From positions 1-64,000 of the forward strand of contig NZ_JAEINV010000012.1 in NCBI RefSeq assembly GCF_016342705.1: a stretch of 64,000 nucleotides of DNA. The letters run 5' to 3'. This document shows positions 1 through 64,000 of the stretch, piece after piece. How positions within the stretch are numbered: the stretch's first letter is position 1; every line of letters starts with the position of its first letter. Made by a program: the position numbers and the translations under genes. Origin of the DNA: Lutibacter sp. (lineage in GTDB: Bacteria > Bacteroidota > Bacteroidia > Flavobacteriales > Flavobacteriaceae). Under the pieces are notes generated by a model. That model was given only the letters and a program-made list of their open reading frames with translations. It made no database searches and was not told where the DNA came from.

Positions 1-3
1 CAA

Positions 4-33
4 AAAACCTGTGAAGATATCTTCACAGGTTTT
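4..33 (-). terminator. rho-independent terminator of rplS
   Basis: A perfect 30-base palindrome (arms AAAACCTGTGAAGAT / ATCTTCACAGGTTTT) with an A-run at 2-7 that becomes a T-run on the minus strand. It lies 55 bases past the rplS stop codon. Confidence 0.8.
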
Positions 34-88
34 CATTATTTTTTTTAATAATCGTCAACCTATTTTAGGACGACTCATGAAATTTAGA

Positions 89-439
89 CTAGCGTCTTCT
101 TTCTTGAATTCTAGCTTTTTTACCAGTTAATTCTCTAAAGTAGAAAATACGTGCTCTACGAACTCTACCTTGTTTGTTAACTTCAATTTTTTGAATTGCA
201 GGTAAATTTATTGGGAAAATACGTTCTACACCAACTGTTCCAGACATTTTTCTGATGGTAAATGTTTCAGATGCTCCAGAACCTCTTCTTTGAATTACAG
301 TACCTTTAAAAAACTGAGTACGTGTTTTTTCACCTTCTTTAATTTCATAGTATACAGTAATTGTATCTCCTGATTGAAATTGAGGCACTTCTTTTTTAGT
401 TACAAATTCGTCTTGTACAAACTTTACTAAATTTTCCAT
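89..439 (-). CDS. rplS: 50S ribosomal protein L19
   Basis: Large-subunit ribosomal protein L19, which sits at the 30S-50S interface. The 116-residue product carries the family core: the GDTITVYYEIKEG strand, the RRGSGASETFTIRKMSGTVGVER segment (interrupted here for length) and the basic end KVRRARIFYFRELTGKKAR-like. The frame is open upstream to 466, but family members begin near MENLVKFVQDEF, so the ATG at 437-439 is chosen. A TAAATTTG promoter box on the minus strand (511-518) gives rplS its own start, separate from trmD, and a strong hairpin follows the stop. The length is normal and the identity is not in doubt. Confidence 0.97.
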   Translation of the reverse strand: MENLVKFVQDEFVTKKEVPQFQSGDTITVYYEIKEGEKTRTQFFKGTVIQRRGSGASETFTIRKMSGTVGVERIFPINLPAIQKIEVNKQGRVRRARIFYFRELTGKKARIQERRR

Positions 440-510
440 TTCTATATTTTTATAAAAGTTTTTCAATAACCAACATTCACGATTTTCGTCAGAGGTTAAT
501 TTTGAGTGTG

Positions 511-518
511 CAAATTTA
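511..518 (-). promoter_or_regulatory. TAnnTTTG (-7) promoter box of rplS
   Basis: The minus strand reads TAAATTTG, an exact match to the Bacteroidota -7 element TAnnTTTG, about 72 bases upstream of the chosen rplS start and just past the trmD stop. No clear -33 element was checked. Confidence 0.5.
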
Positions 519-528
519 ATAAAAAAGA

Positions 529-1206
529 TTAGTCTTCCAACAAATCTGGTCTTATTTTTTTTGTTCTTTCAAAAGATTGTTCATTTCGCCAATCTTCTAT
601 TTTTGGAAAGTTACCTGATAATAGGATGTCTGGAACCTTAAGTCCTTTATATTCAGAAGGTCTAGTGTACACTGGAGGCGATAATAAATTGTCTTGAAAA
701 CTATCTGTTAATGCAGAAGTTTCATCACCTAAAACTCCAGGAATTAATCTAATAATTGTATCACATAAAACCGCGGCGCCTAATTCTCCGCCACTTAATA
801 CATAATCGCCAATTGAAACTTCTTTGGTAATGAATAAATCTCTAACGCGCTGATCTACACCTTTGTAATGTCCGCAAAGAATTATTATATTTTCTTTTAA
901 TGAAAGTGTATTTGCTATTTGCTGATTTAAAGTTGGGGCATCTGGAGTCATATAAATAACTTCATCATACGTTCTTTCTGCTTTTAACTTAGAAATGCAT
1001 TTATCTATTGGTTCAATCATTAAAACCATTCCTGCGCCACCGCCAAACTGATAATCGTCTATTTTTCCGTAATCATTTAACGCGTACGTTCTAAGGTCGT
1101 GAAAATGAACTTCAACTAAATTTTTGTCAATAGCACGTTTAATAATTGAATATTCAAACGGACTTTTTATTAATTCTGGTGAAACGGTAATGATATCAAT
1201 TCGCAT
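529..1206 (-). CDS. trmD: tRNA (guanine-N1)-methyltransferase TrmD
   Basis: Methylates G37 of tRNAs using S-adenosylmethionine, which prevents frameshifting. The 225-residue protein has the SPOUT trefoil-knot features of TrmD: an N-terminal [12 protein letters not shown] strand, [13 protein letters not shown] near residue 55, [14 protein letters not shown] near 110, and the SAM-binding [14 protein letters not shown] loop near 132, followed by the short helical C-terminal domain. It lies upstream of rplS in the same direction, the common trmD-rplS order. A promoter box ends only four bases before the start codon, so the mRNA may have almost no leader. Confidence 0.97.
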
Positions 1207-1210
1207 GTTG

Positions 1211-1218
1211 CAAATGTA
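1211..1218 (-). promoter_or_regulatory. TAnnTTTG promoter box of trmD
   Basis: The minus strand reads TACATTTG, an exact consensus match, and its last base is four bases from the trmD ATG (1204-1206). Transcription would begin at or next to the start codon. Confidence 0.55.
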
Positions 1219-1263
1219 AATCTTTTAATTTGAAAGTTGAAAATGAAAAGTTGAAAAGAATGA

Positions 1264-2112
1264 TTAAACCAAAGTTGCTTTGATCATTCTGTCAACGTCG
1301 TAAAAATCTTTTTTCAAAATGCAGTTTTTAAAGCCTTTTTGCTCTAGTAAAAGTGTTATTTCATCACCCAAGTATTGATTGATTTCAAAATATAAACTGC
1401 CATTTTTTGTTAAATTATGTATAGCTAAATCTGCAATTTTATTGTAAAATATTAAAGGATCATTATCTTTTACAAAAAGCGCTAAATGAGGTTCATTGTC
1501 AACAACATTTTTTTGCATTAATTCTTTTTCTAATTCTCTAATGTAAGGTGGGTTACTTACTATAATGTCATATTTTTCTTGTAAAATTTCAATATCTAAA
1601 ATATTAGCTTCTACAAAATTGATATTTACATTGTTTTTTAGGGCATTTGTTTCGGCAACTTTTAATGCTTCAGTAGAAACGTCAACAGCATATATTTGTG
1701 CTTTTGGAAAAAATTTAGCTAATGAAATAGCAATACAACCGCTACCTGTTCCAAAATCTAAAATTTTTAATTCCGATTCATTTTTATAGTCATTTACAAT
1801 CCAATTTACCAACTCTTCTGTTTCTGGACGAGGAATTAAAACACTATTATTTACTTTAAAAATAAGTCCGTAAAATTCTGTTTCACCAATAATATATTGA
1901 ATTGGAACCTGTTTTTTTAATTCTGATAAAGCATTTTGAAGATAATTTAAATCAACTTCGTTTATTATAAACTCTGGTTGAAGCGCTACTTCAATTCTCG
2001 TTAAGTGTAACTTGAATTTTGATAATAAATTAAAAAATGATTGTATTTCAGTTTCAGGAAATAATTCTGAAAGTTCAGAAAAAAAATATTTTTTAAATTG
2101 TAATAGTCTCAT
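1264..2112 (-). CDS. prmC: peptide chain release factor N5-glutamine methyltransferase PrmC
   Basis: Methylates the glutamine of the GGQ motif in release factors RF1 and RF2. The 282-residue protein has an N-terminal helical domain, the hinge motif IPRPETE at 93-99, the SAM-binding DFGTGSGC at 119-126 and the catalytic NPPY at 187-190, which is diagnostic for N5-glutamine methylation. Its start codon shares one base with the stop codon of the upstream acetyltransferase (2112), so the two are probably translated together. Confidence 0.95.
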   Translation of the reverse strand: MRLLQFKKYFFSELSELFPETEIQSFFNLLSKFKLHLTRIEVALQPEFIINEVDLNYLQNALSELKKQVPIQYIIGETEFYGLIFKVNNSVLIPRPETEELVNWIVNDYKNESELKILDFGTGSGCIAISLAKFFPKAQIYAVDVSTEALKVAETNALKNNVNINFVEANILDIEILQEKYDIIVSNPPYIRELEKELMQKNVVDNEPHLALFVKDNDPLIFYNKIADLAIHNLTKNGSLYFEINQYLGDEITLLLEQKGFKNCILKKDFYDVDRMIKATLV

Positions 2113-2603
2113 TATAAATCATTAAGCATCCATAAATTACACGAATAATGACCTGTATCTCCCATTGGAGCATCTAAGTCTTTAAAACCAACCTTTCTGT
2201 AAAGTTTTCTAGCATCTTGCATATAAGGTAAGGTTTCTAAATAGCAGTGTTCAAAACCGTATTCTTTAGCTTTTTTTAAGCAAATGTCCATCATTTTACT
2301 TCCTAAACCAATTCCTCTCGCTTCTGGTAAAAAATACATTTTTTGTAACTCACAAACGTTACCAGAATAATTGTCAAGTTGTTTAATGCCAGCACCTCCA
2401 AAAATTTCTCCATTTTTTTCAACAACAAAGTAAATTGCTTTTTCAATTGTATAGGCTTCAAACAATGTGTCTAAAATTTTATCGGCATATGCAGTTCCCA
2501 CTTTTGGAACTCCAAATTCAATTAAAACTGATCGAATTGCTGTTGCTATTTTTGAATTATCTTCAGGTTTAATTTCTCTAATTAGAAAGTTGTTAAGAGT
2601 CAT
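2112..2603 (-). CDS. GNAT-family N-acetyltransferase
   Basis: A 163-residue GCN5-related acetyltransferase with unknown acceptor. The acetyl-CoA-binding segment is visible as MYFLPEARGIGLGSKMMD (the R/Q-x-x-G-x-G/A pattern) near residues 90-105, followed by the YLETLPYMQDARKLYRKVGF C-terminal signature of the fold (shown here up to 20 residues). It overlaps prmC by one base. Its start is only a few bases from the divergent ribD start, so their promoters must overlap. The fold is certain; the substrate cannot be told from sequence. Confidence 0.85.
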   Translation of the reverse strand: MTLNNFLIREIKPEDNSKIATAIRSVLIEFGVPKVGTAYADKILDTLFEAYTIEKAIYFVVEKNGEIFGGAGIKQLDNYSGNVCELQKMYFLPEARGIGLGSKMMDICLKKAKEYGFEHCYLETLPYMQDARKLYRKVGFKDLDAPMGDTGHYSCNLWMLNDL

Positions 2604-2625
2604 TTTAATGTACTATTTTTACAAC

Positions 2626-3675
2626 GTGAATATACACGAAAAATATATAAAACGTTGCATACAATTGGCAAAAAGTGGTTTGGGAACCACATATCCTAAT
2701 CCAATGGTTGGCAGTGTAATAGTTTTAAATGATAAAATTATTGGTGAAGGCTGGCATAAAAAGGCAGGAGAACCGCATGCTGAAGTGCACGCAATAAACT
2801 CGGTAAAGGAAAAAAACCTGTTGAAAAAGGCAACTATTTATGTAAGTTTAGAGCCTTGTTCGCATTATGGGAAAACACCGCCGTGCGCAAATTTAATTGT
2901 TGAAAGTGGTATTAAAAAAGTAGTTATTGGCATTGTAGATAGCAATAGTAAAGTGAGTGGAAAAGGAGTAAAACATTTAATAGAAAACGGTTGTGATGTA
3001 GCGGTTGGAATTTTAGAAAAAGAGTGTTTTAATTTGAATAAACGATTTTTTACGTTTCATAAATACAAACGACCATTTGTTATTTTGAAATGGGCAGAAA
3101 CCACAGATGGTTTTATTGATAAAATTAGAACTGAAAACTCGGATAATTCTCCAAATTGGATTTCTAATACTTATTCTCAGCAATTAGTTCATAAAATGAG
3201 AGCTGAAGAACAAGCAATTTTAGTAGGAACAAACACAGCTTTAAATGATAATCCTAGTTTAACAGTTAGAAATTGGACAGGAGAAAACCCAATACGAATT
3301 GTTTTAGATAGAAGCACTAAAATTCCGAAAGCATATAATTTATTAAATGGAAACACCAAAACCATTGTTTTTTCTGAAGTAAAACATAATATTGATTCTG
3401 AAAAAAATGTAATTTTTGAACGGATTGATTTCAATAAAAATGTCACAGAACAAGTGTGTGAAGTTTTATATAATTATGAAATTCAATCGGTAATTATAGA
3501 AGGAGGGAAGCAAACTTTACAAAGTTTTATAGATGCTAATTTATGGGATGAAGCTTTTGTTTTTATTGGAGATGTTACATTTAATGAAGGGTTGTCAGCT
3601 CCCAACATTAAAAAAGCACCATTTAAAACGGTGGTAATTTTAAATGATACTTTAAAAGTTTTTAAAAACTATTAG
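2626..3675 (+). CDS. ribD: bifunctional riboflavin biosynthesis protein RibD (deaminase/reductase)
   Basis: Carries out the second and third steps of riboflavin synthesis: deamination of the pyrimidine intermediate and reduction of its ribosyl side chain. The N-terminal deaminase domain shows the zinc site HAEVHAI and PCSHYGKTPPC, and the C-terminal reductase domain contains the WAETTDGFIDK and VGTNTALNDNPSLTVR motifs. I prefer the GTG at 2626 (fMet-NIHEKYIKRC), because family members begin here and a near-consensus promoter box (TATTTTTA, 2614-2621) ends four bases upstream. An in-frame ATG at 2608 would add six residues. The stop touches that of the convergent asparaginase-like gene. Confidence 0.93.
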   Translation: MNIHEKYIKRCIQLAKSGLGTTYPNPMVGSVIVLNDKIIGEGWHKKAGEPHAEVHAINSVKEKNLLKKATIYVSLEPCSHYGKTPPCANLIVESGIKKVVIGIVDSNSKVSGKGVKHLIENGCDVAVGILEKECFNLNKRFFTFHKYKRPFVILKWAETTDGFIDKIRTENSDNSPNWISNTYSQQLVHKMRAEEQAILVGTNTALNDNPSLTVRNWTGENPIRIVLDRSTKIPKAYNLLNGNTKTIVFSEVKHNIDSEKNVIFERIDFNKNVTEQVCEVLYNYEIQSVIIEGGKQTLQSFIDANLWDEAFVFIGDVTFNEGLSAPNIKKAPFKTVVILNDTLKVFKNY

Positions 3676-4728
3676 TTAGTTGGTTTTTTCAAACATTTCA
3701 ACTTTAGTTTCGCCAGTAGATTTTTTATAGCCTCTAAACATTCCTGTTGAGTTAAAATCCCAATAAACATCGCCATTTTTATCTAATAAAATCATTCCAC
3801 CTTCACCACCTAATGGCCCAATTTGATTGAAAAGTACTTCGTGCAATGCTTCAGCAGGAGATAAACCTTTGTATTTGATTAAACTAGATACTTCGTGAGC
3901 GGCAACAGTTCTAATAAAATATTCACCAGTTCCTGTAGCTGAAATTCCACAAGTTAAATTATTGGCATACGTTCCGGCTCCAATAATTGGAACATCACCA
4001 ATTCTACCATATTTTTTGTTGGTCATTCCGCCAGTAGAAGTTCCGGCAGCAATATTTCCATTTTTATCAATAGCAACAGCGCCAACAGTTCCAAATTTAT
4101 GATCATCAATTAATTCATTATTTATTAAAAATGCAGTATGATCTAATTTCGTTTTTTCTTTTCCTTGAAGTTCTTTTAACTGATTCATTCTTTTTTCAGT
4201 AAAAAAGTACGAACTATCTACCATTTCAATACCGTATTTAGCGGCTAAAATTTCAGCTCCTTTTCCAGATAGTAACACGTGAGAAGAGCTATCCATTACA
4301 ATTCTGGCTGCTAAAATCGGATTTTTTATATGGTTAACATTGGCAATTGCCCCTGCATTTAAGGTTTTTCCATCCATAATGGCAGCGTCCATTTCTTGAT
4401 TTCCTTCGCTATTATAAACAGCACCTTTTCCAGCATTAAAAAGCGGTGAATCTTCCATAATATTAATCGCTGCTTGTACGGCATCTAAAGAAATTCCTCC
4501 TTTTTCTAAAATAGCGTAACCAGCTTTCAAAGCTTCTTCAAGCTTAAGCGTATAGGCTTCTTGTTGTTCTTCTGTAAAATATTCTTTTTTAATTCCACCA
4601 GCTCCACCATGTATAACAATAGCAAAAGAATTTGGTTCTCTAGTAGTTGTATCTTCTTTTAAATTGCTTTTTTGGTTGCAACTAGCCAAAATGAATGCTA
4701 AAACAACTACATAAAATAAATTTTTCAT
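3676..4728 (-). CDS. iaaA: lipoprotein isoaspartyl peptidase / L-asparaginase (Ntn-hydrolase type 2)
   Basis: A plant-type asparaginase/isoaspartyl dipeptidase of 350 residues that cleaves itself to expose an N-terminal threonine. The nucleophile is visible in KFGTVGAVAIDKNGN (Thr214), with the substrate-binding GTSTGGMTNK and GAGTYAN loops after it and the HGGAGGI motif at 40-46. The N-terminus is a lipoprotein signal (lipobox LASC, Cys17), so the enzyme is exported and membrane-attached, as in the related flavobacterial glycosylasparaginase. It could also act on glycosylasparagine; sequence alone does not decide this. Confidence 0.9.
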   Translation of the reverse strand: MKNLFYVVVLAFILASCNQKSNLKEDTTTREPNSFAIVIHGGAGGIKKEYFTEEQQEAYTLKLEEALKAGYAILEKGGISLDAVQAAINIMEDSPLFNAGKGAVYNSEGNQEMDAAIMDGKTLNAGAIANVNHIKNPILAARIVMDSSSHVLLSGKGAEILAAKYGIEMVDSSYFFTEKRMNQLKELQGKEKTKLDHTAFLINNELIDDHKFGTVGAVAIDKNGNIAAGTSTGGMTNKKYGRIGDVPIIGAGTYANNLTCGISATGTGEYFIRTVAAHEVSSLIKYKGLSPAEALHEVLFNQIGPLGGEGGMILLDKNGDVYWDFNSTGMFRGYKKSTGETKVEMFEKTN

Positions 4729-4748
4729 ATTGATTTGTATTAATTACT

Positions 4749-4756
4749 CAAATATA
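4749..4756 (-). promoter_or_regulatory. TAnnTTTG promoter box of the asparaginase gene
   Basis: The minus strand reads TATATTTG, an exact consensus match, 20 bases upstream of the start codon at 4728. Confidence 0.45.
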
Positions 4757-4793
4757 TTCATTTTTAAATAGAAATTTTAAAACTTAGAATTGA

Positions 4794-4801
4794 TATATTT
4801 G
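4794..4801 (+). promoter_or_regulatory. TAnnTTTG promoter box of the YigZ gene
   Basis: TATATTTG on the plus strand, an exact consensus match. It places transcription start near 4805, upstream of the conserved reading frame that lacks a standard start codon before 4872. Confidence 0.45.
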
Positions 4802-4820
4802 TTTCTTTAAATCACTAGTT

Positions 4821-5435
4821 ATTTTAGAAAAAGATACATATAATACTATTAAAGCAGCTGTTGGAGATGCTTTGTATAAAGAGAAAGGAAGTAAATTTAT
4901 TGGGTTTGCTTTTCCTGTAACTTCTGAAGATGAGGTAAAAATTTATATAGAAGAATTGAAAAAGAAGCATCATTCCGCAAGGCATTGGTGTTATGCTTGG
5001 CAAATGGGTATAGAAGAAATTCAATACAGAGCAAATGATGATGGAGAGCCAAATAATTCTGCGGGTCAGCCTATTTATGGCCAAATTTTATCAAATGAAA
5101 TTACAAATGTATTGGTAGTTGTTGTGCGTTATTTTGGTGGGACAAAGTTAGGTGTTGGTGGTTTGATAAGTGCTTATAAAACAACAGCAAAATTAATTTT
5201 AGATGAAGCCAAAATAATTGAAAAAACAATAGATGTTCATTTTCAACTAAATTTTGAATATGTAGATATGAACAAAGTTATGAGAATAATAAAAGAACAT
5301 AACATTGAAATTCTGCAACAGAAAATGGCATTAAATTGTGAATTTTTAATTTCAATTAGAAAAAAATACGCTGCTATTGTACAGCAATCTTTTGAAGATT
5401 TAAGATGTTTAAAAATTAAAGAGATTACAGAATAA
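4821..5435 (+). CDS. YigZ/IMPACT family protein, start codon unclear
   Basis: Member of the YigZ/IMPACT family, whose biochemical role is poorly defined. Family motifs are KEKGSKFIGFAFPV, HHSARHWCYAWQ, DDGEPNNSAGQPI and VVVRYFGGTKLGVGGL, followed by a ferredoxin-like C-terminal half. The first standard start codon in frame is TTG at 4872, but that starts inside the conserved region. The frame is open back to 4794 and encodes LEKDTYNTIKAAVGDALYK, which matches the usual N-terminus of the family. No ATG, GTG or TTG precedes it, so I start at the ATT at 4821 as the best guess. The 3' end overlaps the convergent thioesterase gene by 11 bases. Confidence 0.85.
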   Translation: MLEKDTYNTIKAAVGDALYKEKGSKFIGFAFPVTSEDEVKIYIEELKKKHHSARHWCYAWQMGIEEIQYRANDDGEPNNSAGQPIYGQILSNEITNVLVVVVRYFGGTKLGVGGLISAYKTTAKLILDEAKIIEKTIDVHFQLNFEYVDMNKVMRIIKEHNIEILQQKMALNCEFLISIRKKYAAIVQQSFEDLRCLKIKEITE

Positions 5436-5832
5436 ATTTTTCAATTTTTTCTAAAATCGCAGGTGGAATTCTCATAGGTCTGTTTGTTTTCATGTTCACA
5501 AAAACTAATGTTGAATTGGCAGTTGTTAATAAATCACCTTTCTCATTTCTTAATTCATACTCAAAATCAATTTTTGCGGTTGGTTTTTTAATTAAGGTTG
5601 TTTTTAAAGAGAGTAAATCGTCATATTTTGCAGGGTTCAAGAAATTTGTATTTAGACTAATTACAGGTAACATAATTCCTGACTCTTCCATATTTTTATA
5701 GGTAATTCCTAATTCTCTTAACCATTCTGTCCTACCTAACTCAAAGTATTGCGCATAGTTTCCATGGTAAACAAAACTCATTTGGTCAGTTTCTCCGTAT
5801 CTTACTCTAAATTTAATTATATTTGATAACAT
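5425..5832 (-). CDS. YbgC-like acyl-CoA thioesterase (hotdog fold)
   Basis: A 135-residue single hotdog-domain thioesterase of the 4-hydroxybenzoyl-CoA thioesterase/YbgC group. The active-site helix region reads RYGETDQMSFVYHGNYAQYF, containing the conserved aspartate, His and Asn-Tyr of the family. Such enzymes hydrolyse acyl-CoA thioesters; the chain specificity cannot be predicted. The 3' end overlaps the convergent YigZ gene by 11 bases. Confidence 0.88.
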   Translation of the reverse strand: MLSNIIKFRVRYGETDQMSFVYHGNYAQYFELGRTEWLRELGITYKNMEESGIMLPVISLNTNFLNPAKYDDLLSLKTTLIKKPTAKIDFEYELRNEKGDLLTTANSTLVFVNMKTNRPMRIPPAILEKIEKFIL

Positions 5833-5997
5833 TTTTATTTTTTTAAAATGTTATGTTACGTAAAAAAAAAATAATAATCAATAGGTATTTTATTTTTTTA
5901 TGATGAAAAATATTCACATTTTTGTAATACCAAAAACATTTAGGGTTTACTCTAAATTATCGGCTTAAATAAACATTAAAATACGATTTAACCAACA

Positions 5998-7425
5998 ATG
6001 ACTAAAACTGCTTCATCAGTTTGGAAGGAATGCCTATCTTTTATACAGGATAATATTAAGCCGCAAGCATATAAAACTTGGTTTGAGCCGATTAAGCCAA
6101 TAAAATTATCTGGCGAGGCATTAACCATACAAGTACCAAGTAAATTTTTTTACGAATGGTTGGAAGAGCATTATATTAAATTGTTAAGAGTTGCATTATT
6201 GAAGCAATTAGGTGAAGATGCTAAATTGATTTATGATGTTAGAATGGAAAATAACTACAGTAGTAATAATCCACATACTGTAAAGTTTCCTAGTTCCAAT
6301 AGAAACCCAATTAATCCACAGGGAGTTAACGTTCCGATAGATTTAAATAAGCGAGAGTTGAAAAATCCGTTTATTATTCCAGGTATTCAAAAAGTTAAAA
6401 TTGAATCTCAATTAAATCCAAATTACAATTTTGAAAGTTTTGTGGAAGGAGATTCAAATAGGTTAGCGCGTTCTGCAGGAATGGCAGTAGCAAATAAGCC
6501 TGGAGGTACATCATTTAATCCATTATTAATTTATGGAGGTGTTGGTTTAGGTAAAACACATATTGCACACGCAATTGGTGTTGAAATTAAAGATAAATAT
6601 CCGGACAAAACGGTATTATACATATCTTCTGAAAAATTTACACAACAATATATAGATTCTGTAAAAGGAAATACGCGTATAGATTTCATTCATTTTTATC
6701 AAATGATTGATGTTTTAATTATTGATGATGTTCAATTTTTATCGGGTAAAACGGGAACTCAAGATGTATTCTTCCATATTTTCAACCATTTACATCAAAA
6801 TGGTAAACAGGTAATTTTAACATCTGATAAAGCACCTGTAGACATGCAGGATATTGAACAACGTTTATTGTCTCGTTTTAAATGGGGATTGTCTGCGGAG
6901 CTACAAGCACCTGATTATGAAACACGTGTATTAATTTTACAAAATAAATTATATCGTGATGGTGTTGAAATGCCAGATGAAATAGTTGAATATATTGCAA
7001 AGCATATAAAATCAAACGTGCGTGAATTGGAAGGAGTTTTAATCTCTATGATTGCACAAGCATCTTTTAATAGAAAAGAGTTTACGTTAGTATTAGCAAA
7101 ACAAATTGTTGATAAGTTTGTAAAAAACACCAAACGTGAAGTTTCTATTGAATATATTCAAAAAATTGTATCTAATTATTTTGAATTAGATGTTGCAACA
7201 TTGCAATCTAAAACTAGAAAGCGCCACATTGTTCAAGCACGTCAATTGGCTATGTATTTTGCTAAAAGAATGACCAAAGCTTCATTGGCAAGTATTGGGT
7301 CTCAAATAGGTAAAAGAGACCATGCAACTGTACTTCACGCTTGTAAAACTGTTGATAACTTAACAGAAACAGACAAGCAATTTAAAAAATACGTTGAAGA
7401 CATTACGAAGAAGCTTACTTTTTAA
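5998..7425 (+). CDS. dnaA: chromosomal replication initiator DnaA
   Basis: Binds DnaA boxes and opens the replication origin. The 475-residue protein has all four domains: an N-terminal domain I starting SVWKECLSFIQDNI, a variable linker at about 80-140, the AAA+ ATPase with Walker A GGVGLGKTH near 180 and Walker B VLIIDDVQF, and the C-terminal DNA-binding helix with the signature GKRDHATVLHACKTV. The 165 bases upstream hold no cluster of DnaA boxes, so the gene need not mark the origin. The phosphatase and methyltransferase genes follow closely. Confidence 0.98.
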   Translation: MTKTASSVWKECLSFIQDNIKPQAYKTWFEPIKPIKLSGEALTIQVPSKFFYEWLEEHYIKLLRVALLKQLGEDAKLIYDVRMENNYSSNNPHTVKFPSSNRNPINPQGVNVPIDLNKRELKNPFIIPGIQKVKIESQLNPNYNFESFVEGDSNRLARSAGMAVANKPGGTSFNPLLIYGGVGLGKTHIAHAIGVEIKDKYPDKTVLYISSEKFTQQYIDSVKGNTRIDFIHFYQMIDVLIIDDVQFLSGKTGTQDVFFHIFNHLHQNGKQVILTSDKAPVDMQDIEQRLLSRFKWGLSAELQAPDYETRVLILQNKLYRDGVEMPDEIVEYIAKHIKSNVRELEGVLISMIAQASFNRKEFTLVLAKQIVDKFVKNTKREVSIEYIQKIVSNYFELDVATLQSKTRKRHIVQARQLAMYFAKRMTKASLASIGSQIGKRDHATVLHACKTVDNLTETDKQFKKYVEDITKKLTF

Positions 7426-7434
7426 ATAAATTTC

Positions 7435-7896
7435 ATGACAAGAATATTAATGGTTTGTTTAGGTAACATTTGCCGTTCACCATTAGCAGAAGGGATTTTA
7501 AAATCTAAAGTATTTAGTTTTAAAACTTTTGTTGATTCTGCGGGCACCGGTGCTTACCATATTGGAAAAAAACCAGACCCTCGTTCCATATCAATTGCAA
7601 GCATAAATGGATTGGATATTACTGACCAACGTGCTAGAAAATTTACTATTGAAGATTTTGATAGCTTCGATTTAATTTATGCAATGGATAATTCTAACTT
7701 TCATAATATTATTGATTTAGCTAGAAATGATGAGGATAAATCTAAAGTAAAACTTATTTTAAACGAAGTTTTTCCAGACGAAAATTTAGATGTGCCAGAT
7801 CCATATTATGGTGGAGAATTTGGGTTTAAAAATGTATATAAAATGTTAGATGAAGCCTGTGATGTAATTTCAAAAAAAATAAATCCAAATGTCTAA
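7435..7896 (+). CDS. low-molecular-weight protein-tyrosine phosphatase
   Basis: A 153-residue cytoplasmic phosphatase. The P-loop CLGNICRS begins at Cys8 (nucleophile) with Arg14 binding phosphate, and the general acid is the Asp of the VPDPYYGGE loop near residue 123. These enzymes dephosphorylate tyrosine kinases or protein arginine phosphate; the target here is unknown. It lies 9 bases after dnaA and overlaps the following methyltransferase by 8 bases, suggesting co-transcription. Confidence 0.93.
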   Translation: MTRILMVCLGNICRSPLAEGILKSKVFSFKTFVDSAGTGAYHIGKKPDPRSISIASINGLDITDQRARKFTIEDFDSFDLIYAMDNSNFHNIIDLARNDEDKSKVKLILNEVFPDENLDVPDPYYGGEFGFKNVYKMLDEACDVISKKINPNV

Positions 7897-8605
7897 AAAT
7901 AAAGGATCTTTATATTTAATACCAACTACTTTAGGTGATTGTGACCCTTTAGATGTTTTGCCATTAACTGTAAAAAGAGCTATTGAGACTTTAGATAATT
8001 TTATAGTTGAAAATGAAAAAACTGCAAGGAAGTTTATAAAAAGCATTACACCTGAGAAATCACAACCATCTTTAAAACTTTTTAAATTAGATAAATACGC
8101 TGATCCAATGGAGGTTTTAACGTATTTAGATGTTTGTGAAGAAGGTATTTCTGTCGGCTTGTTATCTGAAGCAGGTGTACCTGCAATTGCAGATCCTGGA
8201 GCTGATATAGTGAAGTTAGCCCACGAAAAAGGAATTAAGGTAATTCCGTTAGTGGGACCTTCATCAATAATTCTTGCCATGATGGCTTCTGGATTTAATG
8301 GGCAAAATTTCGCTTTTAATGGGTATTTACCAATTGATGCTTCAGAAAGAAAAGTAGCATTAAAAAACTTAGAGAAATTATCCCTAGAGAAAAATCAATC
8401 TCAAATATTTATTGAAACTCCGTATAGAAATGATAAGTTTTTACAAGATTTAAAATCTATATTACATCCTGTAACAAGATTATGTGTTGCTTGTGATGTT
8501 ACATTGCCTTCAGAATATATTAAGACTTTAAATATCCAAGATTGGAAATCTGAAAATCCAGATTTGCATAAAAGACCTGCAATATTTATAATTCATAGAG
8601 AATAA
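7889..8605 (+). CDS. tetrapyrrole-methylase-type SAM methyltransferase (RsmI-like)
   Basis: A 238-residue SAM-dependent methyltransferase of the tetrapyrrole (corrin/porphyrin) methylase fold, closest to RsmI, which methylates the 2'-OH of C1402 in 16S rRNA. Visible landmarks are GSLYLIPTTLGDCDP at the start, GLLSEAGVPAIADPG near 92-106 and PLVGPSSIILAMMASG near 119-134. It is about 45 residues shorter than standard RsmI and its N-terminal motif differs (PTTLGD rather than PTPIGN), so it may be a paralogue with another target. Confidence 0.85.
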   Translation: MSKNKGSLYLIPTTLGDCDPLDVLPLTVKRAIETLDNFIVENEKTARKFIKSITPEKSQPSLKLFKLDKYADPMEVLTYLDVCEEGISVGLLSEAGVPAIADPGADIVKLAHEKGIKVIPLVGPSSIILAMMASGFNGQNFAFNGYLPIDASERKVALKNLEKLSLEKNQSQIFIETPYRNDKFLQDLKSILHPVTRLCVACDVTLPSEYIKTLNIQDWKSENPDLHKRPAIFIIHRE

Positions 8606-8637
8606 AAAAAGGCTAAACAATTGTTTAGCCTTTTTTT
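8604..8637. terminator. bidirectional terminator
   Basis: A perfect 34-base palindrome: an A-run, then GGCTAAACAA/TTGTTTAGCC, then a T-run. It lies between converging genes, so it can stop transcription in both directions. Confidence 0.9.
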
Positions 8638-8648
8638 ATCGTTCTATT

Positions 8649-9275
8649 TTAGTGTTTTATTTCAGGTTTCTTATCGGCCTCAATAAATGAAACATCATAT
8701 CCTGAAAATTGTTTTAAATAATTTCTTACAGAGGATCCAAAGGCATCAGAGAAATAAAAATCTCCATTACTTCTAAGGAATTTCTTTACATTTCCAGCTC
8801 CGGCTAAATGTGCTGCTGCTAAAATACCTGATTCTGTAATTTTAATGCCATCAATTTTCTTTCCTACGGTTCTCTCAATATCCTTTCTTAAAATCCATTT
8901 ATTTAAAGAACATAATGCTAAAAACGCTTGTTCTTGTAATTTTGGAGTGTTTAAAAATCTATGAGTATCGTAAATGTTGAACCGTTCTAAGGTGCTTCTT
9001 CCAAATTGGTATTTTCCTAAATAGCCATAAGAGTTTACAATATCATATTGTCCTTGTGATTCTTTAAAAGCAATTGCCTCTCTAAATCCGTTGTACATTT
9101 TGCCAACAAAAGGAATGTTATTGTACTCTAAGAAAATACTTTCTTCTTCAGTAGGAACAGTACTTACAACTTCCGCTGCAATCCTGTTTTTGCTGTTGTT
9201 GTTTTTGCCTTTTGTAAAACTTGATATAAAAATTACAAGAGCCAAACAACTTAATATTAGTATTGTTTTTTTCAT
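8649..9275 (-). CDS. exported lytic-transglycosylase-like protein
   Basis: A 208-residue exported protein with an uncleaved or cleaved N-terminal hydrophobic segment (residues 4-20). The core AIAFKESQGQYDIVNSYGYLGKYQFG resembles the lysozyme-like catalytic region of soluble lytic transglycosylases, with Glu in FKESQG as the expected acid, and HLAGAGNVKKFLRS matches the later AHxxG pattern. It probably cleaves peptidoglycan glycan strands in the periplasm. A full promoter (CAA at 9337-9339 and CAAAGGTA at 9310-9317 on the plus strand, spacing 19) precedes it. The exact specificity is unproven. Confidence 0.7.
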   Translation of the reverse strand: MKKTILILSCLALVIFISSFTKGKNNNSKNRIAAEVVSTVPTEEESIFLEYNNIPFVGKMYNGFREAIAFKESQGQYDIVNSYGYLGKYQFGRSTLERFNIYDTHRFLNTPKLQEQAFLALCSLNKWILRKDIERTVGKKIDGIKITESGILAAAHLAGAGNVKKFLRSNGDFYFSDAFGSSVRNYLKQFSGYDVSFIEADKKPEIKH

Positions 9276-9309
9276 AATTTAAAGGTTTTGAGCCTATTAA
9301 ATTTCGGGG

Positions 9310-9339
9310 CAAAGGTAAATTTTATTTTTACACTACCAA
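9310..9339 (-). promoter_or_regulatory. full Bacteroidota promoter (TTG-N19-TACCTTTG)
   Basis: On the minus strand TTG (9337-9339) is followed 19 bases later by TACCTTTG (9310-9317). Both elements and the spacing match the Bacteroidota sigma-A consensus. It serves the lytic-transglycosylase-like gene starting at 9275. Confidence 0.65.
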
Positions 9340-9441
9340 TATTTTTTGACTAAAATGCACTTTTTTAGTACTTTTTTAACGATTTTTATGTTACGAAAAC
9401 GTTGTATAAGGTTTTATAAATCAGGAAGTTGTTTGTTAGAA

Positions 9442-10476
9442 TTATCTATTTATTCCTTGTTTTGATAACCAAATTTGATATTTTGCAGCATATTGATTGT
9501 GTTGCGATAAGGTTTTTGCAAACTCGTGCGTTCCTATTTTTGTAATGCTTGCACACATAAAAAAGTAATCATGTTTAGCCGGATTTAAAACAGCATTTAT
9601 AGATGAAATATCAGGCATTGAAATAGGGCCTGGAGGTAAACCTAAATTTTTGTAAGTATTGTAAGGAGAGTCAATTTCAAGATCTTTTGTTAAAACTCTT
9701 TTTATAACAATATTAGCAACTAATTTTTGTTTTACAGCAAAAATAATAGTTGGATCAGCTTGTAGAGGCCATTGTTCTTGCAATCTGTTTAAGTATAATT
9801 TAGCAACCATTGGTCTTTCACTTACTGTTGAAGTTTCCTTTTGAACAATAGAGGCCAATGTAACTACTTCATTAGGAGTTAAATTTAATTTTTTAGCTTT
9901 TTCTAATCGTTCAGAATTCCAAAATCTTTTGTATTCATCGTTCATTTTTGATCGGAAAAGATTGGCAGATGTATTCCAATAAAACTCATAAGTATTTGGA
10001 ATGTACATAGCTAAAGCTGTATTTTCATTAAATCCACTTTCTTTTAAAAATGTAGTATCTTGAAATGCTTTTAGTAATGTGATAGAATCGGCTTCAATTT
10101 GTTGGGAAATTCTTCCAGCTAATTTTTCAAAACTATCTTGGTTGTTAAAAGATAATTTTACCGCTGTCTGCTTCCCATTTCGCAATATGTTAATTAATTT
10201 ATTATTGCTCATACCTTCGGTAATTTTATATTTACCTGGCTTTATTCCATTAGGGTAATCTTTTAGGTTAGCAATAAAACTAAAGGTATTCACTCTTTTT
10301 AAAAAAGGGCGCACTAAATTTTCAACAGTGGCATAATCGCTATTGGTTGGAATGTATATAAAACCTTCTTTTATAGTATTTGGTTTGTAAATTTTAGTAT
10401 AAAAATTAAAACCTAAAACAATTCCTAAAATCACTAATAGGCTGATAATTAATAAAAAAAGTTTCTTTAAATTCAT
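9442..10476 (-). CDS. mltG: endolytic murein transglycosylase MltG
   Basis: A YceG-family endolytic transglycosylase that cuts new glycan strands near the inner membrane. The 344-residue protein has one N-terminal membrane helix (about 5-25), a LysM-like middle, and the catalytic region ASIVQKETSTVSERPMVA, where the Glu of QKE is the catalytic residue. This is followed by QADPTIIFA and GLPPGPISMPDISSINAVLNP, both diagnostic. It lies 5 bases after the GNAT gene and is the last gene of a dapF-GNAT-mltG operon. Confidence 0.95.
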   Translation of the reverse strand: MNLKKLFLLIISLLVILGIVLGFNFYTKIYKPNTIKEGFIYIPTNSDYATVENLVRPFLKRVNTFSFIANLKDYPNGIKPGKYKITEGMSNNKLINILRNGKQTAVKLSFNNQDSFEKLAGRISQQIEADSITLLKAFQDTTFLKESGFNENTALAMYIPNTYEFYWNTSANLFRSKMNDEYKRFWNSERLEKAKKLNLTPNEVVTLASIVQKETSTVSERPMVAKLYLNRLQEQWPLQADPTIIFAVKQKLVANIVIKRVLTKDLEIDSPYNTYKNLGLPPGPISMPDISSINAVLNPAKHDYFFMCASITKIGTHEFAKTLSQHNQYAAKYQIWLSKQGINR

Positions 10477-10481
10477 TGGTG

Positions 10482-11000
10482 TTATTTAATTAGTTGATAG
10501 AGTAACTCGTCTTTATAAGTTGATTTTGTGAAAATCCAGTCCTTTTTTAAACCTGCTAATTTAAAATTAAACTTTTCAAAAAGGGCAATACTTTTTTTGT
10601 TATCAGCAGTAATATTGGCAAATATTTGGTGAATATTTAAATATTGAAAAGCATAATCAATAATTAATTCTAACGCTTCCGAAGCAAAGCCATTGTTTTC
10701 ATATTCAGGTAATAGAAGAATTCCTATTCCCACTCTGTTGTGTTGTGGATTAAAATCAAATAAATCAATCATTCCTACAGGAACATTTTCAGTGTTACAA
10801 ATTATAAATCGATATTGTTTAGCTTCATAAATATCCTGATGTGCGTTTGCAATATATTGTTTTAATAAATACTTAGAAAAAGGGATTTGTGTGCTGCTAA
10901 TTTTCCAAAAAGACATATTATTTTCTGTGGTGTACAAAAAATCTAAATCTTCTGGTTCTAAAGCTCTTAAATTAATATGTTTGCCAATTAAGTTAATCAT
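10482..11000 (-). CDS. RimJ/RimL-type GNAT acetyltransferase
   Basis: A 172-residue acetyltransferase of the ribosomal-protein-alanine acetyltransferase (RimJ/RimL) group. It begins with the group's INLRALEPEDLDFLYTTEN start and has the GIGILLLPEYENNGFASEAL acetyl-CoA site near residues 92-111. Then comes the typical TADNKKSIALFEKFNFKLAG end. Its start shares one base with the dapF stop. The substrate could be a protein N-terminus or an amine; this cannot be told from sequence. Confidence 0.85.
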   Translation of the reverse strand: MINLIGKHINLRALEPEDLDFLYTTENNMSFWKISSTQIPFSKYLLKQYIANAHQDIYEAKQYRFIICNTENVPVGMIDLFDFNPQHNRVGIGILLLPEYENNGFASEALELIIDYAFQYLNIHQIFANITADNKKSIALFEKFNFKLAGLKKDWIFTKSTYKDELLYQLIK

Positions 11001-11779
11001 TATATATCAATATCTCCTTCAAAAACAAATTTTGCCGGTCCTTTTAAAAATACATTGGTGTAATTAGAGCCTTCATTTTGAAAAGAAACTTCTAAATTCC
11101 CACCTAAAACTTCAATTTTAACAGTGTTTTTATTAGTTTTTTGTGCTTTATGCGCTGCAATTGCAACTGCAGTAACACCAGTTCCACACGCCAAAGTTTC
11201 ATCTTCAACACCTCTTTCGTAAGTTCTTACTTTAAAAGTATCATCATTTAAAATTTCAACAAAATTCACATTAGCTCCTTCCTGAAAGTAAGGTGAACCA
11301 TATCTAATTTTTGCACCTTCTTCTTTTACGTTTATTGCAGAAACTGCGTTGCAAAAATTAACGTGATGTGGTGAGCCAGTATTTAAAAAAGAATGTGTTT
11401 TTTCTTCAACTATATTGTCAACATCAATCATTTTAAGGCTTACAATTTTATTTTCAACACTTGCAAAATGCAATCCATCAACAGCATTAAAAGTAGTTTC
11501 ATTTTCAATAATACCTAATTGTTTGGCAAATGCAACCAAACATCTTCCACCGTTGCCGCACATGCTTCCTTCATTTCCATCAGCATTATAATACACCATT
11601 TTAAAATCTTGTTCTTCAGAAGGTTCTAGTAAAATAAGTCCATCAGCACCAATCCCAAAACGGCGATTGCATAATTTTTCAATTAGCTGAACGTTTTTTT
11701 TAGGAAAAAAGAGACTTCTATTATCTACCATAATAAAGTCGTTTCCTGTACCTTGATATTTGTAAAAATGTAATTTCAT
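11000..11779 (-). CDS. dapF: diaminopimelate epimerase
   Basis: Converts LL- to meso-diaminopimelate for lysine and peptidoglycan synthesis, without a cofactor. The 259-residue protein shows both catalytic cysteines in their usual motifs: Cys74 in NADGNEGSMCGNGGRC and Cys198 in EDETLACGTGVTAVA. A promoter box (TACATTTG on the minus strand, 11785-11792) ends five bases before the ATG, so the transcript is probably leaderless or nearly so. It is co-transcribed with the GNAT and mltG genes, linking peptidoglycan precursor supply with strand cutting. Confidence 0.97.
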   Translation of the reverse strand: MKLHFYKYQGTGNDFIMVDNRSLFFPKKNVQLIEKLCNRRFGIGADGLILLEPSEEQDFKMVYYNADGNEGSMCGNGGRCLVAFAKQLGIIENETTFNAVDGLHFASVENKIVSLKMIDVDNIVEEKTHSFLNTGSPHHVNFCNAVSAINVKEEGAKIRYGSPYFQEGANVNFVEILNDDTFKVRTYERGVEDETLACGTGVTAVAIAAHKAQKTNKNTVKIEVLGGNLEVSFQNEGSNYTNVFLKGPAKFVFEGDIDI

Positions 11780-11784
11780 TGGTA

Positions 11785-11792
11785 CAAATGTA
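11785..11792 (-). promoter_or_regulatory. TAnnTTTG promoter box of dapF
   Basis: The minus strand reads TACATTTG, an exact consensus match, whose last base is five bases upstream of the dapF start codon. Confidence 0.55.
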
Positions 11793-11906
11793 CTAAAATA
11801 TCTATAGGTTTTATGAAATTAAAATAGTTGAAATTCATTTTTGTTAAAATGCGTTAAATGAGCGTTAATAAAGCGTTAAAGCATTTTTTTGAATATAATA
11901 AATGTA

Positions 11907-11914
11907 TAATTTTG
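11907..11914 (+). promoter_or_regulatory. TAnnTTTG promoter box of the HtrA gene
   Basis: TAATTTTG, an exact consensus match, 33 bases upstream of the start at 11948. Confidence 0.55.
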
Positions 11915-11947
11915 AGTGTTAATTAATAAATTTTAAAATAAATAAAG

Positions 11948-13354
11948 ATGAAAAAAATATTGAGTATTGTGCTGTTTTCAGCTTTAGGTGGCGCTTTAAC
12001 TTTGGGAGCATATAAATTATTTGTTGAAAAACCTCAAGTAGTATTTGAACAATCTAGTTTAGAGAAACCCACTACAGTTCAAGCAAATTATACAAATGCA
12101 ATGCTTGGTGCGGCTGAAAATACCGACTTTACAGTAGCGGCCGAAAAAACACTAAACTCTGTTGTTCACGTAAAAAACACGATGCTACAAACAGTTAAAG
12201 ATCCATATGCTGAGTTTTTCTATGGGCAAGGTAATGGAACGCGTCAATTTTCTCAGGTAGGAACTGGAAGTGGAGTTATAATTTCTTCAGATGGCTATAT
12301 AGTAACAAATAATCATGTAATTAATAAGGCTACAGATATTTCAGTTATTTTAAATAATAAAAAGGAATATAAAGCAAAAATTATTGGTACAGATCCAACA
12401 AATGATATTGCTTTAATAAAAGTTGATGCCAAAGATTTACCGTATGTTACTTTTGGAGATTCTGATCATATAAAAGTGGGTGAATGGGTATTGGCAGTTG
12501 GTAATCCGTATAATTTAACATCAACAGTTACGGCAGGAATTGTAAGTGCTAAAGGGCGAGATTTAGATGGAAACGGAAGTGTAGATTCTTTTATTCAGAC
12601 CGATGCGGCTGTAAATCCAGGGAATAGTGGTGGAGCTTTGGTAAATGCACGTGGTGAACTTATTGGAATTAATACCGCAATTTCATCAATGACAGGTTCA
12701 TTTGTGGGTTATTCTTTTGCGGTGCCTTCAAACATTGCTAAAAAAGTTATTGAAGATTTAATGGAATATGGTAATGTGCAAAAGGCTATTTTAGGAGTTG
12801 TTGGAGGTGAATTAGATGGTAAAATTGCCGAAAATCTAGATCTTAAAAATACAGAAGGTTTTTATATTTCTGATGTGTCGGAAAATACGGGAGCTGCAAA
12901 AGCTGGGTTAAAAGCAAAAGATATAATTATTCAGTTAGATGATGTTAAAATTTCTACATTTTCAGATTTAACAGGGTTTTTAAGAACAAAAAGACCAAAT
13001 GATAAAGTTCAGGTTACTTATTTAAGAAATGGAGAGCAAAATAGTGTACAAGTTACATTAACAAAAAATGAAATAAGTAAAGTAAGTACACTTGGCTTGG
13101 AATTGAAAAATTTAGAGAAACCAGAACTTAAAAAATTGAAAATTGAAAATGGAGTAAAGGTTTCTGATATTTTAAATAAAGAATTAATAAGTTACGGCGT
13201 AAAAAAAGGGTATGTAATTATTGAAATAAATGATAAAAAAGTTTTTTCTGTGGATGATGTAAATGATATGATTTCTGCAAAATCATCTAATGAAGTTTTA
13301 CGTATAGTAATGCTAAATTTAAATGGTGAATTAGAACGTTATATTTTCAGATAA
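11948..13354 (+). CDS. periplasmic serine protease HtrA/DegP
   Basis: A 468-residue envelope stress protease and chaperone. An N-terminal membrane or signal segment (residues 4-22) is followed by a trypsin-like S1C domain with a complete triad: His123 (VTNNHVIN), Asp153 (TNDIALIK) and Ser227 (GNSGGA). Two PDZ domains follow (about 280-370 and 385-468), which bind unfolded C-termini. A perfect hairpin terminator follows the stop. It is transcribed alone. Whether it behaves as DegP, DegQ or DegS cannot be decided, although two PDZ domains argue against DegS. Confidence 0.95.
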   Translation: MKKILSIVLFSALGGALTLGAYKLFVEKPQVVFEQSSLEKPTTVQANYTNAMLGAAENTDFTVAAEKTLNSVVHVKNTMLQTVKDPYAEFFYGQGNGTRQFSQVGTGSGVIISSDGYIVTNNHVINKATDISVILNNKKEYKAKIIGTDPTNDIALIKVDAKDLPYVTFGDSDHIKVGEWVLAVGNPYNLTSTVTAGIVSAKGRDLDGNGSVDSFIQTDAAVNPGNSGGALVNARGELIGINTAISSMTGSFVGYSFAVPSNIAKKVIEDLMEYGNVQKAILGVVGGELDGKIAENLDLKNTEGFYISDVSENTGAAKAGLKAKDIIIQLDDVKISTFSDLTGFLRTKRPNDKVQVTYLRNGEQNSVQVTLTKNEISKVSTLGLELKNLEKPELKKLKIENGVKVSDILNKELISYGVKKGYVIIEINDKKVFSVDDVNDMISAKSSNEVLRIVMLNLNGELERYIFR

Positions 13355-13375
13355 CAGAAAGTTTGTTTGATGTTT

Positions 13376-13408
13376 AAAAAACCTTTCAATTTTTGAAAGG
13401 TTTTTTTT
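13376..13408. terminator. terminator after the HtrA gene
   Basis: Stem AAAAAACCTTTCAA / TTGAAAGGTTTTTT with a three-base loop and a T-run, 22 bases after the stop codon. Confidence 0.88.
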
Positions 13409-13419
13409 GTTTAAAATAG

Positions 13420-13450
13420 TTTGCGAAAACGTTTGAAATAGGTATTTTTG
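13420..13450 (+). promoter_or_regulatory. full promoter of gap (TTTG-N19-TATTTTTG)
   Basis: TTTG at 13420-13423 and TATTTTTG at 13443-13450 with 19 bases between them, matching both elements and the spacing of the Bacteroidota consensus. The start codon is 28 bases further on. Confidence 0.7.
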
Positions 13451-13477
13451 CCGAAAATTTAAACAACACAACATAAT

Positions 13478-14923
13478 ATGTCATTTAACGAACTTTACGA
13501 AAAAGAACTAGCTTTTCAAACCGATAGAAGAAGAGCTACAGTTGAATTTATTAGAATTATTAGTGATTTATGGTATGAAGATACTATTGAATTGGTTTTG
13601 TTTAGAAATCAATTAATTGATAGAAATGTAAGTGAAATTTTAAATTTGGTGGAGTACGCAAGCGACTTTGTACAAAAACCTATTTCTATTTTTGATGCTG
13701 TTGAAATTGCACGAGAAATTAAAAGTCAAGCATTTCCACCTTCAAAAATTGATATTGGAAAATTAGTGTATGAGTTTCATTTAGATGATGACCAACATTC
13801 TATTAGAGATTTTGTAGTTGAACGACTTGAAGCGGCAAATAATTCAGAAGAAATTGAACCAAAAGATGTTGTTTTATATGGATTTGGAAGAATTGGGAGG
13901 TTAGTTGCACGTGAATTAATGGCAAAAGCTGGTAAAGGTAATTTAATGCGTTTGCGTGCCATTGTTACACGCGATGAAATTACAGAGGCAATTTTAGAAA
14001 AGAGAGCTTCTTTATTAAGAAATGATTCTGTTCACGGAGATTTTCAAGGAACTGTAAGTATTAATTTTGAAAAAAAAGCATTAATAATCAATGGTACAAC
14101 TGTTCATATAATTAGAGCAAATGCACCAGAAGAAATTGATTACACCCAATATGGAATTTTTGATGCTTTAATAATTGACAATACAGGTGCTTTTAGAGAT
14201 AAAGAAGCTTTAAGTAGACATTTAAAATCTAAAGGCGCTTCAAAAGTATTACTTACTGCGCCAGGCAAAGGAGTTCCAAATATTGTTCATGGTGTAAATC
14301 ATAAAGAATATAATCCAAAAGAAGTAAATATTTTTTCCGCAGCTTCTTGTACCACAAATGCAATTACGCCAATTTTAAAGGTTATGGAAGAAAGTTTTGG
14401 TGTAGTAAGTGGACATTTAGAAACCATACATGCTTATACTAACGATCAGAATTTAGTAGATAATATGCATAAAAAATACCGTAGAGGTAGAGCTGCAGCT
14501 TTAAATATGGTAATTACAGAAACTGGTGCAGGACAGGCAGTAACAAAAGCGTTGCCTTCTTTTGAAGGAAAATTAACATCAAATGCTATTCGAGTTCCTG
14601 TACCAAATGGATCTTTAGCTATTCTAAATCTAAAATTGGAAAATGCTGCAAGTAAAGAAACTATTAATACTGTTATGAAAAAATATGCTTTAGAGGGTGA
14701 TTTGGTGGAGCAAATTAAATATTCCTTAAGTAATGAATTGGTTTCATCTGATATTGTTGGAACATCGGCTCCGGCAATTTTTGATAGCCACGCTACAATT
14801 TCAAATAATGATGGCTCTAATGCTGTGTTATATATTTGGTATGATAATGAATATGGATATAGTCATCAAGTTATTCGTTTGGCGCGTTATATTTCTCAAG
14901 TGAGGAGATTTGCGTATTATTAA
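13478..14923 (+). CDS. gap: glyceraldehyde-3-phosphate dehydrogenase, long form
   Basis: Oxidises glyceraldehyde 3-phosphate to 1,3-bisphosphoglycerate (or the reverse). The NAD(P)-binding site is YGFGRIGRLVAREL near residues 130-143, and the catalytic cysteine is Cys291 in FSAASCTTNAITP, followed by HAYTNDQNLVD. The protein is 481 residues, some 145 longer than standard GAPDH; the extra length is an acidic helical N-terminal domain of about 125 residues plus small insertions. This long form is known in flavobacteria and may be a second, gluconeogenic isozyme. It has a full promoter and a 20-base-pair terminator, so it is a single-gene unit. Confidence 0.93.
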   Translation: MSFNELYEKELAFQTDRRRATVEFIRIISDLWYEDTIELVLFRNQLIDRNVSEILNLVEYASDFVQKPISIFDAVEIAREIKSQAFPPSKIDIGKLVYEFHLDDDQHSIRDFVVERLEAANNSEEIEPKDVVLYGFGRIGRLVARELMAKAGKGNLMRLRAIVTRDEITEAILEKRASLLRNDSVHGDFQGTVSINFEKKALIINGTTVHIIRANAPEEIDYTQYGIFDALIIDNTGAFRDKEALSRHLKSKGASKVLLTAPGKGVPNIVHGVNHKEYNPKEVNIFSAASCTTNAITPILKVMEESFGVVSGHLETIHAYTNDQNLVDNMHKKYRRGRAAALNMVITETGAGQAVTKALPSFEGKLTSNAIRVPVPNGSLAILNLKLENAASKETINTVMKKYALEGDLVEQIKYSLSNELVSSDIVGTSAPAIFDSHATISNNDGSNAVLYIWYDNEYGYSHQVIRLARYISQVRRFAYY

Positions 14924-14926
14924 TAA

Positions 14927-14970
14927 TTAAAGAAAGCCTCAAGAAAATAGTTTCTTGAGGCTTTCTTTAA
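14927..14970. terminator. strong bidirectional terminator
   Basis: A perfect 20-base-pair stem (14927-14946 / 14951-14970) with the loop ATAG. It lies between convergent gap and dsrE, separating core genes from the sulfur island. Confidence 0.88.
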
Positions 14971-14983
14971 TTTAATTGTAAAG

Positions 14984-15484
14984 TTATGTGAAAATTATTT
15001 GCGTTCTGTCACCATCACACATTTCATAAAATTCTCCAATGGTTATTATATCAGAAACTTCATCAGACAAGTCTTCTTTTTTTAACTTAAACATATCTAC
15101 AGCTAATTTACAGGCATAAATTTCGCCTCCACCAGCAGTAATCATTTCTAAAAATTCATCAACAGGTGGCATTCCTAATGCATCCATTTGTTTACGCATC
15201 ATACTTGAAACTGCAGATTCAACTCCAGGTAATCCACCAAGCATGGTTGGAAAAGGTATTCCACCAGGCATTCTCATTGCAGGATTTCCAGTAGTAGCTG
15301 TATGTAAATGATTCATTGCTTTTTTAGTAATACCATCTAATCCAAAAAATGTAAAAAATACTTTGGTTTCTATACCTTCCATTACGGCACCATTTGCCAT
15401 AACTAAACTAGCATAAACATCTTCTAAACTTCCTTTGGCACATATTAAGCAAACTTTTTCTAAAGGTTTTTTTTCTGTACTCAT
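14984..15484 (-). CDS. DsrE/DsrF-family sulfur-transfer protein (DsrE2-like)
   Basis: A 166-residue soluble protein of the DsrE/F/H fold, which carries sulfur as a cysteine persulfide. The likely carrier is Cys125 in GGGEIYACKLAVDMF, the conserved position of the DsrE2 branch. Cys12 and Cys15 form a further CLIC pair near the N-terminus, and there is Cys156. A Met/Gly/Pro-rich middle (GNPAMRMPGGIPFP) is also typical of this branch. It is the last gene of the sqr-dsrC-dsrE operon (40-base gap). It probably accepts persulfide sulfur released by SQR or a rhodanese and hands it to the DsrC-like protein; this is inferred from context. Confidence 0.85.
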   Translation of the reverse strand: MSTEKKPLEKVCLICAKGSLEDVYASLVMANGAVMEGIETKVFFTFFGLDGITKKAMNHLHTATTGNPAMRMPGGIPFPTMLGGLPGVESAVSSMMRKQMDALGMPPVDEFLEMITAGGGEIYACKLAVDMFKLKKEDLSDEVSDIITIGEFYEMCDGDRTQIIFT

Positions 15485-15524
15485 TTTTTTGTTTTTTATT
15501 TATTAAGTAAACTGGTTAAGTATT

Positions 15525-15836
15525 TTAAATACAACTAGTTGGTTTTGGTATTCCTGCAATTTTAGATGAAAATTTTAATGGTCCTTTTGGAAATAAAACA
15601 TATAATTGTTTTACATCTACAATTCCTGATTTTCCAACACTTCTAATAGTTAAAGCTTCTTTTGCTAAAGTTTTTTCACGTAAATAATTGATAACTTCAA
15701 AATGTTTTGGTGTTAATTCAATTCCTATTTCCGTTGCAATTTCTTTTGCAATTTCTTCATTCCATTGATTCATATCATCTAAGTATCCGTCTTCTGAAAC
15801 GTTTACTGAAACTCCTGCTATAGTTTTTACTGACAT
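15525..15836 (-). CDS. tusE: DsrC/TusE-family sulfur carrier with a single cysteine
   Basis: A 103-residue DsrC/TusE-like protein. The family's flexible C-terminal arm is clear (LFPKGPLKFSSKIAGIPKPT-S-C-I) with the penultimate Cys102 that carries persulfide sulfur. The second cysteine of true DsrC, 11 residues earlier, is replaced by Ser91, and Cys102 is the only cysteine in the protein. It therefore cannot form the internal trisulfide used with DsrAB, and no dsrAB is present; it fits the TusE-like group of one-cysteine carriers. It sits 32 bases after sqr and 40 before dsrE, which suggests sulfur relay rather than tRNA thiolation alone. Confidence 0.9.
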   Translation of the reverse strand: MSVKTIAGVSVNVSEDGYLDDMNQWNEEIAKEIATEIGIELTPKHFEVINYLREKTLAKEALTIRSVGKSGIVDVKQLYVLFPKGPLKFSSKIAGIPKPTSCI

Positions 15837-15868
15837 AATTTTTATTTTTTATTGTTATTTTAAATTGT

Positions 15869-17119
15869 CTATTTTGTTTCTGGTTTAATATCAAATACTT
15901 TTCCTTTAAAACTCATGTTTCTCGATACAAAAGGAATTGCAATTCCTTTTAAAAGCATATTCCAGTAAATCCAACGGAAAGCCATTTTCCCCCAATGATT
16001 TAATACACTTTCTTTTAATAATTTAAGCGGACCAAATTTTGCGAACGGAAAATTTCCATGAACTGGTTCGGTTACATAATTAAAATCAATTAATAACGCT
16101 TTGTTATTTCCTGTTTCAATAAAACAATTTGCGTGGCCATCAAATTCTTTTTTAAGAGGATAACCATCAATGTATAAAAGGATATTATCAGTTAATGTTT
16201 CTGCTTGAAAATGTGCTACAGAACCAGCTTTGGAGGCTGGAACATTAGTTGCATCTCCAATCACAAAAATATTTTCATGTGCTTTTGACTGTAAAGTATT
16301 GTGATCAGTTGGTATAAAATTTAAATCATCACCTAAACCAGATTTAGCAATAACTTCGTCACCCATATTGGTTGGAATAGTTATCAATAAATCGAACGGA
16401 ATCTCTCTTTCAGCATAATCTATAATTACTTTTTTATCATTATCGACACTTTCAATAGCAAAATCGGTTTCAATTTTTATGCCTTTATCTTTTAACAAAT
16501 AATTCAATGCAGTTGTACAAGTTGGTTTTGTGAAAGCGCCTGAAAGTGGCGTTACATAAGTAATTTCTACTTTATCTCTAATCCCTTTTTTACGGAAATA
16601 AGCATCAGCTAAAAATGAGAATTCTAATGGTGCAACAGGACATTTTATAGGCATTTCAGTGATATGTACCACTAATTTTCCACCTTCCCAATTTCTAAGT
16701 TTGTCTCTTAGGGCTAAAGCACCTTCATAGGTGTAAAAATCAAAAATATCTTTTTTCCATAAAGGACCAATTAATCCTGCGGTTTCTTCCGGAGCAATTT
16801 TAGATCCAGTTGCAACTATTAATACATCATAATATAAAGTTTCATCTTCTAATTGTACTTTGTTTTCTTCAGGAAAAATTTGTTCAATTTTCTTTTGAAT
16901 ATATACTACTTCTTTAGGAATAAATTTTTTTCCAACTTTTTTTACTTGTTTTTCAGTATAAATATCAAAAGGAAGAAATAAAAAACCAGGTTGGTAATAA
17001 TGTGTTTTATATTGATCAACAATAGTAATTTTCCATTGATCTTTATATAATTTATGTATTAAATGGTTTGCCATCATGGTTCCTGATGTGCCCGCACCTA
17101 AAATTATTAAGTTTTTCAT
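15869..17119 (-). CDS. sqr: sulfide:quinone oxidoreductase-like flavoprotein
   Basis: An FAD-dependent oxidoreductase of the SQR group, 416 residues, expected to oxidise sulfide at the membrane and reduce quinone. It has the N-terminal Rossmann motif IILGAGTSGTMMANHL, the second FAD motif IFVIGDATNVPASKAGS near 284-300, and cysteines at 160 (IKCPVAPLE, matching the catalytic cysteine of SQRs), 201 and 332. The C-terminal amphipathic helices suit membrane attachment. The frame is open to a GTG at 17237, but MKNLIILGAG at 17119 is the natural start and leaves two regulatory dyads upstream. It leads the operon with dsrC and dsrE. Whether sulfide is its real substrate is unproven. Confidence 0.82.
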   Translation of the reverse strand: MKNLIILGAGTSGTMMANHLIHKLYKDQWKITIVDQYKTHYYQPGFLFLPFDIYTEKQVKKVGKKFIPKEVVYIQKKIEQIFPEENKVQLEDETLYYDVLIVATGSKIAPEETAGLIGPLWKKDIFDFYTYEGALALRDKLRNWEGGKLVVHITEMPIKCPVAPLEFSFLADAYFRKKGIRDKVEITYVTPLSGAFTKPTCTTALNYLLKDKGIKIETDFAIESVDNDKKVIIDYAEREIPFDLLITIPTNMGDEVIAKSGLGDDLNFIPTDHNTLQSKAHENIFVIGDATNVPASKAGSVAHFQAETLTDNILLYIDGYPLKKEFDGHANCFIETGNNKALLIDFNYVTEPVHGNFPFAKFGPLKLLKESVLNHWGKMAFRWIYWNMLLKGIAIPFVSRNMSFKGKVFDIKPETK

Positions 17120-17186
17120 ATCTAGTACTTTAGTTTTAATTATTGCAATTAAAGACATTAAGTTAATTCCTTTAATTTTTAGTAAA

Positions 17187-17200
17187 GTTACTTTAGTCAC
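17187..17200. promoter_or_regulatory. GTnAC-N4-GTnAC dyad, proximal site of sqr
   Basis: GTTACTTTAGTCAC, about 75 bases upstream of the sqr start. It is one of four exact matches to a shared dyad found only at sulfur-island promoters in the regions inspected; probably a Crp/Fnr-type operator. Confidence 0.55.
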
Positions 17201-17234
17201 ATAATATTTAATATGATAAAAGTCAGTATGCAAT

Positions 17235-17248
17235 GTCACTTTAGTTAC
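17235..17248. promoter_or_regulatory. GTnAC-N4-GTnAC dyad, distal site of sqr
   Basis: GTCACTTTAGTTAC, 48 bases from the proximal site and between the divergent sqr and ligA genes. The core TTTA spacer is shared with the proximal site and with the 24502 site. Confidence 0.55.
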
Positions 17249-17295
17249 ATTGTGATTATATAATTAATTGATATGCTGTATGTTTTTTGGTTTAG

Positions 17296-19344
<2,049 letters not shown>

Positions 19345-19349
19345 TTTAG

Positions 19350-20150
19350 TTAAAAAATCTCCATAAAAATATCGTAACCATATCTTAAAATCATTAAAGT
19401 TACTATTACTAAAAAAATGGTTCTAACAAATGTATTACCTCTTTTTAATGCCATTTTTGTACCTACTATATTTCCAGTTATATTGCATATTGCCATTAAA
19501 ATTGCCAATTCAAGTATATAGTTGTCAAGTTTTATAAATACAATTAATGCGAAAATATTGGTTACACAATTTATTACTTTAGAGTAAGCAGAAGCCTCTA
19601 CAAATTCAAACCCAAAAACAACGACAAAAGCCAACACCAAAAAACTTCCTGTTCCAGGACCAAAAAAACCATCATAAAAACCAATAATAAGTCCGATTAA
19701 AGAACCATAAATAATCATTTTATTGAATTTTAATTTTTTAGTTTGTATAGAACCTAAATCTTTTTTTATAAAAGTGTAAACAGCTATTAAAATTAAAATA
19801 ACTAAAATTAATGGCTTTAGTGTATTTGCATTAATGTAACTAACCGTTTTTGCACCTAAAAAGGAAGCAATTGCTGCCCAAAAGGCAATTACAGCTAATA
19901 CTTTATAATTAAATTTTATTTTTTTTGAATATTGTACGGCTGAAATACTTGTTCCAGAAAGCGCGGCAATTTTGTTTGTGCCAAACAATGTTGGAATATT
20001 GGTGTTTGGCAAATTAATTAATAGGGCAGGTAATTGAATTAATCCGCCGCCGCCTACAACGGCATCAATAAAACCAGCAACAAATGAAAAGAAGGCTAGT
20101 GAAATAAGACTTAAAAAGCCATAATCTGAAGCAAAGCTTAAAAGTTCCAT
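19350..20150 (-). CDS. TauE/SafE-family sulfite/sulfonate exporter
   Basis: A 266-residue inner-membrane protein with about eight hydrophobic helices and the family motif VAGFIDAVVGGGGLIQLPAL near the N-terminus, repeated in diverged form as GFYDGFFGPGTGSFLVLAFV in the second half. TauE/SafE proteins export sulfite, sulfoacetate or other sulfur-containing anions, which fits a location inside the sulfur island. It would remove sulfite or thiosulfate made by the pathway. The substrate is inferred from context only. Confidence 0.82.
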   Translation of the reverse strand: MELLSFASDYGFLSLISLAFFSFVAGFIDAVVGGGGLIQLPALLINLPNTNIPTLFGTNKIAALSGTSISAVQYSKKIKFNYKVLAVIAFWAAIASFLGAKTVSYINANTLKPLILVILILIAVYTFIKKDLGSIQTKKLKFNKMIIYGSLIGLIIGFYDGFFGPGTGSFLVLAFVVVFGFEFVEASAYSKVINCVTNIFALIVFIKLDNYILELAILMAICNITGNIVGTKMALKRGNTFVRTIFLVIVTLMILRYGYDIFMEIF

Positions 20151-20412
20151 GTCTTTTTAAGGTAATTAATATGGAAGTCAAATATATTATTTTTTAACTA
20201 TTGTTAGCGTAATTTGTAGTGCTGTAATTAGGTGATAGTAAAATGCATTTTGAATAAAAGAATTTATAAAAAAGCACTAAAAAAATCACTCTGAACTTAT
20301 TTTAGAATGGCAATTTATTGAATGGCAATTATTATGAAAACCAGAAACAAGTTTAATTTGTCTGAAATATAACTTTTCAGTAAGGCATATAATTTGCTAT
20401 AAAAATTAGAGT

Positions 20413-21066
20413 TTATATATTATCTATAATAATTCTATTTCTTCTAATTTTAATTTTCCCTTCGTTTTCTAGTATTTTTAATAATCTTGAAACTACTACG
20501 CGAGATGTGTGAATATCATCAGCAATTTCTTGATGAGTAATTATTAAAGTGTTGTTATTCATAATTTTAACTTTATCAGTTAAATATTTATGAAGTCTGT
20601 CATCTAGTTTCATAAAAGCTAAACTATCAATAGATTCTACCATTTCAATTAAACGCATATGGTAACTATCAATAATAAAATGCCTCCAAGATTTATATTT
20701 CACCAACCATTCTTCAATTCTTTCAACCGGCACAAAAATTCCTTCTGTTTCTTTTTCGGTAATACCTCTAAACATACTTTTTGTGCGGTTAATACAATTT
20801 ACAAAAGAAATGGCACAAGTATCACCTTTTTCAAGAAAGTACAATGCAATTTCCTCACCATTTTTATCTTCTCTTATAATTTTTACGGCCCCACATAAAA
20901 TTAAAGGAACATGAGACATTTTATCACCAATGTCAATTAATAATTCATTGGGTTTTATGGTTCGGAGGATTCCAATATTTACAATTTCATCTATTAGTTC
21001 TTTTTCAAAAATAAGTGAATAGTAATCTTTTAATTTTTCACGAATGATTTCTTTATCTGTAGTCAT
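20413..21066 (-). CDS. Crp/Fnr-family transcription regulator
   Basis: A 217-residue regulator with an N-terminal cyclic-nucleotide-type beta-barrel (about 25-125; NGEEIALYFLEKGDTCAIS in the roll), a dimer helix, and a C-terminal helix-turn-helix (HQEIADDIHTSRVVVSRLLK, near 177-196). There is no Fnr-like cysteine cluster at the N-terminus, so it is unlikely to be an iron-sulfur oxygen sensor. The recognition helix reads SRVVVSR, unlike Crp (RExxGR). It is a natural candidate for the GTnAC-N4-GTnAC dyads of the island. A terminator separates it from the upstream porin gene, so it has its own promoter. Confidence 0.88.
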   Translation of the reverse strand: MTTDKEIIREKLKDYYSLIFEKELIDEIVNIGILRTIKPNELLIDIGDKMSHVPLILCGAVKIIREDKNGEEIALYFLEKGDTCAISFVNCINRTKSMFRGITEKETEGIFVPVERIEEWLVKYKSWRHFIIDSYHMRLIEMVESIDSLAFMKLDDRLHKYLTDKVKIMNNNTLIITHQEIADDIHTSRVVVSRLLKILENEGKIKIRRNRIIIDNI

Positions 21067-21110
21067 ATTTTTTTAATGCTGATTCTACAAATTTAAGAAA
21101 ATATCATAAA

Positions 21111-21138
21111 AAAACTCCTGATTTCCATCAGGAGTTTT
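21111..21138 (-). terminator. terminator after the porin gene
   Basis: Stem AAAACTCCTGAT / ATCAGGAGTTTT with loop TTCC; the A-run on its left is the T-run for minus-strand transcription. It closes the rhodanese-rhodanese-porin unit. Confidence 0.85.
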
Positions 21139-21166
21139 AGATTCAAATAATTTATAATTAAATAAA

Positions 21167-22216
21167 TTAAAATTTAACTTGTAGTTGCATTAAAAGTGCG
21201 TCGTTATCTATAGTTGTAGCTGTTTCAATTTTATTTTGATAATTGATTTGTAATCTTGTATTATCATTAAAGAAATAGTTAACACCTAAAGTCATCATTT
21301 CTTGATACCCAATTTTTTTAATATCTAAATCTTGATCAAAAGTTTCATATTTAAATACTGGTTGCCATTGTTTATTTATATCATATGAAACCATTACATA
21401 GGCACCATCTCTTTTATTACCTAATTCTAATGGAGTTGATCCACAACCACCTCCGGCAGCTCTATTATAATCACCTTCATCATAAATATATTCACCAGTT
21501 ACATTAAACTTGTTATAATTTAATGCAATTTCAGCTCCATATGAAGTTCTGTCAGTTTCGTTATTATTAGGGTATCCATATCTAAAGCTACCTCCAATTG
21601 TCATAAAGTCAAGAATTTTATACGATGCACGTCCAATAATATCTTTTTTAGTATTATTATCAGCAACTCCTAATCCTCTTCCATTCATTAATGCCAATGC
21701 ATAACGGAATTTAGTTTTGCTAGTTCCACCTAATAACATTAAACCCATATCTCTTTGTGGTGCAACTAATTGGTCTGAAACAATAGCTCTATCAATAGTA
21801 GTTAAACTATGACAAGGAGTGTTAACTTCTAAACCAAATGGTTGTTTAAATGAACCAACAGAAACTTTTGCCCACTCATATTTATCATAAGTAATAAATG
21901 CATCCATTAAATACACGTTACCATCAGAAGATATAAAATCACTAGTTTCTAACATTACATAGTATGAAAAGGTTCTGTTAACTCTACCACGAACACCTAA
22001 ACGAGCTCTTTTAAATTTAAAAGAACTAGTTTCATCATCCGTAAAATGAGAGTCATATTCTGGTTGAATATATCCAAAAAACGTTGTGCTACTAGTTGAT
22101 GGAACTCCACTTGTACCTGCAGTTGCAGGAGCGTCACCTTCGCAACCTTGTGCAAATGAAGAAGCATAAGAAAGTGTAAAGAAGATTGTAAAAAGGAAAA
22201 TTATTTTTGTTTTCAT
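21167..22216 (-). CDS. OprP/OprO-type outer-membrane porin
   Basis: A 349-residue outer-membrane beta-barrel of the phosphate-selective porin O/P family. A signal peptide (about 1-22, cut after SFAQ) is followed by alternating strands with aromatic girdles, such as FFGYIQPEYDSHF and RARLGVRGRVNRTFSYYVML, and it ends with a strand closing on aromatic Phe (LLMQLQVKF). Proteins of this family pass anions, so an oxyanion such as thiosulfate or sulfite is a plausible cargo here. It lies 122 bases after the tandem rhodanese gene, with an inverted repeat in between, and probably shares its transcript. Confidence 0.82.
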   Translation of the reverse strand: MKTKIIFLFTIFFTLSYASSFAQGCEGDAPATAGTSGVPSTSSTTFFGYIQPEYDSHFTDDETSSFKFKRARLGVRGRVNRTFSYYVMLETSDFISSDGNVYLMDAFITYDKYEWAKVSVGSFKQPFGLEVNTPCHSLTTIDRAIVSDQLVAPQRDMGLMLLGGTSKTKFRYALALMNGRGLGVADNNTKKDIIGRASYKILDFMTIGGSFRYGYPNNNETDRTSYGAEIALNYNKFNVTGEYIYDEGDYNRAAGGGCGSTPLELGNKRDGAYVMVSYDINKQWQPVFKYETFDQDLDIKKIGYQEMMTLGVNYFFNDNTRLQINYQNKIETATTIDNDALLMQLQVKF

Positions 22217-22239
22217 AATTTTTGTTATTTTAATTAAAG

Positions 22240-22315
22240 AAGCCCTAAAAATGTACGTTACTTATTGGTATATAAAACATCATTTAAAACAATGTGTTTA
22301 CAATTTTTAGGGCTT
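22240..22315. repeat. 13-base inverted repeat with a 50-base loop
   Basis: AAGCCCTAAAAAT (22240-22252) and its exact complement ATTTTTAGGGCTT (22303-22315). It spans the gap between the tandem rhodanese gene and the porin gene; it may act as a transcript stabiliser or as a weak terminator that sets porin level. Confidence 0.6.
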
Positions 22316-22338
22316 TATATTATTAATTTTTTTATTAT

Positions 22339-23331
22339 TTAGTTTCCAAATGGTAAATTTTTTGAAACACCAGTACTCCATTTGTTAGAAGTCCATGCAG
22401 TATTAGAATTGTACATTCCATTCATTCCAAATGATAAGCTGTATGCATCATACCCTAAAACTCTTAACCAAGCAGTAACAACAGCTGAAGTTTGACCAGT
22501 ATAGCAGTAAGTAACGACTTTTGCATTTGGATCTAAAGCTAATACACTATTATCAGCTATTGATAATGGTTGAATTCTGTACGCACCTTTAATGTGTCCA
22601 AATCCTGTATAGTCAGCTGAACCAAAGAAATTATTTACAAAATAGTTGCTTGGAGCTGCTAATACATCACTTCCTTTAACAGTTTTAAATCCTGCAGCAA
22701 CAACTTCTTCAACACGCTTTTTAAGAATTGCTTCACCTGTTGTAGATAAGCTAGTAAATGCAGGTTTTGAAAATACTTGATTTGCTGGAGCAGCATCATA
22801 TGACCAGTTTGAATTTCCTTCTGCAATATTTCCAATATTATTATTCCAAGAACCTGCAGTTGTTGAATTCCATCCTGACATTCCCCATTTTAAAGCTTGG
22901 GTGTTTTTAAAGCCATACATACGCATTAAGGCAGTTGCATAACAAGCCGTTTGCCCTGTGTAGCAAACTACTAAAACAGGTTTAGCTCCAGCTGCAGTGC
23001 CTTCTGCTAAAATATTTGCAAAAACTACATTTTTTGCGCCTGCAATATGGCTAGTTGCATAATCAGCAGCACTTCTAATGTCTATAATATAATATTTGGC
23101 TAAAAAAGCAGGTAAATCAGCTTCTGTAGCTGGAGGAGCTGCAACAAATTTTGCTCCATCAACACTAGTATCTACATTAGGTAAATCTAAATTTGCCGAT
23201 AGCATATAATCTGCCATTAAAGTTTGTGCAGGAGTTGATTCTATTAAAGTATCATCACCTTTATCGCATGAGGTTAAAAATAGAGTAGGAATTAAAAAAA
23301 GTCCAATTAATATTAATGATATTTTTTTCAT
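22339..23331 (-). CDS. tandem rhodanese lipoprotein
   Basis: An exported 330-residue protein with two rhodanese domains, which transfer sulfane sulfur through a cysteine persulfide. The lipobox LTSC puts the lipid on Cys22. Domain 1 (about 70-155) has DIRSAADYATSHIAGAKNV and the active loop VVCYTGQTA (Cys123). Domain 2 (about 220-310) has GHIKGAYRIQP and the loop TYCYTGQTS (Cys276). Both cysteines are present, so both domains may be active, and the CYTGQ loop is the type often found in periplasmic rhodaneses. It follows a second tandem rhodanese (44-base gap) and precedes a porin. Substrates could be thiosulfate or polysulfide. Confidence 0.88.
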   Translation of the reverse strand: MKKISLILIGLFLIPTLFLTSCDKGDDTLIESTPAQTLMADYMLSANLDLPNVDTSVDGAKFVAAPPATEADLPAFLAKYYIIDIRSAADYATSHIAGAKNVVFANILAEGTAAGAKPVLVVCYTGQTACYATALMRMYGFKNTQALKWGMSGWNSTTAGSWNNNIGNIAEGNSNWSYDAAPANQVFSKPAFTSLSTTGEAILKKRVEEVVAAGFKTVKGSDVLAAPSNYFVNNFFGSADYTGFGHIKGAYRIQPLSIADNSVLALDPNAKVVTYCYTGQTSAVVTAWLRVLGYDAYSLSFGMNGMYNSNTAWTSNKWSTGVSKNLPFGN

Positions 23332-23375
23332 GATATGTTTGTTTTGGTTATTATAATTAAGCCTTTTTGGCGTTG

Positions 23376-24362
23376 TTATTCTACTACTGGGTAATTATTA
23401 ATTTCTTTTGCTGAAAATCCGTTCCAACCTTTACTATTTAAATTGGTATTCATATAGCTATTTGCACCATAGCCTAAATTGTATACATCATAACCTAAAA
23501 TTTGTAGATAAGCTACAGCATAAGCAGCTGATTGACCAGTTTCGCAACTTACCAATATTTTTTTATCAATAGGTAATGTGTATAAATCTGAAGTTGAAGA
23601 AAGTGAAGTTCCTGGTTGGTATCTTAAAGCTCCTGGTACGTGACCAAAATTGTATTTTTCTTCACTTACGTAGTTAGCTGTATAAAAGTCGCTAGGGTTT
23701 TCAAAAACCACTTCAGCTTTTACAATAAAATCTTTGTAAGGTTTTGCAAATGCCTCTTTTAAACGAGCTTTTAAAATATCTTTTCCTTCAATTTTCCCCG
23801 TTGTGATAGTTGGTGTAGTACTTTTTTCTGGAAGAGGATTAGTTGTAGTTTCTAATTTGTCTGCAAATGCATCGGATGAATTTTTCTTCCAAATGTTTGT
23901 TGCAAATTCATCAGCCCAAGAACTCATTCCCCATTTTAAGTTATATACATTATTGTATCCTGCTAAACGTAATAAACCTGCATAATAAGCTGCTGATTGA
24001 CCAGAGTAACATACAATTGTTATTTTGTCATAATTAGCAGGTATAATTTTTGTTTCAAAGTAATTTAATAATTCTGGACCTTCTACATTTTCTGCATTTT
24101 GGATATGTCCATAAGCATACCAGTCCTCACTTCTAATATCTAAAACCAGATATTTTTTGTTTTTAACATTTTCTTTAATTTCTGGAGCTAAAATTATTGC
24201 TGGAGCCAATTCACTATTAATGAAATTTCCATTGGCTTCTAAATATTGAACTAATAGTTCAAATTCAGTTGGATCATTTGTTTGTTGTTGGTTACTTTTA
24301 AAACTACTTAATAAAATGGTAGCTACAAAAAGTAGTGTTAAATATGATGTTAATTTTCTCAT
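23376..24362 (-). CDS. exported tandem rhodanese
   Basis: A 328-residue paralogue of the downstream gene. An N-terminal signal segment (about 4-20) is followed by two rhodanese domains: domain 1 (about 65-150) with DIRSEDWYAYGHIQNAENV and the loop IVCYSGQSA (Cys118), and domain 2 (about 215-305) with GHVPGALRYQP and the loop VSCETGQSA (Cys273). The signal lacks a clear lipobox cysteine, so unlike its neighbour it is probably soluble in the periplasm. It is first in the rhodanese-rhodanese-porin unit. A TAATTTTG box at 24429-24436 and a GTTAC dyad at 24502-24515 lie upstream. Confidence 0.88.
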   Translation of the reverse strand: MRKLTSYLTLLFVATILLSSFKSNQQQTNDPTEFELLVQYLEANGNFINSELAPAIILAPEIKENVKNKKYLVLDIRSEDWYAYGHIQNAENVEGPELLNYFETKIIPANYDKITIVCYSGQSAAYYAGLLRLAGYNNVYNLKWGMSSWADEFATNIWKKNSSDAFADKLETTTNPLPEKSTTPTITTGKIEGKDILKARLKEAFAKPYKDFIVKAEVVFENPSDFYTANYVSEEKYNFGHVPGALRYQPGTSLSSTSDLYTLPIDKKILVSCETGQSAAYAVAYLQILGYDVYNLGYGANSYMNTNLNSKGWNGFSAKEINNYPVVE

Positions 24363-24428
24363 TCTTTAAATTATTTTAAATTAATATTTGGTTACAATTG
24401 TTGCTTTTATTTGCTATAATTGTTACAT

Positions 24429-24436
24429 CAAAATTA
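24429..24436 (-). promoter_or_regulatory. TAnnTTTG promoter box of the tandem rhodanese unit
   Basis: The minus strand reads TAATTTTG, an exact match. It predicts transcription start near 24425 and puts the upstream dyad about 82 bases before it, on a spacing that would suit an activator. Confidence 0.5.
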
Positions 24437-24501
24437 ATTACGAAACCGTTTTCTTTTTATGATTTATGTCATTAAACAGCTATATATAATTGGTCTGTTT
24501 A

Positions 24502-24515
24502 GTTACTTTAGTTAC
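24502..24515. promoter_or_regulatory. GTnAC-N4-GTnAC dyad of the tandem rhodanese unit
   Basis: GTTACTTTAGTTAC, with the same TTTA spacer as the two sqr sites. It lies 140 bases upstream of the start codon at 24362. Confidence 0.55.
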
Positions 24516-24677
24516 ATAAGTAAAATACTGATAATTAAATAGTTATAATGAATTTTTTAAATTCAAATTTAAAGAAAAAGAGGAAGATAAAAGGGGTGGT
24601 TTTTTTAGTGCAATTTTGGGGCGTAAAAATATGCTTTTTTCGGCATGAAAAATAATTTGAGTTATAAAAATGTTTGC

Positions 24678-24709
24678 AAAAAAAAGCTGCTTTAGAAATA
24701 AAGCAGCTT
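24678..24709 (-). terminator. terminator of the molybdoenzyme-YeeE-rhodanese operon
   Basis: Stem AAGCTGCTTTA / TAAAGCAGCTT with loop GAAA (24684-24709). A nine-base A-run just before it is the T-run on the minus strand. It lies 14 bases after the final stop codon. Confidence 0.88.
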
Positions 24710-24722
24710 ATAATAATTTAAA

Positions 24723-25340
24723 CTAACAACCACCTTCGGCGGGTTTTTTCTTCTTTTTTTGTACAGTAATTACTTTTTTAGGAGCAACAATTTTTACTGG
24801 AATAGGTTTTGGCTCAATTGAAGCCTTTTTAATGGATTCTTCAATAAATCCTTTTATATCTGCATATGATTTTTCAATCGTATCATTTTTTGAAATTAGC
24901 TTATTTTGATAATAACTATTTTCAATAGCAGCCATTTTTATATTAGTATAGCCAAGTTGATTTAACATTAAAAAAGGAATAGTAACATCATTTGTATTTG
25001 AACCATATAAAATAATTGTTTTATTCTCAGTTTTTAAGTTATTTAATAAATTGGTATTATAATCATTTAAAATTTCTGGAGTATATATGTTTATAGCATT
25101 TTCAATATGTCCTTTTTCAAATTCAAATTGATTTCTAACATCAATTAATGCTAAATTTTCTCCATTTAACTCTTCTAATGTTACAAAATAATTATTATTT
25201 GTAATATTTTCTAAAGTGCTTTTAGTATTATTAGTATATAAATGCTTTGGCTTTTTATATGATAAAACAGCTATTAAAACAACTAATATTGTTATTACCG
25301 CCGCAATTGATATTCTTTTAGTTTTTTCTAATTCTTTCAT
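24723..25340 (-). CDS. membrane-anchored rhodanese-like protein with terminal EGGC tail (B)
   Basis: A 205-residue protein with one N-terminal membrane helix (about 10-27, positive side inside, so the rest should be periplasmic) and a rhodanese fold (about 50-150; ALIDVRNQFEFEKGHIENAINI). The active loop, IILYGSNTNDVTI, has no cysteine, so normal rhodanese chemistry is impossible. The only cysteine in the whole protein is the last residue, Cys205, at the end of a lysine-rich tail (PKKVITVQKKKKKPAEGGC). The preceding gene product has the same tail. It is the last gene of the molybdoenzyme operon. A periplasmic sulfur or metal-binding arm is possible; the function is unknown. Confidence 0.8.
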   Translation of the reverse strand: MKELEKTKRISIAAVITILVVLIAVLSYKKPKHLYTNNTKSTLENITNNNYFVTLEELNGENLALIDVRNQFEFEKGHIENAINIYTPEILNDYNTNLLNNLKTENKTIILYGSNTNDVTIPFLMLNQLGYTNIKMAAIENSYYQNKLISKNDTIEKSYADIKGFIEESIKKASIEPKPIPVKIVAPKKVITVQKKKKKPAEGGC

Positions 25341-25434
25341 CTGTTTAAATTTTTTGTTTTATTGATCAGATGGAATTTGCATACTTTTAATTAATTGTAA
25401 GTAATGCATATTTCATAATTAATAATTTAATAAA

Positions 25435-26100
25435 TTAACAACCTCCTTCAGCTGGTTTTTTCTTTTTCTTTTCAACCGTAATTACTTTTTTAGGGGCTGT
25501 TTTTTTAACTACAACTGGTTTGTCAACTTTAAATTGTTCTGGATAAGCTACTCCAAAAAACATACTTGCAGCTTTTCTAGTGCTGTAAAGTTCAAAATCT
25601 AAAGCTGTCATATTTTCACTTGGTTTGGTTGGATTTATAATTGTTTTGTACCATTCATTTAATCCTCCTTTTAAAACCTTTAAATTTTTATAGTTTAGTC
25701 TACTGCATAAAAGCCACGCTTGATCTGCATTAAAATTATCGTTTGAAAATAATATTACATTGTATTGGCTTTGGTTTAAATATGGAATAGAATCTTCATC
25801 TAATAATTTTTTTAAAGGAATATTTATAGCATTTGGCAGTGAATATTTTGCATATTCTGCTTCATCTCTAACATCAATTAAAATAAATGATGGGTCTTGA
25901 TTCACTAATTTTTCAGCTAATAAGTCTGTTGAAATATATCTTTCAGGACTTATTGCTTTGCTTAATAATTCTTCAGGATTAATACCTTCATGTTTTTGAT
26001 ATTTAGGTAATAATACCAAACCTGCAGCAAGAATAACAAGTATTAGTGCTAAAATTGTGTATCTAAAAGTTAAAACTTTTGCTACTTTTCTATTAACCAT
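25435..26100 (-). CDS. membrane-anchored rhodanese-like protein with terminal EGGC tail (A)
   Basis: A 221-residue protein with one membrane helix (about 12-31, positive N-terminus) and a rhodanese fold (about 55-155; ILIDVRDEAEYAKYSLPNAI). The expected active-site cysteine is replaced: the loop reads VILFSNDNFNADQ. Cysteines are Cys132, inside the domain, and Cys221, the last residue. The tail PKKVITVEKKKKKPAEGGC is nearly identical to that of the next gene, whereas the domains are clearly diverged, so the tail is under its own constraint. It lies between the YeeE pair and its paralogue. A role in passing sulfur to or from the transporter is a guess. Confidence 0.8.
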   Translation of the reverse strand: MVNRKVAKVLTFRYTILALILVILAAGLVLLPKYQKHEGINPEELLSKAISPERYISTDLLAEKLVNQDPSFILIDVRDEAEYAKYSLPNAINIPLKKLLDEDSIPYLNQSQYNVILFSNDNFNADQAWLLCSRLNYKNLKVLKGGLNEWYKTIINPTKPSENMTALDFELYSTRKAASMFFGVAYPEQFKVDKPVVVKKTAPKKVITVEKKKKKPAEGGC

Positions 26101-26115
26101 TTTTATGTTATTTAA

Positions 26116-26706
26116 TTAGTAAAATATTTTTTTTACTCTTTTTTTAATTTGATCTGAAAGTGCAAAAATTATAATTGCTGCTATTGTAAAAACAAAAACA
26201 AACCAATATCTATTTACACCAAAAGTATCCATTAATGTTATGTTTCCTTCAAAACTTCCTTCATAAATTGGTTGGAATAGGAAATATAATTCTGAAAAAA
26301 TGAATACACCTATCATAATACCAATTACATAAATAATTGCATCAACTTTTCCTATAGCTACGGCGCATAAACTTGTTCCTGGGCAAAAGCCTCCAGCAAC
26401 AAATCCAACTCCCATTATTGCTCCACCAATAATTGCACCCCATAAATATGTTGGATGAACATATAAGGAGCCCATATCTAAATATCCTAAATAATCCATA
26501 TATAAAATACCTATTAATGATACCAATGCAGCAGTGAAAAATACTTTTAATACTGCAAAATCATAACCATAAAATACGCCAGCTAATTTTCTTGAGGAAG
26601 AAAAACCTGAAGCTTCTAACACAAATCCGAAAGCAATACCTATAATTATTGCTATTATATTACTCCATTCGTAAGGAATTACACCATTTGGAATTAAAGG
26701 TCCCAT
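26116..26706 (-). CDS. YeeE/YedE-family half-transporter, second subunit
   Basis: A 196-residue membrane protein, half the size of full YeeE (TsuA) thiosulfate transporters. It has about five hydrophobic helices and the conserved GFVAGGFCPGTSLCAVAIGK segment with Cys108 and Cys114. In YeeE such cysteines line the path and hydrogen-bond thiosulfate. It pairs with the preceding 179-residue half, as in PmpA/PmpB systems. Import of thiosulfate or of sulfane sulfur is the likely task; lying beside rhodanese genes supports this. Confidence 0.88.
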   Translation of the reverse strand: MGPLIPNGVIPYEWSNIIAIIIGIAFGFVLEASGFSSSRKLAGVFYGYDFAVLKVFFTAALVSLIGILYMDYLGYLDMGSLYVHPTYLWGAIIGGAIMGVGFVAGGFCPGTSLCAVAIGKVDAIIYVIGIMIGVFIFSELYFLFQPIYEGSFEGNITLMDTFGVNRYWFVFVFTIAAIIIFALSDQIKKRVKKIFY

Positions 26707-26727
26707 ATATTTTGTTTTTTTATTTAA

Positions 26728-27267
26728 TTAAATCCAATTTTTTCTAAAGAAATAGGCTACTAAAAATGCGGTCCCAAAGATGGCTAACATAGTTATAAAA
26801 CCTCCAGTTGAAAGAACAGCCATTCCGCTTAAAGCAGCGCCACTTGTACAACCTCTTGCTATTTGAGCTCCTAACCCAAATAGTATTCCACCACCTAAGG
26901 CAAATATTAATCTGCGTTTTCTAGTAATTTTTGGTGAGTGTTGCACTCTCCATCCAATTCTACCTGAAAGACCACCAGAAATAAAGGCACCGATTAAAAC
27001 TCCTAAAGTTTCAAAAACTAACCAGTTATTCATAGGTGATTCGTTATCTTTTATAAACTTACTGTAATATTCATTTTGCTCGGCATGGGAATGTGTTACA
27101 GTATTTACTATAGTTACAACACTACTTTTCATGGCACCACTAGCACCTAATCCTCTTCCAGTCATGTAAAAAGTGAATAGAATTAATATTCCAAGTAGAA
27201 ATCCTCCAAAATATGGATTCCAATATATATGACTGTTTTTATTTGGGTCTATTTTTAGTTTTTTCAT
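26728..27267 (-). CDS. YeeE/YedE-family half-transporter, first subunit
   Basis: A 179-residue membrane protein with the YeeE signature ALGGGILFGLGAQIARGCTS and Cys140 in ARGCTSGAALSG, and about four to five hydrophobic helices. It has a loop of about 40 hydrophilic residues (60-80) between early helices. It lies 1 base after the NrfD gene and 21 bases before the second half-subunit, so the two are made together and probably form one pore. Confidence 0.88.
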   Translation of the reverse strand: MKKLKIDPNKNSHIYWNPYFGGFLLGILILFTFYMTGRGLGASGAMKSSVVTIVNTVTHSHAEQNEYYSKFIKDNESPMNNWLVFETLGVLIGAFISGGLSGRIGWRVQHSPKITRKRRLIFALGGGILFGLGAQIARGCTSGAALSGMAVLSTGGFITMLAIFGTAFLVAYFFRKNWI

Positions 27268-27268
27268 T

Positions 27269-28210
27269 TTAATATAGATAACGTGTTATTTGTCCAGCTT
27301 CCACAATTACAAATCTTAATACTAATCCTCCAATTAATACTAAAAGTGCAGGAACTGCAACAGGAACTTTAAAGCCAATAAGTTCAATTAATTCTAATAT
27401 GGCAGGGACAATTAATCCCAGGATAATTACAAAGCCAAAGAACATTAAAGTAAATTCTCCTCCAACTAATAATTGCATTGCTTCTAATTGAACTTCTGAT
27501 CCAGCGTACATTCCCATTAGCATATGTACAATTAAGCCTAATTCTAAAACAATTAGGGCTAAATCTATTTTGCCAAATAAATGTTTTTCTTTTTTAGTTT
27601 TTGCTAATAGAATTATTGTAGCTGCACCAGTTGATAACCCAGAAACTAAAAATAATGGGCCTAAAATTGCATTGTTCCATAATGGTCTTGCATTAAAAGC
27701 AGATAATAAAATACCTGTATAAACTCCTAAAATAATTGATAACGGAATTAAAGCATATGCCATATTTTTTCTATTATCTTTTAAGAACTTTTCAAAGTTA
27801 TTTAAAAACTCAAATTTTAATTTCCATTTTGGGAATATTTCAGAGTAATAGCTAAAAACCCATAAGAATGATATTGGTGTAATAATTAACAATACCCAAG
27901 CACCCCAACTCATTGGAGATTCTATTCTAATAGTTGTGTATAATCTCCAAAAGTAAAATTTGTGAGTTAAATCATAAAATAAAGCTAACAAACCTAATGT
28001 TAATGCTATTGGCGATATTATTGATGCATACTTAACGGCAGCTGGGTAATCTTTTTCTTTTCCCAAAACTGTAATCAAGCTTGCAAAAAATAATAAACCA
28101 GCAGCTAAACCTCCTAAAAATAAATAGACTGATATTGGCCAATGCCATATTTCTAATGAAGGATCTATATGTGGTAAGTTTCTTCCACTTGTAAATAATT
28201 CTTCTTGCAT
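27269..28210 (-). CDS. nrfD: NrfD/PsrC-type membrane subunit
   Basis: A 313-residue inner-membrane protein of the NrfD/PsrC family, with eight to nine hydrophobic helices, that exchanges electrons between quinones and a periplasmic iron-sulfur subunit. It begins with the family features IWHWPISVYLFLGGLAAGLL near residues 21-40 and contains SPMSWGAWVLLIITPISFLW. It forms the third subunit of the molybdoenzyme complex (A-B-C order in transcription) and lies 11 bases after the iron-sulfur gene. Confidence 0.92.
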   Translation of the reverse strand: MQEELFTSGRNLPHIDPSLEIWHWPISVYLFLGGLAAGLLFFASLITVLGKEKDYPAAVKYASIISPIALTLGLLALFYDLTHKFYFWRLYTTIRIESPMSWGAWVLLIITPISFLWVFSYYSEIFPKWKLKFEFLNNFEKFLKDNRKNMAYALIPLSIILGVYTGILLSAFNARPLWNNAILGPLFLVSGLSTGAATIILLAKTKKEKHLFGKIDLALIVLELGLIVHMLMGMYAGSEVQLEAMQLLVGGEFTLMFFGFVIILGLIVPAILELIELIGFKVPVAVPALLVLIGGLVLRFVIVEAGQITRYLY

Positions 28211-28221
28211 ACTATAAATTT

Positions 28222-28755
28222 TTAAATTAGATAATAAACGTTAGGTTTTGTTCCAGCTTCTGGAGCCAATGTTTTATGTTTTCTGTTCTTTAATAATTCT
28301 GAAACTTCACTGTTTGGATTGTCTAAATCACCAAAGTACATGCACTTTGTTGGACAAACAGAAACGCAAGCAGGAAGTTGTCCTTTTTCTAATCTATGAT
28401 GACAGAAAGTACATTTGTCTACATAACCATCAGGATGTTGGTAACGGGCATCGTACGGGCAAGATTCTATACAAGCACCACAACCAATACATTCGTCACC
28501 AGTAACTAAAACAATTCCATTAACTAATTGATGACTTGCACCAGTTGGACAACAGCGCACACAAGGAGCGTTTTCACAATGATTGCAACGTTCAGATTTT
28601 AGTTCTAATTCTATATTAGGATATGCACCATTTACGGTTTCAGTAATCCAATCTCTACAGTACCCAATTGGTACATCATTTTCAGTTTGACAAGCAACAA
28701 CGCAGTCGCTACAACCAACACATTTTAATGTGTCTATAACCATTGCATATCTCAT
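28222..28755 (-). CDS. four-cluster [4Fe-4S] electron-transfer subunit (PsrB/PhsB type)
   Basis: A 177-residue ferredoxin-like subunit with four cysteine groups: CVGCSDCVVACQ, CNHCENAPCVRCCP, CIGCGACIESCP and CTFCHHRLEKGQLPACVSVCP, i.e. four [4Fe-4S] clusters. It carries electrons between the molybdenum subunit and NrfD. It has no signal of its own, so it is exported by riding with the TAT-signal-bearing catalytic subunit. Its start codon overlaps the stop of the catalytic gene by four bases. Confidence 0.95.
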   Translation of the reverse strand: MRYAMVIDTLKCVGCSDCVVACQTENDVPIGYCRDWITETVNGAYPNIELELKSERCNHCENAPCVRCCPTGASHQLVNGIVLVTGDECIGCGACIESCPYDARYQHPDGYVDKCTFCHHRLEKGQLPACVSVCPTKCMYFGDLDNPNSEVSELLKNRKHKTLAPEAGTKPNVYYLI

Positions 28756-30995
28756 ATCTCAGTATTTTTATGTGGGTTTTCGGTTAAAATTGTTACAAAA
28801 TTTCCTCTCATTCCAGTTCCACCCATTATTGGGTCAATAGCCACTGATGAAATTAATTCTGTATCGTTGATTCCTTTACCATAAGCACGGCTCAATTTTT
28901 TTTCTTGATGACCAAAACCGTGTACCATATAAACAGAATCCCAACGAACTCGTTCTGTTACTCTCACTTTTATTGAAAAGGTTGAAATAATATCATCTTG
29001 ATTTTTCAACCATACTTCCTGACCCGTTTTTAATCCAAGTATTCTTGAAACTTTAGGGTTCACCCATAAGTTGTTTTCACTCTTTAAATCGTTTAAATTT
29101 GGATTGTTTGCCGTTCTGCTAAAAGTATGCATTGGCGCTCTACCGTAATTTAATCTGTAAAAACCTTGTTGAGGTTCTGGATGTTTTGTATAATTTGGTA
29201 ATGGATCAAATCCTAAATTTTTTAATTCATTAGAATATAATTCTATTTTTCCCGAATGAGTTGGAAATTCATGAGGACCAGTTTCATTTAAATACATGGA
29301 TCCAGATTTACGAGGGAAGTTTTTAACTCCAATTTTTTCCATTTCTTCTAAAGAAGTTCCCATTTGACCTAATTGCCATTCAATTACTTCTTTATAATCC
29401 GTATAATTAAAATATTCGCCAACACCCATTCTTTCTCCAATTTCTTTGGCAATCCACCAAGATGGTTTAGAATCATATTTAGGAGCTACAGCCGGAATTC
29501 TTATCGCAATTGATGGTTCTCTATTTGTTGCAGATCTAATTTCATCATAACGTTCTAAATAGGTACATTCTGGTAAAACAACATCAGCATAACCTGTAAC
29601 ATCCATTGGCATTGTATCAATAACAACCATAAAATCTAAAGCTTCTATAGCCTCTTCCAATAATTTTTTATTTGGAATAGATTTTGTGATGTTTGTACCA
29701 GCAACCATTAATGCTTTTACAGGATATTTATTATCTTCACTAGGTATTGCACATTTTATTACTTCTGTTGTAATACCCATTTGAGCTAATGGATATTTAG
29801 CTCCAATTTCTTTCCATCCCCATTTTGGGTGTGGATATTCTGGAGCTGGAAATTCAGGTACTTTTATACTTTCTTTAAAGTAGAAACCACCTCTGCGTCC
29901 CCAAGAACCTAACAAAGCATTTAAAATGGCCATGGCTCTAGCTCGTTGAGAATCATCTCCATACCATACTACGTGGCGACCAGGATGAATTATTACTGCA
30001 GGAGATGCATCTGCCATCTCTCTTGCCGTTTTTCTAATTTCTTCTGGTTTAATTCCTGTAATTCCGTATGCCCATTCTGGTGTGAATGTACTTACATGGT
30101 CTTTTAATTCATTAAATCCAGTAGCATATTTTTCAATATATTCTTTATCGTAAATATTTTCATTTATTAAAACATTCATCCAAGAAAGCATTAAAGCTAT
30201 GTCGGTTGCTGGTTTAATAGCTAACCAATATTTAGATTTACTGGCAGCTGTAGAAAAACGTGGATCTACAGTTATAATGGTAGCACCGTTATCAATAGCG
30301 TCTGACATTTCTTGTACTTGGCTATTGTGCATGTTTTCTCCAATATGCGAACCAATTAATACTAAACATTTTGTATCTCTAATATCGGTTGGTTCAGGGG
30401 ATCCAATCCAAGATCCAAAAGTTAAATTAAATCCGGTTTCACGAGGACCTCTACATTGTGCATAAGCTGGCTCTGCAATTGTATCAGAACCAAATGCTTG
30501 GTACAAATGCTCTAAATGTTTTCCAGGAGCACCATGTTTAATAAGTGCTAAAGATTCTGCACCAAATTCTTCTTTAATTCCTTTAAATTTAGCAGCAATT
30601 AAATCTAATGCTTCGTCCCAACTTGCCTCTCTAAAGGTTTGTTCACCATTAACAGTTGTTCTAATTAAAGGTGTTTTTAATCGGTCTTCATCGTTGTACA
30701 TTCCTACACCGCCAGTTCCTCTTGGACATAATCGACCATAACAATGTGGGTCATTTTCATTTCCAATTATCTTTTTAACAGCACCTTCTTCATCTGTATA
30801 AGTCCAAGCAGCGCACTTCCAAAAACAAACTTCGCAATAGGTTGCAGTTCTTTTAAAAGTTTTCGCAACATTTTCTTTTACCAATTCATCTATGTATGAA
30901 CTAGCACCAAACATATTTAATGCTGTGGTTGTTGCTGCTACACCTCCCAAACCTAAAGCAGAAATTTTTATAAATTTTCTTCTTGAAGTAGTCAT
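28752..30995 (-). CDS. TAT-exported molybdopterin oxidoreductase (polysulfide/thiosulfate reductase-like)
   Basis: A 747-residue molybdenum bis-MGD enzyme of the DMSO-reductase family. The twin-arginine signal SRRKFIK is at residues 4-10. A [4Fe-4S] site is formed by Cys54, Cys57, Cys61 and Cys90. The expected molybdenum ligand is Cys181 in YAQCRGPRETGF. Together with the four-cluster and NrfD subunits this is the PsrABC/PhsABC arrangement. Candidate substrates are polysulfide, thiosulfate, tetrathionate or, run the other way, sulfite or sulfide oxidation (SoeA is related); sequence alone does not choose. A perfect GTAAC-N4-GTTAC dyad lies 87 bases upstream. Confidence 0.88.
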   Translation of the reverse strand: MTTSRRKFIKISALGLGGVAATTTALNMFGASSYIDELVKENVAKTFKRTATYCEVCFWKCAAWTYTDEEGAVKKIIGNENDPHCYGRLCPRGTGGVGMYNDEDRLKTPLIRTTVNGEQTFREASWDEALDLIAAKFKGIKEEFGAESLALIKHGAPGKHLEHLYQAFGSDTIAEPAYAQCRGPRETGFNLTFGSWIGSPEPTDIRDTKCLVLIGSHIGENMHNSQVQEMSDAIDNGATIITVDPRFSTAASKSKYWLAIKPATDIALMLSWMNVLINENIYDKEYIEKYATGFNELKDHVSTFTPEWAYGITGIKPEEIRKTAREMADASPAVIIHPGRHVVWYGDDSQRARAMAILNALLGSWGRRGGFYFKESIKVPEFPAPEYPHPKWGWKEIGAKYPLAQMGITTEVIKCAIPSEDNKYPVKALMVAGTNITKSIPNKKLLEEAIEALDFMVVIDTMPMDVTGYADVVLPECTYLERYDEIRSATNREPSIAIRIPAVAPKYDSKPSWWIAKEIGERMGVGEYFNYTDYKEVIEWQLGQMGTSLEEMEKIGVKNFPRKSGSMYLNETGPHEFPTHSGKIELYSNELKNLGFDPLPNYTKHPEPQQGFYRLNYGRAPMHTFSRTANNPNLNDLKSENNLWVNPKVSRILGLKTGQEVWLKNQDDIISTFSIKVRVTERVRWDSVYMVHGFGHQEKKLSRAYGKGINDTELISSVAIDPIMGGTGMRGNFVTILTENPHKNTEI

Positions 30996-31081
30996 AAGTT
31001 TAATTATTTTTTTCTTTGGTAAAGGTATTTACTGAGGGAAGTTTAATGTATGATAAAAGTCATTAAATAGAGGAAGATATA

Positions 31082-31095
31082 GTAACAATGGTTAC
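31082..31095. promoter_or_regulatory. GTAAC-N4-GTTAC dyad between molybdoenzyme and cytochrome genes
   Basis: GTAACAATGGTTAC, a perfect inverted repeat, in the 255-base divergent region. It is 87 bases from the molybdoenzyme start. Confidence 0.6.
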
Positions 31096-31125
31096 ATTAA
31101 GTGTTTGAAAATCAACATTGTATAT

Positions 31126-31139
31126 GTAACAAAAGTAGC
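31126..31139. promoter_or_regulatory. imperfect GTnAC-N4-GTnAC dyad before the cytochrome gene
   Basis: GTAACAAAAGTAGC, one mismatch from the dyad, 112 bases upstream of the cytochrome start and 44 bases from the perfect copy. Might be a second weaker site. Confidence 0.3.
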
Positions 31140-31223
31140 ATATGTTATATAATTATCTGTATTAAAATGTGTTACAAAAATGAAGCTTTAAAATCTCTAT
31201 TATTTTTAGAATTTAAATTCATG

Positions 31224-31231
31224 TAAATTTG
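31224..31231 (+). promoter_or_regulatory. TAnnTTTG promoter box of the multihaem cytochrome
   Basis: TAAATTTG, an exact consensus match, 19 bases upstream of the start codon at 31251. Confidence 0.5.
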
Positions 31232-31250
31232 TAATGTATTTTATGTTGAA

Positions 31251-33140
31251 ATGAAAAATAAAAGATTTTTGTATTTTTTTAGTGCTGTTTTAATAATATT
31301 ATTAATTACTTTTTTATTAACCAAAGGAGATAAAAATTCTACTATTAATAATGCGGATGATTATGTTAAAATAGATGCTATTGAAAAGGAATCTTGTTTA
31401 AATTGTCATATAAATACAACAGGGTATTCATCCTATCATAACCCAGATTTAATTGGTTGTGCTAGTTGTCATTTGGGAAATACTTCTTCAAATGATAAAG
31501 CTGAATCTCATAAAGGGATGATTTTAATTCCTGGAAATTTGGTTGATGCCAAAGAAACCTGCGGAAAATGTCACCCGAATGAATTAACTAAAATTGAAAA
31601 TTCATTAATGACTACCAATAGTGGTTTGGTTGCGGTTGATAAATATATTTTTGACGAAGCAGATTCTCCAAATCATCAATATCATATTAAATTACTTAAA
31701 AATTCGGCATCTGATAAGCATTTGAGAGATTTATGTGCCAATTGCCATTTAGGCGCTGAGAAAAAAGAATTTGGACACATAACGCAATTAAGTAGAGGTG
31801 GAGGTTGTAATGCGTGTCATTTAAATTATAGCGAAGAAGCTAAAAAAGAGTTGGAAGCGTATTTAAAATCAGATAAAAAGATATTACCAAAATTTCATCC
31901 TGCAACCAATATTTTTGTGAAAAATGAACATTGTTTTGGATGTCATAGCCGATCAAGCAGGATTTCAACCAATTATGAAGGCTGGCAAGAAACCCTGTTA
32001 GAAGAAAATGATATTATAGGTAAAAAAGGTTTTAAAACTTTTGAAGATAAACGCATTTATAAGTTTATTGAAGAAGATGTGCATCATGCAAAAGGATTAT
32101 TATGTGTAGATTGCCATTCTTCTCATGAAGTAATGGGCGATGGAAAAAAATATACCCACGAAGAGCAAGCTGTAAAATTACAATGTGCCGATTGTCATTT
32201 TAAAGAAAAGCCAAATACCATTCCGTATAGTAAATTAGATGCAGAAAGTTTGTTGGTTTTTTTACATAGAGATTATAAACATTCCGATAAGCAAATAATT
32301 GCAGTTAAAAAAGATGGGCATCCATTGGTAAATACTTTTATAGATTCTATTGGAAACGCTTTTTTAATTGGTAAAAAAGATGGAAAAACACACAAATTAA
32401 ATCCTCAATCTGAAGTTTGTTCAAGAGATAATGCGCATAAAAATGTGAGTTGTTCAATGTGTCATTCTTCATGGACTTCCCGTTGTATTGGTTGTCATAA
32501 TCAGTTTGATAAAAATGAACCACGTGCTTTTGATTTACTAGATAAAAAGTTTGTAAAAGGACAGTGGAAGGAACATGTTGCAGAATTTTCTTCATCATTA
32601 CCAGCAATGGGAGTTCGAGAGAATTCAGATGGGAAACATATTGAACCAGCAGTTCCTGGAATGATTTTAACAATTGATAAAGGGAGTTATGCTGGAAAAG
32701 AAATTGGAACTGATGTTTCTTTTCACAGGTTGTACGCTCCTAATTCTCCACATACAACAATATCAAAAGCTAGAGATTGCAAAAGTTGTCATACAAATTC
32801 AGCAACGTTAGGTTACGGAAAAGGAACACTTAAATACATAATTCAAAAAGGAAATGGTACTTGGGAATTTACACCAGAATATGCCCAAAATCCGAATGAT
32901 AATTTACCGGAAGATGCTTGGGTTCCATTTTTAAAACCTGTTAAAAAGGGAGTTGTAAATTCAACACGGACTGATTTTAGACCTTTTACCGTAATAGAAC
33001 AACAACAATTATTATTGGTTGGTGCTTGTTTACAATGCCATAAAGAAGATTCTAAAATAATGCAACAAAGTTTAGTTAATGGTATTCAGCCACTATTAAA
33101 AAAACTCAATAAAAAGTGTGTTTTGCCAACTTGGAATTAA
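31251..33140 (+). CDS. dodecahaem c-type cytochrome
   Basis: A 629-residue exported cytochrome with an N-terminal membrane helix (about 6-24) and twelve CxxCH haem-binding motifs: CLNCH, CASCH, CGKCH, CANCH, CNACH, CFGCH, CVDCH, CADCH, CSMCH, CIGCH, CKSCH and CLQCH. Ten are in the first two thirds; a haem-poor stretch of about 100 residues precedes the last two. It is divergent from the molybdoenzyme operon, with a shared control region, so it probably serves the same electron chain. I do not recognise the exact family. It may be an enzyme (octahaem sulfur or nitrogen reductases are distant parallels) or just an electron conduit. Confidence 0.88.
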   Translation: MKNKRFLYFFSAVLIILLITFLLTKGDKNSTINNADDYVKIDAIEKESCLNCHINTTGYSSYHNPDLIGCASCHLGNTSSNDKAESHKGMILIPGNLVDAKETCGKCHPNELTKIENSLMTTNSGLVAVDKYIFDEADSPNHQYHIKLLKNSASDKHLRDLCANCHLGAEKKEFGHITQLSRGGGCNACHLNYSEEAKKELEAYLKSDKKILPKFHPATNIFVKNEHCFGCHSRSSRISTNYEGWQETLLEENDIIGKKGFKTFEDKRIYKFIEEDVHHAKGLLCVDCHSSHEVMGDGKKYTHEEQAVKLQCADCHFKEKPNTIPYSKLDAESLLVFLHRDYKHSDKQIIAVKKDGHPLVNTFIDSIGNAFLIGKKDGKTHKLNPQSEVCSRDNAHKNVSCSMCHSSWTSRCIGCHNQFDKNEPRAFDLLDKKFVKGQWKEHVAEFSSSLPAMGVRENSDGKHIEPAVPGMILTIDKGSYAGKEIGTDVSFHRLYAPNSPHTTISKARDCKSCHTNSATLGYGKGTLKYIIQKGNGTWEFTPEYAQNPNDNLPEDAWVPFLKPVKKGVVNSTRTDFRPFTVIEQQQLLLVGACLQCHKEDSKIMQQSLVNGIQPLLKKLNKKCVLPTWN

Positions 33141-33150
33141 AAAACGGTTA

Positions 33151-34314
33151 TTAAAAAAGTGATTTTTTAATTCCTAACTCTAATCCTCTTAACTCAGCTA
33201 ATCCTCTTAATCTTCCAATAGCTGTATAACCTGCATATGCTTTGTCATTTTCTAAATCATTAAGCATTTGATGTCCGTGATCTGGGCGCATCGGAATTTG
33301 TACACCGCGTTTATTTTCTAATGTAACCACAGCTTTTACTATTTCATACATATCAGAAGAGCCATCTAAATGGTTATCTTCGTAAAAACTTCCATCGGCT
33401 TCTCTTTTTACGTTTCTTAAGTGTAAAAAATGAATTTTATCACCAAATTTTTCAATCATTTTTGGGAGATTGTTTTCAGGATTTGCACCTAATGAACCAG
33501 TGCAGAATGTAATTCCATTTGAAGGACTATCAATAAAACCTACTAAATCATCTAAATCTTTTTCTGATTTTATGATTCTAGGTAATCCCATAATATCAAA
33601 AGGAGGATCATCTGGATGAATGGCCATTTTCACTCCATTTTCTTCTGCAACAGGAATTACTTCATTTAAAAAATAGGATAAATTTGCTTTTAATGTTTGG
33701 TGAGAAACGCCGTTATATTGCGCAATCATTTCTTTAAAAATAGGGATAGTTAAATCATCAACAGTACCTGGTAAGCCTTTTAAAATACTATCTTCTAAAC
33801 GTTGTTTTTCTTCAGATGACATTTTAGAAAATCTAATTTTAGCTTTTTCAATAATATCAGAAGTATATGAATTTTCAATACCTTGTCTTTTCATTATAAA
33901 GCATTCAAAAACTGCCATTTCAACTTTATCAAAACGTAATGCAGTACTGCCATCATTTAATTTCCAATATAAATGAGTACGAGTCCAATCTAATACAGGC
34001 ATAAAATTGTAGCAAATATTTTTAATACCGCATTCAGCTACGTTTTTTATACTTTGTTTGTAGTTTGCAATGCGCTGTAGATAATCTCCAGTTTGTAATT
34101 TTATATTTTCATGTATTGGAATACTTTCAATAAAAGACCAAGTTAATCCTGAAGATTCAATATTGTTTTTTACTTTCAAAATTTCTTCTTTTTCCCAAAT
34201 TTCACCATTTTTAATGTGGTGTAAAGCAGTTACAACTCCAGTAGCTCCAGCTTGTTTTATGTCGGATAATTTTACAGTGTCAGTTTCTCCAAACCATCTA
34301 AATGTTTGTTCCAT
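33151..34314 (-). CDS. uxuA: mannonate dehydratase
   Basis: Dehydrates D-mannonate to 2-keto-3-deoxygluconate in hexuronate (alginate, pectin or glucuronan) breakdown. The 387-residue protein begins with the typical MEQTFRWFGETDTVKLSDIK (20 residues) and has AIHPDDPPFDIMGLPRI, FCTGSLG and FLHLRNVKRE, which carry the metal-binding and catalytic residues of UxuA. It is 19 bases after the dehydrogenase that makes its substrate. Only these two genes of the pathway are present here, and no uronate isomerase or sugar importer is near. Confidence 0.96.
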   Translation of the reverse strand: MEQTFRWFGETDTVKLSDIKQAGATGVVTALHHIKNGEIWEKEEILKVKNNIESSGLTWSFIESIPIHENIKLQTGDYLQRIANYKQSIKNVAECGIKNICYNFMPVLDWTRTHLYWKLNDGSTALRFDKVEMAVFECFIMKRQGIENSYTSDIIEKAKIRFSKMSSEEKQRLEDSILKGLPGTVDDLTIPIFKEMIAQYNGVSHQTLKANLSYFLNEVIPVAEENGVKMAIHPDDPPFDIMGLPRIIKSEKDLDDLVGFIDSPSNGITFCTGSLGANPENNLPKMIEKFGDKIHFLHLRNVKREADGSFYEDNHLDGSSDMYEIVKAVVTLENKRGVQIPMRPDHGHQMLNDLENDKAYAGYTAIGRLRGLAELRGLELGIKKSLF

Positions 34315-34333
34315 TTGTCTTTTATTTTAAAAT

Positions 34334-35146
34334 TTATACACCGCTAAAAGCACTGAAACCACCATCAACGGGAATGACTGCACCAGTTATAAATTTTGAG
34401 GCATCACTGCATAAAAAATGAACCGCACCATTTAATTCTTCGGCTTTTCCAAAACGTTTCATTGGCGTATTATTTATAATGGTTTCGCCTCTTTTTGTAT
34501 AAGTTCCATCTTCATTAGTAAGTAAACTTCTATTTTGGTTTCCAATAAAAAAACCTGGTGTAATAGCGTTTACTCTAATGCCATCACCAAATTTTGTAGC
34601 CAATTCTACGGCCAGCCATTTAGTGAAATTTTCCATTGCGGCTTTTGCTGCAGAATAACCTGCAACTCTTGTTATAATTCTATCGGCAGCAACCGAAGAA
34701 TAATTTATAATTGAACCTTGTTTTTGTTTGGCCATTACTTCACCAAATACAATAGAAGGGATTACGGTACCATTTAAATTTAGTTCGGTAACTGTTTTAA
34801 AATCTTCAATATTAATATCAAAAATAGTTTGATCTTCAGCAATAGTTGCCCCAGGCATATTTCCACCAGCAACATTAATTAAAACATCAATTTTACCAAA
34901 TTGTTTTAAAATAAGATCTCGTACATTTTCAACTGATTTTTTATCTAATATATTGGTTGAAAATCCTACTGCAAGCCCATTGTTTTTTGTAATTTCTAAT
35001 GCTTTATTTTCAACTGTTTGTTGGTCTCTTCCTAAAATTATAATTTTTGCGCGAGAACCAGCTAAACTTTCTGCAACAGTCCCACCTAAAACACCAGTTC
35101 CACCAGTTATTACAATTACTTTATCTTTTATATTGAATTGATTCAT
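34334..35146 (-). CDS. short-chain dehydrogenase, D-mannonate oxidoreductase type
   Basis: A 270-residue SDR enzyme with the NAD(P)-binding VITGGTGVLGGTVAE motif (residues 13-27), the NVAGGN motif near 90 and the catalytic YSAAKAA near 169. Paired with uxuA, it most likely reduces fructuronate to mannonate, as the SDR form does in many Bacteroidota, in place of the classic UxuB. A TAATTTTG promoter box (35172-35179, minus strand) precedes it. The substrate assignment rests on the uxuA partnership. Confidence 0.88.
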   Translation of the reverse strand: MNQFNIKDKVIVITGGTGVLGGTVAESLAGSRAKIIILGRDQQTVENKALEITKNNGLAVGFSTNILDKKSVENVRDLILKQFGKIDVLINVAGGNMPGATIAEDQTIFDINIEDFKTVTELNLNGTVIPSIVFGEVMAKQKQGSIINYSSVAADRIITRVAGYSAAKAAMENFTKWLAVELATKFGDGIRVNAITPGFFIGNQNRSLLTNEDGTYTKRGETIINNTPMKRFGKAEELNGAVHFLCSDASKFITGAVIPVDGGFSAFSGV

Positions 35147-35171
35147 TATGATTGAAATTTTAATGAGCTAA

Positions 35172-35179
35172 CAAAATTA
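35172..35179 (-). promoter_or_regulatory. TAnnTTTG promoter box of the mannonate operon
   Basis: The minus strand reads TAATTTTG, an exact match, 25 bases upstream of the start at 35146. Confidence 0.45.
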
Positions 35180-35291
35180 AGGATTAATTTATTTTTTTGA
35201 TGATTATTTAAAGATTCGTTAAACATAAAATTAATAAAAATTTATTGGCTAGTTAAAATTTGTATATTTCACACTTTAAATAAAATTTTAT

Positions 35292-35942
35292 ATGAATAAA
35301 ACTAAAATAGCCTTTTTGTTTTTTGTATTTGTATCATTACTAGATATTGTTGGGATTATTTTTAAAATACCAATACTTGTGTATGTTTTTAAGCCTTTAA
35401 TTATATTTTCGTTAATTTTTTTATATGTATTTTCTTTGCCAAAAAGATTAAAATGGTATGTAATTGCATTGGAATTATCTTTTTTTGGAGATGTTTTATT
35501 ATTATTTGAAGGGGAATTGTTTTTTATTTTTGGGCTTATTTCATTCTTATTTGCACACCTATTATTTATTAAAATTGTAATTGATAGAATAAAGAAAATT
35601 ACTTTAAAATCGGTTTTAGTACCTTCAATTCCTTTTTTAGTAGTTTTTGGATTGTTGATTTTTACTTTAAAAGATTCTTTAAATGAATTACTAATTCCGG
35701 TTATAATTTATGGTTTAGTAATTTCAATATTTGGAACAGTTTCATTTCTAGATTTTTTAAAAACAAAATCAAAATTATCTTTACTAATGCTTATAGGGGC
35801 AGTTATTTTTATAATTTCAGATGCTACTTTAGCAATCAATAAATTTTATTCACCATCGCATTTCTTTGAAATTTTAGTGATGGCAACCTATGTATTAGCG
35901 CAATATTTTATATTTAGGTCTATGGTTTTAGTGAAAAAATAA
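35292..35942 (+). CDS. YhhN-family membrane protein (lysoplasmalogenase-like)
   Basis: A 216-residue protein with seven to eight hydrophobic helices and the YhhN pattern FFGDVLLLF near residue 65 and MLIGAVIFIISDATLAIN near 163-180, where the paired aspartates are conserved. The family includes lysoplasmalogenase, which splits vinyl-ether lysophospholipids; bacterial members are poorly characterised. It is a single-gene unit with a terminator shared with guaC. Confidence 0.75.
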   Translation: MNKTKIAFLFFVFVSLLDIVGIIFKIPILVYVFKPLIIFSLIFLYVFSLPKRLKWYVIALELSFFGDVLLLFEGELFFIFGLISFLFAHLLFIKIVIDRIKKITLKSVLVPSIPFLVVFGLLIFTLKDSLNELLIPVIIYGLVISIFGTVSFLDFLKTKSKLSLLMLIGAVIFIISDATLAINKFYSPSHFFEILVMATYVLAQYFIFRSMVLVKK

Positions 35943-35975
35943 TTTTTTGAAGAAAAGGCATAATTTTTTTCATAA

Positions 35976-36007
35976 AAAAACTTTCTCATATAGACGAGAA
36001 AGTTTTT
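35976..36007. terminator. bidirectional terminator
   Basis: Stem AAAAACTTTCTC / GAGAAAGTTTTT with an eight-base loop, between convergent YhhN and guaC genes. Confidence 0.85.
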
Positions 36008-36031
36008 AATTATTACAGTTTTAAATTGAAG

Positions 36032-37072
36032 TTATTTTGAAAAAACTTCATTATGTTGTTCTTGAACTCTAATAAAAGTAGTTCTTTTGGTGAGTTCTTT
36101 TAACCTATTTGCACCAACATAAGTACAGGTCGATCGAAGTCCTCCTAAAATATCTTGTAAAGAATTTTCTACAGAACCTCTAAATGGAATTTCAACTGTT
36201 TTTCCTTCGGAAGCTCTATATTCGGCAACGCCACCAACGTGTTTGTTCATGGCTGTTTCTGAGCTCATTCCGTAAAATTGTTTAAATTTTTCGCCATTAA
36301 TCTCAATAGTTTTTCCACCGCTTTCTGTATGTCCGGCTAACATTCCGCCTAGCATAACAAAATCGGCACCACCACCAAATGCTTTTGCAATATCACCAGG
36401 AACTTTGCAACCACCATCAGAAACTATTTGCCCACCTAATCCGTGAGCAGCATCTGCACATTCAATAATTGCTGAAAGTTGTGGATAACCAACACCGGTT
36501 TTAACACGTGTTGTACAAACGGAACCTGGCCCAATTCCTACTTTTATAATATCTGCACCCGCTAATAATAATTCTTCAACCATTTCTCCAGTCACCACAT
36601 TTCCTGCTAAAATAACTTTATCTGGATATTGTTCTCTTGTTTGTTTTACAAAGTTTACAAAATGTTCAGAATAGCCATTTGCAACATCAATACAAATAAA
36701 TTTTAATTGTGGGTTTTGGGTAAAAATTCCTGCTATTTTTTTAGAATCTGCAGCGCTAGTTCCTGTACTAACTGCAATATAATCTGAAATTTCTTTTGGG
36801 GCTGAAGCCATAAAAGTATTCCATTCTTTTAATGAATAATGTTTGTGAATAGCGGTAAATAATTTATGGTTTGCTAATGCTGTAGCCATTTCAAAAGTAC
36901 CAACGGTATCCATATTTGCTGCCATAATTGGAACGCCTGTCCATTTATGATTGCTGTGTAAAAAAGTAAAAGTTCTATCTAATGATACTTGTGATCTTGA
37001 ACTTAAAGTTGATCGTTTTGGACGAATCATTACATCTTTAAATCCTAATTTTAAATCGGTTTCTATGCGCAT
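36032..37072 (-). CDS. guaC: GMP reductase
   Basis: Converts GMP to IMP with NADPH, releasing ammonia. A 346-residue IMPDH-like TIM barrel without CBS domains, containing [19 protein letters not shown], in which Cys186 is the catalytic cysteine, then [20 protein letters not shown]. The length and the position of Cys186 match the eukaryotic-type GuaC rather than IMP dehydrogenase. It lies 15 bases downstream of the two nucleotidase genes, so the three may form a purine salvage operon. Confidence 0.95.
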
Positions 37073-37087
37073 TCTTTCTGGTTATAT

Positions 37088-38002
37088 TTATACAATTATA
37101 CTTTTTCCTTTACTTTCTAAATTTTTGTCGGTATCAAAATAAAAATCGATTCTTCCTAAATTTAAGCCATAACAGCCAACTTGATTCACTAGTACATTTT
37201 CTCCTACAATATTTTTAGTCACTGTCGGTTTTGGTAAAAAAGTATGCGTATGTCCACCAATAATTAAATCAATATCTTTTGTTTTTGCTGCTAATTCTAA
37301 ATCGCTAATTTTATTTTCTTCTTTTTTGTAATGATAGCCTAAATGCGATAAACAAATAACTAAATCACAGTTTTCTTCTTCATTTAAAATTCTACTCATT
37401 TCACGAGCAACTTCAACAGGATTGTTATAAATAGTTTCTTTATACATTCTTGGATCAACCAATCCTTCTAATTTTATTCCTAAACCAAAAACACCTATTT
37501 TAATTTCATTTTTTACAAATACTTTATAAGGTTTTACATGCGAGTCTAACACGGTATTTTTAAAATCGTAATTAGCAGATAAGAAATCGAATTTTGCATG
37601 TGGAAGTTGCGCATATAAGCCGTCAATTCCATTATCAAAATCGTGATTTCCTATGGTTGCCGCATCATATTTCAGCATACTCATTAGCTTAAATTCTAAT
37701 TCGCCACCATAAAAGTTAAAAAAAGGTGTTCCTTGAAAAATATCTCCAGCATCTAATAATAATGTATGTGGATTTTCTTTCCTAATTCCATCAATTAACG
37801 TGGCTCTTCTGGCAACTCCTCCAAGGTTTGGATATTTATAATGTGAACTTTCAAAAGGTTCTATATGGCTATGCACATCGTTAGTATGTAAAATGGTAAT
37901 GTGCTTTTTATCTGATGAAGCAAACGACTGTAATGGTAAACCACCTAAAGTTAATAGCGCCGTTGCAGTTGATGTTTTCTTAATAAAATTTCTTCTTTTC
38001 AT
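37088..38002 (-). CDS. metallophosphatase half of a split 5'-nucleotidase (TAT signal)
   Basis: A 304-residue calcineurin-like metallophosphatase equal to the N-terminal domain of periplasmic 5'-nucleotidases (UshA). Metal-binding motifs are ILHTNDVHSH near 33-42, LDAGDIFQG, ATIGNHDFDNG and IIGGHTHTF. The N-terminus is a twin-arginine signal, RRNFIKK, so it is exported folded. The nucleotide-binding C-terminal domain is missing, but is encoded by the gene just upstream. The two are expected to act together on exported nucleotides. Confidence 0.9.
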   Translation of the reverse strand: MKRRNFIKKTSTATALLTLGGLPLQSFASSDKKHITILHTNDVHSHIEPFESSHYKYPNLGGVARRATLIDGIRKENPHTLLLDAGDIFQGTPFFNFYGGELEFKLMSMLKYDAATIGNHDFDNGIDGLYAQLPHAKFDFLSANYDFKNTVLDSHVKPYKVFVKNEIKIGVFGLGIKLEGLVDPRMYKETIYNNPVEVAREMSRILNEEENCDLVICLSHLGYHYKKEENKISDLELAAKTKDIDLIIGGHTHTFLPKPTVTKNIVGENVLVNQVGCYGLNLGRIDFYFDTDKNLESKGKSIIV

Positions 38003-38006
38003 AATG

Positions 38007-38759
38007 CTATTTTTCTTTCAAAAATCGGCCGTCTAATGCAACTTTAATAGTGTCGTTTTCTTTAAAATAATCTATAATAGTATTTCTAATTTTATAATCT
38101 AAATTATAACTGCTGATAGAATTTTTGAAAAAAATCATATTATCTCCACCTGTTTGTAAATAATCTGAAGTAAGTACAAAATAGGTTTTATTTTTATCTA
38201 ACGGTTTGTTGTTGATTTTTAAATTGTAACCACTTTTTGTAATTACTAAATTAAATTGTTTAGATAGTGGGTGCGCTTTTTCTTCTGTAACCAAATAGTG
38301 TACTAATTCTTCAACTTTTTTTGGAGATAATTCAAGAACTACTAAACTGTTTTCAAAAGGCATTAAGTTAAATGCGTTTTGAGTTGTAATGTTTCCTTGT
38401 GTAATACCAGCTCTTATTCCACCATAGTTAAAAAGTGCAAAATCAATATTTTTTCCAGTTCTACTATTAAAAATGGGATTTCCTTTCTCATAACATAAAT
38501 CAGCCATTAAATTTCCTAAAGAACTTTCCAATACACCATCAGTTCTAACCAAATTATGCGGTGTATAACTTAGTACTGTATTCATTTCCTTATCAACACT
38601 TTCTTTAAAAGGTTTAATAAAATTCTCAATTTCTACTTTAGGTTTAATTCCTTCAGTTATAGGAAGTTGTTTTCCTTCAATTTTAGTTAAAAATGGCGGG
38701 TCACTTTTACAACTTACAAGGAGTGAAATTATAAAAATGTGAATAATAAATTTTTTCAT
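38007..38759 (-). CDS. nucleotide-binding half of a split 5'-nucleotidase (lipoprotein)
   Basis: A 250-residue protein equal to the C-terminal, substrate-specificity domain of 5'-nucleotidases. It has NLMADLCYE, NYGGIRAGITQGNIT, NAFNLMPFENSLVVLELS and the TSDYLQTGGDNM loop that holds the adenine ring. The N-terminus is a lipoprotein signal (lipobox LVSC). The frame is open to 38795, but MKKFIIHIFII at 38759 gives a proper signal. It precedes the catalytic half by four bases. One subunit uses Sec/lipid attachment and the other TAT, so they meet only after export. Confidence 0.88.
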   Translation of the reverse strand: MKKFIIHIFIISLLVSCKSDPPFLTKIEGKQLPITEGIKPKVEIENFIKPFKESVDKEMNTVLSYTPHNLVRTDGVLESSLGNLMADLCYEKGNPIFNSRTGKNIDFALFNYGGIRAGITQGNITTQNAFNLMPFENSLVVLELSPKKVEELVHYLVTEEKAHPLSKQFNLVITKSGYNLKINNKPLDKNKTYFVLTSDYLQTGGDNMIFFKNSISSYNLDYKIRNTIIDYFKENDTIKVALDGRFLKEK

Positions 38760-38811
38760 TGTTGAAATACTAATGATTTTAATTAATTTTGTCAATCAAT
38801 CGTAAATATAA

Positions 38812-39336
38812 ATGATTTTTACAGGATTTAAACGAAAAAGCAATCAAATTTTTTTTAATAAAAATTGGCAAGAACTTCTTGAAAAATCAAGTTTGGTTTC
38901 AAATGGAAATATTAAAAATGCATTAATAATTGTTAATAGCCAAATTGAAAAGGATGCGGTTGAAAATGTATTAGTTGAAATTTTAAAGCTATCAGTTGAT
39001 AAAATTGATTGTATTATTTTTCAGCAAAAAATAAAAAAGGAACAGCGTAATTTAGCTATCATTACTCCAAAAGATTTTGGTTGGAATGGCAAAGTGCCTT
39101 CAGAAAAATTGAAAAATATTTTAACAAAAAACTACGATTTGTTAATAAATTATAGTAAAGTTGAAAATGTATATGTCAACCTATTAATTTTGCACTGCAA
39201 AGTGGCTTTTAGAGTTGGTTTTGGTCATTTAAATAAAAAACTATATGATTTTATTGTAAAATGTGATCCAACAGAAATAAGTTTATTTCATACAGAGTTA
39301 ATCAAATATTTAAAGATTTTAAAAAAAATAGAATGA
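38812..39336 (+). CDS. DUF6913-like conserved hypothetical protein
   Basis: A 174-residue protein that I recognise only as the family often found just before dapA in flavobacteria. There is no signal peptide or membrane helix; it is basic, with a likely alpha/beta fold ([20 protein letters not shown], then [18 protein letters not shown]). Its stop overlaps the dapA start by four bases, so it is translated together with dapA. The function is unknown. Confidence 0.75.
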
Positions 39337-40208
39337 AGGAATTATTAGGAACTGGGGTAGCGTTGGTAACGCCATTTAATAAAGATAAATCAGTAGATTT
39401 TGAAGGATTAAAACGGTTGGTAAACTTTCAAATAGATAATGGCGTAAACTATTTAGTAGTTTTAGGCACAACTGGTGAACCTGCAACATTAACTGTTGAA
39501 GAAAAAGAGCAAGTTAAAAAAACAATTATTGAGACCAATAAAGGAAGATTGCCATTGGTAATTGGAATTGGAGGAAATAATACAATGAATGTAGTAAATG
39601 ATATAAAATCCACAGATTTATCAGCTTTTTGTGCAATTTTATCTGTTTCTCCGTATTACAATAAGCCAAGTCAAGAAGGTATTTATCAGCATTTTAAAGC
39701 AATTTCAGAAGCTAGCCCACTACCAATAATAGTGTATAATGTTCCAGGAAGAACTGGCCGTAATTTTGAACCTAAAACAGTTTTAAGATTGGCAAACGAT
39801 TTTAAAAATATAGTTGCCGTTAAAGAAGCAGCAGGAGATTTGGTTCAAGCAATGCGTATTTTACAGCATAAACCAACAAATTTTATGGTTATTTCTGGCG
39901 ATGATATGATTGCCTTGCCAATGACATTAGCAGGTGGATCCGGTGTAATTTCGGTAATTGCACAAGGCTTACCTAAAGATTTTTCCGAAATGATTCAAGA
40001 AGGATTAAAAGGGAATGTTAAAAAAGCTAATGAGTTGCATTACAAAGTAATGGATAGTATTGATTATATTTTTGAAGAATGTAATCCTTCAGGAATAAAA
40101 GCGCTTTTAAATGCCATTAATATTTGTTCAACGGATGTTCGTTTACCTTTAGTTGAAGCATCTGAGGCTTCGCAACAAAAAATTAATAACTTTGTAGCAA
40201 ATTATTAA
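39333..40208 (+). CDS. dapA: 4-hydroxy-tetrahydrodipicolinate synthase
   Basis: Condenses pyruvate with aspartate semialdehyde in lysine and diaminopimelate synthesis. The 291-residue TIM barrel has GTTGEPATL near residues 45-53, the proton-relay Tyr135 in VYNVPGRTG, and the Schiff-base Lys164 in [10 protein letters not shown], then SGDDMIALP. All catalytic residues are intact. It is translated with the short upstream gene and followed by a ferritin gene after 41 bases. Confidence 0.97.
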
Positions 40209-40249
40209 TTAATTTTACACGAAATTTAAATACTTAAAAATATAGAATT

Positions 40250-40765
40250 ATGTTATCAGAAAGAATGCAAAAAGCCTTAAACGATCAAATTAGAATAGAA
40301 GCTGAATCTTCACAAATATATTTAGCAATGGCTTCTTGGTCTGAAGTGAAAGGATTAGAAGGAATTGCTCAATTTATGTATGGGCAATCAGATGAAGAGC
40401 GTATGCATATGTTAAAAATGTTTAAGTATGTAAACGAACGTGGCGGAAAAGCAGAAGTTTCTGAATTAAATAAACCGGCAGATCAATACGGGTCAATTAA
40501 AGAAATGTTTGAAACGTTATTTAAACACGAAGTTTTTGTTTCTCAAAGTATTAATGAGCTGGTTCATATTTCTTTAGAAGAGAAAGATTACGCTACACAT
40601 AACTTTTTACAATGGTATGTTGCAGAACAAATTGAAGAAGAAGCTCAAGCTAGAACAATTTTAGATAAAATTAATTTAATTGGTGATGATAAAGGAGGTT
40701 TATATTTGTTTGACAATGATATTAAACAATTAACTGTTGTTAGTTCAGTAGCTCCAGGAGTTTAA
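40250..40765 (+). CDS. ftnA: bacterial non-haem ferritin
   Basis: A 171-residue iron-storage ferritin that forms 24-mers and oxidises Fe(II). Ferroxidase ligands are visible in RIEAESSQIYLAMASW, SDEERMHMLKMFKY and LQWYVAEQIEEEAQ, i.e. the usual glutamates and His. There is no haem-binding methionine pattern typical of bacterioferritin. An ordinary iron store, relevant to the many Fe-S and haem proteins encoded nearby. Confidence 0.95.
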   Translation: MLSERMQKALNDQIRIEAESSQIYLAMASWSEVKGLEGIAQFMYGQSDEERMHMLKMFKYVNERGGKAEVSELNKPADQYGSIKEMFETLFKHEVFVSQSINELVHISLEEKDYATHNFLQWYVAEQIEEEAQARTILDKINLIGDDKGGLYLFDNDIKQLTVVSSVAPGV

Positions 40766-40873
40766 CAATTAACAAACAATTAAGATTGTTAACCCGTTTA
40801 TATTGTAAAAGCGAGTTATTTTTGTGAATTATTGATGTAAAAAAAATCATTTTAATAATCCATATTAAATAAC

Positions 40874-40881
40874 TAATTTTG
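40874..40881 (+). promoter_or_regulatory. TAnnTTTG promoter box of bamD
   Basis: TAATTTTG, an exact match, whose last base is four bases before the bamD ATG (40886). It implies a leaderless or nearly leaderless transcript. Confidence 0.55.
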
Positions 40882-40885
40882 CCAA

Positions 40886-41713
40886 ATGCAAAAAAATAAA
40901 ATTTTCATTTTCATTTTATTAGTCGCTATAGGTTTTTCATCTTGTAGTGAATATCAGAAAGTATTGAATAAAGGTACTGTAGAAGACCAATATAAAATGG
41001 CTACAGATTTGTATGAATCTCAAAAGTATAATAAAGCAATTCAATTATTTGAGAAAATTACACCTAGCTATAGAGGGAAACCTCAAATGGAACGTATACA
41101 ATATATGGTTGCGCAAGCACATTATAATACCAAGCAATATAGCTTAGCAGCATATTATTTTGATAAGTTTGTGAAAAATTATCCAAAAAGTTCTAAATTA
41201 GAAGAAGCTGCATATTTATCTGCACATAGTTATTATTTAGCTTCTCCAGTATATAGTTTAGATCAAAAGGATACTCAAGAAGCTTTAAACGCTTTGCAAA
41301 ATTTTATTTATAAGTTTCCAGAATCTGAACATACAGCTGATGCAAATAAAAATATTAAAGAGCTAACACATAAATTAGAAAAGAAATCTTTTGAAATTGC
41401 AAAGCAATATTATCATACAGAAGATTATATTTCAGCAATTGCGGCGTTTGATAATTTATTAGCAGATTATTTAGGAACTTCATATAAAGAAGAAGCTTTA
41501 TATTTAAAATTTAAAGCCTCTTATGAATTAGCAATAAATAGCTATATTTTAAAGAAAGAATCTAGATTAAATGATGCTATTAAAGCACATGAAAAATTCA
41601 AAAGAAATTTTCCAGATTCTGAACGTTTAAAAGAAACTGAAAAATTAGTAATAAATATAAATGAAGAGTTAAGCTCTTTACCAGTTATTAAAACTCAAAC
41701 TAATGGAATATAA
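40886..41713 (+). CDS. bamD: outer-membrane assembly lipoprotein BamD
   Basis: An essential lipoprotein of the BAM complex that inserts beta-barrels. The 275-residue protein has a lipoprotein signal (lipobox FSSC, Cys20) and five tetratricopeptide-like repeats, such as DLYESQKYNKAIQLFEKI, YSLAAYYFDKFVKNYPKS and YISAIAAFDNLLADY. The 11-base overlap with the next gene and the tight spacing onwards make a run bamD-omega-coaBC-DUF4835-recN. Confidence 0.93.
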   Translation: MQKNKIFIFILLVAIGFSSCSEYQKVLNKGTVEDQYKMATDLYESQKYNKAIQLFEKITPSYRGKPQMERIQYMVAQAHYNTKQYSLAAYYFDKFVKNYPKSSKLEEAAYLSAHSYYLASPVYSLDQKDTQEALNALQNFIYKFPESEHTADANKNIKELTHKLEKKSFEIAKQYYHTEDYISAIAAFDNLLADYLGTSYKEEALYLKFKASYELAINSYILKKESRLNDAIKAHEKFKRNFPDSERLKETEKLVININEELSSLPVIKTQTNGI

Positions 41714-42029
41714 AAACACAAAGGCACCAACTTCTACTATTACTTATGATAAAAATAAGATAGAAGCTCCAACAGATAATATTTATGAAGCTATTACAAT
41801 TATAGCTAAAAGAGCAGATCAAATTAGCAGTGATTTAAAGAATGAACTAATTGAAAAATTAGAAGAGTTTGCCACATATACTGATAGTTTAGATGAGGTT
41901 TTTGAAAATAAAGAACAAATTGAAGTTTCAAAATATTATGAAAAATTACCAAAATCTACCGCAATTGCTGTGCAAGAATGGTTAGATGGTAAAATATATC
42001 ACAGAAACCCAGAAGAAACTCAAAAATAG
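41703..42029 (+). CDS. RNA polymerase omega-like protein
   Basis: A 108-residue protein with the omega-family core DNIYEAITIIAKRADQISSD near residues 26-45, followed by an acidic C-terminal half. In Bacteroidota a protein of this kind stands in for RpoZ. It overlaps bamD by 11 bases and abuts coaBC, the same order seen in other flavobacteria. The link to RNA polymerase is by family, not by direct evidence. Confidence 0.8.
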   Translation: MEYKNTKAPTSTITYDKNKIEAPTDNIYEAITIIAKRADQISSDLKNELIEKLEEFATYTDSLDEVFENKEQIEVSKYYEKLPKSTAIAVQEWLDGKIYHRNPEETQK

Positions 42030-43244
42030 ATGTCAGTTTTAAGCGGTAAAAATATACTATTAGGTGTTACAGCCGGTATTGCTGCTTATAAAACTGCCCA
42101 TTTAGTTCGACTTTTTATAAAAGCAGGTGCAAACGTTAAAGTAGTTATGACACCTGCTTCTAAAGATTTTGTTACACCGTTAACATTAGCAACACTTTCC
42201 CAAAATCCAGTTTATTCAACTTTTTTTGAAAAAGGAGAAAATGAAACTGAAGAATGGAATAGTCATGTAGATTTAGGTTTGTGGGCAGATTTAATGGTTA
42301 TAGCTCCAGCTACAGCAAATACATTGTCTAAAATGGCAAATGGTGTTTGTGACAATTTGTTATTAGCAACCTATTTATCGGCAAAAAGCACTGTTTATTT
42401 TGCTCCAGCAATGGATTTGGATATGTATAAACATCCAACAACAAAGCAAAGTATAGAAAAATTACAGAGCTTTGGAAATGTTTTTATTCCACCATCTACT
42501 GGCTTTTTAGCAAGTGGTTTAGAGGGTGAAGGTAGAATGGAAGAGCCAGAAAATATAGTTTCCTTTATAGTGAAAAATTGTATAAAAGGTTTGCCACTTT
42601 TTGGAAAGAAAGTATTAATTACTGCTGGTCCAACATACGAGGCTATTGATCCCGTTCGTTTTATAGGAAATCATTCATCAGGTAAAATGGGTTTTGAACT
42701 GGCAAAAACTGCGGCAAACTTAGGTGCAGAAGTTTATTTAATTACTGGGCCATCTAACGAGAAAGTTTCCAATAATTTAATTCATAGAATTAATATTGTG
42801 AGTGCAGAAGATATGTATAATGAAGTTTATAAATATTATGAAACTTCTAATATTACTATATGTTCAGCAGCGGTAGCAGATTATAAACCTTGTGTTGTAG
42901 CAGAAAATAAAATAAAAAAATCAACCGATACTATTTCAATAGAATTGGTGAAAACCCATGATATTTTATCATCATTAGGTAAAAATAAAAAACAGCAGAT
43001 TTTAGTAGGTTTTGCATTGGAAACTGAAAATGAAATTGAAAATGCTAAAATTAAATTAACAAAAAAGAATTTAGATTTAATTGTTTTAAATTCGTTAAAT
43101 GATAAAGGTGCTGGTTTTCAGAAAGAAACTAATAAAGTAACAATTATTGATAAATTCGAAAATATTTCGGAATTTAGTTTAAAATCTAAGGCTGAAGTTG
43201 CTAAAGATATTTTTAATGAAATTTTAAAAAACAAGTATGTTTAA
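42030..43244 (+). CDS. coaBC: bifunctional phosphopantothenoylcysteine decarboxylase / synthase
   Basis: Makes 4'-phosphopantetheine for coenzyme A. The N-terminal CoaC domain is an FMN flavoprotein with GVTAGIAAYKTAHLVR, the active-site His in WNSHVDLGLWAD and PAMDLDMYKHP. The C-terminal CoaB domain starts at VLITAGPTYEAIDPVRFI and has NHSSGKMGFELA and CSAAVADYKP. The 404-residue length is normal. It begins at the base after the omega-like stop codon. Confidence 0.97.
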   Translation: MSVLSGKNILLGVTAGIAAYKTAHLVRLFIKAGANVKVVMTPASKDFVTPLTLATLSQNPVYSTFFEKGENETEEWNSHVDLGLWADLMVIAPATANTLSKMANGVCDNLLLATYLSAKSTVYFAPAMDLDMYKHPTTKQSIEKLQSFGNVFIPPSTGFLASGLEGEGRMEEPENIVSFIVKNCIKGLPLFGKKVLITAGPTYEAIDPVRFIGNHSSGKMGFELAKTAANLGAEVYLITGPSNEKVSNNLIHRINIVSAEDMYNEVYKYYETSNITICSAAVADYKPCVVAENKIKKSTDTISIELVKTHDILSSLGKNKKQQILVGFALETENEIENAKIKLTKKNLDLIVLNSLNDKGAGFQKETNKVTIIDKFENISEFSLKSKAEVAKDIFNEILKNKYV

Positions 43245-44124
43245 AGTTTTTAAAATTATTCTTATTTTTTTTTCGGTAATACAATTAAGTGCGCAAGAAT
43301 TAAATTGTACAATAACTGTTAATGCTGACAAAATTCCAGGTTCTAATAAACAAATATTTAAAACCTTAGAAAATTCTTTAAATGAATTTGTAAATCAAAA
43401 GCGCTGGACAAAATTTAGTTATAAGCTTCAAGAAAGAATAAATTGTAATTTAACACTCACTATTCTAGAACAAACTGGAAGTGAATTTAGAGGCCATATC
43501 CAAATTCAATCATCAAGACCCGTTTATAATACTTCATATCTTACGCCAGTTTTTAATTTTAAAGATGATAATTTTTCTTTTCAATATACAGAGTTTGAAC
43601 CCTTGCAGTTTAATCAAAATTCATTTGAATCAAATTTAGTATCTATAGTTACGTTTTATTCATATATCATGTTAGGAATGGATGCAGATACTTTTATGTT
43701 AAACGGAGGGGCAACTTATTTTACAATGGCACAAAATGTACTTGTTCAGGCTCAACAAAGTGGTTATGCAGGCTGGAATCAGAATGATGGATCTAAAACA
43801 AGATTTACGTTAATTGATAATATAATTTCTCCTACATATAGCATGTTTAAATCTGTTATGTATCAATATCATAGAAATGGTTTGGATATTTTGAGTACTG
43901 AAACCAAAAATTCAAAAGAGAATATTGGAGAAACAATTTCAATGTTAAAATCTATTTATGACTCAAGACCAAATGCCTTTTTGTTAAGAATCTTTATGGA
44001 TTCTAAATCTGATGAAATTGTAAATATTTTTTCTGAAGGCCCAAAATATGATACGTATAAATTAAAAGAAAACCTCATGAAAATTTCGCCTATAAATGCT
44101 GCGAAGTGGAGTGAAATTAAGTAA
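43237..44124 (+). CDS. DUF4835-family exported protein
   Basis: A 295-residue exported protein, signal peptide about 1-18 (cut after LSAQ). I recognise the DUF4835 family, which in flavobacteria is always found beside coaBC and recN. It contains CNLTLTILEQTGSEFRGHIQ and the MLGMDADTFMLNGGATYF segment. Its function is not known; a role in the envelope is suggested by export. It overlaps coaBC by eight bases. Confidence 0.85.
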   Translation: MFKVFKIILIFFSVIQLSAQELNCTITVNADKIPGSNKQIFKTLENSLNEFVNQKRWTKFSYKLQERINCNLTLTILEQTGSEFRGHIQIQSSRPVYNTSYLTPVFNFKDDNFSFQYTEFEPLQFNQNSFESNLVSIVTFYSYIMLGMDADTFMLNGGATYFTMAQNVLVQAQQSGYAGWNQNDGSKTRFTLIDNIISPTYSMFKSVMYQYHRNGLDILSTETKNSKENIGETISMLKSIYDSRPNAFLLRIFMDSKSDEIVNIFSEGPKYDTYKLKENLMKISPINAAKWSEIK

Positions 44125-44147
44125 ATTGCTTAAAATTTTAAATACAA

Positions 44148-45800
44148 GTGCTTTCAAATCTTTCTATAAAAAATTACGCCTTAATTGAAAATCTTTCAGT
44201 TAATTTTAAAGATAATTTATCAATTATAACTGGTGAAACGGGCGCTGGTAAATCTATTTTGTTAGGTGCATTAAGCTTGGTTTTAGGGAAAAGAGCCGAT
44301 TCCACAACACTTAAAGATACAACTATCAAATGTGTCATTGAAGCCCAATTTTCAATAGGAAATTATAAGTTAGAACCTTTTTTTAAAGAAAATGATATTG
44401 ATTTTGAAAAGGAAACCATTATTCGAAGAGAAATTTTACCAAATGGTAAATCCAGAGCTTTTATAAATGATACACCTACAACCTTACAACTCTTACTAGC
44501 TTTAAGTGAATTGCTTATTGATGTGCATTCTCAACATCAAACATTAGAATTGGCAGATGTAAATTTTCAATTTCATATTATTGATGCTTTAGCAAATAAT
44601 TCCGCAAAAATTGAATCGTATAAAAGAGGTTTAATTTTATTTAATAAATTGAATAAAGAATTAAATAAAATTAAAAAAGATCAAGAAGTAGCAAAAGAGC
44701 AATACGAATATAATTTACACCTTTATAAAGAACTAAATTTAGCAAAGTTTATTGTGGATGAACAAGAAGAAATTGAACAATCTTTAGACAAATTAAATAA
44801 TATTGAAGAAATTAAATTAAATCTTTCTGAAGCACAAGCAATTGCATCAAATGAAGAGGTTGGAGTGCAAGCTTTATTGGTTGCTTTTACGCAGAATTTA
44901 AATAGAATAGCTAATTATTCATCTGAGTATAAAGAATTGTACGATCGGATGTTGGCTGTAAAAATAGAATTTGAAGATGTTGCCTCAGAAATAGAAAATT
45001 TAAATGAAAATGTAGATTTTGATGCTTCTGAATTAGAAAAATTAAATGATAGATTGCAACTTATTTACAATCTTCAGAAAAAGCACAGCGTTAAGTCAAT
45101 TTCTGAACTATTAGATATTGAAGAGGAACTTTCTGTAAAAGTGGACGCTGTAGAAAATTCATCTGCAGCAATAAAAGCAAAAGAGAAAGAAGTAAAAGAA
45201 GTAGCTGAAAAAATTGATATTTTAGCAAAAACAATATTTTTAGAACGACAAAAAGCAATTCCAGTTTTAATTAAAAAATTAGAGACGGCTTTAGCTAATT
45301 TGGGAATGGAAAACACCCGTTTCTCCATAAAAATTAATCACAGTAAACATTACTATCAAAATGGGAAAGATGAATTACAACTATTAATTTCGGCTAATAA
45401 GGGTGCTAATTTTGGAGAATTAAAAAAAGTAGCTTCAGGAGGAGAAATGTCTAGAATTATGTTAATTGTAAAATCTATTTTATCGGAATACTTAAAGTTA
45501 CCAACTATTATTTTTGATGAAATTGATACGGGAGTATCTGGGGATGTTTCACAAAAAATGGCGGAAATAATGCAGCAAATGAGCAACAATATGCAGGTAA
45601 TTACAATAACACATTTACCTCAAATTGCAGCTAAAGGAAAGCAACACTATAAAGTTTACAAAGAAGATATTAATAATAATATAGTTACTCAATTAAAAGA
45701 GTTATCTAAAAACGAGCGAGTTGATGAGATTGCCGAAATGTTAGGAGGTAAAAACATTACTTCAACGGCTATTGAACATGCAAAACAACTTTTAAATTAA
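44148..45800 (+). CDS. recN: DNA repair protein RecN
   Basis: An SMC-like ATPase of double-strand-break repair. The 550-residue protein has Walker A near the start (ITGETGAGKSILLGALS), two coiled-coil arms (about 150-370), the ABC signature VASGGEMSRIML and Walker B PTIIFDEIDTGVSG, ending with the switch HLPQIAAKG. The start codon is GTG, giving MLSNLSIKNYALIENLSV. It is the last gene of the bamD run. Confidence 0.97.
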   Translation: MLSNLSIKNYALIENLSVNFKDNLSIITGETGAGKSILLGALSLVLGKRADSTTLKDTTIKCVIEAQFSIGNYKLEPFFKENDIDFEKETIIRREILPNGKSRAFINDTPTTLQLLLALSELLIDVHSQHQTLELADVNFQFHIIDALANNSAKIESYKRGLILFNKLNKELNKIKKDQEVAKEQYEYNLHLYKELNLAKFIVDEQEEIEQSLDKLNNIEEIKLNLSEAQAIASNEEVGVQALLVAFTQNLNRIANYSSEYKELYDRMLAVKIEFEDVASEIENLNENVDFDASELEKLNDRLQLIYNLQKKHSVKSISELLDIEEELSVKVDAVENSSAAIKAKEKEVKEVAEKIDILAKTIFLERQKAIPVLIKKLETALANLGMENTRFSIKINHSKHYYQNGKDELQLLISANKGANFGELKKVASGGEMSRIMLIVKSILSEYLKLPTIIFDEIDTGVSGDVSQKMAEIMQQMSNNMQVITITHLPQIAAKGKQHYKVYKEDINNNIVTQLKELSKNERVDEIAEMLGGKNITSTAIEHAKQLLN

Positions 45801-45808
45801 GAAATTAG

Positions 45809-45816
45809 TATATTTG
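45809..45816 (+). promoter_or_regulatory. TAnnTTTG promoter box of fabI
   Basis: TATATTTG, an exact match, 37 bases upstream of the start at 45854. Confidence 0.5.
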
Positions 45817-45853
45817 CAGACTAAATTAAAAATAAATCAAAACAAATACAATT

Positions 45854-46714
45854 ATGTATAATTTACTGAAAGGAAAAAAAGGGATTATTTTTGGAGCATT
45901 AGATTCAAAATCAATTGCCTGGAAAGTTGCTGAAAGAGCGCATGAAGAAGGGGCGAAATTTGTTTTAACAAATGCACCAGTTGCAATGAGACTTGGTACA
46001 ATAACTGAATTAGCTGAAAAAACTGGTTCAGAAATAATTCCAGCAGATGCAACTTCAATTATGGATTTGGAAGATTTGGTGGATGGAGCAATGAAAATTT
46101 TAGGCGGAAAAATTGATTTTGTATTACATTCAATTGGAATGTCTGTAAATGTTCGTAGAGGAAATCATTATACATTACAAGATTATAATTTCACCAAAAC
46201 TGGGTTTGATGTTTCTGCATTATCTTTTCACAGAGTTATGAGTGTTTTATACAAAAAAGATGCTATGAATGAGTGGGGAAGTATTGTTGCTTTATCTTAT
46301 ATGGCAGCCCAAAGAGTATTTCCAGATTATAATGATATGGCAGACAATAAAGCATATTTAGAATCTGTTGCTCGTAGTTTTGGATATTTCTTCGGTCGTG
46401 ATAAAAAAGTAAGAGTAAATACAATTTCTCAATCGCCAACACCAACTACAGCAGGAAGTGGAGTAAAAGGTTTTGATGGATTTATTGCTTATGCAGAAAA
46501 AATGTCACCACTCGGAAATGCAACAGCTTTAGAATGTGCAGATTATACTATTAGTTTATTCTCAGATTTAACTAAAAAAGTAACACTTCAAAACTTATTT
46601 CATGATGGTGGATTCTCTAATATGGGGGTAAGTACTGCAATTATGGAAGATTTTATGAAAGATTACAAACCAGAAGAAGTAGTTGAAGATCCAAAAAAGA
46701 TAGCTAAAAAATAG
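45854..46714 (+). CDS. fabI: enoyl-[acyl-carrier-protein] reductase FabI
   Basis: Catalyses the last step of each fatty-acid elongation cycle with NADH. The 286-residue SDR protein has the FabI N-terminus GKKGIIFGALDSKSIAWKVA, the LHSIGMS motif and a Tyr-x6-Lys pair in DYNDMADNKAYLES. It is somewhat diverged from E. coli FabI, with an acidic/basic tail of about 20 residues. The product belongs to the FabI branch rather than FabL or FabV. It has its own promoter and terminator. Confidence 0.9.
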   Translation: MYNLLKGKKGIIFGALDSKSIAWKVAERAHEEGAKFVLTNAPVAMRLGTITELAEKTGSEIIPADATSIMDLEDLVDGAMKILGGKIDFVLHSIGMSVNVRRGNHYTLQDYNFTKTGFDVSALSFHRVMSVLYKKDAMNEWGSIVALSYMAAQRVFPDYNDMADNKAYLESVARSFGYFFGRDKKVRVNTISQSPTPTTAGSGVKGFDGFIAYAEKMSPLGNATALECADYTISLFSDLTKKVTLQNLFHDGGFSNMGVSTAIMEDFMKDYKPEEVVEDPKKIAKK

Positions 46715-46736
46715 TAGTTAATACTTTAAATATTTT

Positions 46737-46773
46737 AAAAAAGCGAAGATTATATAATCTTCGCTTTTTTTTT
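46737..46773. terminator. terminator of fabI
   Basis: The palindrome AAGCGAAGATTA/TATAATCTTCGCTT (46741-46766), preceded by A and followed by nine T, starts 23 bases after the fabI stop. Confidence 0.9.
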
Positions 46774-46785
46774 ATGTGTTTTTTT

Positions 46786-46805
46786 TACTTCTAATTTTAG
46801 AAGTA
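46786..46805. repeat. short hairpin before etfB
   Basis: TACTTCTAA-TT-TTAGAAGTA, a nine-base-pair stem just after the fabI terminator. It could be a leader structure of the etf operon; no function is evident. Confidence 0.4.
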
Positions 46806-46882
46806 TGAGTATTATCATGGTTTGCGTGAATAAATTCCTATAAATTTATATGCTTAATACTAAAACAACCAAATATTTAAAT

Positions 46883-47758
46883 ATGAGACCACTTAAAATT
46901 GTAGTTCTCGCCAAGCAAGTTCCAGACACGAGAAATGTAGGTCCGGATGCTATGAAGCCTGACGGAACTGTTAATAGAGGTAAGCTTTCAACGGTTTTTA
47001 ATCCAGATGATTTACACGCCTTAGAGCTTGCTTTAGATATAAAAGATAGAATTCCAGGAACGGAAATTACCATTTTAACAATGGGTCCGCCAAAAGCAGC
47101 TGATATTATTAGAGAAGGTTATTATAGAGGCGTAGATTTTGGTGTTATGATTTCCGATAGAAGATTTGGAGGAGCAGATACCTTAGCAACAAGTTACACC
47201 TTGGCTAAAGGAATTGAAAAATTAGCTCCTTTCGATTTAATTGTTGGAGGTAGACAAGCAATTGATGGTGATACAGCACAAGTTGGTCCACAATGTGCTG
47301 ATAAATTAAATCTTCCACAAGTTACATATGTTGAAGAAATTTTAGAAATTAAAGAAAATGAAATTATAGCCAGAAGAAGATTAGAAAAAGGGATTGAAGT
47401 TGTTTCAGCACCTTTTCCTTGTTTAATGACGGTTCACGGATCTTCACCTGCTTGTAGATCTAGACATGCAAAAAGGGTCATGAAATATAAATACGCAAGA
47501 TCTGCTACAGAATTAAGATCTGCGGATGAATTTATGATTGATTTACACACTAAAAGACCACATTTAACTATTCCAGAATGGAATGTTGAAGATATAAATG
47601 CCGATGTTGAAAAAATTGGACTTTCAGGTTCTCCAACAAAAGTAAAAAGTGTAGAAAATATTGTTTTAACAGCAAATGAAGCAAAATTACTAAGTGATTC
47701 TGATGCTGATATTGAAATGATGATAAAAGAATTAATTGAACATCATACCATTGGGTAA
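46883..47758 (+). CDS. etfB: electron transfer flavoprotein beta subunit
   Basis: The AMP-binding beta subunit of ETF, which accepts electrons from acyl-CoA dehydrogenases. Landmarks are IVVLAKQVPDTRNVG at the start, ILTMGPPKAADIIREG, GADTLATSYTLAKGI and the signature GGRQAIDGDTAQVGPQ. It is followed by etfA and an acyl-CoA dehydrogenase. I start at the ATG at 46883 (MRPLKIVVLA); an upstream in-frame ATG at 46850 would add 11 residues not typical of the family. The long form, about 290 residues, looks more like the type in anaerobic Bacteroidota than the 248-residue kind common in flavobacteria (from memory). Confidence 0.93.
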   Translation: MRPLKIVVLAKQVPDTRNVGPDAMKPDGTVNRGKLSTVFNPDDLHALELALDIKDRIPGTEITILTMGPPKAADIIREGYYRGVDFGVMISDRRFGGADTLATSYTLAKGIEKLAPFDLIVGGRQAIDGDTAQVGPQCADKLNLPQVTYVEEILEIKENEIIARRRLEKGIEVVSAPFPCLMTVHGSSPACRSRHAKRVMKYKYARSATELRSADEFMIDLHTKRPHLTIPEWNVEDINADVEKIGLSGSPTKVKSVENIVLTANEAKLLSDSDADIEMMIKELIEHHTIG

Positions 47759-47784
47759 TTTGTATAAATTTTAAAATATAAAGT

Positions 47785-48804
47785 ATGAAAAGTGTAATGG
47801 TATATTGCGAAGTTGAAAATCAAAAAGTCGCAGATATAAGTCAAGAATTATTATCAGCTGGGAAACGTTTAGCTCAAAAATTGGGCTGCCCGCTAGAAGC
47901 AATGATTTTTGGATCAAGTTTAAATGGCATTGAAAATCAAATAGCTCCTTTTGGTGTAGATAGATTATTTGTTGGAAATAGTATGAGGTTAGAACCTTAT
48001 AGAACACTTCCTCACGCAGCATTGGCTTCAAAAATATTGAAAGAAGAGGATCCTCAAATAGTATTGTTTGGAGCAACTTCGGTTGGTAGAGATTTAGCAC
48101 CAAGATTGGCTTCAGTATTAAATTGCGGTTTAACTGCAGATTGTACAATTTTAGATATTGGTGATCATTTTGTTAAAAAAGAGAAAAAAGAATATAAAGA
48201 TTTATTGTATGCCATTCGTCCAGCTTTTGGTGGAAGTATTATGGCAAATATTATAAATTGGGATATGCATCCGCAAATGGCAACAGTGCGCGAAGGTGTT
48301 ATGAAAAAAGAAATTTTTGATGAACATTATGCCACAGAAATTGTTGAGGTTGATGTAAATGCCGTATTAAAAGAAGAAGATTTTGTTGTAAAAATAATTG
48401 ACCGACAAATAAAAGAATCTGGTGTAAATTTAAAAGATGCACCAATTATTGTTGCTGGTGGTTATGGTGTGGGCTCAAGAGAAAACTTTGATTTGTTGGT
48501 AGAGCTTGCGCAATTATTAGGCGGAGAAGTTGGAGGCTCTAGAGCAGCTGTTGATGCAGGTTTTATTGAACATAATCGTCAAATTGGTCAAACGGGTACA
48601 ACTGTTCGTCCAAAATTATACATTGCTGCGGGTATTTCAGGCGCAATTCAACATACAGCCGGAATGCAAGATGCTTCTATGATTATTTCAATAAATAATG
48701 ATCCCGAAGCACCAATAAATAAAATAGCAGATTATGTAATTAACGGAGATATAGGAGTTGTTGTTCCTAAAATGATCAAATATTACAAGCAAAACGCAAA
48801 ATAA
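47785..48804 (+). CDS. etfA: electron transfer flavoprotein alpha subunit
   Basis: The FAD-binding alpha subunit. The 339-residue protein has SVGRDLAPRLASVLNCGLTA and the C-terminal FAD site with VGGSRAAVDAGF, RQIGQTGTTVRPKLYIAAGI and SGAIQHTAGMQDA. It lies 26 bases after etfB. Residues that would hold a second, bifurcating FAD in the beta subunit cannot be judged safely by eye. Confidence 0.95.
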   Translation: MKSVMVYCEVENQKVADISQELLSAGKRLAQKLGCPLEAMIFGSSLNGIENQIAPFGVDRLFVGNSMRLEPYRTLPHAALASKILKEEDPQIVLFGATSVGRDLAPRLASVLNCGLTADCTILDIGDHFVKKEKKEYKDLLYAIRPAFGGSIMANIINWDMHPQMATVREGVMKKEIFDEHYATEIVEVDVNAVLKEEDFVVKIIDRQIKESGVNLKDAPIIVAGGYGVGSRENFDLLVELAQLLGGEVGGSRAAVDAGFIEHNRQIGQTGTTVRPKLYIAAGISGAIQHTAGMQDASMIISINNDPEAPINKIADYVINGDIGVVVPKMIKYYKQNAK

Positions 48805-48842
48805 AATAATAACAAAAGTTAAGGAAAAATTTAAGGAACGTC

Positions 48843-48863
48843 ATTCTGAAATTGTTTCAGAAT
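48843..48863. repeat. REP-like palindrome
   Basis: ATTCTGAAA-TTG-TTTCAGAAT, with GTC before it and CTT after it, in the 155-base gap between etfA and the acyl-CoA dehydrogenase. It resembles the GTCATTCTGAA...TTCAGAAT repeats scattered through Bacteroidota genomes (from memory). It could also act as a weak internal terminator. Confidence 0.55.
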
Positions 48864-48959
48864 CTTATAATTACTTTACCAATTTTATAGAGAACTTAAA
48901 TTAAATTTGGGTTGACGAGATTTTTTAGATAATTTTTTAGAATATAAAATATATAGAAA

Positions 48960-50705
48960 ATGGATAATTTTTTTAATGATACACCTGATTTTAAATTTCA
49001 TTTAGATCATCCAATAGTAAAAAAAATTGTGAAATTAAAAGAGCGCAATTTTGAAGAATCTGAAATTTATGATTACGCACCTTTAAATCACGAAGATGCA
49101 ATTGATACGTATGAAAAAATACTAGAAATTGTTGGTGAAATTTGTGCAGATACTATTTCAGTGAATGCCGAAGGGGTAGATATTGAAGGACCTCATATTG
49201 AAAATAATGAAGTTATTTATGCTAAAGGAACTACTGCAGATTATAAAGCATTATACGATGCAGGCTTAATAGGAATGTCGTTGCCCAGAAAATATGGTGG
49301 ACTAAATTTTCCGTTATTGCCATATGTAATGGCGGCTGAAATGGTAGCAAGAGCAGATGCTGGTTTTGCTAATATTTGGGGATTACAGGATTGCGCCGAA
49401 ACCATTTATGAATTTGGTAGTGATGAACAACGAGAAAAGTATTTGCCTCGTTTTAATAGAGATGGTGCCACAGCTGCAATGGTTTTAACAGAGCCAGATG
49501 CAGGATCGGATTTGCAATCGGTGAAATTAAAAGCAACTTTTGATAAAGAAAAAAATACTTGGATTTTAAACGGAGTGAAGCGTTTTATTACCAATGGTGA
49601 TGCTGATATTTCATTAGTTTTAGCGCGTTCAGAAGAAAATACAACCGATGCTCGTGGATTATCTATGTTTATTTATGATAGAAATGACCACGCAGTTGAA
49701 GTACGTCATTTAGAGAAAAAATTAGGAATTAAAGGTTCTCCAACATGTGAGTTGGTATTTAAAAATGCGCCTGCTGAATTAGTTGGAAAAGAGCGTTTTG
49801 GACTGATAAAATACGTAATGGCTTTAATGAATTCTGCTCGTTTGGGAGTAGGAGCTCAGTCTGTAGGAATTGCGGATGCAGCGTATAGAGAAGCTTTAAA
49901 ATATGCAGAAGAAAGAGCCCAGTTTGGAAAGTTCATTGTAAAATTTCCTGCGGTTTATGAAATGCTTACTAATATGAAAGTGAAATTAGATGCGCTTCGT
50001 TCTTTATTATATGAAACTACGAGATTTGTAGATGTTTTTAAAGTATATGAAGATGTTTCAACATCTAGAAGTTTGGAAAGTGAAGAGCGCGCTGAAATGA
50101 AAGGATATTCAAAATTAGCCAATGTTTTTACGCCACTTATAAAATTAATTGCGAGTGAGGCATGTAATAGAATGGCATATGATTCTTTGCAAATACACGG
50201 AGGAACTGGTTTTATGAAAGATTTCCCTATTGAACGTATTTATAGAGATGCCAGAATTACTTCAATTTATGAAGGAACAACACAGTTACAAGCAGTTGCA
50301 GCTATAAAAGGTGTAACAACGGAAGTCTTTTTAGACCAAATTAAACAATATGATAGTGAAGTTTTAGAAAAAACTCCAACGAGAGAAAAACTTCAAAAAA
50401 TGACTGTTAAGTTTGAAACTGTAAGTAAAAAGGTAATTGAAACCAATAATACTGAATATTTAGATTTTCATGCAAGACGTTTGGTAGAAATGGCTGGAAA
50501 TATTATTATGGGATATTTACTGGTTTTAAATAGTCAGCGTGATGAGAAGTTTGGTAAATCTGCAAAACTTTATGTGAATTTAGTGAGTTCTGAAAATAAT
50601 GAAAAGTTTGATTATATAGATAATTTTGAAATTGAAAATTTAGAATTATATAAATTAACACAAGTTGAAATTTTAAAAGCTGCAGAAGAATTAGAGGAAG
50701 CATAG
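48960..50705 (+). CDS. acyl-CoA dehydrogenase
   Basis: A 581-residue FAD enzyme that oxidises acyl-CoA and passes electrons to ETF. It has the family motifs GLIGMSLPRKYGGLNFP, MVLTEPDAGSDLQSVKLKAT, RFITNGDADISLVLA and the C-terminal IHGGTGFMKDFPIERIYRDAR with IYEGTTQLQ. It is about 200 residues longer than short-chain types because of an extra C-terminal helical domain (about 455-581), as in long-chain bacterial forms. It follows etfBA, and the three probably work as one unit. Acyl chain preference is not predictable. Confidence 0.93.
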   Translation: MDNFFNDTPDFKFHLDHPIVKKIVKLKERNFEESEIYDYAPLNHEDAIDTYEKILEIVGEICADTISVNAEGVDIEGPHIENNEVIYAKGTTADYKALYDAGLIGMSLPRKYGGLNFPLLPYVMAAEMVARADAGFANIWGLQDCAETIYEFGSDEQREKYLPRFNRDGATAAMVLTEPDAGSDLQSVKLKATFDKEKNTWILNGVKRFITNGDADISLVLARSEENTTDARGLSMFIYDRNDHAVEVRHLEKKLGIKGSPTCELVFKNAPAELVGKERFGLIKYVMALMNSARLGVGAQSVGIADAAYREALKYAEERAQFGKFIVKFPAVYEMLTNMKVKLDALRSLLYETTRFVDVFKVYEDVSTSRSLESEERAEMKGYSKLANVFTPLIKLIASEACNRMAYDSLQIHGGTGFMKDFPIERIYRDARITSIYEGTTQLQAVAAIKGVTTEVFLDQIKQYDSEVLEKTPTREKLQKMTVKFETVSKKVIETNNTEYLDFHARRLVEMAGNIIMGYLLVLNSQRDEKFGKSAKLYVNLVSSENNEKFDYIDNFEIENLELYKLTQVEILKAAEELEEA

Positions 50706-50725
50706 TAATATTAGTCTACAAGTTA

Positions 50726-50763
50726 AAAAAACTGTTTGAAATTTACTTTTTAAACAGTTTTTT
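50726..50763. terminator. terminator after the acyl-CoA dehydrogenase
   Basis: Stem AAAAAACTGTTT / AAACAGTTTTTT with a 14-base loop, 20 bases after the stop. Confidence 0.75.
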
Positions 50764-50782
50764 TGTTTCATATAAAATAAAG

Positions 50783-50790
50783 TAAATTTG
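50783..50790 (+). promoter_or_regulatory. TAnnTTTG promoter box of the glycosyltransferase gene
   Basis: TAAATTTG, an exact match, 19 bases upstream of the GTG start. Confidence 0.45.
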
Positions 50791-50809
50791 AATTCTTAAA
50801 AAAATAGTT

Positions 50810-51760
50810 GTGGAACTACATTTTTCAATCATCATTCCCGTTTATAATCGTCCTCAAGAAATTGATGAACTATTACAAAGTTTAACCAAACAAACGTATT
50901 CAAAAAAGTTTGAAGTTGTAGTGGTTGAAGATGGTTCAGAAAATATTTCAAAAGAAATTGTTGAAAAATATTCCAGTGAATTGAATATTCAATATTTTTT
51001 AAAAAACAATACGGGTGCTGGAGCAAGTAGAAATTATGGAATGCAGCTTGCAACAGGAAATTACTTTATAATTTTTGATTCAGATTGTATTATTCCGTCT
51101 CGTTATTTGGATGCAATTGAAAATGCGTTAACTAAAAAATATACAGATGCTTACGGTGGTGCAGATGCTGCTCACGAATCTTTTACCAATATTCAAAAAG
51201 CTATAAATTATAGTATGACTTCCCTTTTTACAACCGGAGGAATTAGAGGAAGTAAAAAGTCAGTTGATAAATTTCAACCTCGCAGTTTTAATTTAGGGAT
51301 TTCCAAAAAAGCTTTTGGAGAAACTAAAGGTTTTAGCAAAATGAAAATAGGAGAGGATATTGATTTAACTTTTAGACTTTGGGAACATAACTTTGAAACA
51401 CAGTTTATTGAGGAAGCATTTGTTTATCATAAGAGAAGAAGTACTTTTCGGCAGTTTTTTAAACAAACATTTGCTTTTGGAAACGGACGACCTTTTTTAA
51501 ATAAAAAATATCCTGAAACGGCAAAAATAACTTATTGGTTTCCTTCTGTTTTTATTGTTGGATTTTTATTGTCTATAGTATTCTCAATTGTTGGAATACA
51601 TTTTTTTATAGGATTTTACACAGCATATTTTGTGATTATTTTTGTAGACGCCTTAATTAAAAACAAAAGTTTTAAAGTTGCTTTTTTAAGTATTGTAACA
51701 ACACTTATTCAGTTTAGTGGTTATGGTTTTGGGTTTTTAAAGGGGATACTAGTTAAATAA
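50810..51760 (+). CDS. family 2 glycosyltransferase
   Basis: A 316-residue GT-A enzyme with one or two membrane helices at the C-terminus (about 240-285). It has SIIIPVYNRPQEIDELLQSL at the start, the nucleotide-sugar-binding VVVEDGSEN, the metal-binding FDSDCIIP (DxD-like) and KIGEDIDLTFRLWEH, with the ED pair of processive-like enzymes. It starts with GTG. It probably adds sugars to an envelope polymer or lipid. No other glycan gene is near, so the product is unknown. Confidence 0.9.
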   Translation: MELHFSIIIPVYNRPQEIDELLQSLTKQTYSKKFEVVVVEDGSENISKEIVEKYSSELNIQYFLKNNTGAGASRNYGMQLATGNYFIIFDSDCIIPSRYLDAIENALTKKYTDAYGGADAAHESFTNIQKAINYSMTSLFTTGGIRGSKKSVDKFQPRSFNLGISKKAFGETKGFSKMKIGEDIDLTFRLWEHNFETQFIEEAFVYHKRRSTFRQFFKQTFAFGNGRPFLNKKYPETAKITYWFPSVFIVGFLLSIVFSIVGIHFFIGFYTAYFVIIFVDALIKNKSFKVAFLSIVTTLIQFSGYGFGFLKGILVK

Positions 51761-51824
51761 TTTCAAAAAAAAACTGACTAAAATTTTTAATTTCAATCAG
51801 CTTTTTAAATTGTTTTAAGATTTT

Positions 51825-54368
51825 TTATTCAACCTTTTTTTTACCTTTTCCCTTACTAATTTTAATAGTAAGTTCATTTTTTTCTGTATCTAAATCCATA
51901 TTTATGGAATCTCCTTCTTTTAGTGAAGAGTTTACAATTTCTTCAGCTAAGGCATCTTCAATATATTTTTGAATAGCACGTTTTAAAGGTCTTGCCCCAT
52001 ATTGTTTATCAAAGCCTTTGTCTGCAATATAATCTTTAGCCTCTTTAGAAAGATTTAATTTATAGCCTAGCCCTTCAATACGAGTTACTAATTTTTCCAA
52101 CTCAATGTCAATAATGGCATGAATATCTTCACGTTCTAAGGCGTTGAAAACAATTACATCATCAATTCTATTTAAAAACTCTGGAGCAAAAGATTTCTTA
52201 AGTGCGTTTTCAATAACGCTTTTTGCATTTGCATCAGCTTGAGCAGTTTTTGAAGCGGTTCCAAAACCAACACCTGCACCAAAATCTTTTAATTGACGAG
52301 AACCAATATTGGAAGTCATAATAATGATGGTATTTCTAAAATCAATGCGTCTTCCTAAACTGTCAGTAATATGTCCATCGTCTAAAATTTGAAGTAGCAT
52401 ATTAAAAACATCTGGATGTGCCTTTTCAATTTCATCTAATAATACAACAGCATAAGGTTTACGTCTAATTTTTTCTGTTAATTGACCACCTTCTTCATAA
52501 CCAACATATCCTGGAGGTGCTCCAATTAAGCGAGAAATGGCAAATTTCTCCATATACTCACTCATATCAATTCTAACAAGCGCTTCTTCAGAATCGAATA
52601 ATTCACGAGCTAAAACTTTGGCTAATTGGGTTTTTCCAACACCAGTTTGACCTAAAAATATAAATGAACCAATTGGTTTATTAGGATCTTTTAAACCAAC
52701 TCTATTTCGTTGAATTGCTTTTACAACTTTAGAAACAGCTTCATCTTGTCCAATAACTTTTCCTTTAATTAAAATTGGAAGTTCATTTAAACGTTTAGTT
52801 TCTGCTTCAGCAACTCTATTTACAGGAATTCCAGTCATCATTGAAACTACCTCAGCAACATTATCTTCTGTTACAATTTCACGATTTAATTTAGAAGCTT
52901 CTTCCCATTTTATTTGTTCTGTTTGAAGTAATCCTTCAACACGTTTTTCATCGTCACGTAAACGTGCAGCTTCTTCATATTTTTGACCATTAACAGCGGC
53001 AGTTTTATCTTCTTTTATTTTTTCTAATTGTGCTTCAAGATTTAAAACTTCTTTTGGAACAATAATATTTGTAATATGAATTCTAGATCCACTTTCATCT
53101 AAAGCATCAATAGCTTTGTCTGGTAAAAAACGATCGGTCATATATCTGCTTGTTAATTTTACACAAGCTTCAATAGCCTCGTCAGTATACGTTACATTAT
53201 GGTGATCTTCGTATTTATCTTTAATATTATTTAAAATTTGTATGGTTTCTTCAATATTTGTTGGTTCTACCAATACTTTTTGAAATCTTCTTTCTAAGGC
53301 TCCGTCTTTTTCAATATTAGTTCTAAATTCATCTAAAGTTGTAGCACCAATACATTGAATTTCGCCTCTAGCTAAAGCTGGTTTTAACATATTTGAAGCA
53401 TCTAAAGATCCTGTAGCTCCACCAGCACCAACAATGGTATGAATTTCATCAATAAATAAAATAATATCATCATTTTTTTCAAGTTCATTCATGAGCGCTT
53501 TCATACGCTCTTCAAACTGTCCACGGTATTTTGTGCCAGCAACTAAACTTGCTAAATCTAACGATACAATTCGCTTGTTAAAAAGAATTCTGGAAACTTT
53601 ACGTTGAATAATACGCAATGCCAATCCTTCAGCAATGGCAGATTTACCAACACCAGGTTCTCCAATTAGCATTGGGTTGTTCTTTTTTCGTCTACTTAAA
53701 ATTTGAGAAACGCGCTCTATTTCTTTTTTTCTTCCAACAACAGGGTCTAACTTCCCTTCTTCCGCTAAACGTGTTAAATCGCGTCCAAAATTATCTAAAA
53801 CAGGTGTTTTAGACTTCTTTAAGGGAGCTTTTTCTCCAGGTTTAGATTGCTCAAAGGGATTTGACTTTGGTGAATCAAAATCATCATCAGAAGAATTTTC
53901 TGCTTTAGGCAAATTAATTTCTTCATCTAAAAACAGTTGTTTAAATACGTTTTTTACATCTTCGTATGATGCATCAAAATTATGCATAAGCTTTGTTGTT
54001 GGGTCGTTTTCATTACGCAAAATACAAAGTAATAAATGAGCTGTATTAACAGCTTCACTTTGATATAGTTTAGCTTCTAAAAACGTAGTTTTTAAGGCCT
54101 TTTCTGCTTGTCTAGTTAAATGTAAATTCTTTTTTTCATTTGAAAATACATTTGTGGGGTTTGTAGGACTTAAGCCTTCAATTTTTTTTCTTAAATGATC
54201 TAAATTTATTTCTAAATAATTTAATATTTCAATTGCTTTTCCTTCCCCTTTTCTTAAAATACCTAACATAAGATGTTCAGTGCCTATAAAATCATGTCCT
54301 AAACGTAAGGCTTCTTCTTTGCTGTAAGCAATCACATCTTTAACTTTTGGTGAAAAATTATCGTCCAT
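51825..54368 (-). CDS. clpC: ATP-dependent Clp protease ATP-binding subunit ClpC
   Basis: An AAA+ unfoldase that feeds proteins to ClpP. The 847-residue protein has two N-terminal Clp_N repeats (DFIGTEHLMLGIL, NTAHLLLCILRN), AAA module 1 with Walker A GEPGVGKSA and Walker B ILFIDEIHT, a UVR-like middle (KYEEAARLRDDEKRVE), AAA module 2 with GQTGVGKTQ and VVLLDEIEKAHPDVF, and the C-terminal D2 domain. The frame is open to 54419, but family members begin MDDNFSPKVKDVI (54368). Confidence 0.96.
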   Translation of the reverse strand: MDDNFSPKVKDVIAYSKEEALRLGHDFIGTEHLMLGILRKGEGKAIEILNYLEINLDHLRKKIEGLSPTNPTNVFSNEKKNLHLTRQAEKALKTTFLEAKLYQSEAVNTAHLLLCILRNENDPTTKLMHNFDASYEDVKNVFKQLFLDEEINLPKAENSSDDDFDSPKSNPFEQSKPGEKAPLKKSKTPVLDNFGRDLTRLAEEGKLDPVVGRKKEIERVSQILSRRKKNNPMLIGEPGVGKSAIAEGLALRIIQRKVSRILFNKRIVSLDLASLVAGTKYRGQFEERMKALMNELEKNDDIILFIDEIHTIVGAGGATGSLDASNMLKPALARGEIQCIGATTLDEFRTNIEKDGALERRFQKVLVEPTNIEETIQILNNIKDKYEDHHNVTYTDEAIEACVKLTSRYMTDRFLPDKAIDALDESGSRIHITNIIVPKEVLNLEAQLEKIKEDKTAAVNGQKYEEAARLRDDEKRVEGLLQTEQIKWEEASKLNREIVTEDNVAEVVSMMTGIPVNRVAEAETKRLNELPILIKGKVIGQDEAVSKVVKAIQRNRVGLKDPNKPIGSFIFLGQTGVGKTQLAKVLARELFDSEEALVRIDMSEYMEKFAISRLIGAPPGYVGYEEGGQLTEKIRRKPYAVVLLDEIEKAHPDVFNMLLQILDDGHITDSLGRRIDFRNTIIIMTSNIGSRQLKDFGAGVGFGTASKTAQADANAKSVIENALKKSFAPEFLNRIDDVIVFNALEREDIHAIIDIELEKLVTRIEGLGYKLNLSKEAKDYIADKGFDKQYGARPLKRAIQKYIEDALAEEIVNSSLKEGDSINMDLDTEKNELTIKISKGKGKKKVE

Positions 54369-54625
54369 TTCTTTAAGTTTATATGGTAAAATTAACTGAT
54401 TTTTTTCTTTTTTATGCACAAAAACAAGTCCACTTTTTATAAATTTAAATATTTAACATTTTTTTAGGTGTAAAAAAGCGAGTTAATTAACTGTTTTCGT
54501 GTGTTTTACAGATGTGTTTTGTTGTTGATAAATATTAAAAAAACATCAAGATATTTGCCTTGTAAAAAAGTGAAAAATTGTATATTGCTTTGTTAAATTT
54601 AGACACTAAAATAAATTAAAAATAT
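54369..54625. other. 257-base divergent region between clpC and gyrA
   Basis: No gene or perfect promoter box was found. A near match, TTGCTTTG, lies about 30 bases before gyrA. No hairpin of note is seen. Confidence 0.4.
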
Positions 54626-57148
54626 ATGGCAGACGGAGAAAAACTGATACCAATAAATATAGAAGATGAGATGAAATCTGCGTACATTGATTACTCAATG
54701 TCCGTAATTGTTTCAAGAGCTTTACCTGATGTGAGAGATGGTTTAAAACCAGTTCATAGAAGGGTGCTATATGGTATGCATGAATTAGGAATTAAAGCAA
54801 CAGGATCTTATAAAAAATCAGCTAGAGTTGTTGGGGAAGTTTTAGGTAAATATCACCCACATGGAGATACTTCTGTTTATGATTCAATGGTTCGTATGGC
54901 GCAAAATTGGAGTGTGCGTTATATGATGGTAGATGGGCAAGGTAACTTTGGGTCTGTTGATGGAGATAGTCCAGCAGCAATGCGTTATACAGAGGTTCGT
55001 ATGCAAAAAATATCAGAAGATATGTTATCTGATATTGAAAAAGACACTGTAGACCATAAATTAAATTTTGATGATACTTTAAACGAACCTACGGTTTTGC
55101 CAACTCGTATACCAAATTTATTGGTAAATGGAGCTTCGGGAATTGCTGTTGGTATGGCTACAAATATGGCGCCACACAACTTAACAGAAGTTATTAATGG
55201 TACCTTAGCTTATATTGATAACAGAGAAATTGAAATCTCTGAATTAATGCAGCATATTAAAGCCCCAGATTTTCCTACTGGAGGAATTATTTATGGATAC
55301 GAAGGCGTAAAAGAAGCTTTTGAAACAGGTAGAGGTAGAATTGTAATGCGTGCAAAAGCAACAATTGAAGAAGTTCAAGGGCGTGAATGTATTATTGTTA
55401 CAGAAATACCGTACCAAGTTAATAAAGCAGAGATGATTAAAAAAACTGCTGATTTAGTTAATGAGAAAAAATTAGAAGGTATTGCCAATATTCGTGATGA
55501 ATCGGATAGAAATGGAATGCGCGTTGTGTATATTTTAAAGCGCGATGCAATCCCTAATATTGTACTTAATAAATTATTTAAATATACGGCTTTACAAACA
55601 TCTTTTAGTGTTAATAATATTGCATTAGTAAAAGGTCGTCCACAACAATTAAACTTAAAGCAATTAATTCATTATTTTGTTGAACACAGACATGAAGTAG
55701 TTGTTAGAAGAACAGAATTTGAACTTAAAAAAGCAGAAGCAAGAGCGCATATTTTAGAAGGTTTAATTATTGCCAGTGATAATATTGACGAAGTAATTAA
55801 AATAATTAGAGCATCTTCTAATGCTGATGAAGCAAGAGAAAGCTTAATGGAGCGTTTTGAATTAACAGAAATTCAAGCAAGAGCTATTGTTGAAATGCGT
55901 TTGCGTCAACTTACTGGTTTAGAGCAAGATAAATTGCGCGCTGAGTATGATGATATCATGAAATTAATTATAGATTTAAAAGATATTTTAGCAAACGAAT
56001 CAAGACGTTACGAAATTATTAAAGAAGAATTAGTTGCTGTTAGAGATAAATACGGTGATGATCGTAGATCTGTAATTGAATATGCTGGTGGAGATTTATC
56101 TATTGAAGATATGATTCCAAATTCTAACGTAGTAGTTACAATTTCTCATGCAGGATATGTAAAACGTACTAATTTAGATGAGTATAAAGTTCAAAATAGA
56201 GGAGGAAGAGGTCAAAAAGGCGTAGCTACTAGAAATGAAGACTTCTTAGAGCATTTATTTGTTGGAACCAACCATCAATATATGTTATTTTTCACTCAAA
56301 AAGGAAAAGTATTTTGGATGCGTGTTTATGAAATTCCAGAAGGAGGTAAAAACTCTAAAGGACGAGCAATTCAAAACTTAATAAATATTGAGCAAGATGA
56401 TAAAGTAAAAGCTTTCCTTGTTACCGAAGATTTAAAAGATGAAGCATATGTAAATAGCCATTATATTATTATGGCTACTAAAGAAGGACAAGTTAAAAAG
56501 ACTTCATTAGAACAATATTCTCGTCCAAGAACAAATGGAATAAATGCAATAACAATTAAAGAAGGAGATGAATTGTTAGAAGCAAAATTAACCAATGGAA
56601 ACAGTCAAATTATGTTAGCTGTTAAATCTGGAAAAGCAATTAGATTTGAAGAAGAGAAAACACGACCAATGGGAAGAAATGCTTCAGGTGTTAGAGGTAT
56701 TAGATTGGCCAATAAAAAAGATGAAGTTATAGGAATGATTGCTGTAGATGAAATTGGTAGTAATATTCTTGTAGTATCTGAAAATGGTTATGGTAAGCAA
56801 TCTAGTATAGAAGATTATAGAATAACAAACCGTGGAGGTAAAGGAGTAAAAACAATTAGTGTTACTGAGAAAACAGGAAATTTAGTAGCTATTAAAAATG
56901 TAACAGATGAAGATGATTTAATGATTATTAATAAATCAGGAATCACAATTCGTTTAGCAGTAACAGATTTAAGAGTTATGGGTCGTGCTACTCAAGGTGT
57001 TAAACTCATAAATATTAAAGATTCCGACTCAATTGCAGCGGTAGCCAAAGTGCCACATGAAGATGATGAAGATATTGAAAATATAGACGGAATAGAAAAT
57101 GGCACGGAAATTGAAAACAATAATAACGAGAGTACAAATAATGAATAA
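54626..57148 (+). CDS. gyrA: DNA gyrase subunit A
   Basis: The DNA-cleaving subunit of gyrase, which adds negative supercoils. The 840-residue protein has the catalytic Tyr121 in AMRYTEVRM, the quinolone-determining region with [18 protein letters not shown] (Ser83 equivalent is Ser here), and six C-terminal beta-pinwheel blades with the GyrA-box-like [10 protein letters not shown] in blade 1. It ends with an acidic tail. The length and box distinguish it from ParC. Confidence 0.97.
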
Positions 57149-57170
57149 ATAAGAATAAATTAAGAATAAA

Positions 57171-58454
57171 ATGAAAAATCAATTATTATTTCTGTCTGTT
57201 TTTTTAATAAGCATGACAATGTTCGGTCAGAAAGATGAAATTAAATCAGCCGAAAAATCAATAAAATCTAACGATTTTAATACCGCAATTACTACAATTA
57301 ATCAGGCTGAAAGCTTAATTTCAAGTGCAGATGATAAAATGAAAGCAAAATTTTATTATTTGAAAGGTATTGCTTTATATCAAAATGGAGGTCCACAAAT
57401 GGATATAGATAAAACAGCAGCTGCTTTTAATGAATTAATTAATTTTGAAAAAAGTATAAATTCATATAAATACAGCGATGAAGTTAAAGGTTTAGTAAAC
57501 ACTATGGTAAATGGGTTAGCTTCAAACGCATCTAAAGATTACAGCACTGCAATTGAAACTAAGGAGCCTAGTGATTTTTTAAAAGCAGCGAAACAATTTC
57601 ATCAAGTATATATGTTAAGTAAAACTGATACAGTATTTTTAGATAATGCTGCATTAGTTTATTATTTCGCAAAAGATTATGCTACATCACGTGATTTATA
57701 CAAACAATTATTAGACTTAAATTATACAGGTATTGCTCAGGAGTTTATTGCAACTAATAAAGCTGATGGTCAGGATGTATCTTATCCAGATAAAAAAGCT
57801 ATGGACTTGCAAGTGAAATTAGGAATTGTTGAAAATCCAAGAGTTGAACTTAAAGAATCCAGACGTGAACTTATTTTTAAAAATATAGCGCAAAATTATT
57901 CAGATTTAGAAGAGATGGATAAAGCTTTAGAATATATTGCTAAAGGTAGAGCTGAATTTCCTGAAAGTTATTCATTATTAATTGATGAGGCTAATATTTA
58001 TTATAAATTAGGGGATAATGCTAAATTTAAAGAGCGTTTAGAAATGGCAATTGAAATGAATCCAACAGAGCCAACATTATATTATAATGTGGGTGTTATG
58101 AATATGGATCAAAAGAAAATAGACGAAGCTATTAAATATTTTGAAAAAGCAATTGAGTTAAATCCTAAATACGGAGATGCTTACAATAATATTGGAGCTG
58201 CAATTATAGATAGGGCTGCACCAATTATAGAAGAAATGAATAAAAGTTTATCTGACTTTTCAAAGTATGATAAATTACAAAAGAAGCAATTTGAGATTTA
58301 TGAAAAAGCAGTTCCATACTACGAAAAAGCTTTTGAATTAAATAAATCTAGTATAAGTGTAGTTCAAACGTTAATGGGTTTATATGAAAACCTAGGAATG
58401 AGTGAAAAACTTGAAGCAATGCAAGCGGTTTATGCAGAGTTAAAAGGCGAATAA
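57171..58454 (+). CDS. exported tetratricopeptide repeat protein
   Basis: A 427-residue exported protein (signal about 1-19, cut after MFGQ) with TPR repeats along its length; the clearest is PTLYYNVGVMNMDQKKIDEA and IKYFEKAIELNPKYGDAYNN near residues 300-345. It lies 22 bases after gyrA, so it is probably co-transcribed with it. TPR proteins bind other proteins; no enzymatic motif is visible. The function is unknown. Confidence 0.85.
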   Translation: MKNQLLFLSVFLISMTMFGQKDEIKSAEKSIKSNDFNTAITTINQAESLISSADDKMKAKFYYLKGIALYQNGGPQMDIDKTAAAFNELINFEKSINSYKYSDEVKGLVNTMVNGLASNASKDYSTAIETKEPSDFLKAAKQFHQVYMLSKTDTVFLDNAALVYYFAKDYATSRDLYKQLLDLNYTGIAQEFIATNKADGQDVSYPDKKAMDLQVKLGIVENPRVELKESRRELIFKNIAQNYSDLEEMDKALEYIAKGRAEFPESYSLLIDEANIYYKLGDNAKFKERLEMAIEMNPTEPTLYYNVGVMNMDQKKIDEAIKYFEKAIELNPKYGDAYNNIGAAIIDRAAPIIEEMNKSLSDFSKYDKLQKKQFEIYEKAVPYYEKAFELNKSSISVVQTLMGLYENLGMSEKLEAMQAVYAELKGE

Positions 58455-58465
58455 ATAAAATAAAA

Positions 58466-58511
58466 ATAGTATAAAAAAAGCTCACAAAACTGTGAGCTTT
58501 TTTTATACTAT
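58466..58511. terminator. bidirectional terminator overlapping a stop codon
   Basis: A perfect 21-base-pair stem (58466-58486 / 58491-58511) with loop AAAC and A/T runs inside the arms. The right arm covers the stop codon and last two sense codons of the convergent NlpC/P60 gene. Confidence 0.9.
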
Positions 58512-59273
58512 TTTTTTAATGACTCTTAATTTATGTGAATGCCTTTGTGTATCAATATTAAAAATTCCACTATGGTCAATTCTATCAATTCTAACTTTTC
58601 CGTGTGCGTGAATAATGTAATTATCATTCATGATTATTCCAACATGAGTTATAATTCCTTCATTATTATCAAAAAAAGCTAAATCACCAGGTTCACTTTC
58701 TTCAATAAAACTTAAAACTTCACCTTGTGTTGCTTGCTGCGATGCATCTCGTAATAACTTATAGCCACATAATTTATAAACCATTTGTGTAAACCCAGAA
58801 CAATCAATACCAAAGGGAGACTTTCCACCCCATAAATAAGGTGTATTTAAAAAATTATAGGCTATTTCAACGATAGAATTTTTAGATAATCTTTCATCAA
58901 ATATTTTTCCTTCATATTGGTAATTAGTGTTGTTTATTACTAATTGCTGATTGTTATAAAAAGGAAGGCAAGAACCCATTGGAATGGTTAAAAAACTTTG
59001 GTCCGATTTTGTGGCAAAATCAATAATGTCAGCAGATAAAATATGTTTGCTATTTTCAATTATTAAAAAAGTTTCTTCCGAAATTTCTTCATATTGTTTT
59101 TTATCAATCCAGCCTTCATAATTATCAAAGGCTACTCTAATTTTACTCCAGTTTTTTCGTATTTCTAACACTTTAAAATGTTCGCCAAACAGTAATTGTG
59201 AAACCATTTCACTTGCATCGTTTGGTTCAATTCTTAAAGGGATAATACTTAAATTACAAATTCCGTAATTCAT
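58503..59273 (-). CDS. NlpC/P60-family peptidoglycan hydrolase with SH3 domains
   Basis: A 256-residue cell-wall peptidase of the NlpC/P60 group (YkfC-like), which cuts gamma-D-Glu to diamino-acid bonds. Two SH3b-like regions (about 5-60 and 75-125) precede the catalytic domain. There Cys158 (PFGIDCSGFTQ), His210 (THVGII) and His222 (IIHAHG) form the triad. No signal peptide is visible, so it may be cytoplasmic, recycling muropeptides. It is 9 bases after the thiolase gene on the same strand. Confidence 0.9.
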   Translation of the reverse strand: MNYGICNLSIIPLRIEPNDASEMVSQLLFGEHFKVLEIRKNWSKIRVAFDNYEGWIDKKQYEEISEETFLIIENSKHILSADIIDFATKSDQSFLTIPMGSCLPFYNNQQLVINNTNYQYEGKIFDERLSKNSIVEIAYNFLNTPYLWGGKSPFGIDCSGFTQMVYKLCGYKLLRDASQQATQGEVLSFIEESEPGDLAFFDNNEGIITHVGIIMNDNYIIHAHGKVRIDRIDHSGIFNIDTQRHSHKLRVIKKIV

Positions 59274-59282
59274 ATAGTTTAA

Positions 59283-60458
59283 TTACATTCGTTCTATAAC
59301 AATTGCACTTGCACCGCCGCCGCCATTACAAATTCCGGCAGCTCCAAGTTTTGCGTTTTTTTGTTCCAATATTGATGTTAAAGCAATTACAATTCTTGCT
59401 CCAGACATTCCTAAAGGATGACCTAAAGAAACTGCACCTCCATTAACATTTACTTTGTCAGGATTTAATCCTAAAATTTTAATATTTGCCAAACCAACTA
59501 TTGAAAAAGCTTCATTTAGTTCAAAATAGTCTATTTCATTTTGAGAAACTCCTGCTTTTTCTAATGCTTTTGGTAAAGCTTTAGCTGGAGCCGTAGTAAA
59601 CCATTTTGGATCGTGAGCAGCATCTGCATACCCTAAAATTTTTGCAATTGGTTTTAAGCCAAGTTCTTTTGCTTTATCTAAACTCATTAATATTAGTGCT
59701 GCAGCTCCATCATTTAATGTTGAGGCATTTGCAGCTGTAACCGTTCCTTCTTTATTAAAAACTGGTCGTAAAGTTGGTATTTTTTCTAATATAACATTTC
59801 TGTATTCCTCATCTTCAGAAAAAAGAATAGGGTCACCCTTTCTTTGTGGAATTTCAACAGGAACAATTTCATTTTTTAAAAGCCCATTTTCCCAAGCTTT
59901 TGCAGATTTTTTATAGGATCCAATGGCAAAATTATCCTGGTCTTCTCTAGAAAAGCCATATTCGGTGGCGCATAAATCACCACAAGTTCCCATATGTTGC
60001 CCGTCGTAAACATCGGTTAAACCATCAATTAATAATCCATCTGTTATAGTAATATTTCCTAATTTTACACCTTTTCTTCCTTCCATATAATGGGGAATAC
60101 TGCTCATATTTTCCATTCCACCGGCAACCACAATTTCTGCATCACCGCATTTTATTGCTTGTGCGGCAAACATAATAGATTTCATTCCAGAGGAGCAAAC
60201 TTTATTTATAGTTGTACACGGAACAGTATTTGGAATTCCTGCAAAAATAGCAGCTTGTTTAGCCGGAGCTTGTCCTAATCCAGCAGAAACAACATTACCC
60301 ATATAAACTTCATCAACAAGATTTGGGTCTAAATTTATTTTATTTAAGGCGCCTTTTATGGCAGTTGCTCCTAATTTTGTAGCTGAAATATTAGATAAGC
60401 TACCTAAAAAACTTCCAATTGGAGTTCTGGCTACGGATACAATAACTACTTCTTTCAT
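59283..60458 (-). CDS. acetyl-CoA C-acyltransferase (thiolase)
   Basis: A 391-residue thiolase that either condenses two acetyl-CoA or cleaves 3-ketoacyl-CoA. The nucleophile is Cys88 in [33 protein letters not shown] and [10 protein letters not shown] hold the other active-site residues (His and second Cys). The frame is open to 60476, but [15 protein letters not shown] at 60458 is the standard start. The acyl-CoA dehydrogenase at 48960 and ETF could supply the same pathway. Direction is not predictable. Confidence 0.95.
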
Positions 60459-60602
60459 AAACTTGGTTAAATTCAACTGCGAATTTAGGAATTTTTAAGC
60501 AATCTTTTAAATTATGCGTTGGTCTTTATTAAATGTAATAATTATTGCTTTGAAGAGCTGTAGGTTTTATAATTTTCATGAAGTATTCAAAAACAGGTAA
60601 TT

Positions 60603-62000
60603 ATGAAGAAAAAAGAACAATTTAACAATCATTATATAGCAATAATTGGAGGTTCAATTTCTGGTTCTGAAGCTGCTAATATGTTGGCTCAGAATGGGTT
60701 TAGAGTAGTTGTTTTTGAAATGAATAAACTTCCATATGGTAAAATTGAAGATGGGTTACCAAACTGGCATGTAAATTTAAGAGACCGCCAAATTGCTGAA
60801 ATTGATTCAAAATTAGATCAAGAAAATATTAGGTTTGTACCAAATACAAAGATTGGTTTGGATATAAATTTTATTGATTTGGTTAATAACTGGGGTTTTT
60901 CTGCAATTATTTTAGCAAATGGTGCTTGGGAAGATAGAGCACTTCAAATTCCAACTATTGAAAATTTTATAGACGGAGAAGTGGTGTATCAAAATTCATT
61001 TATAAATTGGTTTAACCATAAACATGAATATAATTATTTAGGTAAAAATTATTTTATTAAGAATAATATTGTTGTAATAGGTGGAGGCTTAGCATCTTTA
61101 GATGTTATCAAAATTGTAATGATAGAGTTGGTTAAAAAGCAATTGTATTTAAAAAAAGCAATTGATATTGATTTATTCACAATTGAAAAAGAAGGAGTTA
61201 CTTCAATACTTGAAAAAAATAATATTACTTTAAGTGATTTACAAATTAGTAAAGCTAAATTAATTTATAGGCGTACGGCGAAAGATATGCCTTTAAAAAC
61301 ACCAATTGATGAATCTAAAGAAAGTATTGAGGCTGCAAGATTAGTATCAGAAAAGCTTTTATTTAAGTATGTTGAGAAATATCAATTTGATTTTATTCCA
61401 TTGTCAATTCCGGTTAATTTAACAGAAGAAAACGGAAGGCTTTCGGGAATAATTTTACAAAACTTAGAAATTAAGAATGGAAAAGTAGTTCCTATAAAAA
61501 ATAGTTTTGAAAAGTTTAACTGTGAAATGATTATTTCTTCTATAGGAAGTATTCCTGAAAAAATTGAAGGCTTAAATTATAGCAATTCTAATTTGAAAAT
61601 GCGAGATGAAGCAGATTATCAAGTATTTGGATTTGATAACGTTTTTGCTATTGGTAATGCTGTTACCGGTAGAGGTAATATTCAGGAATCTAAACAACAT
61701 GGGAAACAAATGACTGAAATTATTATGGATAAACATTTAACAGAAGATGTTTTTGAAAAATGGTTAACAAATCATAATAATCAAATAAAGAATAAAGTTC
61801 AAAAACAGCTCAATTCTATAATTGAACAAATTAAAGCTCAGGAGGTTAAACCAGAAGAAATTACCCAAGAAATTTTAAACAAAACAACAGAAATTCATAA
61901 AAAAATAAAATTTACAAGCTATAAAGATTGGATTTTACTAAATACTCCTGCCAGATTAGAAGATATCTCAAAAAATAAAGATAATTGCAAATGTTCATAA
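60603..62000 (+). CDS. GltD/adrenodoxin-reductase-like flavoprotein
   Basis: A 465-residue FAD/NAD(P) oxidoreductase. It has the dinucleotide motif AIIGGSISGSEAANMLAQ near the start, a second GGG-type motif VVIGGGLASLDVIKIV near residue 160, and the FAD-closing GFDNVFAIGNAVTGRGNIQE near residue 350. The ordering is that of adrenodoxin/ferredoxin-NADP reductase and GltD. There is no partner ferredoxin or GltB near. A charged C-terminal helix of about 90 residues ends in CKCS. The electron partner is unknown. Confidence 0.8.
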   Translation: MKKKEQFNNHYIAIIGGSISGSEAANMLAQNGFRVVVFEMNKLPYGKIEDGLPNWHVNLRDRQIAEIDSKLDQENIRFVPNTKIGLDINFIDLVNNWGFSAIILANGAWEDRALQIPTIENFIDGEVVYQNSFINWFNHKHEYNYLGKNYFIKNNIVVIGGGLASLDVIKIVMIELVKKQLYLKKAIDIDLFTIEKEGVTSILEKNNITLSDLQISKAKLIYRRTAKDMPLKTPIDESKESIEAARLVSEKLLFKYVEKYQFDFIPLSIPVNLTEENGRLSGIILQNLEIKNGKVVPIKNSFEKFNCEMIISSIGSIPEKIEGLNYSNSNLKMRDEADYQVFGFDNVFAIGNAVTGRGNIQESKQHGKQMTEIIMDKHLTEDVFEKWLTNHNNQIKNKVQKQLNSIIEQIKAQEVKPEEITQEILNKTTEIHKKIKFTSYKDWILLNTPARLEDISKNKDNCKCS

Positions 62001-62012
62001 AATAATTATTGT

Positions 62013-62020
62013 TATTTTTG
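62013..62020 (+). promoter_or_regulatory. TAnnTTTG promoter box of the HD-domain gene
   Basis: TATTTTTG, an exact match, 19 bases upstream of the GTG start at 62039. Confidence 0.5.
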
Positions 62021-62038
62021 GAATGCAAATAAAACTTC

Positions 62039-64000
62039 GTGAAAAACACTATAAATAAATTACTTGTAAACCACTCCTTATTTTATAAAGCACTTTTATA
62101 TGTTGCTACGGTAATTTTAGTTGTGTATTTATTTCCGAAAAGTGGACATTTTAAATACGAATTTCAAAAAGGAAAACCTTGGCAGTACGAAAATTATTAC
62201 GCACCTTTTGATTTTGCTGTTCAAAAAACTCAAGAAGAAATAGATAAAGAAATTTTAGAAACCAAAGAGTTTTCAAAACATTATTTTAATTATAATGAAC
62301 AAATTGTTGAAAATGTTAAAACAACAATTAATGAATTAGTCGCAGAATTTATTGATACATCTGAACTTACTAAAAATGCTAAAAGTAATTTAATTCAAAA
62401 AACACATGAAATAATTGAAGAAGTATATGAATTTGGTTATTTAGAGACTTCCAGTGAGCAAAAAAATGAGCAGACAGTAATTACTCTTAGAAAAGGAAAT
62501 AAAATTCAGGAGATTCAACTTCATAAAATCTTTTTATCCAATCAAATATTAGATTTTATTCAAAATAAAATGGGGGAGCAGCCCTATAATGAAACTGAAA
62601 CTGCAATAATAAATATTTTATATAAAGAACTAAAGCCAAACGTAAGTTTTGATGATAGTTTTACGCAAAAAACATTAAATGAAAATTTAAATAAAATATC
62701 ATATACAAAAGGATTAGTTTCTGAAAATGAGCGTATTATATTTAAAGGTGATATTGTTGAAGGTGAAAAATTTATGATTTTAAATTCTTTAAAAAACGAA
62801 TTTGAATCGCAAGTTTGGAGTAAATCTAATTATAATTGGATAGTTACAGGTTACACATTATTAGTTGCCTTAGCCTTTTTAATGATATTTTTATTTTTAA
62901 GAAAGTATAGATTAGATATTTTTGAAAACAACACCAAAGTATCATTTATATTTTTCAATATTATTTTAATTATTTTACTTATTACATTTATTGTAAAATA
63001 CGATGCTAAATATGTGTATATAGCACCAATTGTTATTTTACCTTTAGTTCATAAAGCATTTTTTGATGCACGTTTAGGTTTATTTACCCATGTTTTAACT
63101 GTATTATTACTAGGCTTTATTGTGCCTAATAGTTTTGAATTTATTTTCTTACAAATTATTGCAGGTATAGTAACAATTTTAACAATATCTGAACTGTATA
63201 AAAGAGCCAATTTATTTATTTCAGTATTACAAATTACTTTTGTTTATTTCGTAGCTTATTTTGCATTTTCAATAATTCAAGAAGGAAATGCACAAAACTT
63301 AAATTATGAAAAGTTTGTTTATTTTGTTTTAAATGGAGCGGCAACGTTATTTGTACTGCCGCTTATTTATATTTTTGAAAAATTATTTGGGTTAGTTTCA
63401 GATGAATCATTAAAGGAATTATCAAATACCAATTCACAATTATTAAGAGAATTAGCAGAAAAAGCACCAGGAACATTTCAGCATTCATTACAAGTTGCAA
63501 ATTTGTGTGAAGCTTGTGCAAATGAAATTCATGCAAATGCAATGTTGGTTAGAACCGGAGCTCTATATCATGATATTGGAAAAATGTTAAATCCAATGTA
63601 TTTTACAGAAAATCAAACCACAACAGTAAATCCGCATAACGATTTAACACCGAGAGATAGTGCTCAAATAATTATTGATCATATAATAAATGGGGTTGAA
63701 TTGGCGAAAAAAAATCATATTCCAGATAGGATAATTGATTTTATTAGAACCCACCACGGAACAACGTTAGTATATTATTTTTATAAAAAAGAAGAACAGT
63801 TTATTGGTGGAAAAGTGGAATTGAATGATTTTCAATACCCAGGACCTATTCCATTTTCAAAAGAAACAGCAATTTTAATGATGTGTGATTCGGTTGAAGC
63901 AGCTTCAAAAAGTTTAAAAGAGCCAAATTCACAATCTATTGATGAGTTGGTAGATAAGATAGTAAACAAGCAAATGGAAGATGGACAATTTATGAATGCA
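62039..64000 (+). CDS. 7TM-HD (PgpH-like) phosphohydrolase, cut by the window end
   Basis: A membrane-bound HD-domain protein of the PgpH type, which breaks down cyclic di-AMP. The first 654 residues are present. An N-terminal helix (about 15-33) is followed by a 230-residue extracytoplasmic 7TMR-HDED domain, seven helices (about 265-455) and a cytoplasmic HD domain with metal ligands in GTFQHSLQVA, YHDIGK, HNDLTPRDS and THHGTT. The start is GTG (MKNTINKLLVNHS), placed by homology and by the promoter box. The reading frame is open to the last base. Confidence 0.88.
   Translation, partial: MKNTINKLLVNHSLFYKALLYVATVILVVYLFPKSGHFKYEFQKGKPWQYENYYAPFDFAVQKTQEEIDKEILETKEFSKHYFNYNEQIVENVKTTINELVAEFIDTSELTKNAKSNLIQKTHEIIEEVYEFGYLETSSEQKNEQTVITLRKGNKIQEIQLHKIFLSNQILDFIQNKMGEQPYNETETAIINILYKELKPNVSFDDSFTQKTLNENLNKISYTKGLVSENERIIFKGDIVEGEKFMILNSLKNEFESQVWSKSNYNWIVTGYTLLVALAFLMIFLFLRKYRLDIFENNTKVSFIFFNIILIILLITFIVKYDAKYVYIAPIVILPLVHKAFFDARLGLFTHVLTVLLLGFIVPNSFEFIFLQIIAGIVTILTISELYKRANLFISVLQITFVYFVAYFAFSIIQEGNAQNLNYEKFVYFVLNGAATLFVLPLIYIFEKLFGLVSDESLKELSNTNSQLLRELAEKAPGTFQHSLQVANLCEACANEIHANAMLVRTGALYHDIGKMLNPMYFTENQTTTVNPHNDLTPRDSAQIIIDHIINGVELAKKNHIPDRIIDFIRTHHGTTLVYYFYKKEEQFIGGKVELNDFQYPGPIPFSKETAILMMCDSVEAASKSLKEPNSQSIDELVDKIVNKQMEDGQFMNA

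What the first reader, a model, noticed from the sequence alone, without database searches (positions are those of the whole stretch)
24723..26100. Twin rhodanese-like proteins with no active-site cysteine but a shared C-terminal EGGC tail
Seen: two adjacent genes encode membrane-anchored rhodanese folds whose active loops read GSNTND and FSNDNF, without cysteine. Both end in PKKVITV-x-KKKKKPAEGGC, stopping exactly at Cys. In the 205-residue protein that is the only cysteine. The domains have diverged, but the tail is almost identical. Known: DsrC and TusE carry sulfur on a cysteine at the end of a flexible arm. Inference: these could be periplasmic swinging-arm sulfur carriers that serve the YeeE pair or the molybdoenzyme, with the rhodanese fold reduced to a scaffold. 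This may be an undescribed sulfur-carrier type.
Basis: partly seen in the sequence, partly recalled or inferred. Interest (0 to 1): 0.85.

Follow-up and report, generated by a model that had tools for sequence, protein, structure and literature searches.

The report
Dead rhodaneses with terminal-cysteine sulfur arms
Two neighbouring bacterial membrane proteins have lost the usual active-site cysteine of their sulfur-transfer fold but end in a floppy, positively charged tail whose last residue is a cysteine, and nearly all the relatives examined beside the same sulfur channel keep that cysteine, which suggests an undescribed type of periplasmic sulfur-carrying arm that still has to be shown by experiment.

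Summary
It is not chance. A scan of 84,980 species genomes for KKKxxxEGGC-stop gave 113 stretches; 107 carry genes of this operon. Searches not selected on the tail agree: 25 of 25 strong relatives in 299 family genomes, and 64 of 65 phylum genomes with the half-YeeE gene, have a rhodanese with a last or second-last Cys, in varying contexts (EGC, GGC, GGCG, MGC). Three gene settings occur: with a PsrABC-like enzyme (as here); fused to half-YeeE beside octaheme tetrathionate reductase; or with only a catalytic rhodanese and YeeE nearby. Two lineages keep tails and Psr without YeeE alongside. Best reading: a periplasmic SoxY-like swinging-arm sulfane carrier on a pseudo-rhodanese scaffold, passing sulfur between catalytic rhodaneses or S-S oxidoreductases and the YeeE pore. 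No sulfur has been shown on the cysteine.

The parts
25435..26100 (-). RhA: 221-aa membrane-anchored pseudo-rhodanese, predicted N-in/C-out, terminal EGGC
   Evidence: PF00581 54.1 bits; AF2 model mean pLDDT 87.7, helix 4-29, last helix 166-181, low-confidence tail 182-221
24723..25340 (-). RhB: 205-aa twin pseudo-rhodanese, only Cys is the last residue
25438..25494 (-). tail of RhA, PKKVITVEKKKKKPAEGGC; terminal Cys codon 25438-25440
24726..24782 (-). tail of RhB, PKKVITVQKKKKKPAEGGC; terminal Cys codon 24726-24728
26116..26706 (-). [quoted passage not shown] the half that is fused to RhA in class II
   Evidence: PF04143 59 bits, model positions 7-151
26728..27267 (-). YeC: half-YeeE matching the C-terminal half (PmpA-like), with a GC motif that aligns to TsuA/YeeE
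   Evidence: PF04143 86.8 bits, positions 176-309; alignment to PDB 8j4c/8k1r
27269..28210 (-). NrfD/PsrC-like membrane subunit
   Evidence: PF03916 171 bits
28222..28755 (-). Fe-S electron-transfer subunit (PsrB-like)
   Evidence: PF13247 83 bits
28752..30995 (-). MoA: PsrA/PhsA-like molybdenum enzyme with a Tat-type leader (leader read by eye)
   Evidence: best PDB match 2vpw, thiosulfate reductase, 614 bits; PhsA model 467 bits, below its cut-off of 694
23376..24362 (-). dRhd1: double rhodanese with signal-like N-terminus (by eye), loops CYSGQ and CETGQ; ends in an EGGC-type tail in several relatives
   Evidence: PF00581 97.5 bits
22339..23331 (-). dRhd2: double rhodanese with lipoprotein-like leader (by eye), loops CYTGQ
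   Evidence: PF00581 84.9 bits
21167..22216 (-). porin, distantly ExtI-like
   Evidence: NF040900 58.1 bits, below cut-off 150
20413..21066 (-). Crp/Fnr-type regulator, linked to the operon in many relatives
31251..33140 (+). multihaem cytochrome with 12 CXXCH, divergent from the operon, ExtM-related
   Evidence: NF040943 232.7 bits, below cut-off 800; 12 CXXCH
15869..17239 (-). type III sulfide:quinone reductase
   Evidence: NF049943 645.7 bits, cut-off 525
15525..15836 (-). DsrC/TusE-like carrier ending PTSCI
   Evidence: TIGR03342 80.8 bits, cut-off 53.5
14984..15484 (-). DsrE2-like carrier
   Evidence: NF047629 98.1 bits, below cut-off 210

Best explanation
RhA and RhB are periplasmic, inner-membrane-tethered sulfane-sulfur carriers. 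The rhodanese domain has lost its catalytic cysteine and serves as a docking scaffold. The mobile tail of about 40 residues, basic and ending in Gly-Cys, works like the GGCGG arm of SoxY: its terminal cysteine is loaded with sulfur (persulfide or thiosulfonate), probably by the neighbouring catalytic rhodaneses and/or by the periplasmic S-S oxidoreductase (PsrABC-like here, octaheme tetrathionate reductase in the fused class), and swings to the partner, including the periplasmic mouth of the YeeE half-channel pair for hand-over to the cytoplasm. Shown by computation: fold, loss of the loop Cys, near-universal terminal Cys, basic tail, operon and fusion linkage, the tail's presence on a catalytic rhodanese in some relatives. 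Inferred: the periplasmic location (helix and charge pattern only), the sulfur load, the direction of flow and which partner touches the tail.
For: Last or second-last Cys in 89 of 95 distinct RhA-type ORFs of the loci; of the 6 others, 4 are rhodaneses with no YeeE in the fetched stretch, 1 is a second rhodanese in locus L181, and 1 (L204) is a broken frame with the tail KKKKREGC in another frame. 64 of 65 genomes with half-YeeE. Of 30 rhodanese loci fetched from ten of these genomes, 22 lack a terminal Cys and none of the 22 is RhA-type; the 8 with it are 6 RhA-type and 2 dRhd1-type proteins (the sorting is mine). Cys at the catalytic loop position in 2 of 175. Net positive charge in the last 25 residues in 174 of 174 rows (+1 to +12). 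Fusion of half-YeeE to rhodanese and tail; the 120 listed of 3181 relatives all carry both Pfam domains and end in GC. An EGGC or GGCG end also on the catalytic double rhodanese in L022, L068, L091, L111 and L216. Neighbours are PsrABC-like genes, octaheme tetrathionate reductase with cytochrome b561, or, in L183, L190, L198 and L205, a rhodanese with a YCHIG loop directly before the YeeE pair. Twin tails co-vary. The RhA model is confident in the fold and not in the tail. Precedents read as passages: SoxY GGCGG (PMC6067878), hand-over from SoxY to a YeeE-type channel called conceivable (PMC11582611), YeeE with its cytosolic partner YeeD (PMC11073785), Sud presenting polysulfide to Psr (PMC2628731), divergent SoxY beside otr (PMC11237559).
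Against: No biochemical evidence of any sulfur on the cysteine. Two of 175 keep a Cys at the loop position (L170, L175), and 12 of 178 have a Cys somewhere in the loop region. Two lineages have tails and Psr but no YeeE beside them (L139/L224, L140/L223), so YeeE is not an obligate partner. Five loci (L183, L187, L190, L198, L205) have no Psr or octaheme gene recognised within about 3 kb, so no oxidoreductase is an obligate neighbour. The fusion model was too poor (mean pLDDT 60) to show docking. Codon differences between twin tails (32% within, 46% between loci) leave room for gene conversion in the co-variation. Positive-inside counts are mixed (free: 100 for, 20 equal, 19 against; fused: 22, 6, 4). 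The A1 profile contained the tail columns; only searches are free of tail selection, and pool loci found by the tail. A Lutibacter with polysulfide reductase was not stimulated by thiosulfate (PMC5219744, passages).
Confidence: 0.7

Rival explanations
1. The terminal cysteine is a structural or redox tether: the tails pair RhA with RhB, or a tail with the oxidoreductase, by a disulfide, and no sulfur is carried.
For: Twins sit side by side with nearly identical tails.
Against: Many relatives in the phylum sample show a single RhA, fused or free, with no twin in the fetched stretch, and still keep the Cys. The Gly-Cys context and basic approach resemble known carrier arms.
Confidence: 0.1
2. 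The terminal Cys with its carboxylate is a metal or haem ligand, for example for copper or zinc chelation or for the cytochromes of the cluster.
For: Multihaem cytochromes are frequent neighbours; a terminal Cys can chelate metals (general knowledge).
Against: The Cys is followed by one more residue in 11 of the 89 (GGCG, GGCS, GGCT, GGCA, GLCS), so the free carboxylate is not conserved. The tail is cationic in 174 of 174 rows. A second ligand elsewhere was not searched for systematically.
Confidence: 0.06
3. The locus is a selenite/tellurite reduction system like Geobacter ext, and the tails handle selenium or tellurium rather than sulfur.
For: The 12-haem cytochrome and the porin are distant relatives of ExtM and ExtI; the ext cluster also holds a rhodanese and a 12-haem ExtM (PMC5877670, passages).
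Against: Both matches are far below the family cut-offs (232.7 of 800; 58.1 of 150). The Mo enzyme is closest to thiosulfate/polysulfide reductase. The fused class sits beside a tetrathionate-reductase-family cytochrome, and sulfide:quinone reductase, DsrC-like and DsrE2-like genes are in the window.
Confidence: 0.07
4. The tail is a sorting, processing or degradation signal recognised by a dedicated machinery, with the Cys modified (for example lipidated) there.
For: The tail occurs on different proteins (RhA, RhB, double rhodanese) and is homogenised within a locus, as sorting tags are.
Against: The EGGC tail was found with this sulfur locus and hardly elsewhere (107 of 113). The residues around the Cys vary, the carriers already have a helix or lipoprotein-like leader, and the half-YeeE fusions need no sorting. 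The tail lacks the hydrophobic helix of known C-terminal sorting signals (recalled).
Confidence: 0.05

Closest known systems
SoxY of SoxYZ (PF13501)
   Same: Periplasmic carrier whose Cys sits in a Gly-rich C-terminal sequence, GGCGG (PMC6067878, passages). Some relatives here end GGCG, GGCS, GGCT or GGCA. A divergent SoxY lies beside octaheme tetrathionate reductase in lucinid symbionts (PMC11237559, passages), as the fused class does here.
   Different: Different scaffold (rhodanese fold, no PF13501 match), membrane-anchored or fused to half-YeeE, long lysine-rich arm. The two hardly co-occur: 1 of 45 genomes with SoxY over cut-off also has half-YeeE of this kind, with a strong lineage bias.
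Sud of Wolinella (PDB 1qxn; identity of the entry recalled)
   Same: Periplasmic protein that presents polysulfide to Psr (PMC2628731, passages); 1qxn is among the PDB sequence hits, E 0.0002.
   Different: Sud uses the loop cysteine (recalled); RhA and RhB lack it and offer a terminal Cys.
YeeD/TsuB, partner of YeeE/TsuA
   Same: A dedicated sulfur-handling partner of a YeeE channel, expressed as one protein with it in some bacteria (PMC11073785, passages).
   Different: YeeD is a cytoplasmic TusA-like protein (PMC11582611, passages); this partner is rhodanese-like and predicted periplasmic.
DsrC/TusE
   Same: Sulfur on a Cys near the C-terminus of a mobile arm (recalled).
   Different: Cytoplasmic, unrelated fold (recalled); a true DsrC/TusE relative is a separate gene in this window (15525-15836).
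Psr, rhodanese lipoproteins, porin and YeeE of Desulfurivibrio dismutans
   Same: Similar parts are proposed to move sulfur between Psr, periplasmic sulfurtransferases and YeeE (PMC12142623, passages).
   Different: No terminal-Cys pseudo-rhodanese appears in the passages read.

Membership tests
Rhodanese (active sulfurtransferase) | rhodanese fold / PF00581 over cut-off | tested here: met
   52.9 and 54.1 bits against 22.2; model and Foldseek
Rhodanese (active sulfurtransferase) | catalytic loop cysteine | tested here: not met
   absent in both window proteins; in RhA-type relatives Ser 133, Ala 21, Gly 16, Tyr 2, Cys 2, Asp 1 of 175
SoxY | PF13501 domain | tested here: not met
   no SoxY match to RhA or RhB; none found in the own genome
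SoxY | Cys in a Gly-rich C-terminal arm | tested here: met
   Cys last or second last in 89 of 95, mostly after Gly
SoxY | SoxZ partner and loading by SoxXA | not tested
   SoxZ and SoxXA were not searched for
SoxY | covalent sulfur on the arm cysteine | not testable with these tools
   needs mass spectrometry
DsrC/TusE | TIGR03342 homology | tested here: not met
   not among the NCBIfam matches of RhA/RhB; the separate gene 15525-15836 does match
YeeE/TsuA (halves YeN, YeC) | PF04143 over cut-off, complementary halves | tested here: met
   59 and 86.8 bits against 27; model positions 7-151 and 176-309
PsrABC/PhsABC | Mo catalytic, Fe-S and NrfD subunits side by side | tested here: met
   best PDB match 2vpw
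PsrABC/PhsABC | curated PhsA equivalog cut-off | tested here: not met
   467.1 bits against 694; substrate therefore open
Geobacter ext (selenite/tellurite) operon | ExtM and ExtI equivalog cut-offs | tested here: not met
   232.7 of 800 and 58.1 of 150

The most novel reading that the evidence does not exclude
An independent solution to periplasmic sulfur carriage, beside SoxYZ and Sud: pseudo-rhodaneses whose cysteine moved from the catalytic loop to the tip of a cationic arm, used across Bacteroidota and at least one further phylum as the periplasmic feeder of the YeeE sulfur channel. The arm enters the channel's outer vestibule and passes sulfane sulfur to the pore cysteines, coupling catalytic rhodaneses, PsrABC or octaheme tetrathionate reductase in the periplasm to cytoplasmic sulfur carriers.
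Probability: 0.45. Interest if true: 0.88.

Novelty: new variant of a known kind. Interest (0 to 1): 0.78.

Why it matters
How sulfane sulfur gets from periplasmic enzymes through YeeE-type channels is open; a hand-over from SoxY to such a channel has been called conceivable but not shown (PMC11582611, passages). Here nature offers a half-channel fused to a terminal-Cys domain (3181 relatives found with one such protein; the 120 listed all carry both domains), which makes the question testable on one polypeptide. It also gives a marker, a terminal Gly-Cys pseudo-rhodanese beside half-YeeE, for sulfur metabolism in a phylum where SoxY over cut-off was found in 45 of 395 genomes, 43 of them from one family. 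And it shows a fold losing its catalytic cysteine while a cysteine is kept on a mobile arm.

Tried and rejected
Considered and set aside: lipidation or sorting signal, metal ligand, twin disulfide, selenite system (see rivals); DsrC/TusE as the closest relative, in favour of SoxY; the YTD cluster of sulfur disproportionators, met in passages of PMC9751629 and PMC13047784, whose YeeE-TusA-DsrE make-up differs. Gene conversion as the sole cause of tail similarity: 315 of 982 identical tail residues use different codons (32%; 46% between loci), so it is neither excluded nor sufficient.

Led nowhere: the fusion-protein model, mean pLDDT 60 with the channel part mostly below 50, so no docking could be read. 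PDB sequence search with YeN: no hit. PDB search with the 12-haem cytochrome: no hit.

Literature: ten searches showed no description of these terminal-Cys proteins in the listings, nor in the passages read of ten papers; no paper was read whole, no supplements were searched, and most subscription journals are not held.

Limits and rows dropped. Identical proteins were merged by their last 100-120 residues before the counts; the window protein is still counted twice. L145, L210, L211 and L254 were left out of the loop count. Weak extra YeC hits G470:C34 (49.9 bits) and G642:C15 (36.9 bits) were not examined. One search printed 80 of its 113 stretches with titles; the sequences of all 113 (L006-L118) were read. 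Its pattern covers TAA and TGA stops only. L259 was fetched and not read. Distribution beyond the window's own phylum was tested only with the EGGC form of the tail. Corrected on re-check: the stop codon of RhB (TAG) explains why one search did not list it; L241 and L252 lie away from the RhA loci; the third gene setting was added.

Full report
What is there. The window is part of contig C7 of a 3.6-Mb genome (completeness 100) from a lineage close to Lutibacter (names of near proteins). On the minus strand a gene row reads MoA (PsrA/PhsA-like), FeS, NrfD, YeC, YeN, RhA, RhB, dRhd1, dRhd2, porin, Crp. Each has one N-terminal hydrophobic helix, a rhodanese domain without the loop cysteine, and the tail ending EGGC. 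The RhA model is confident for the helix and the domain and not beyond residue 181; its nearest solved folds are rhodaneses.

Is the tail real? Of 240 listed relatives (120 of 796 and 120 of 859 found), 236 end in GGC. A pattern for KKKxxxEGGC followed by TAA or TGA over genome contigs gave 113 stretches. In 107, genes of this operon were recognised by comparison with window proteins, the RhA and RhB queries having had their last 25 residues removed. Of the other six, four (L041, L049, L056, L072) are tiny frames that look like chance, and two (L033, L061) end in similar tails but are cut or broken. Among the 80 records whose titles were shown, those in the operon are mostly Flavobacteriaceae, with Cyclobacteriaceae, Bacteroidales and one Neomarinimicrobiota MAG (L011), which has the same gene order up to RhA.

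Searches not chosen by the tail. With the first 185 residues of RhA, 45 of 299 family genomes matched, 25 strongly (119 bits or more, the own genome included) and 20 weakly. All 25 strong ones end in Cys or Cys-Gly. Five of the weak ones were fetched (L144-L148) and none does. A profile of RhA, which did include tail columns, matched 62 of 395 phylum genomes. Independently, the YeC half-channel matched 65 of 395 phylum genomes. In 64 of these 65 a rhodanese next to the YeeE pair has Cys last or second last; one of the 64 (G581, L204) has a broken frame with the tail in another frame. The exception, G621, has a distant 54-bit pair with no such neighbour in its 7-kb contig. Over the loci, 89 of 95 distinct RhA-type frames end this way: GGC 52, EGC 20, GGCG 4, MGC 4, GGCA 2, GGCS 2, GLCS 2, and one each of DGC, FQC and GGCT. 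The Cys is constant while its surroundings vary, as expected of a reactive residue.

Controls. Thirty rhodanese loci were fetched from ten of these genomes. Eight proteins have Cys in the last two positions: six RhA-type (L242, L243, L248, L250, L255, L257) and two dRhd1-type (L247, ending GGCG; L241, ending PGCE and lying on another contig than the RhA locus). The other 22 have none: the window's dRhd1 (L240), a dRhd-like protein elsewhere (L252) and 20 others (the sorting is mine).

The domain. At the catalytic position 173 of 175 RhA-type rows have no cysteine (Ser 133, Ala 21, Gly 16, Tyr 2, Asp 1) and 2 do (L170, L175); 12 of 178 have a Cys somewhere in the loop region. All 174 rows with a terminal Cys are net positive in the last 25 residues, mean +5.9. 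These two counts pool loci found by the tail with the others. The charge bias around the helix favours N-in, C-out in 100 free and 22 fused proteins, is neutral in 20 and 6, and opposes it in 19 and 4.

Gene settings. Class I, as here: free RhA after the YeeE pair in a Psr-like operon. Class II: YeN, a helix, the rhodanese and the tail form one protein of about 397 aa. The search with one of them gave 3181 relatives (only the 7999 candidates sharing most words were scored); the 120 listed all carry both domains and end in GC. Of 38 fused loci (some genomes twice), 34 hold a cytochrome b561 and 30 an octaheme cytochrome; the 8 without the latter are stretches of 3.6 kb or less; one (L169) has NrfD instead. 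One class II octaheme protein (L213) passes the cut-off of the tetrathionate-reductase family (567.7 against 375) and matches 1sp3 at 405 bits. Of 37 unfused loci 25 show Psr genes; of the rest, six are stretches under 3.7 kb, one (L197) is class II-like, and five (L183, L187, L190, L198, L205; ends MGC or FQC) have neither Psr nor octaheme genes in the 6.4-6.6 kb fetched. These five instead have a rhodanese gene directly before YeC, with a YCHIG loop in L183, L190, L198 and L205 and three rhodanese domains in L187. So a smallest set is a catalytic rhodanese, the YeeE pair and the terminal-Cys protein. Conversely, in two lineages (L140/L223 of G181; L139/L224 of G223) both twins keep the tail beside MoA-FeS-NrfD with no YeeE next to them; G181 gave no YeC match in its whole genome; G223 was not searched whole.

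The tail is a module. In L022, L068, L091, L111 and L216 the catalytic double rhodanese also ends in EGGC or GGCG (in L022 without the lysine run); in L216 all three genes end in IVKHKKKEVTGGCG. In 90 loci with both twins the last 12 residues agree at 0.909 within a locus against 0.693 between loci; the largest of 10,000 permutations was 0.729. Permutation ignores relatedness, so I compared with the nearest relative: a tail resembles its local twin (0.909) more than the twin in the nearest relative (0.835; better 44, worse 6, tied 40) and more than its own orthologue there (0.853). Identical residues use different codons in 32% within loci and 46% between, so selection and gene conversion may both act.

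How it probably works. The nearest mechanism is SoxY, whose Cys in a C-terminal GGCGG binds the sulfur substrate (PMC6067878, passages). [quoted passage not shown] YeeE has a known partner, YeeD, in some bacteria one protein with it (PMC11073785, passages). Here I infer the periplasmic counterpart: sulfur from catalytic rhodaneses or from the oxidoreductase is held on the arm and offered to YeeE, or to Psr, as Sud does in Wolinella (PMC2628731, passages). The direction is open. Sulfide:quinone reductase, DsrC/TusE-like and DsrE2-like genes in the window and a metallo-beta-lactamase-type protein with rhodanese-like segments elsewhere in the genome (read by eye) would suit an oxidative or detoxifying route; the PsrA-like enzyme would suit reduction. 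Lutibacter profundi, reported to have SQR and polysulfide reductase genes, was not stimulated by thiosulfate (PMC5219744, passages).

Membership. The proteins are rhodanese-fold but fail the active-site feature; they are not SoxY (no PF13501) and not DsrC/TusE. SoxY is over cut-off in 45 of 395 genomes, one of which (G303) also has half-YeeE of this kind; 43 of the 45 are from one family, so the near-exclusion may be lineage rather than function.

Verdict.

Noticed in passing
window 31251-33140 and 21167-22216: A 12-haem cytochrome and a porin distantly related to ExtM and ExtI of the Geobacter ext cluster flank the operon, below the curated cut-offs.
   Followed up: partly
window 14984-17239: Type III sulfide:quinone reductase over the cut-off of the 'selenoprotein subtype' model, with DsrC/TusE-like and DsrE2-like genes, a few kb from the operon; whether the protein has Sec or Cys at the named site was not checked.
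   Followed up: partly
L039, L068, L091 (RhB-type proteins): Some Bacteroidales-type RhB have CxxC-like loops (DHCGACGPW, DQCIACSAW) in place of the dead loop.
   Followed up: no
L170, L175: Two RhA-type proteins keep a cysteine at the loop position (LLYCEDN, LLYCENN) together with the KPKREGC tail: possible intermediate forms.
   Followed up: no
L022, L068, L091, L111, L216, L241: The catalytic double rhodanese dRhd1 also ends in a terminal-Cys tail (PGCE in L241, a gene away from the RhA locus).
   Followed up: partly
L204 (G581) 2956-3560: The RhA frame is broken after 134 residues; the tail KKKKREGC is present in another frame. Described only.
   Followed up: partly
L183, L187, L190, L198, L205: A third gene setting: a rhodanese gene, the YeeE pair and a pseudo-rhodanese ending MGC or FQC, with no Psr or octaheme gene in the stretch; a class-V aminotransferase follows in L190 and L198, and one lies near the fused gene in L213.
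   Followed up: partly
L229 (own genome C3 about 350,000): A metallo-beta-lactamase-type protein with rhodanese-like segments, resembling a persulfide dioxygenase fusion (named from recall), beside a small rhodanese with a lipoprotein-like leader.
   Followed up: no
own genome contig C4, 45187-45201: A second EGGC-stop DNA match (control pattern also found one in the genome); not examined.
   Followed up: no
window 60603-62000: A 465-aa oxidoreductase-like protein ends NCKCS, with a Cys second last; not examined.
   Followed up: no
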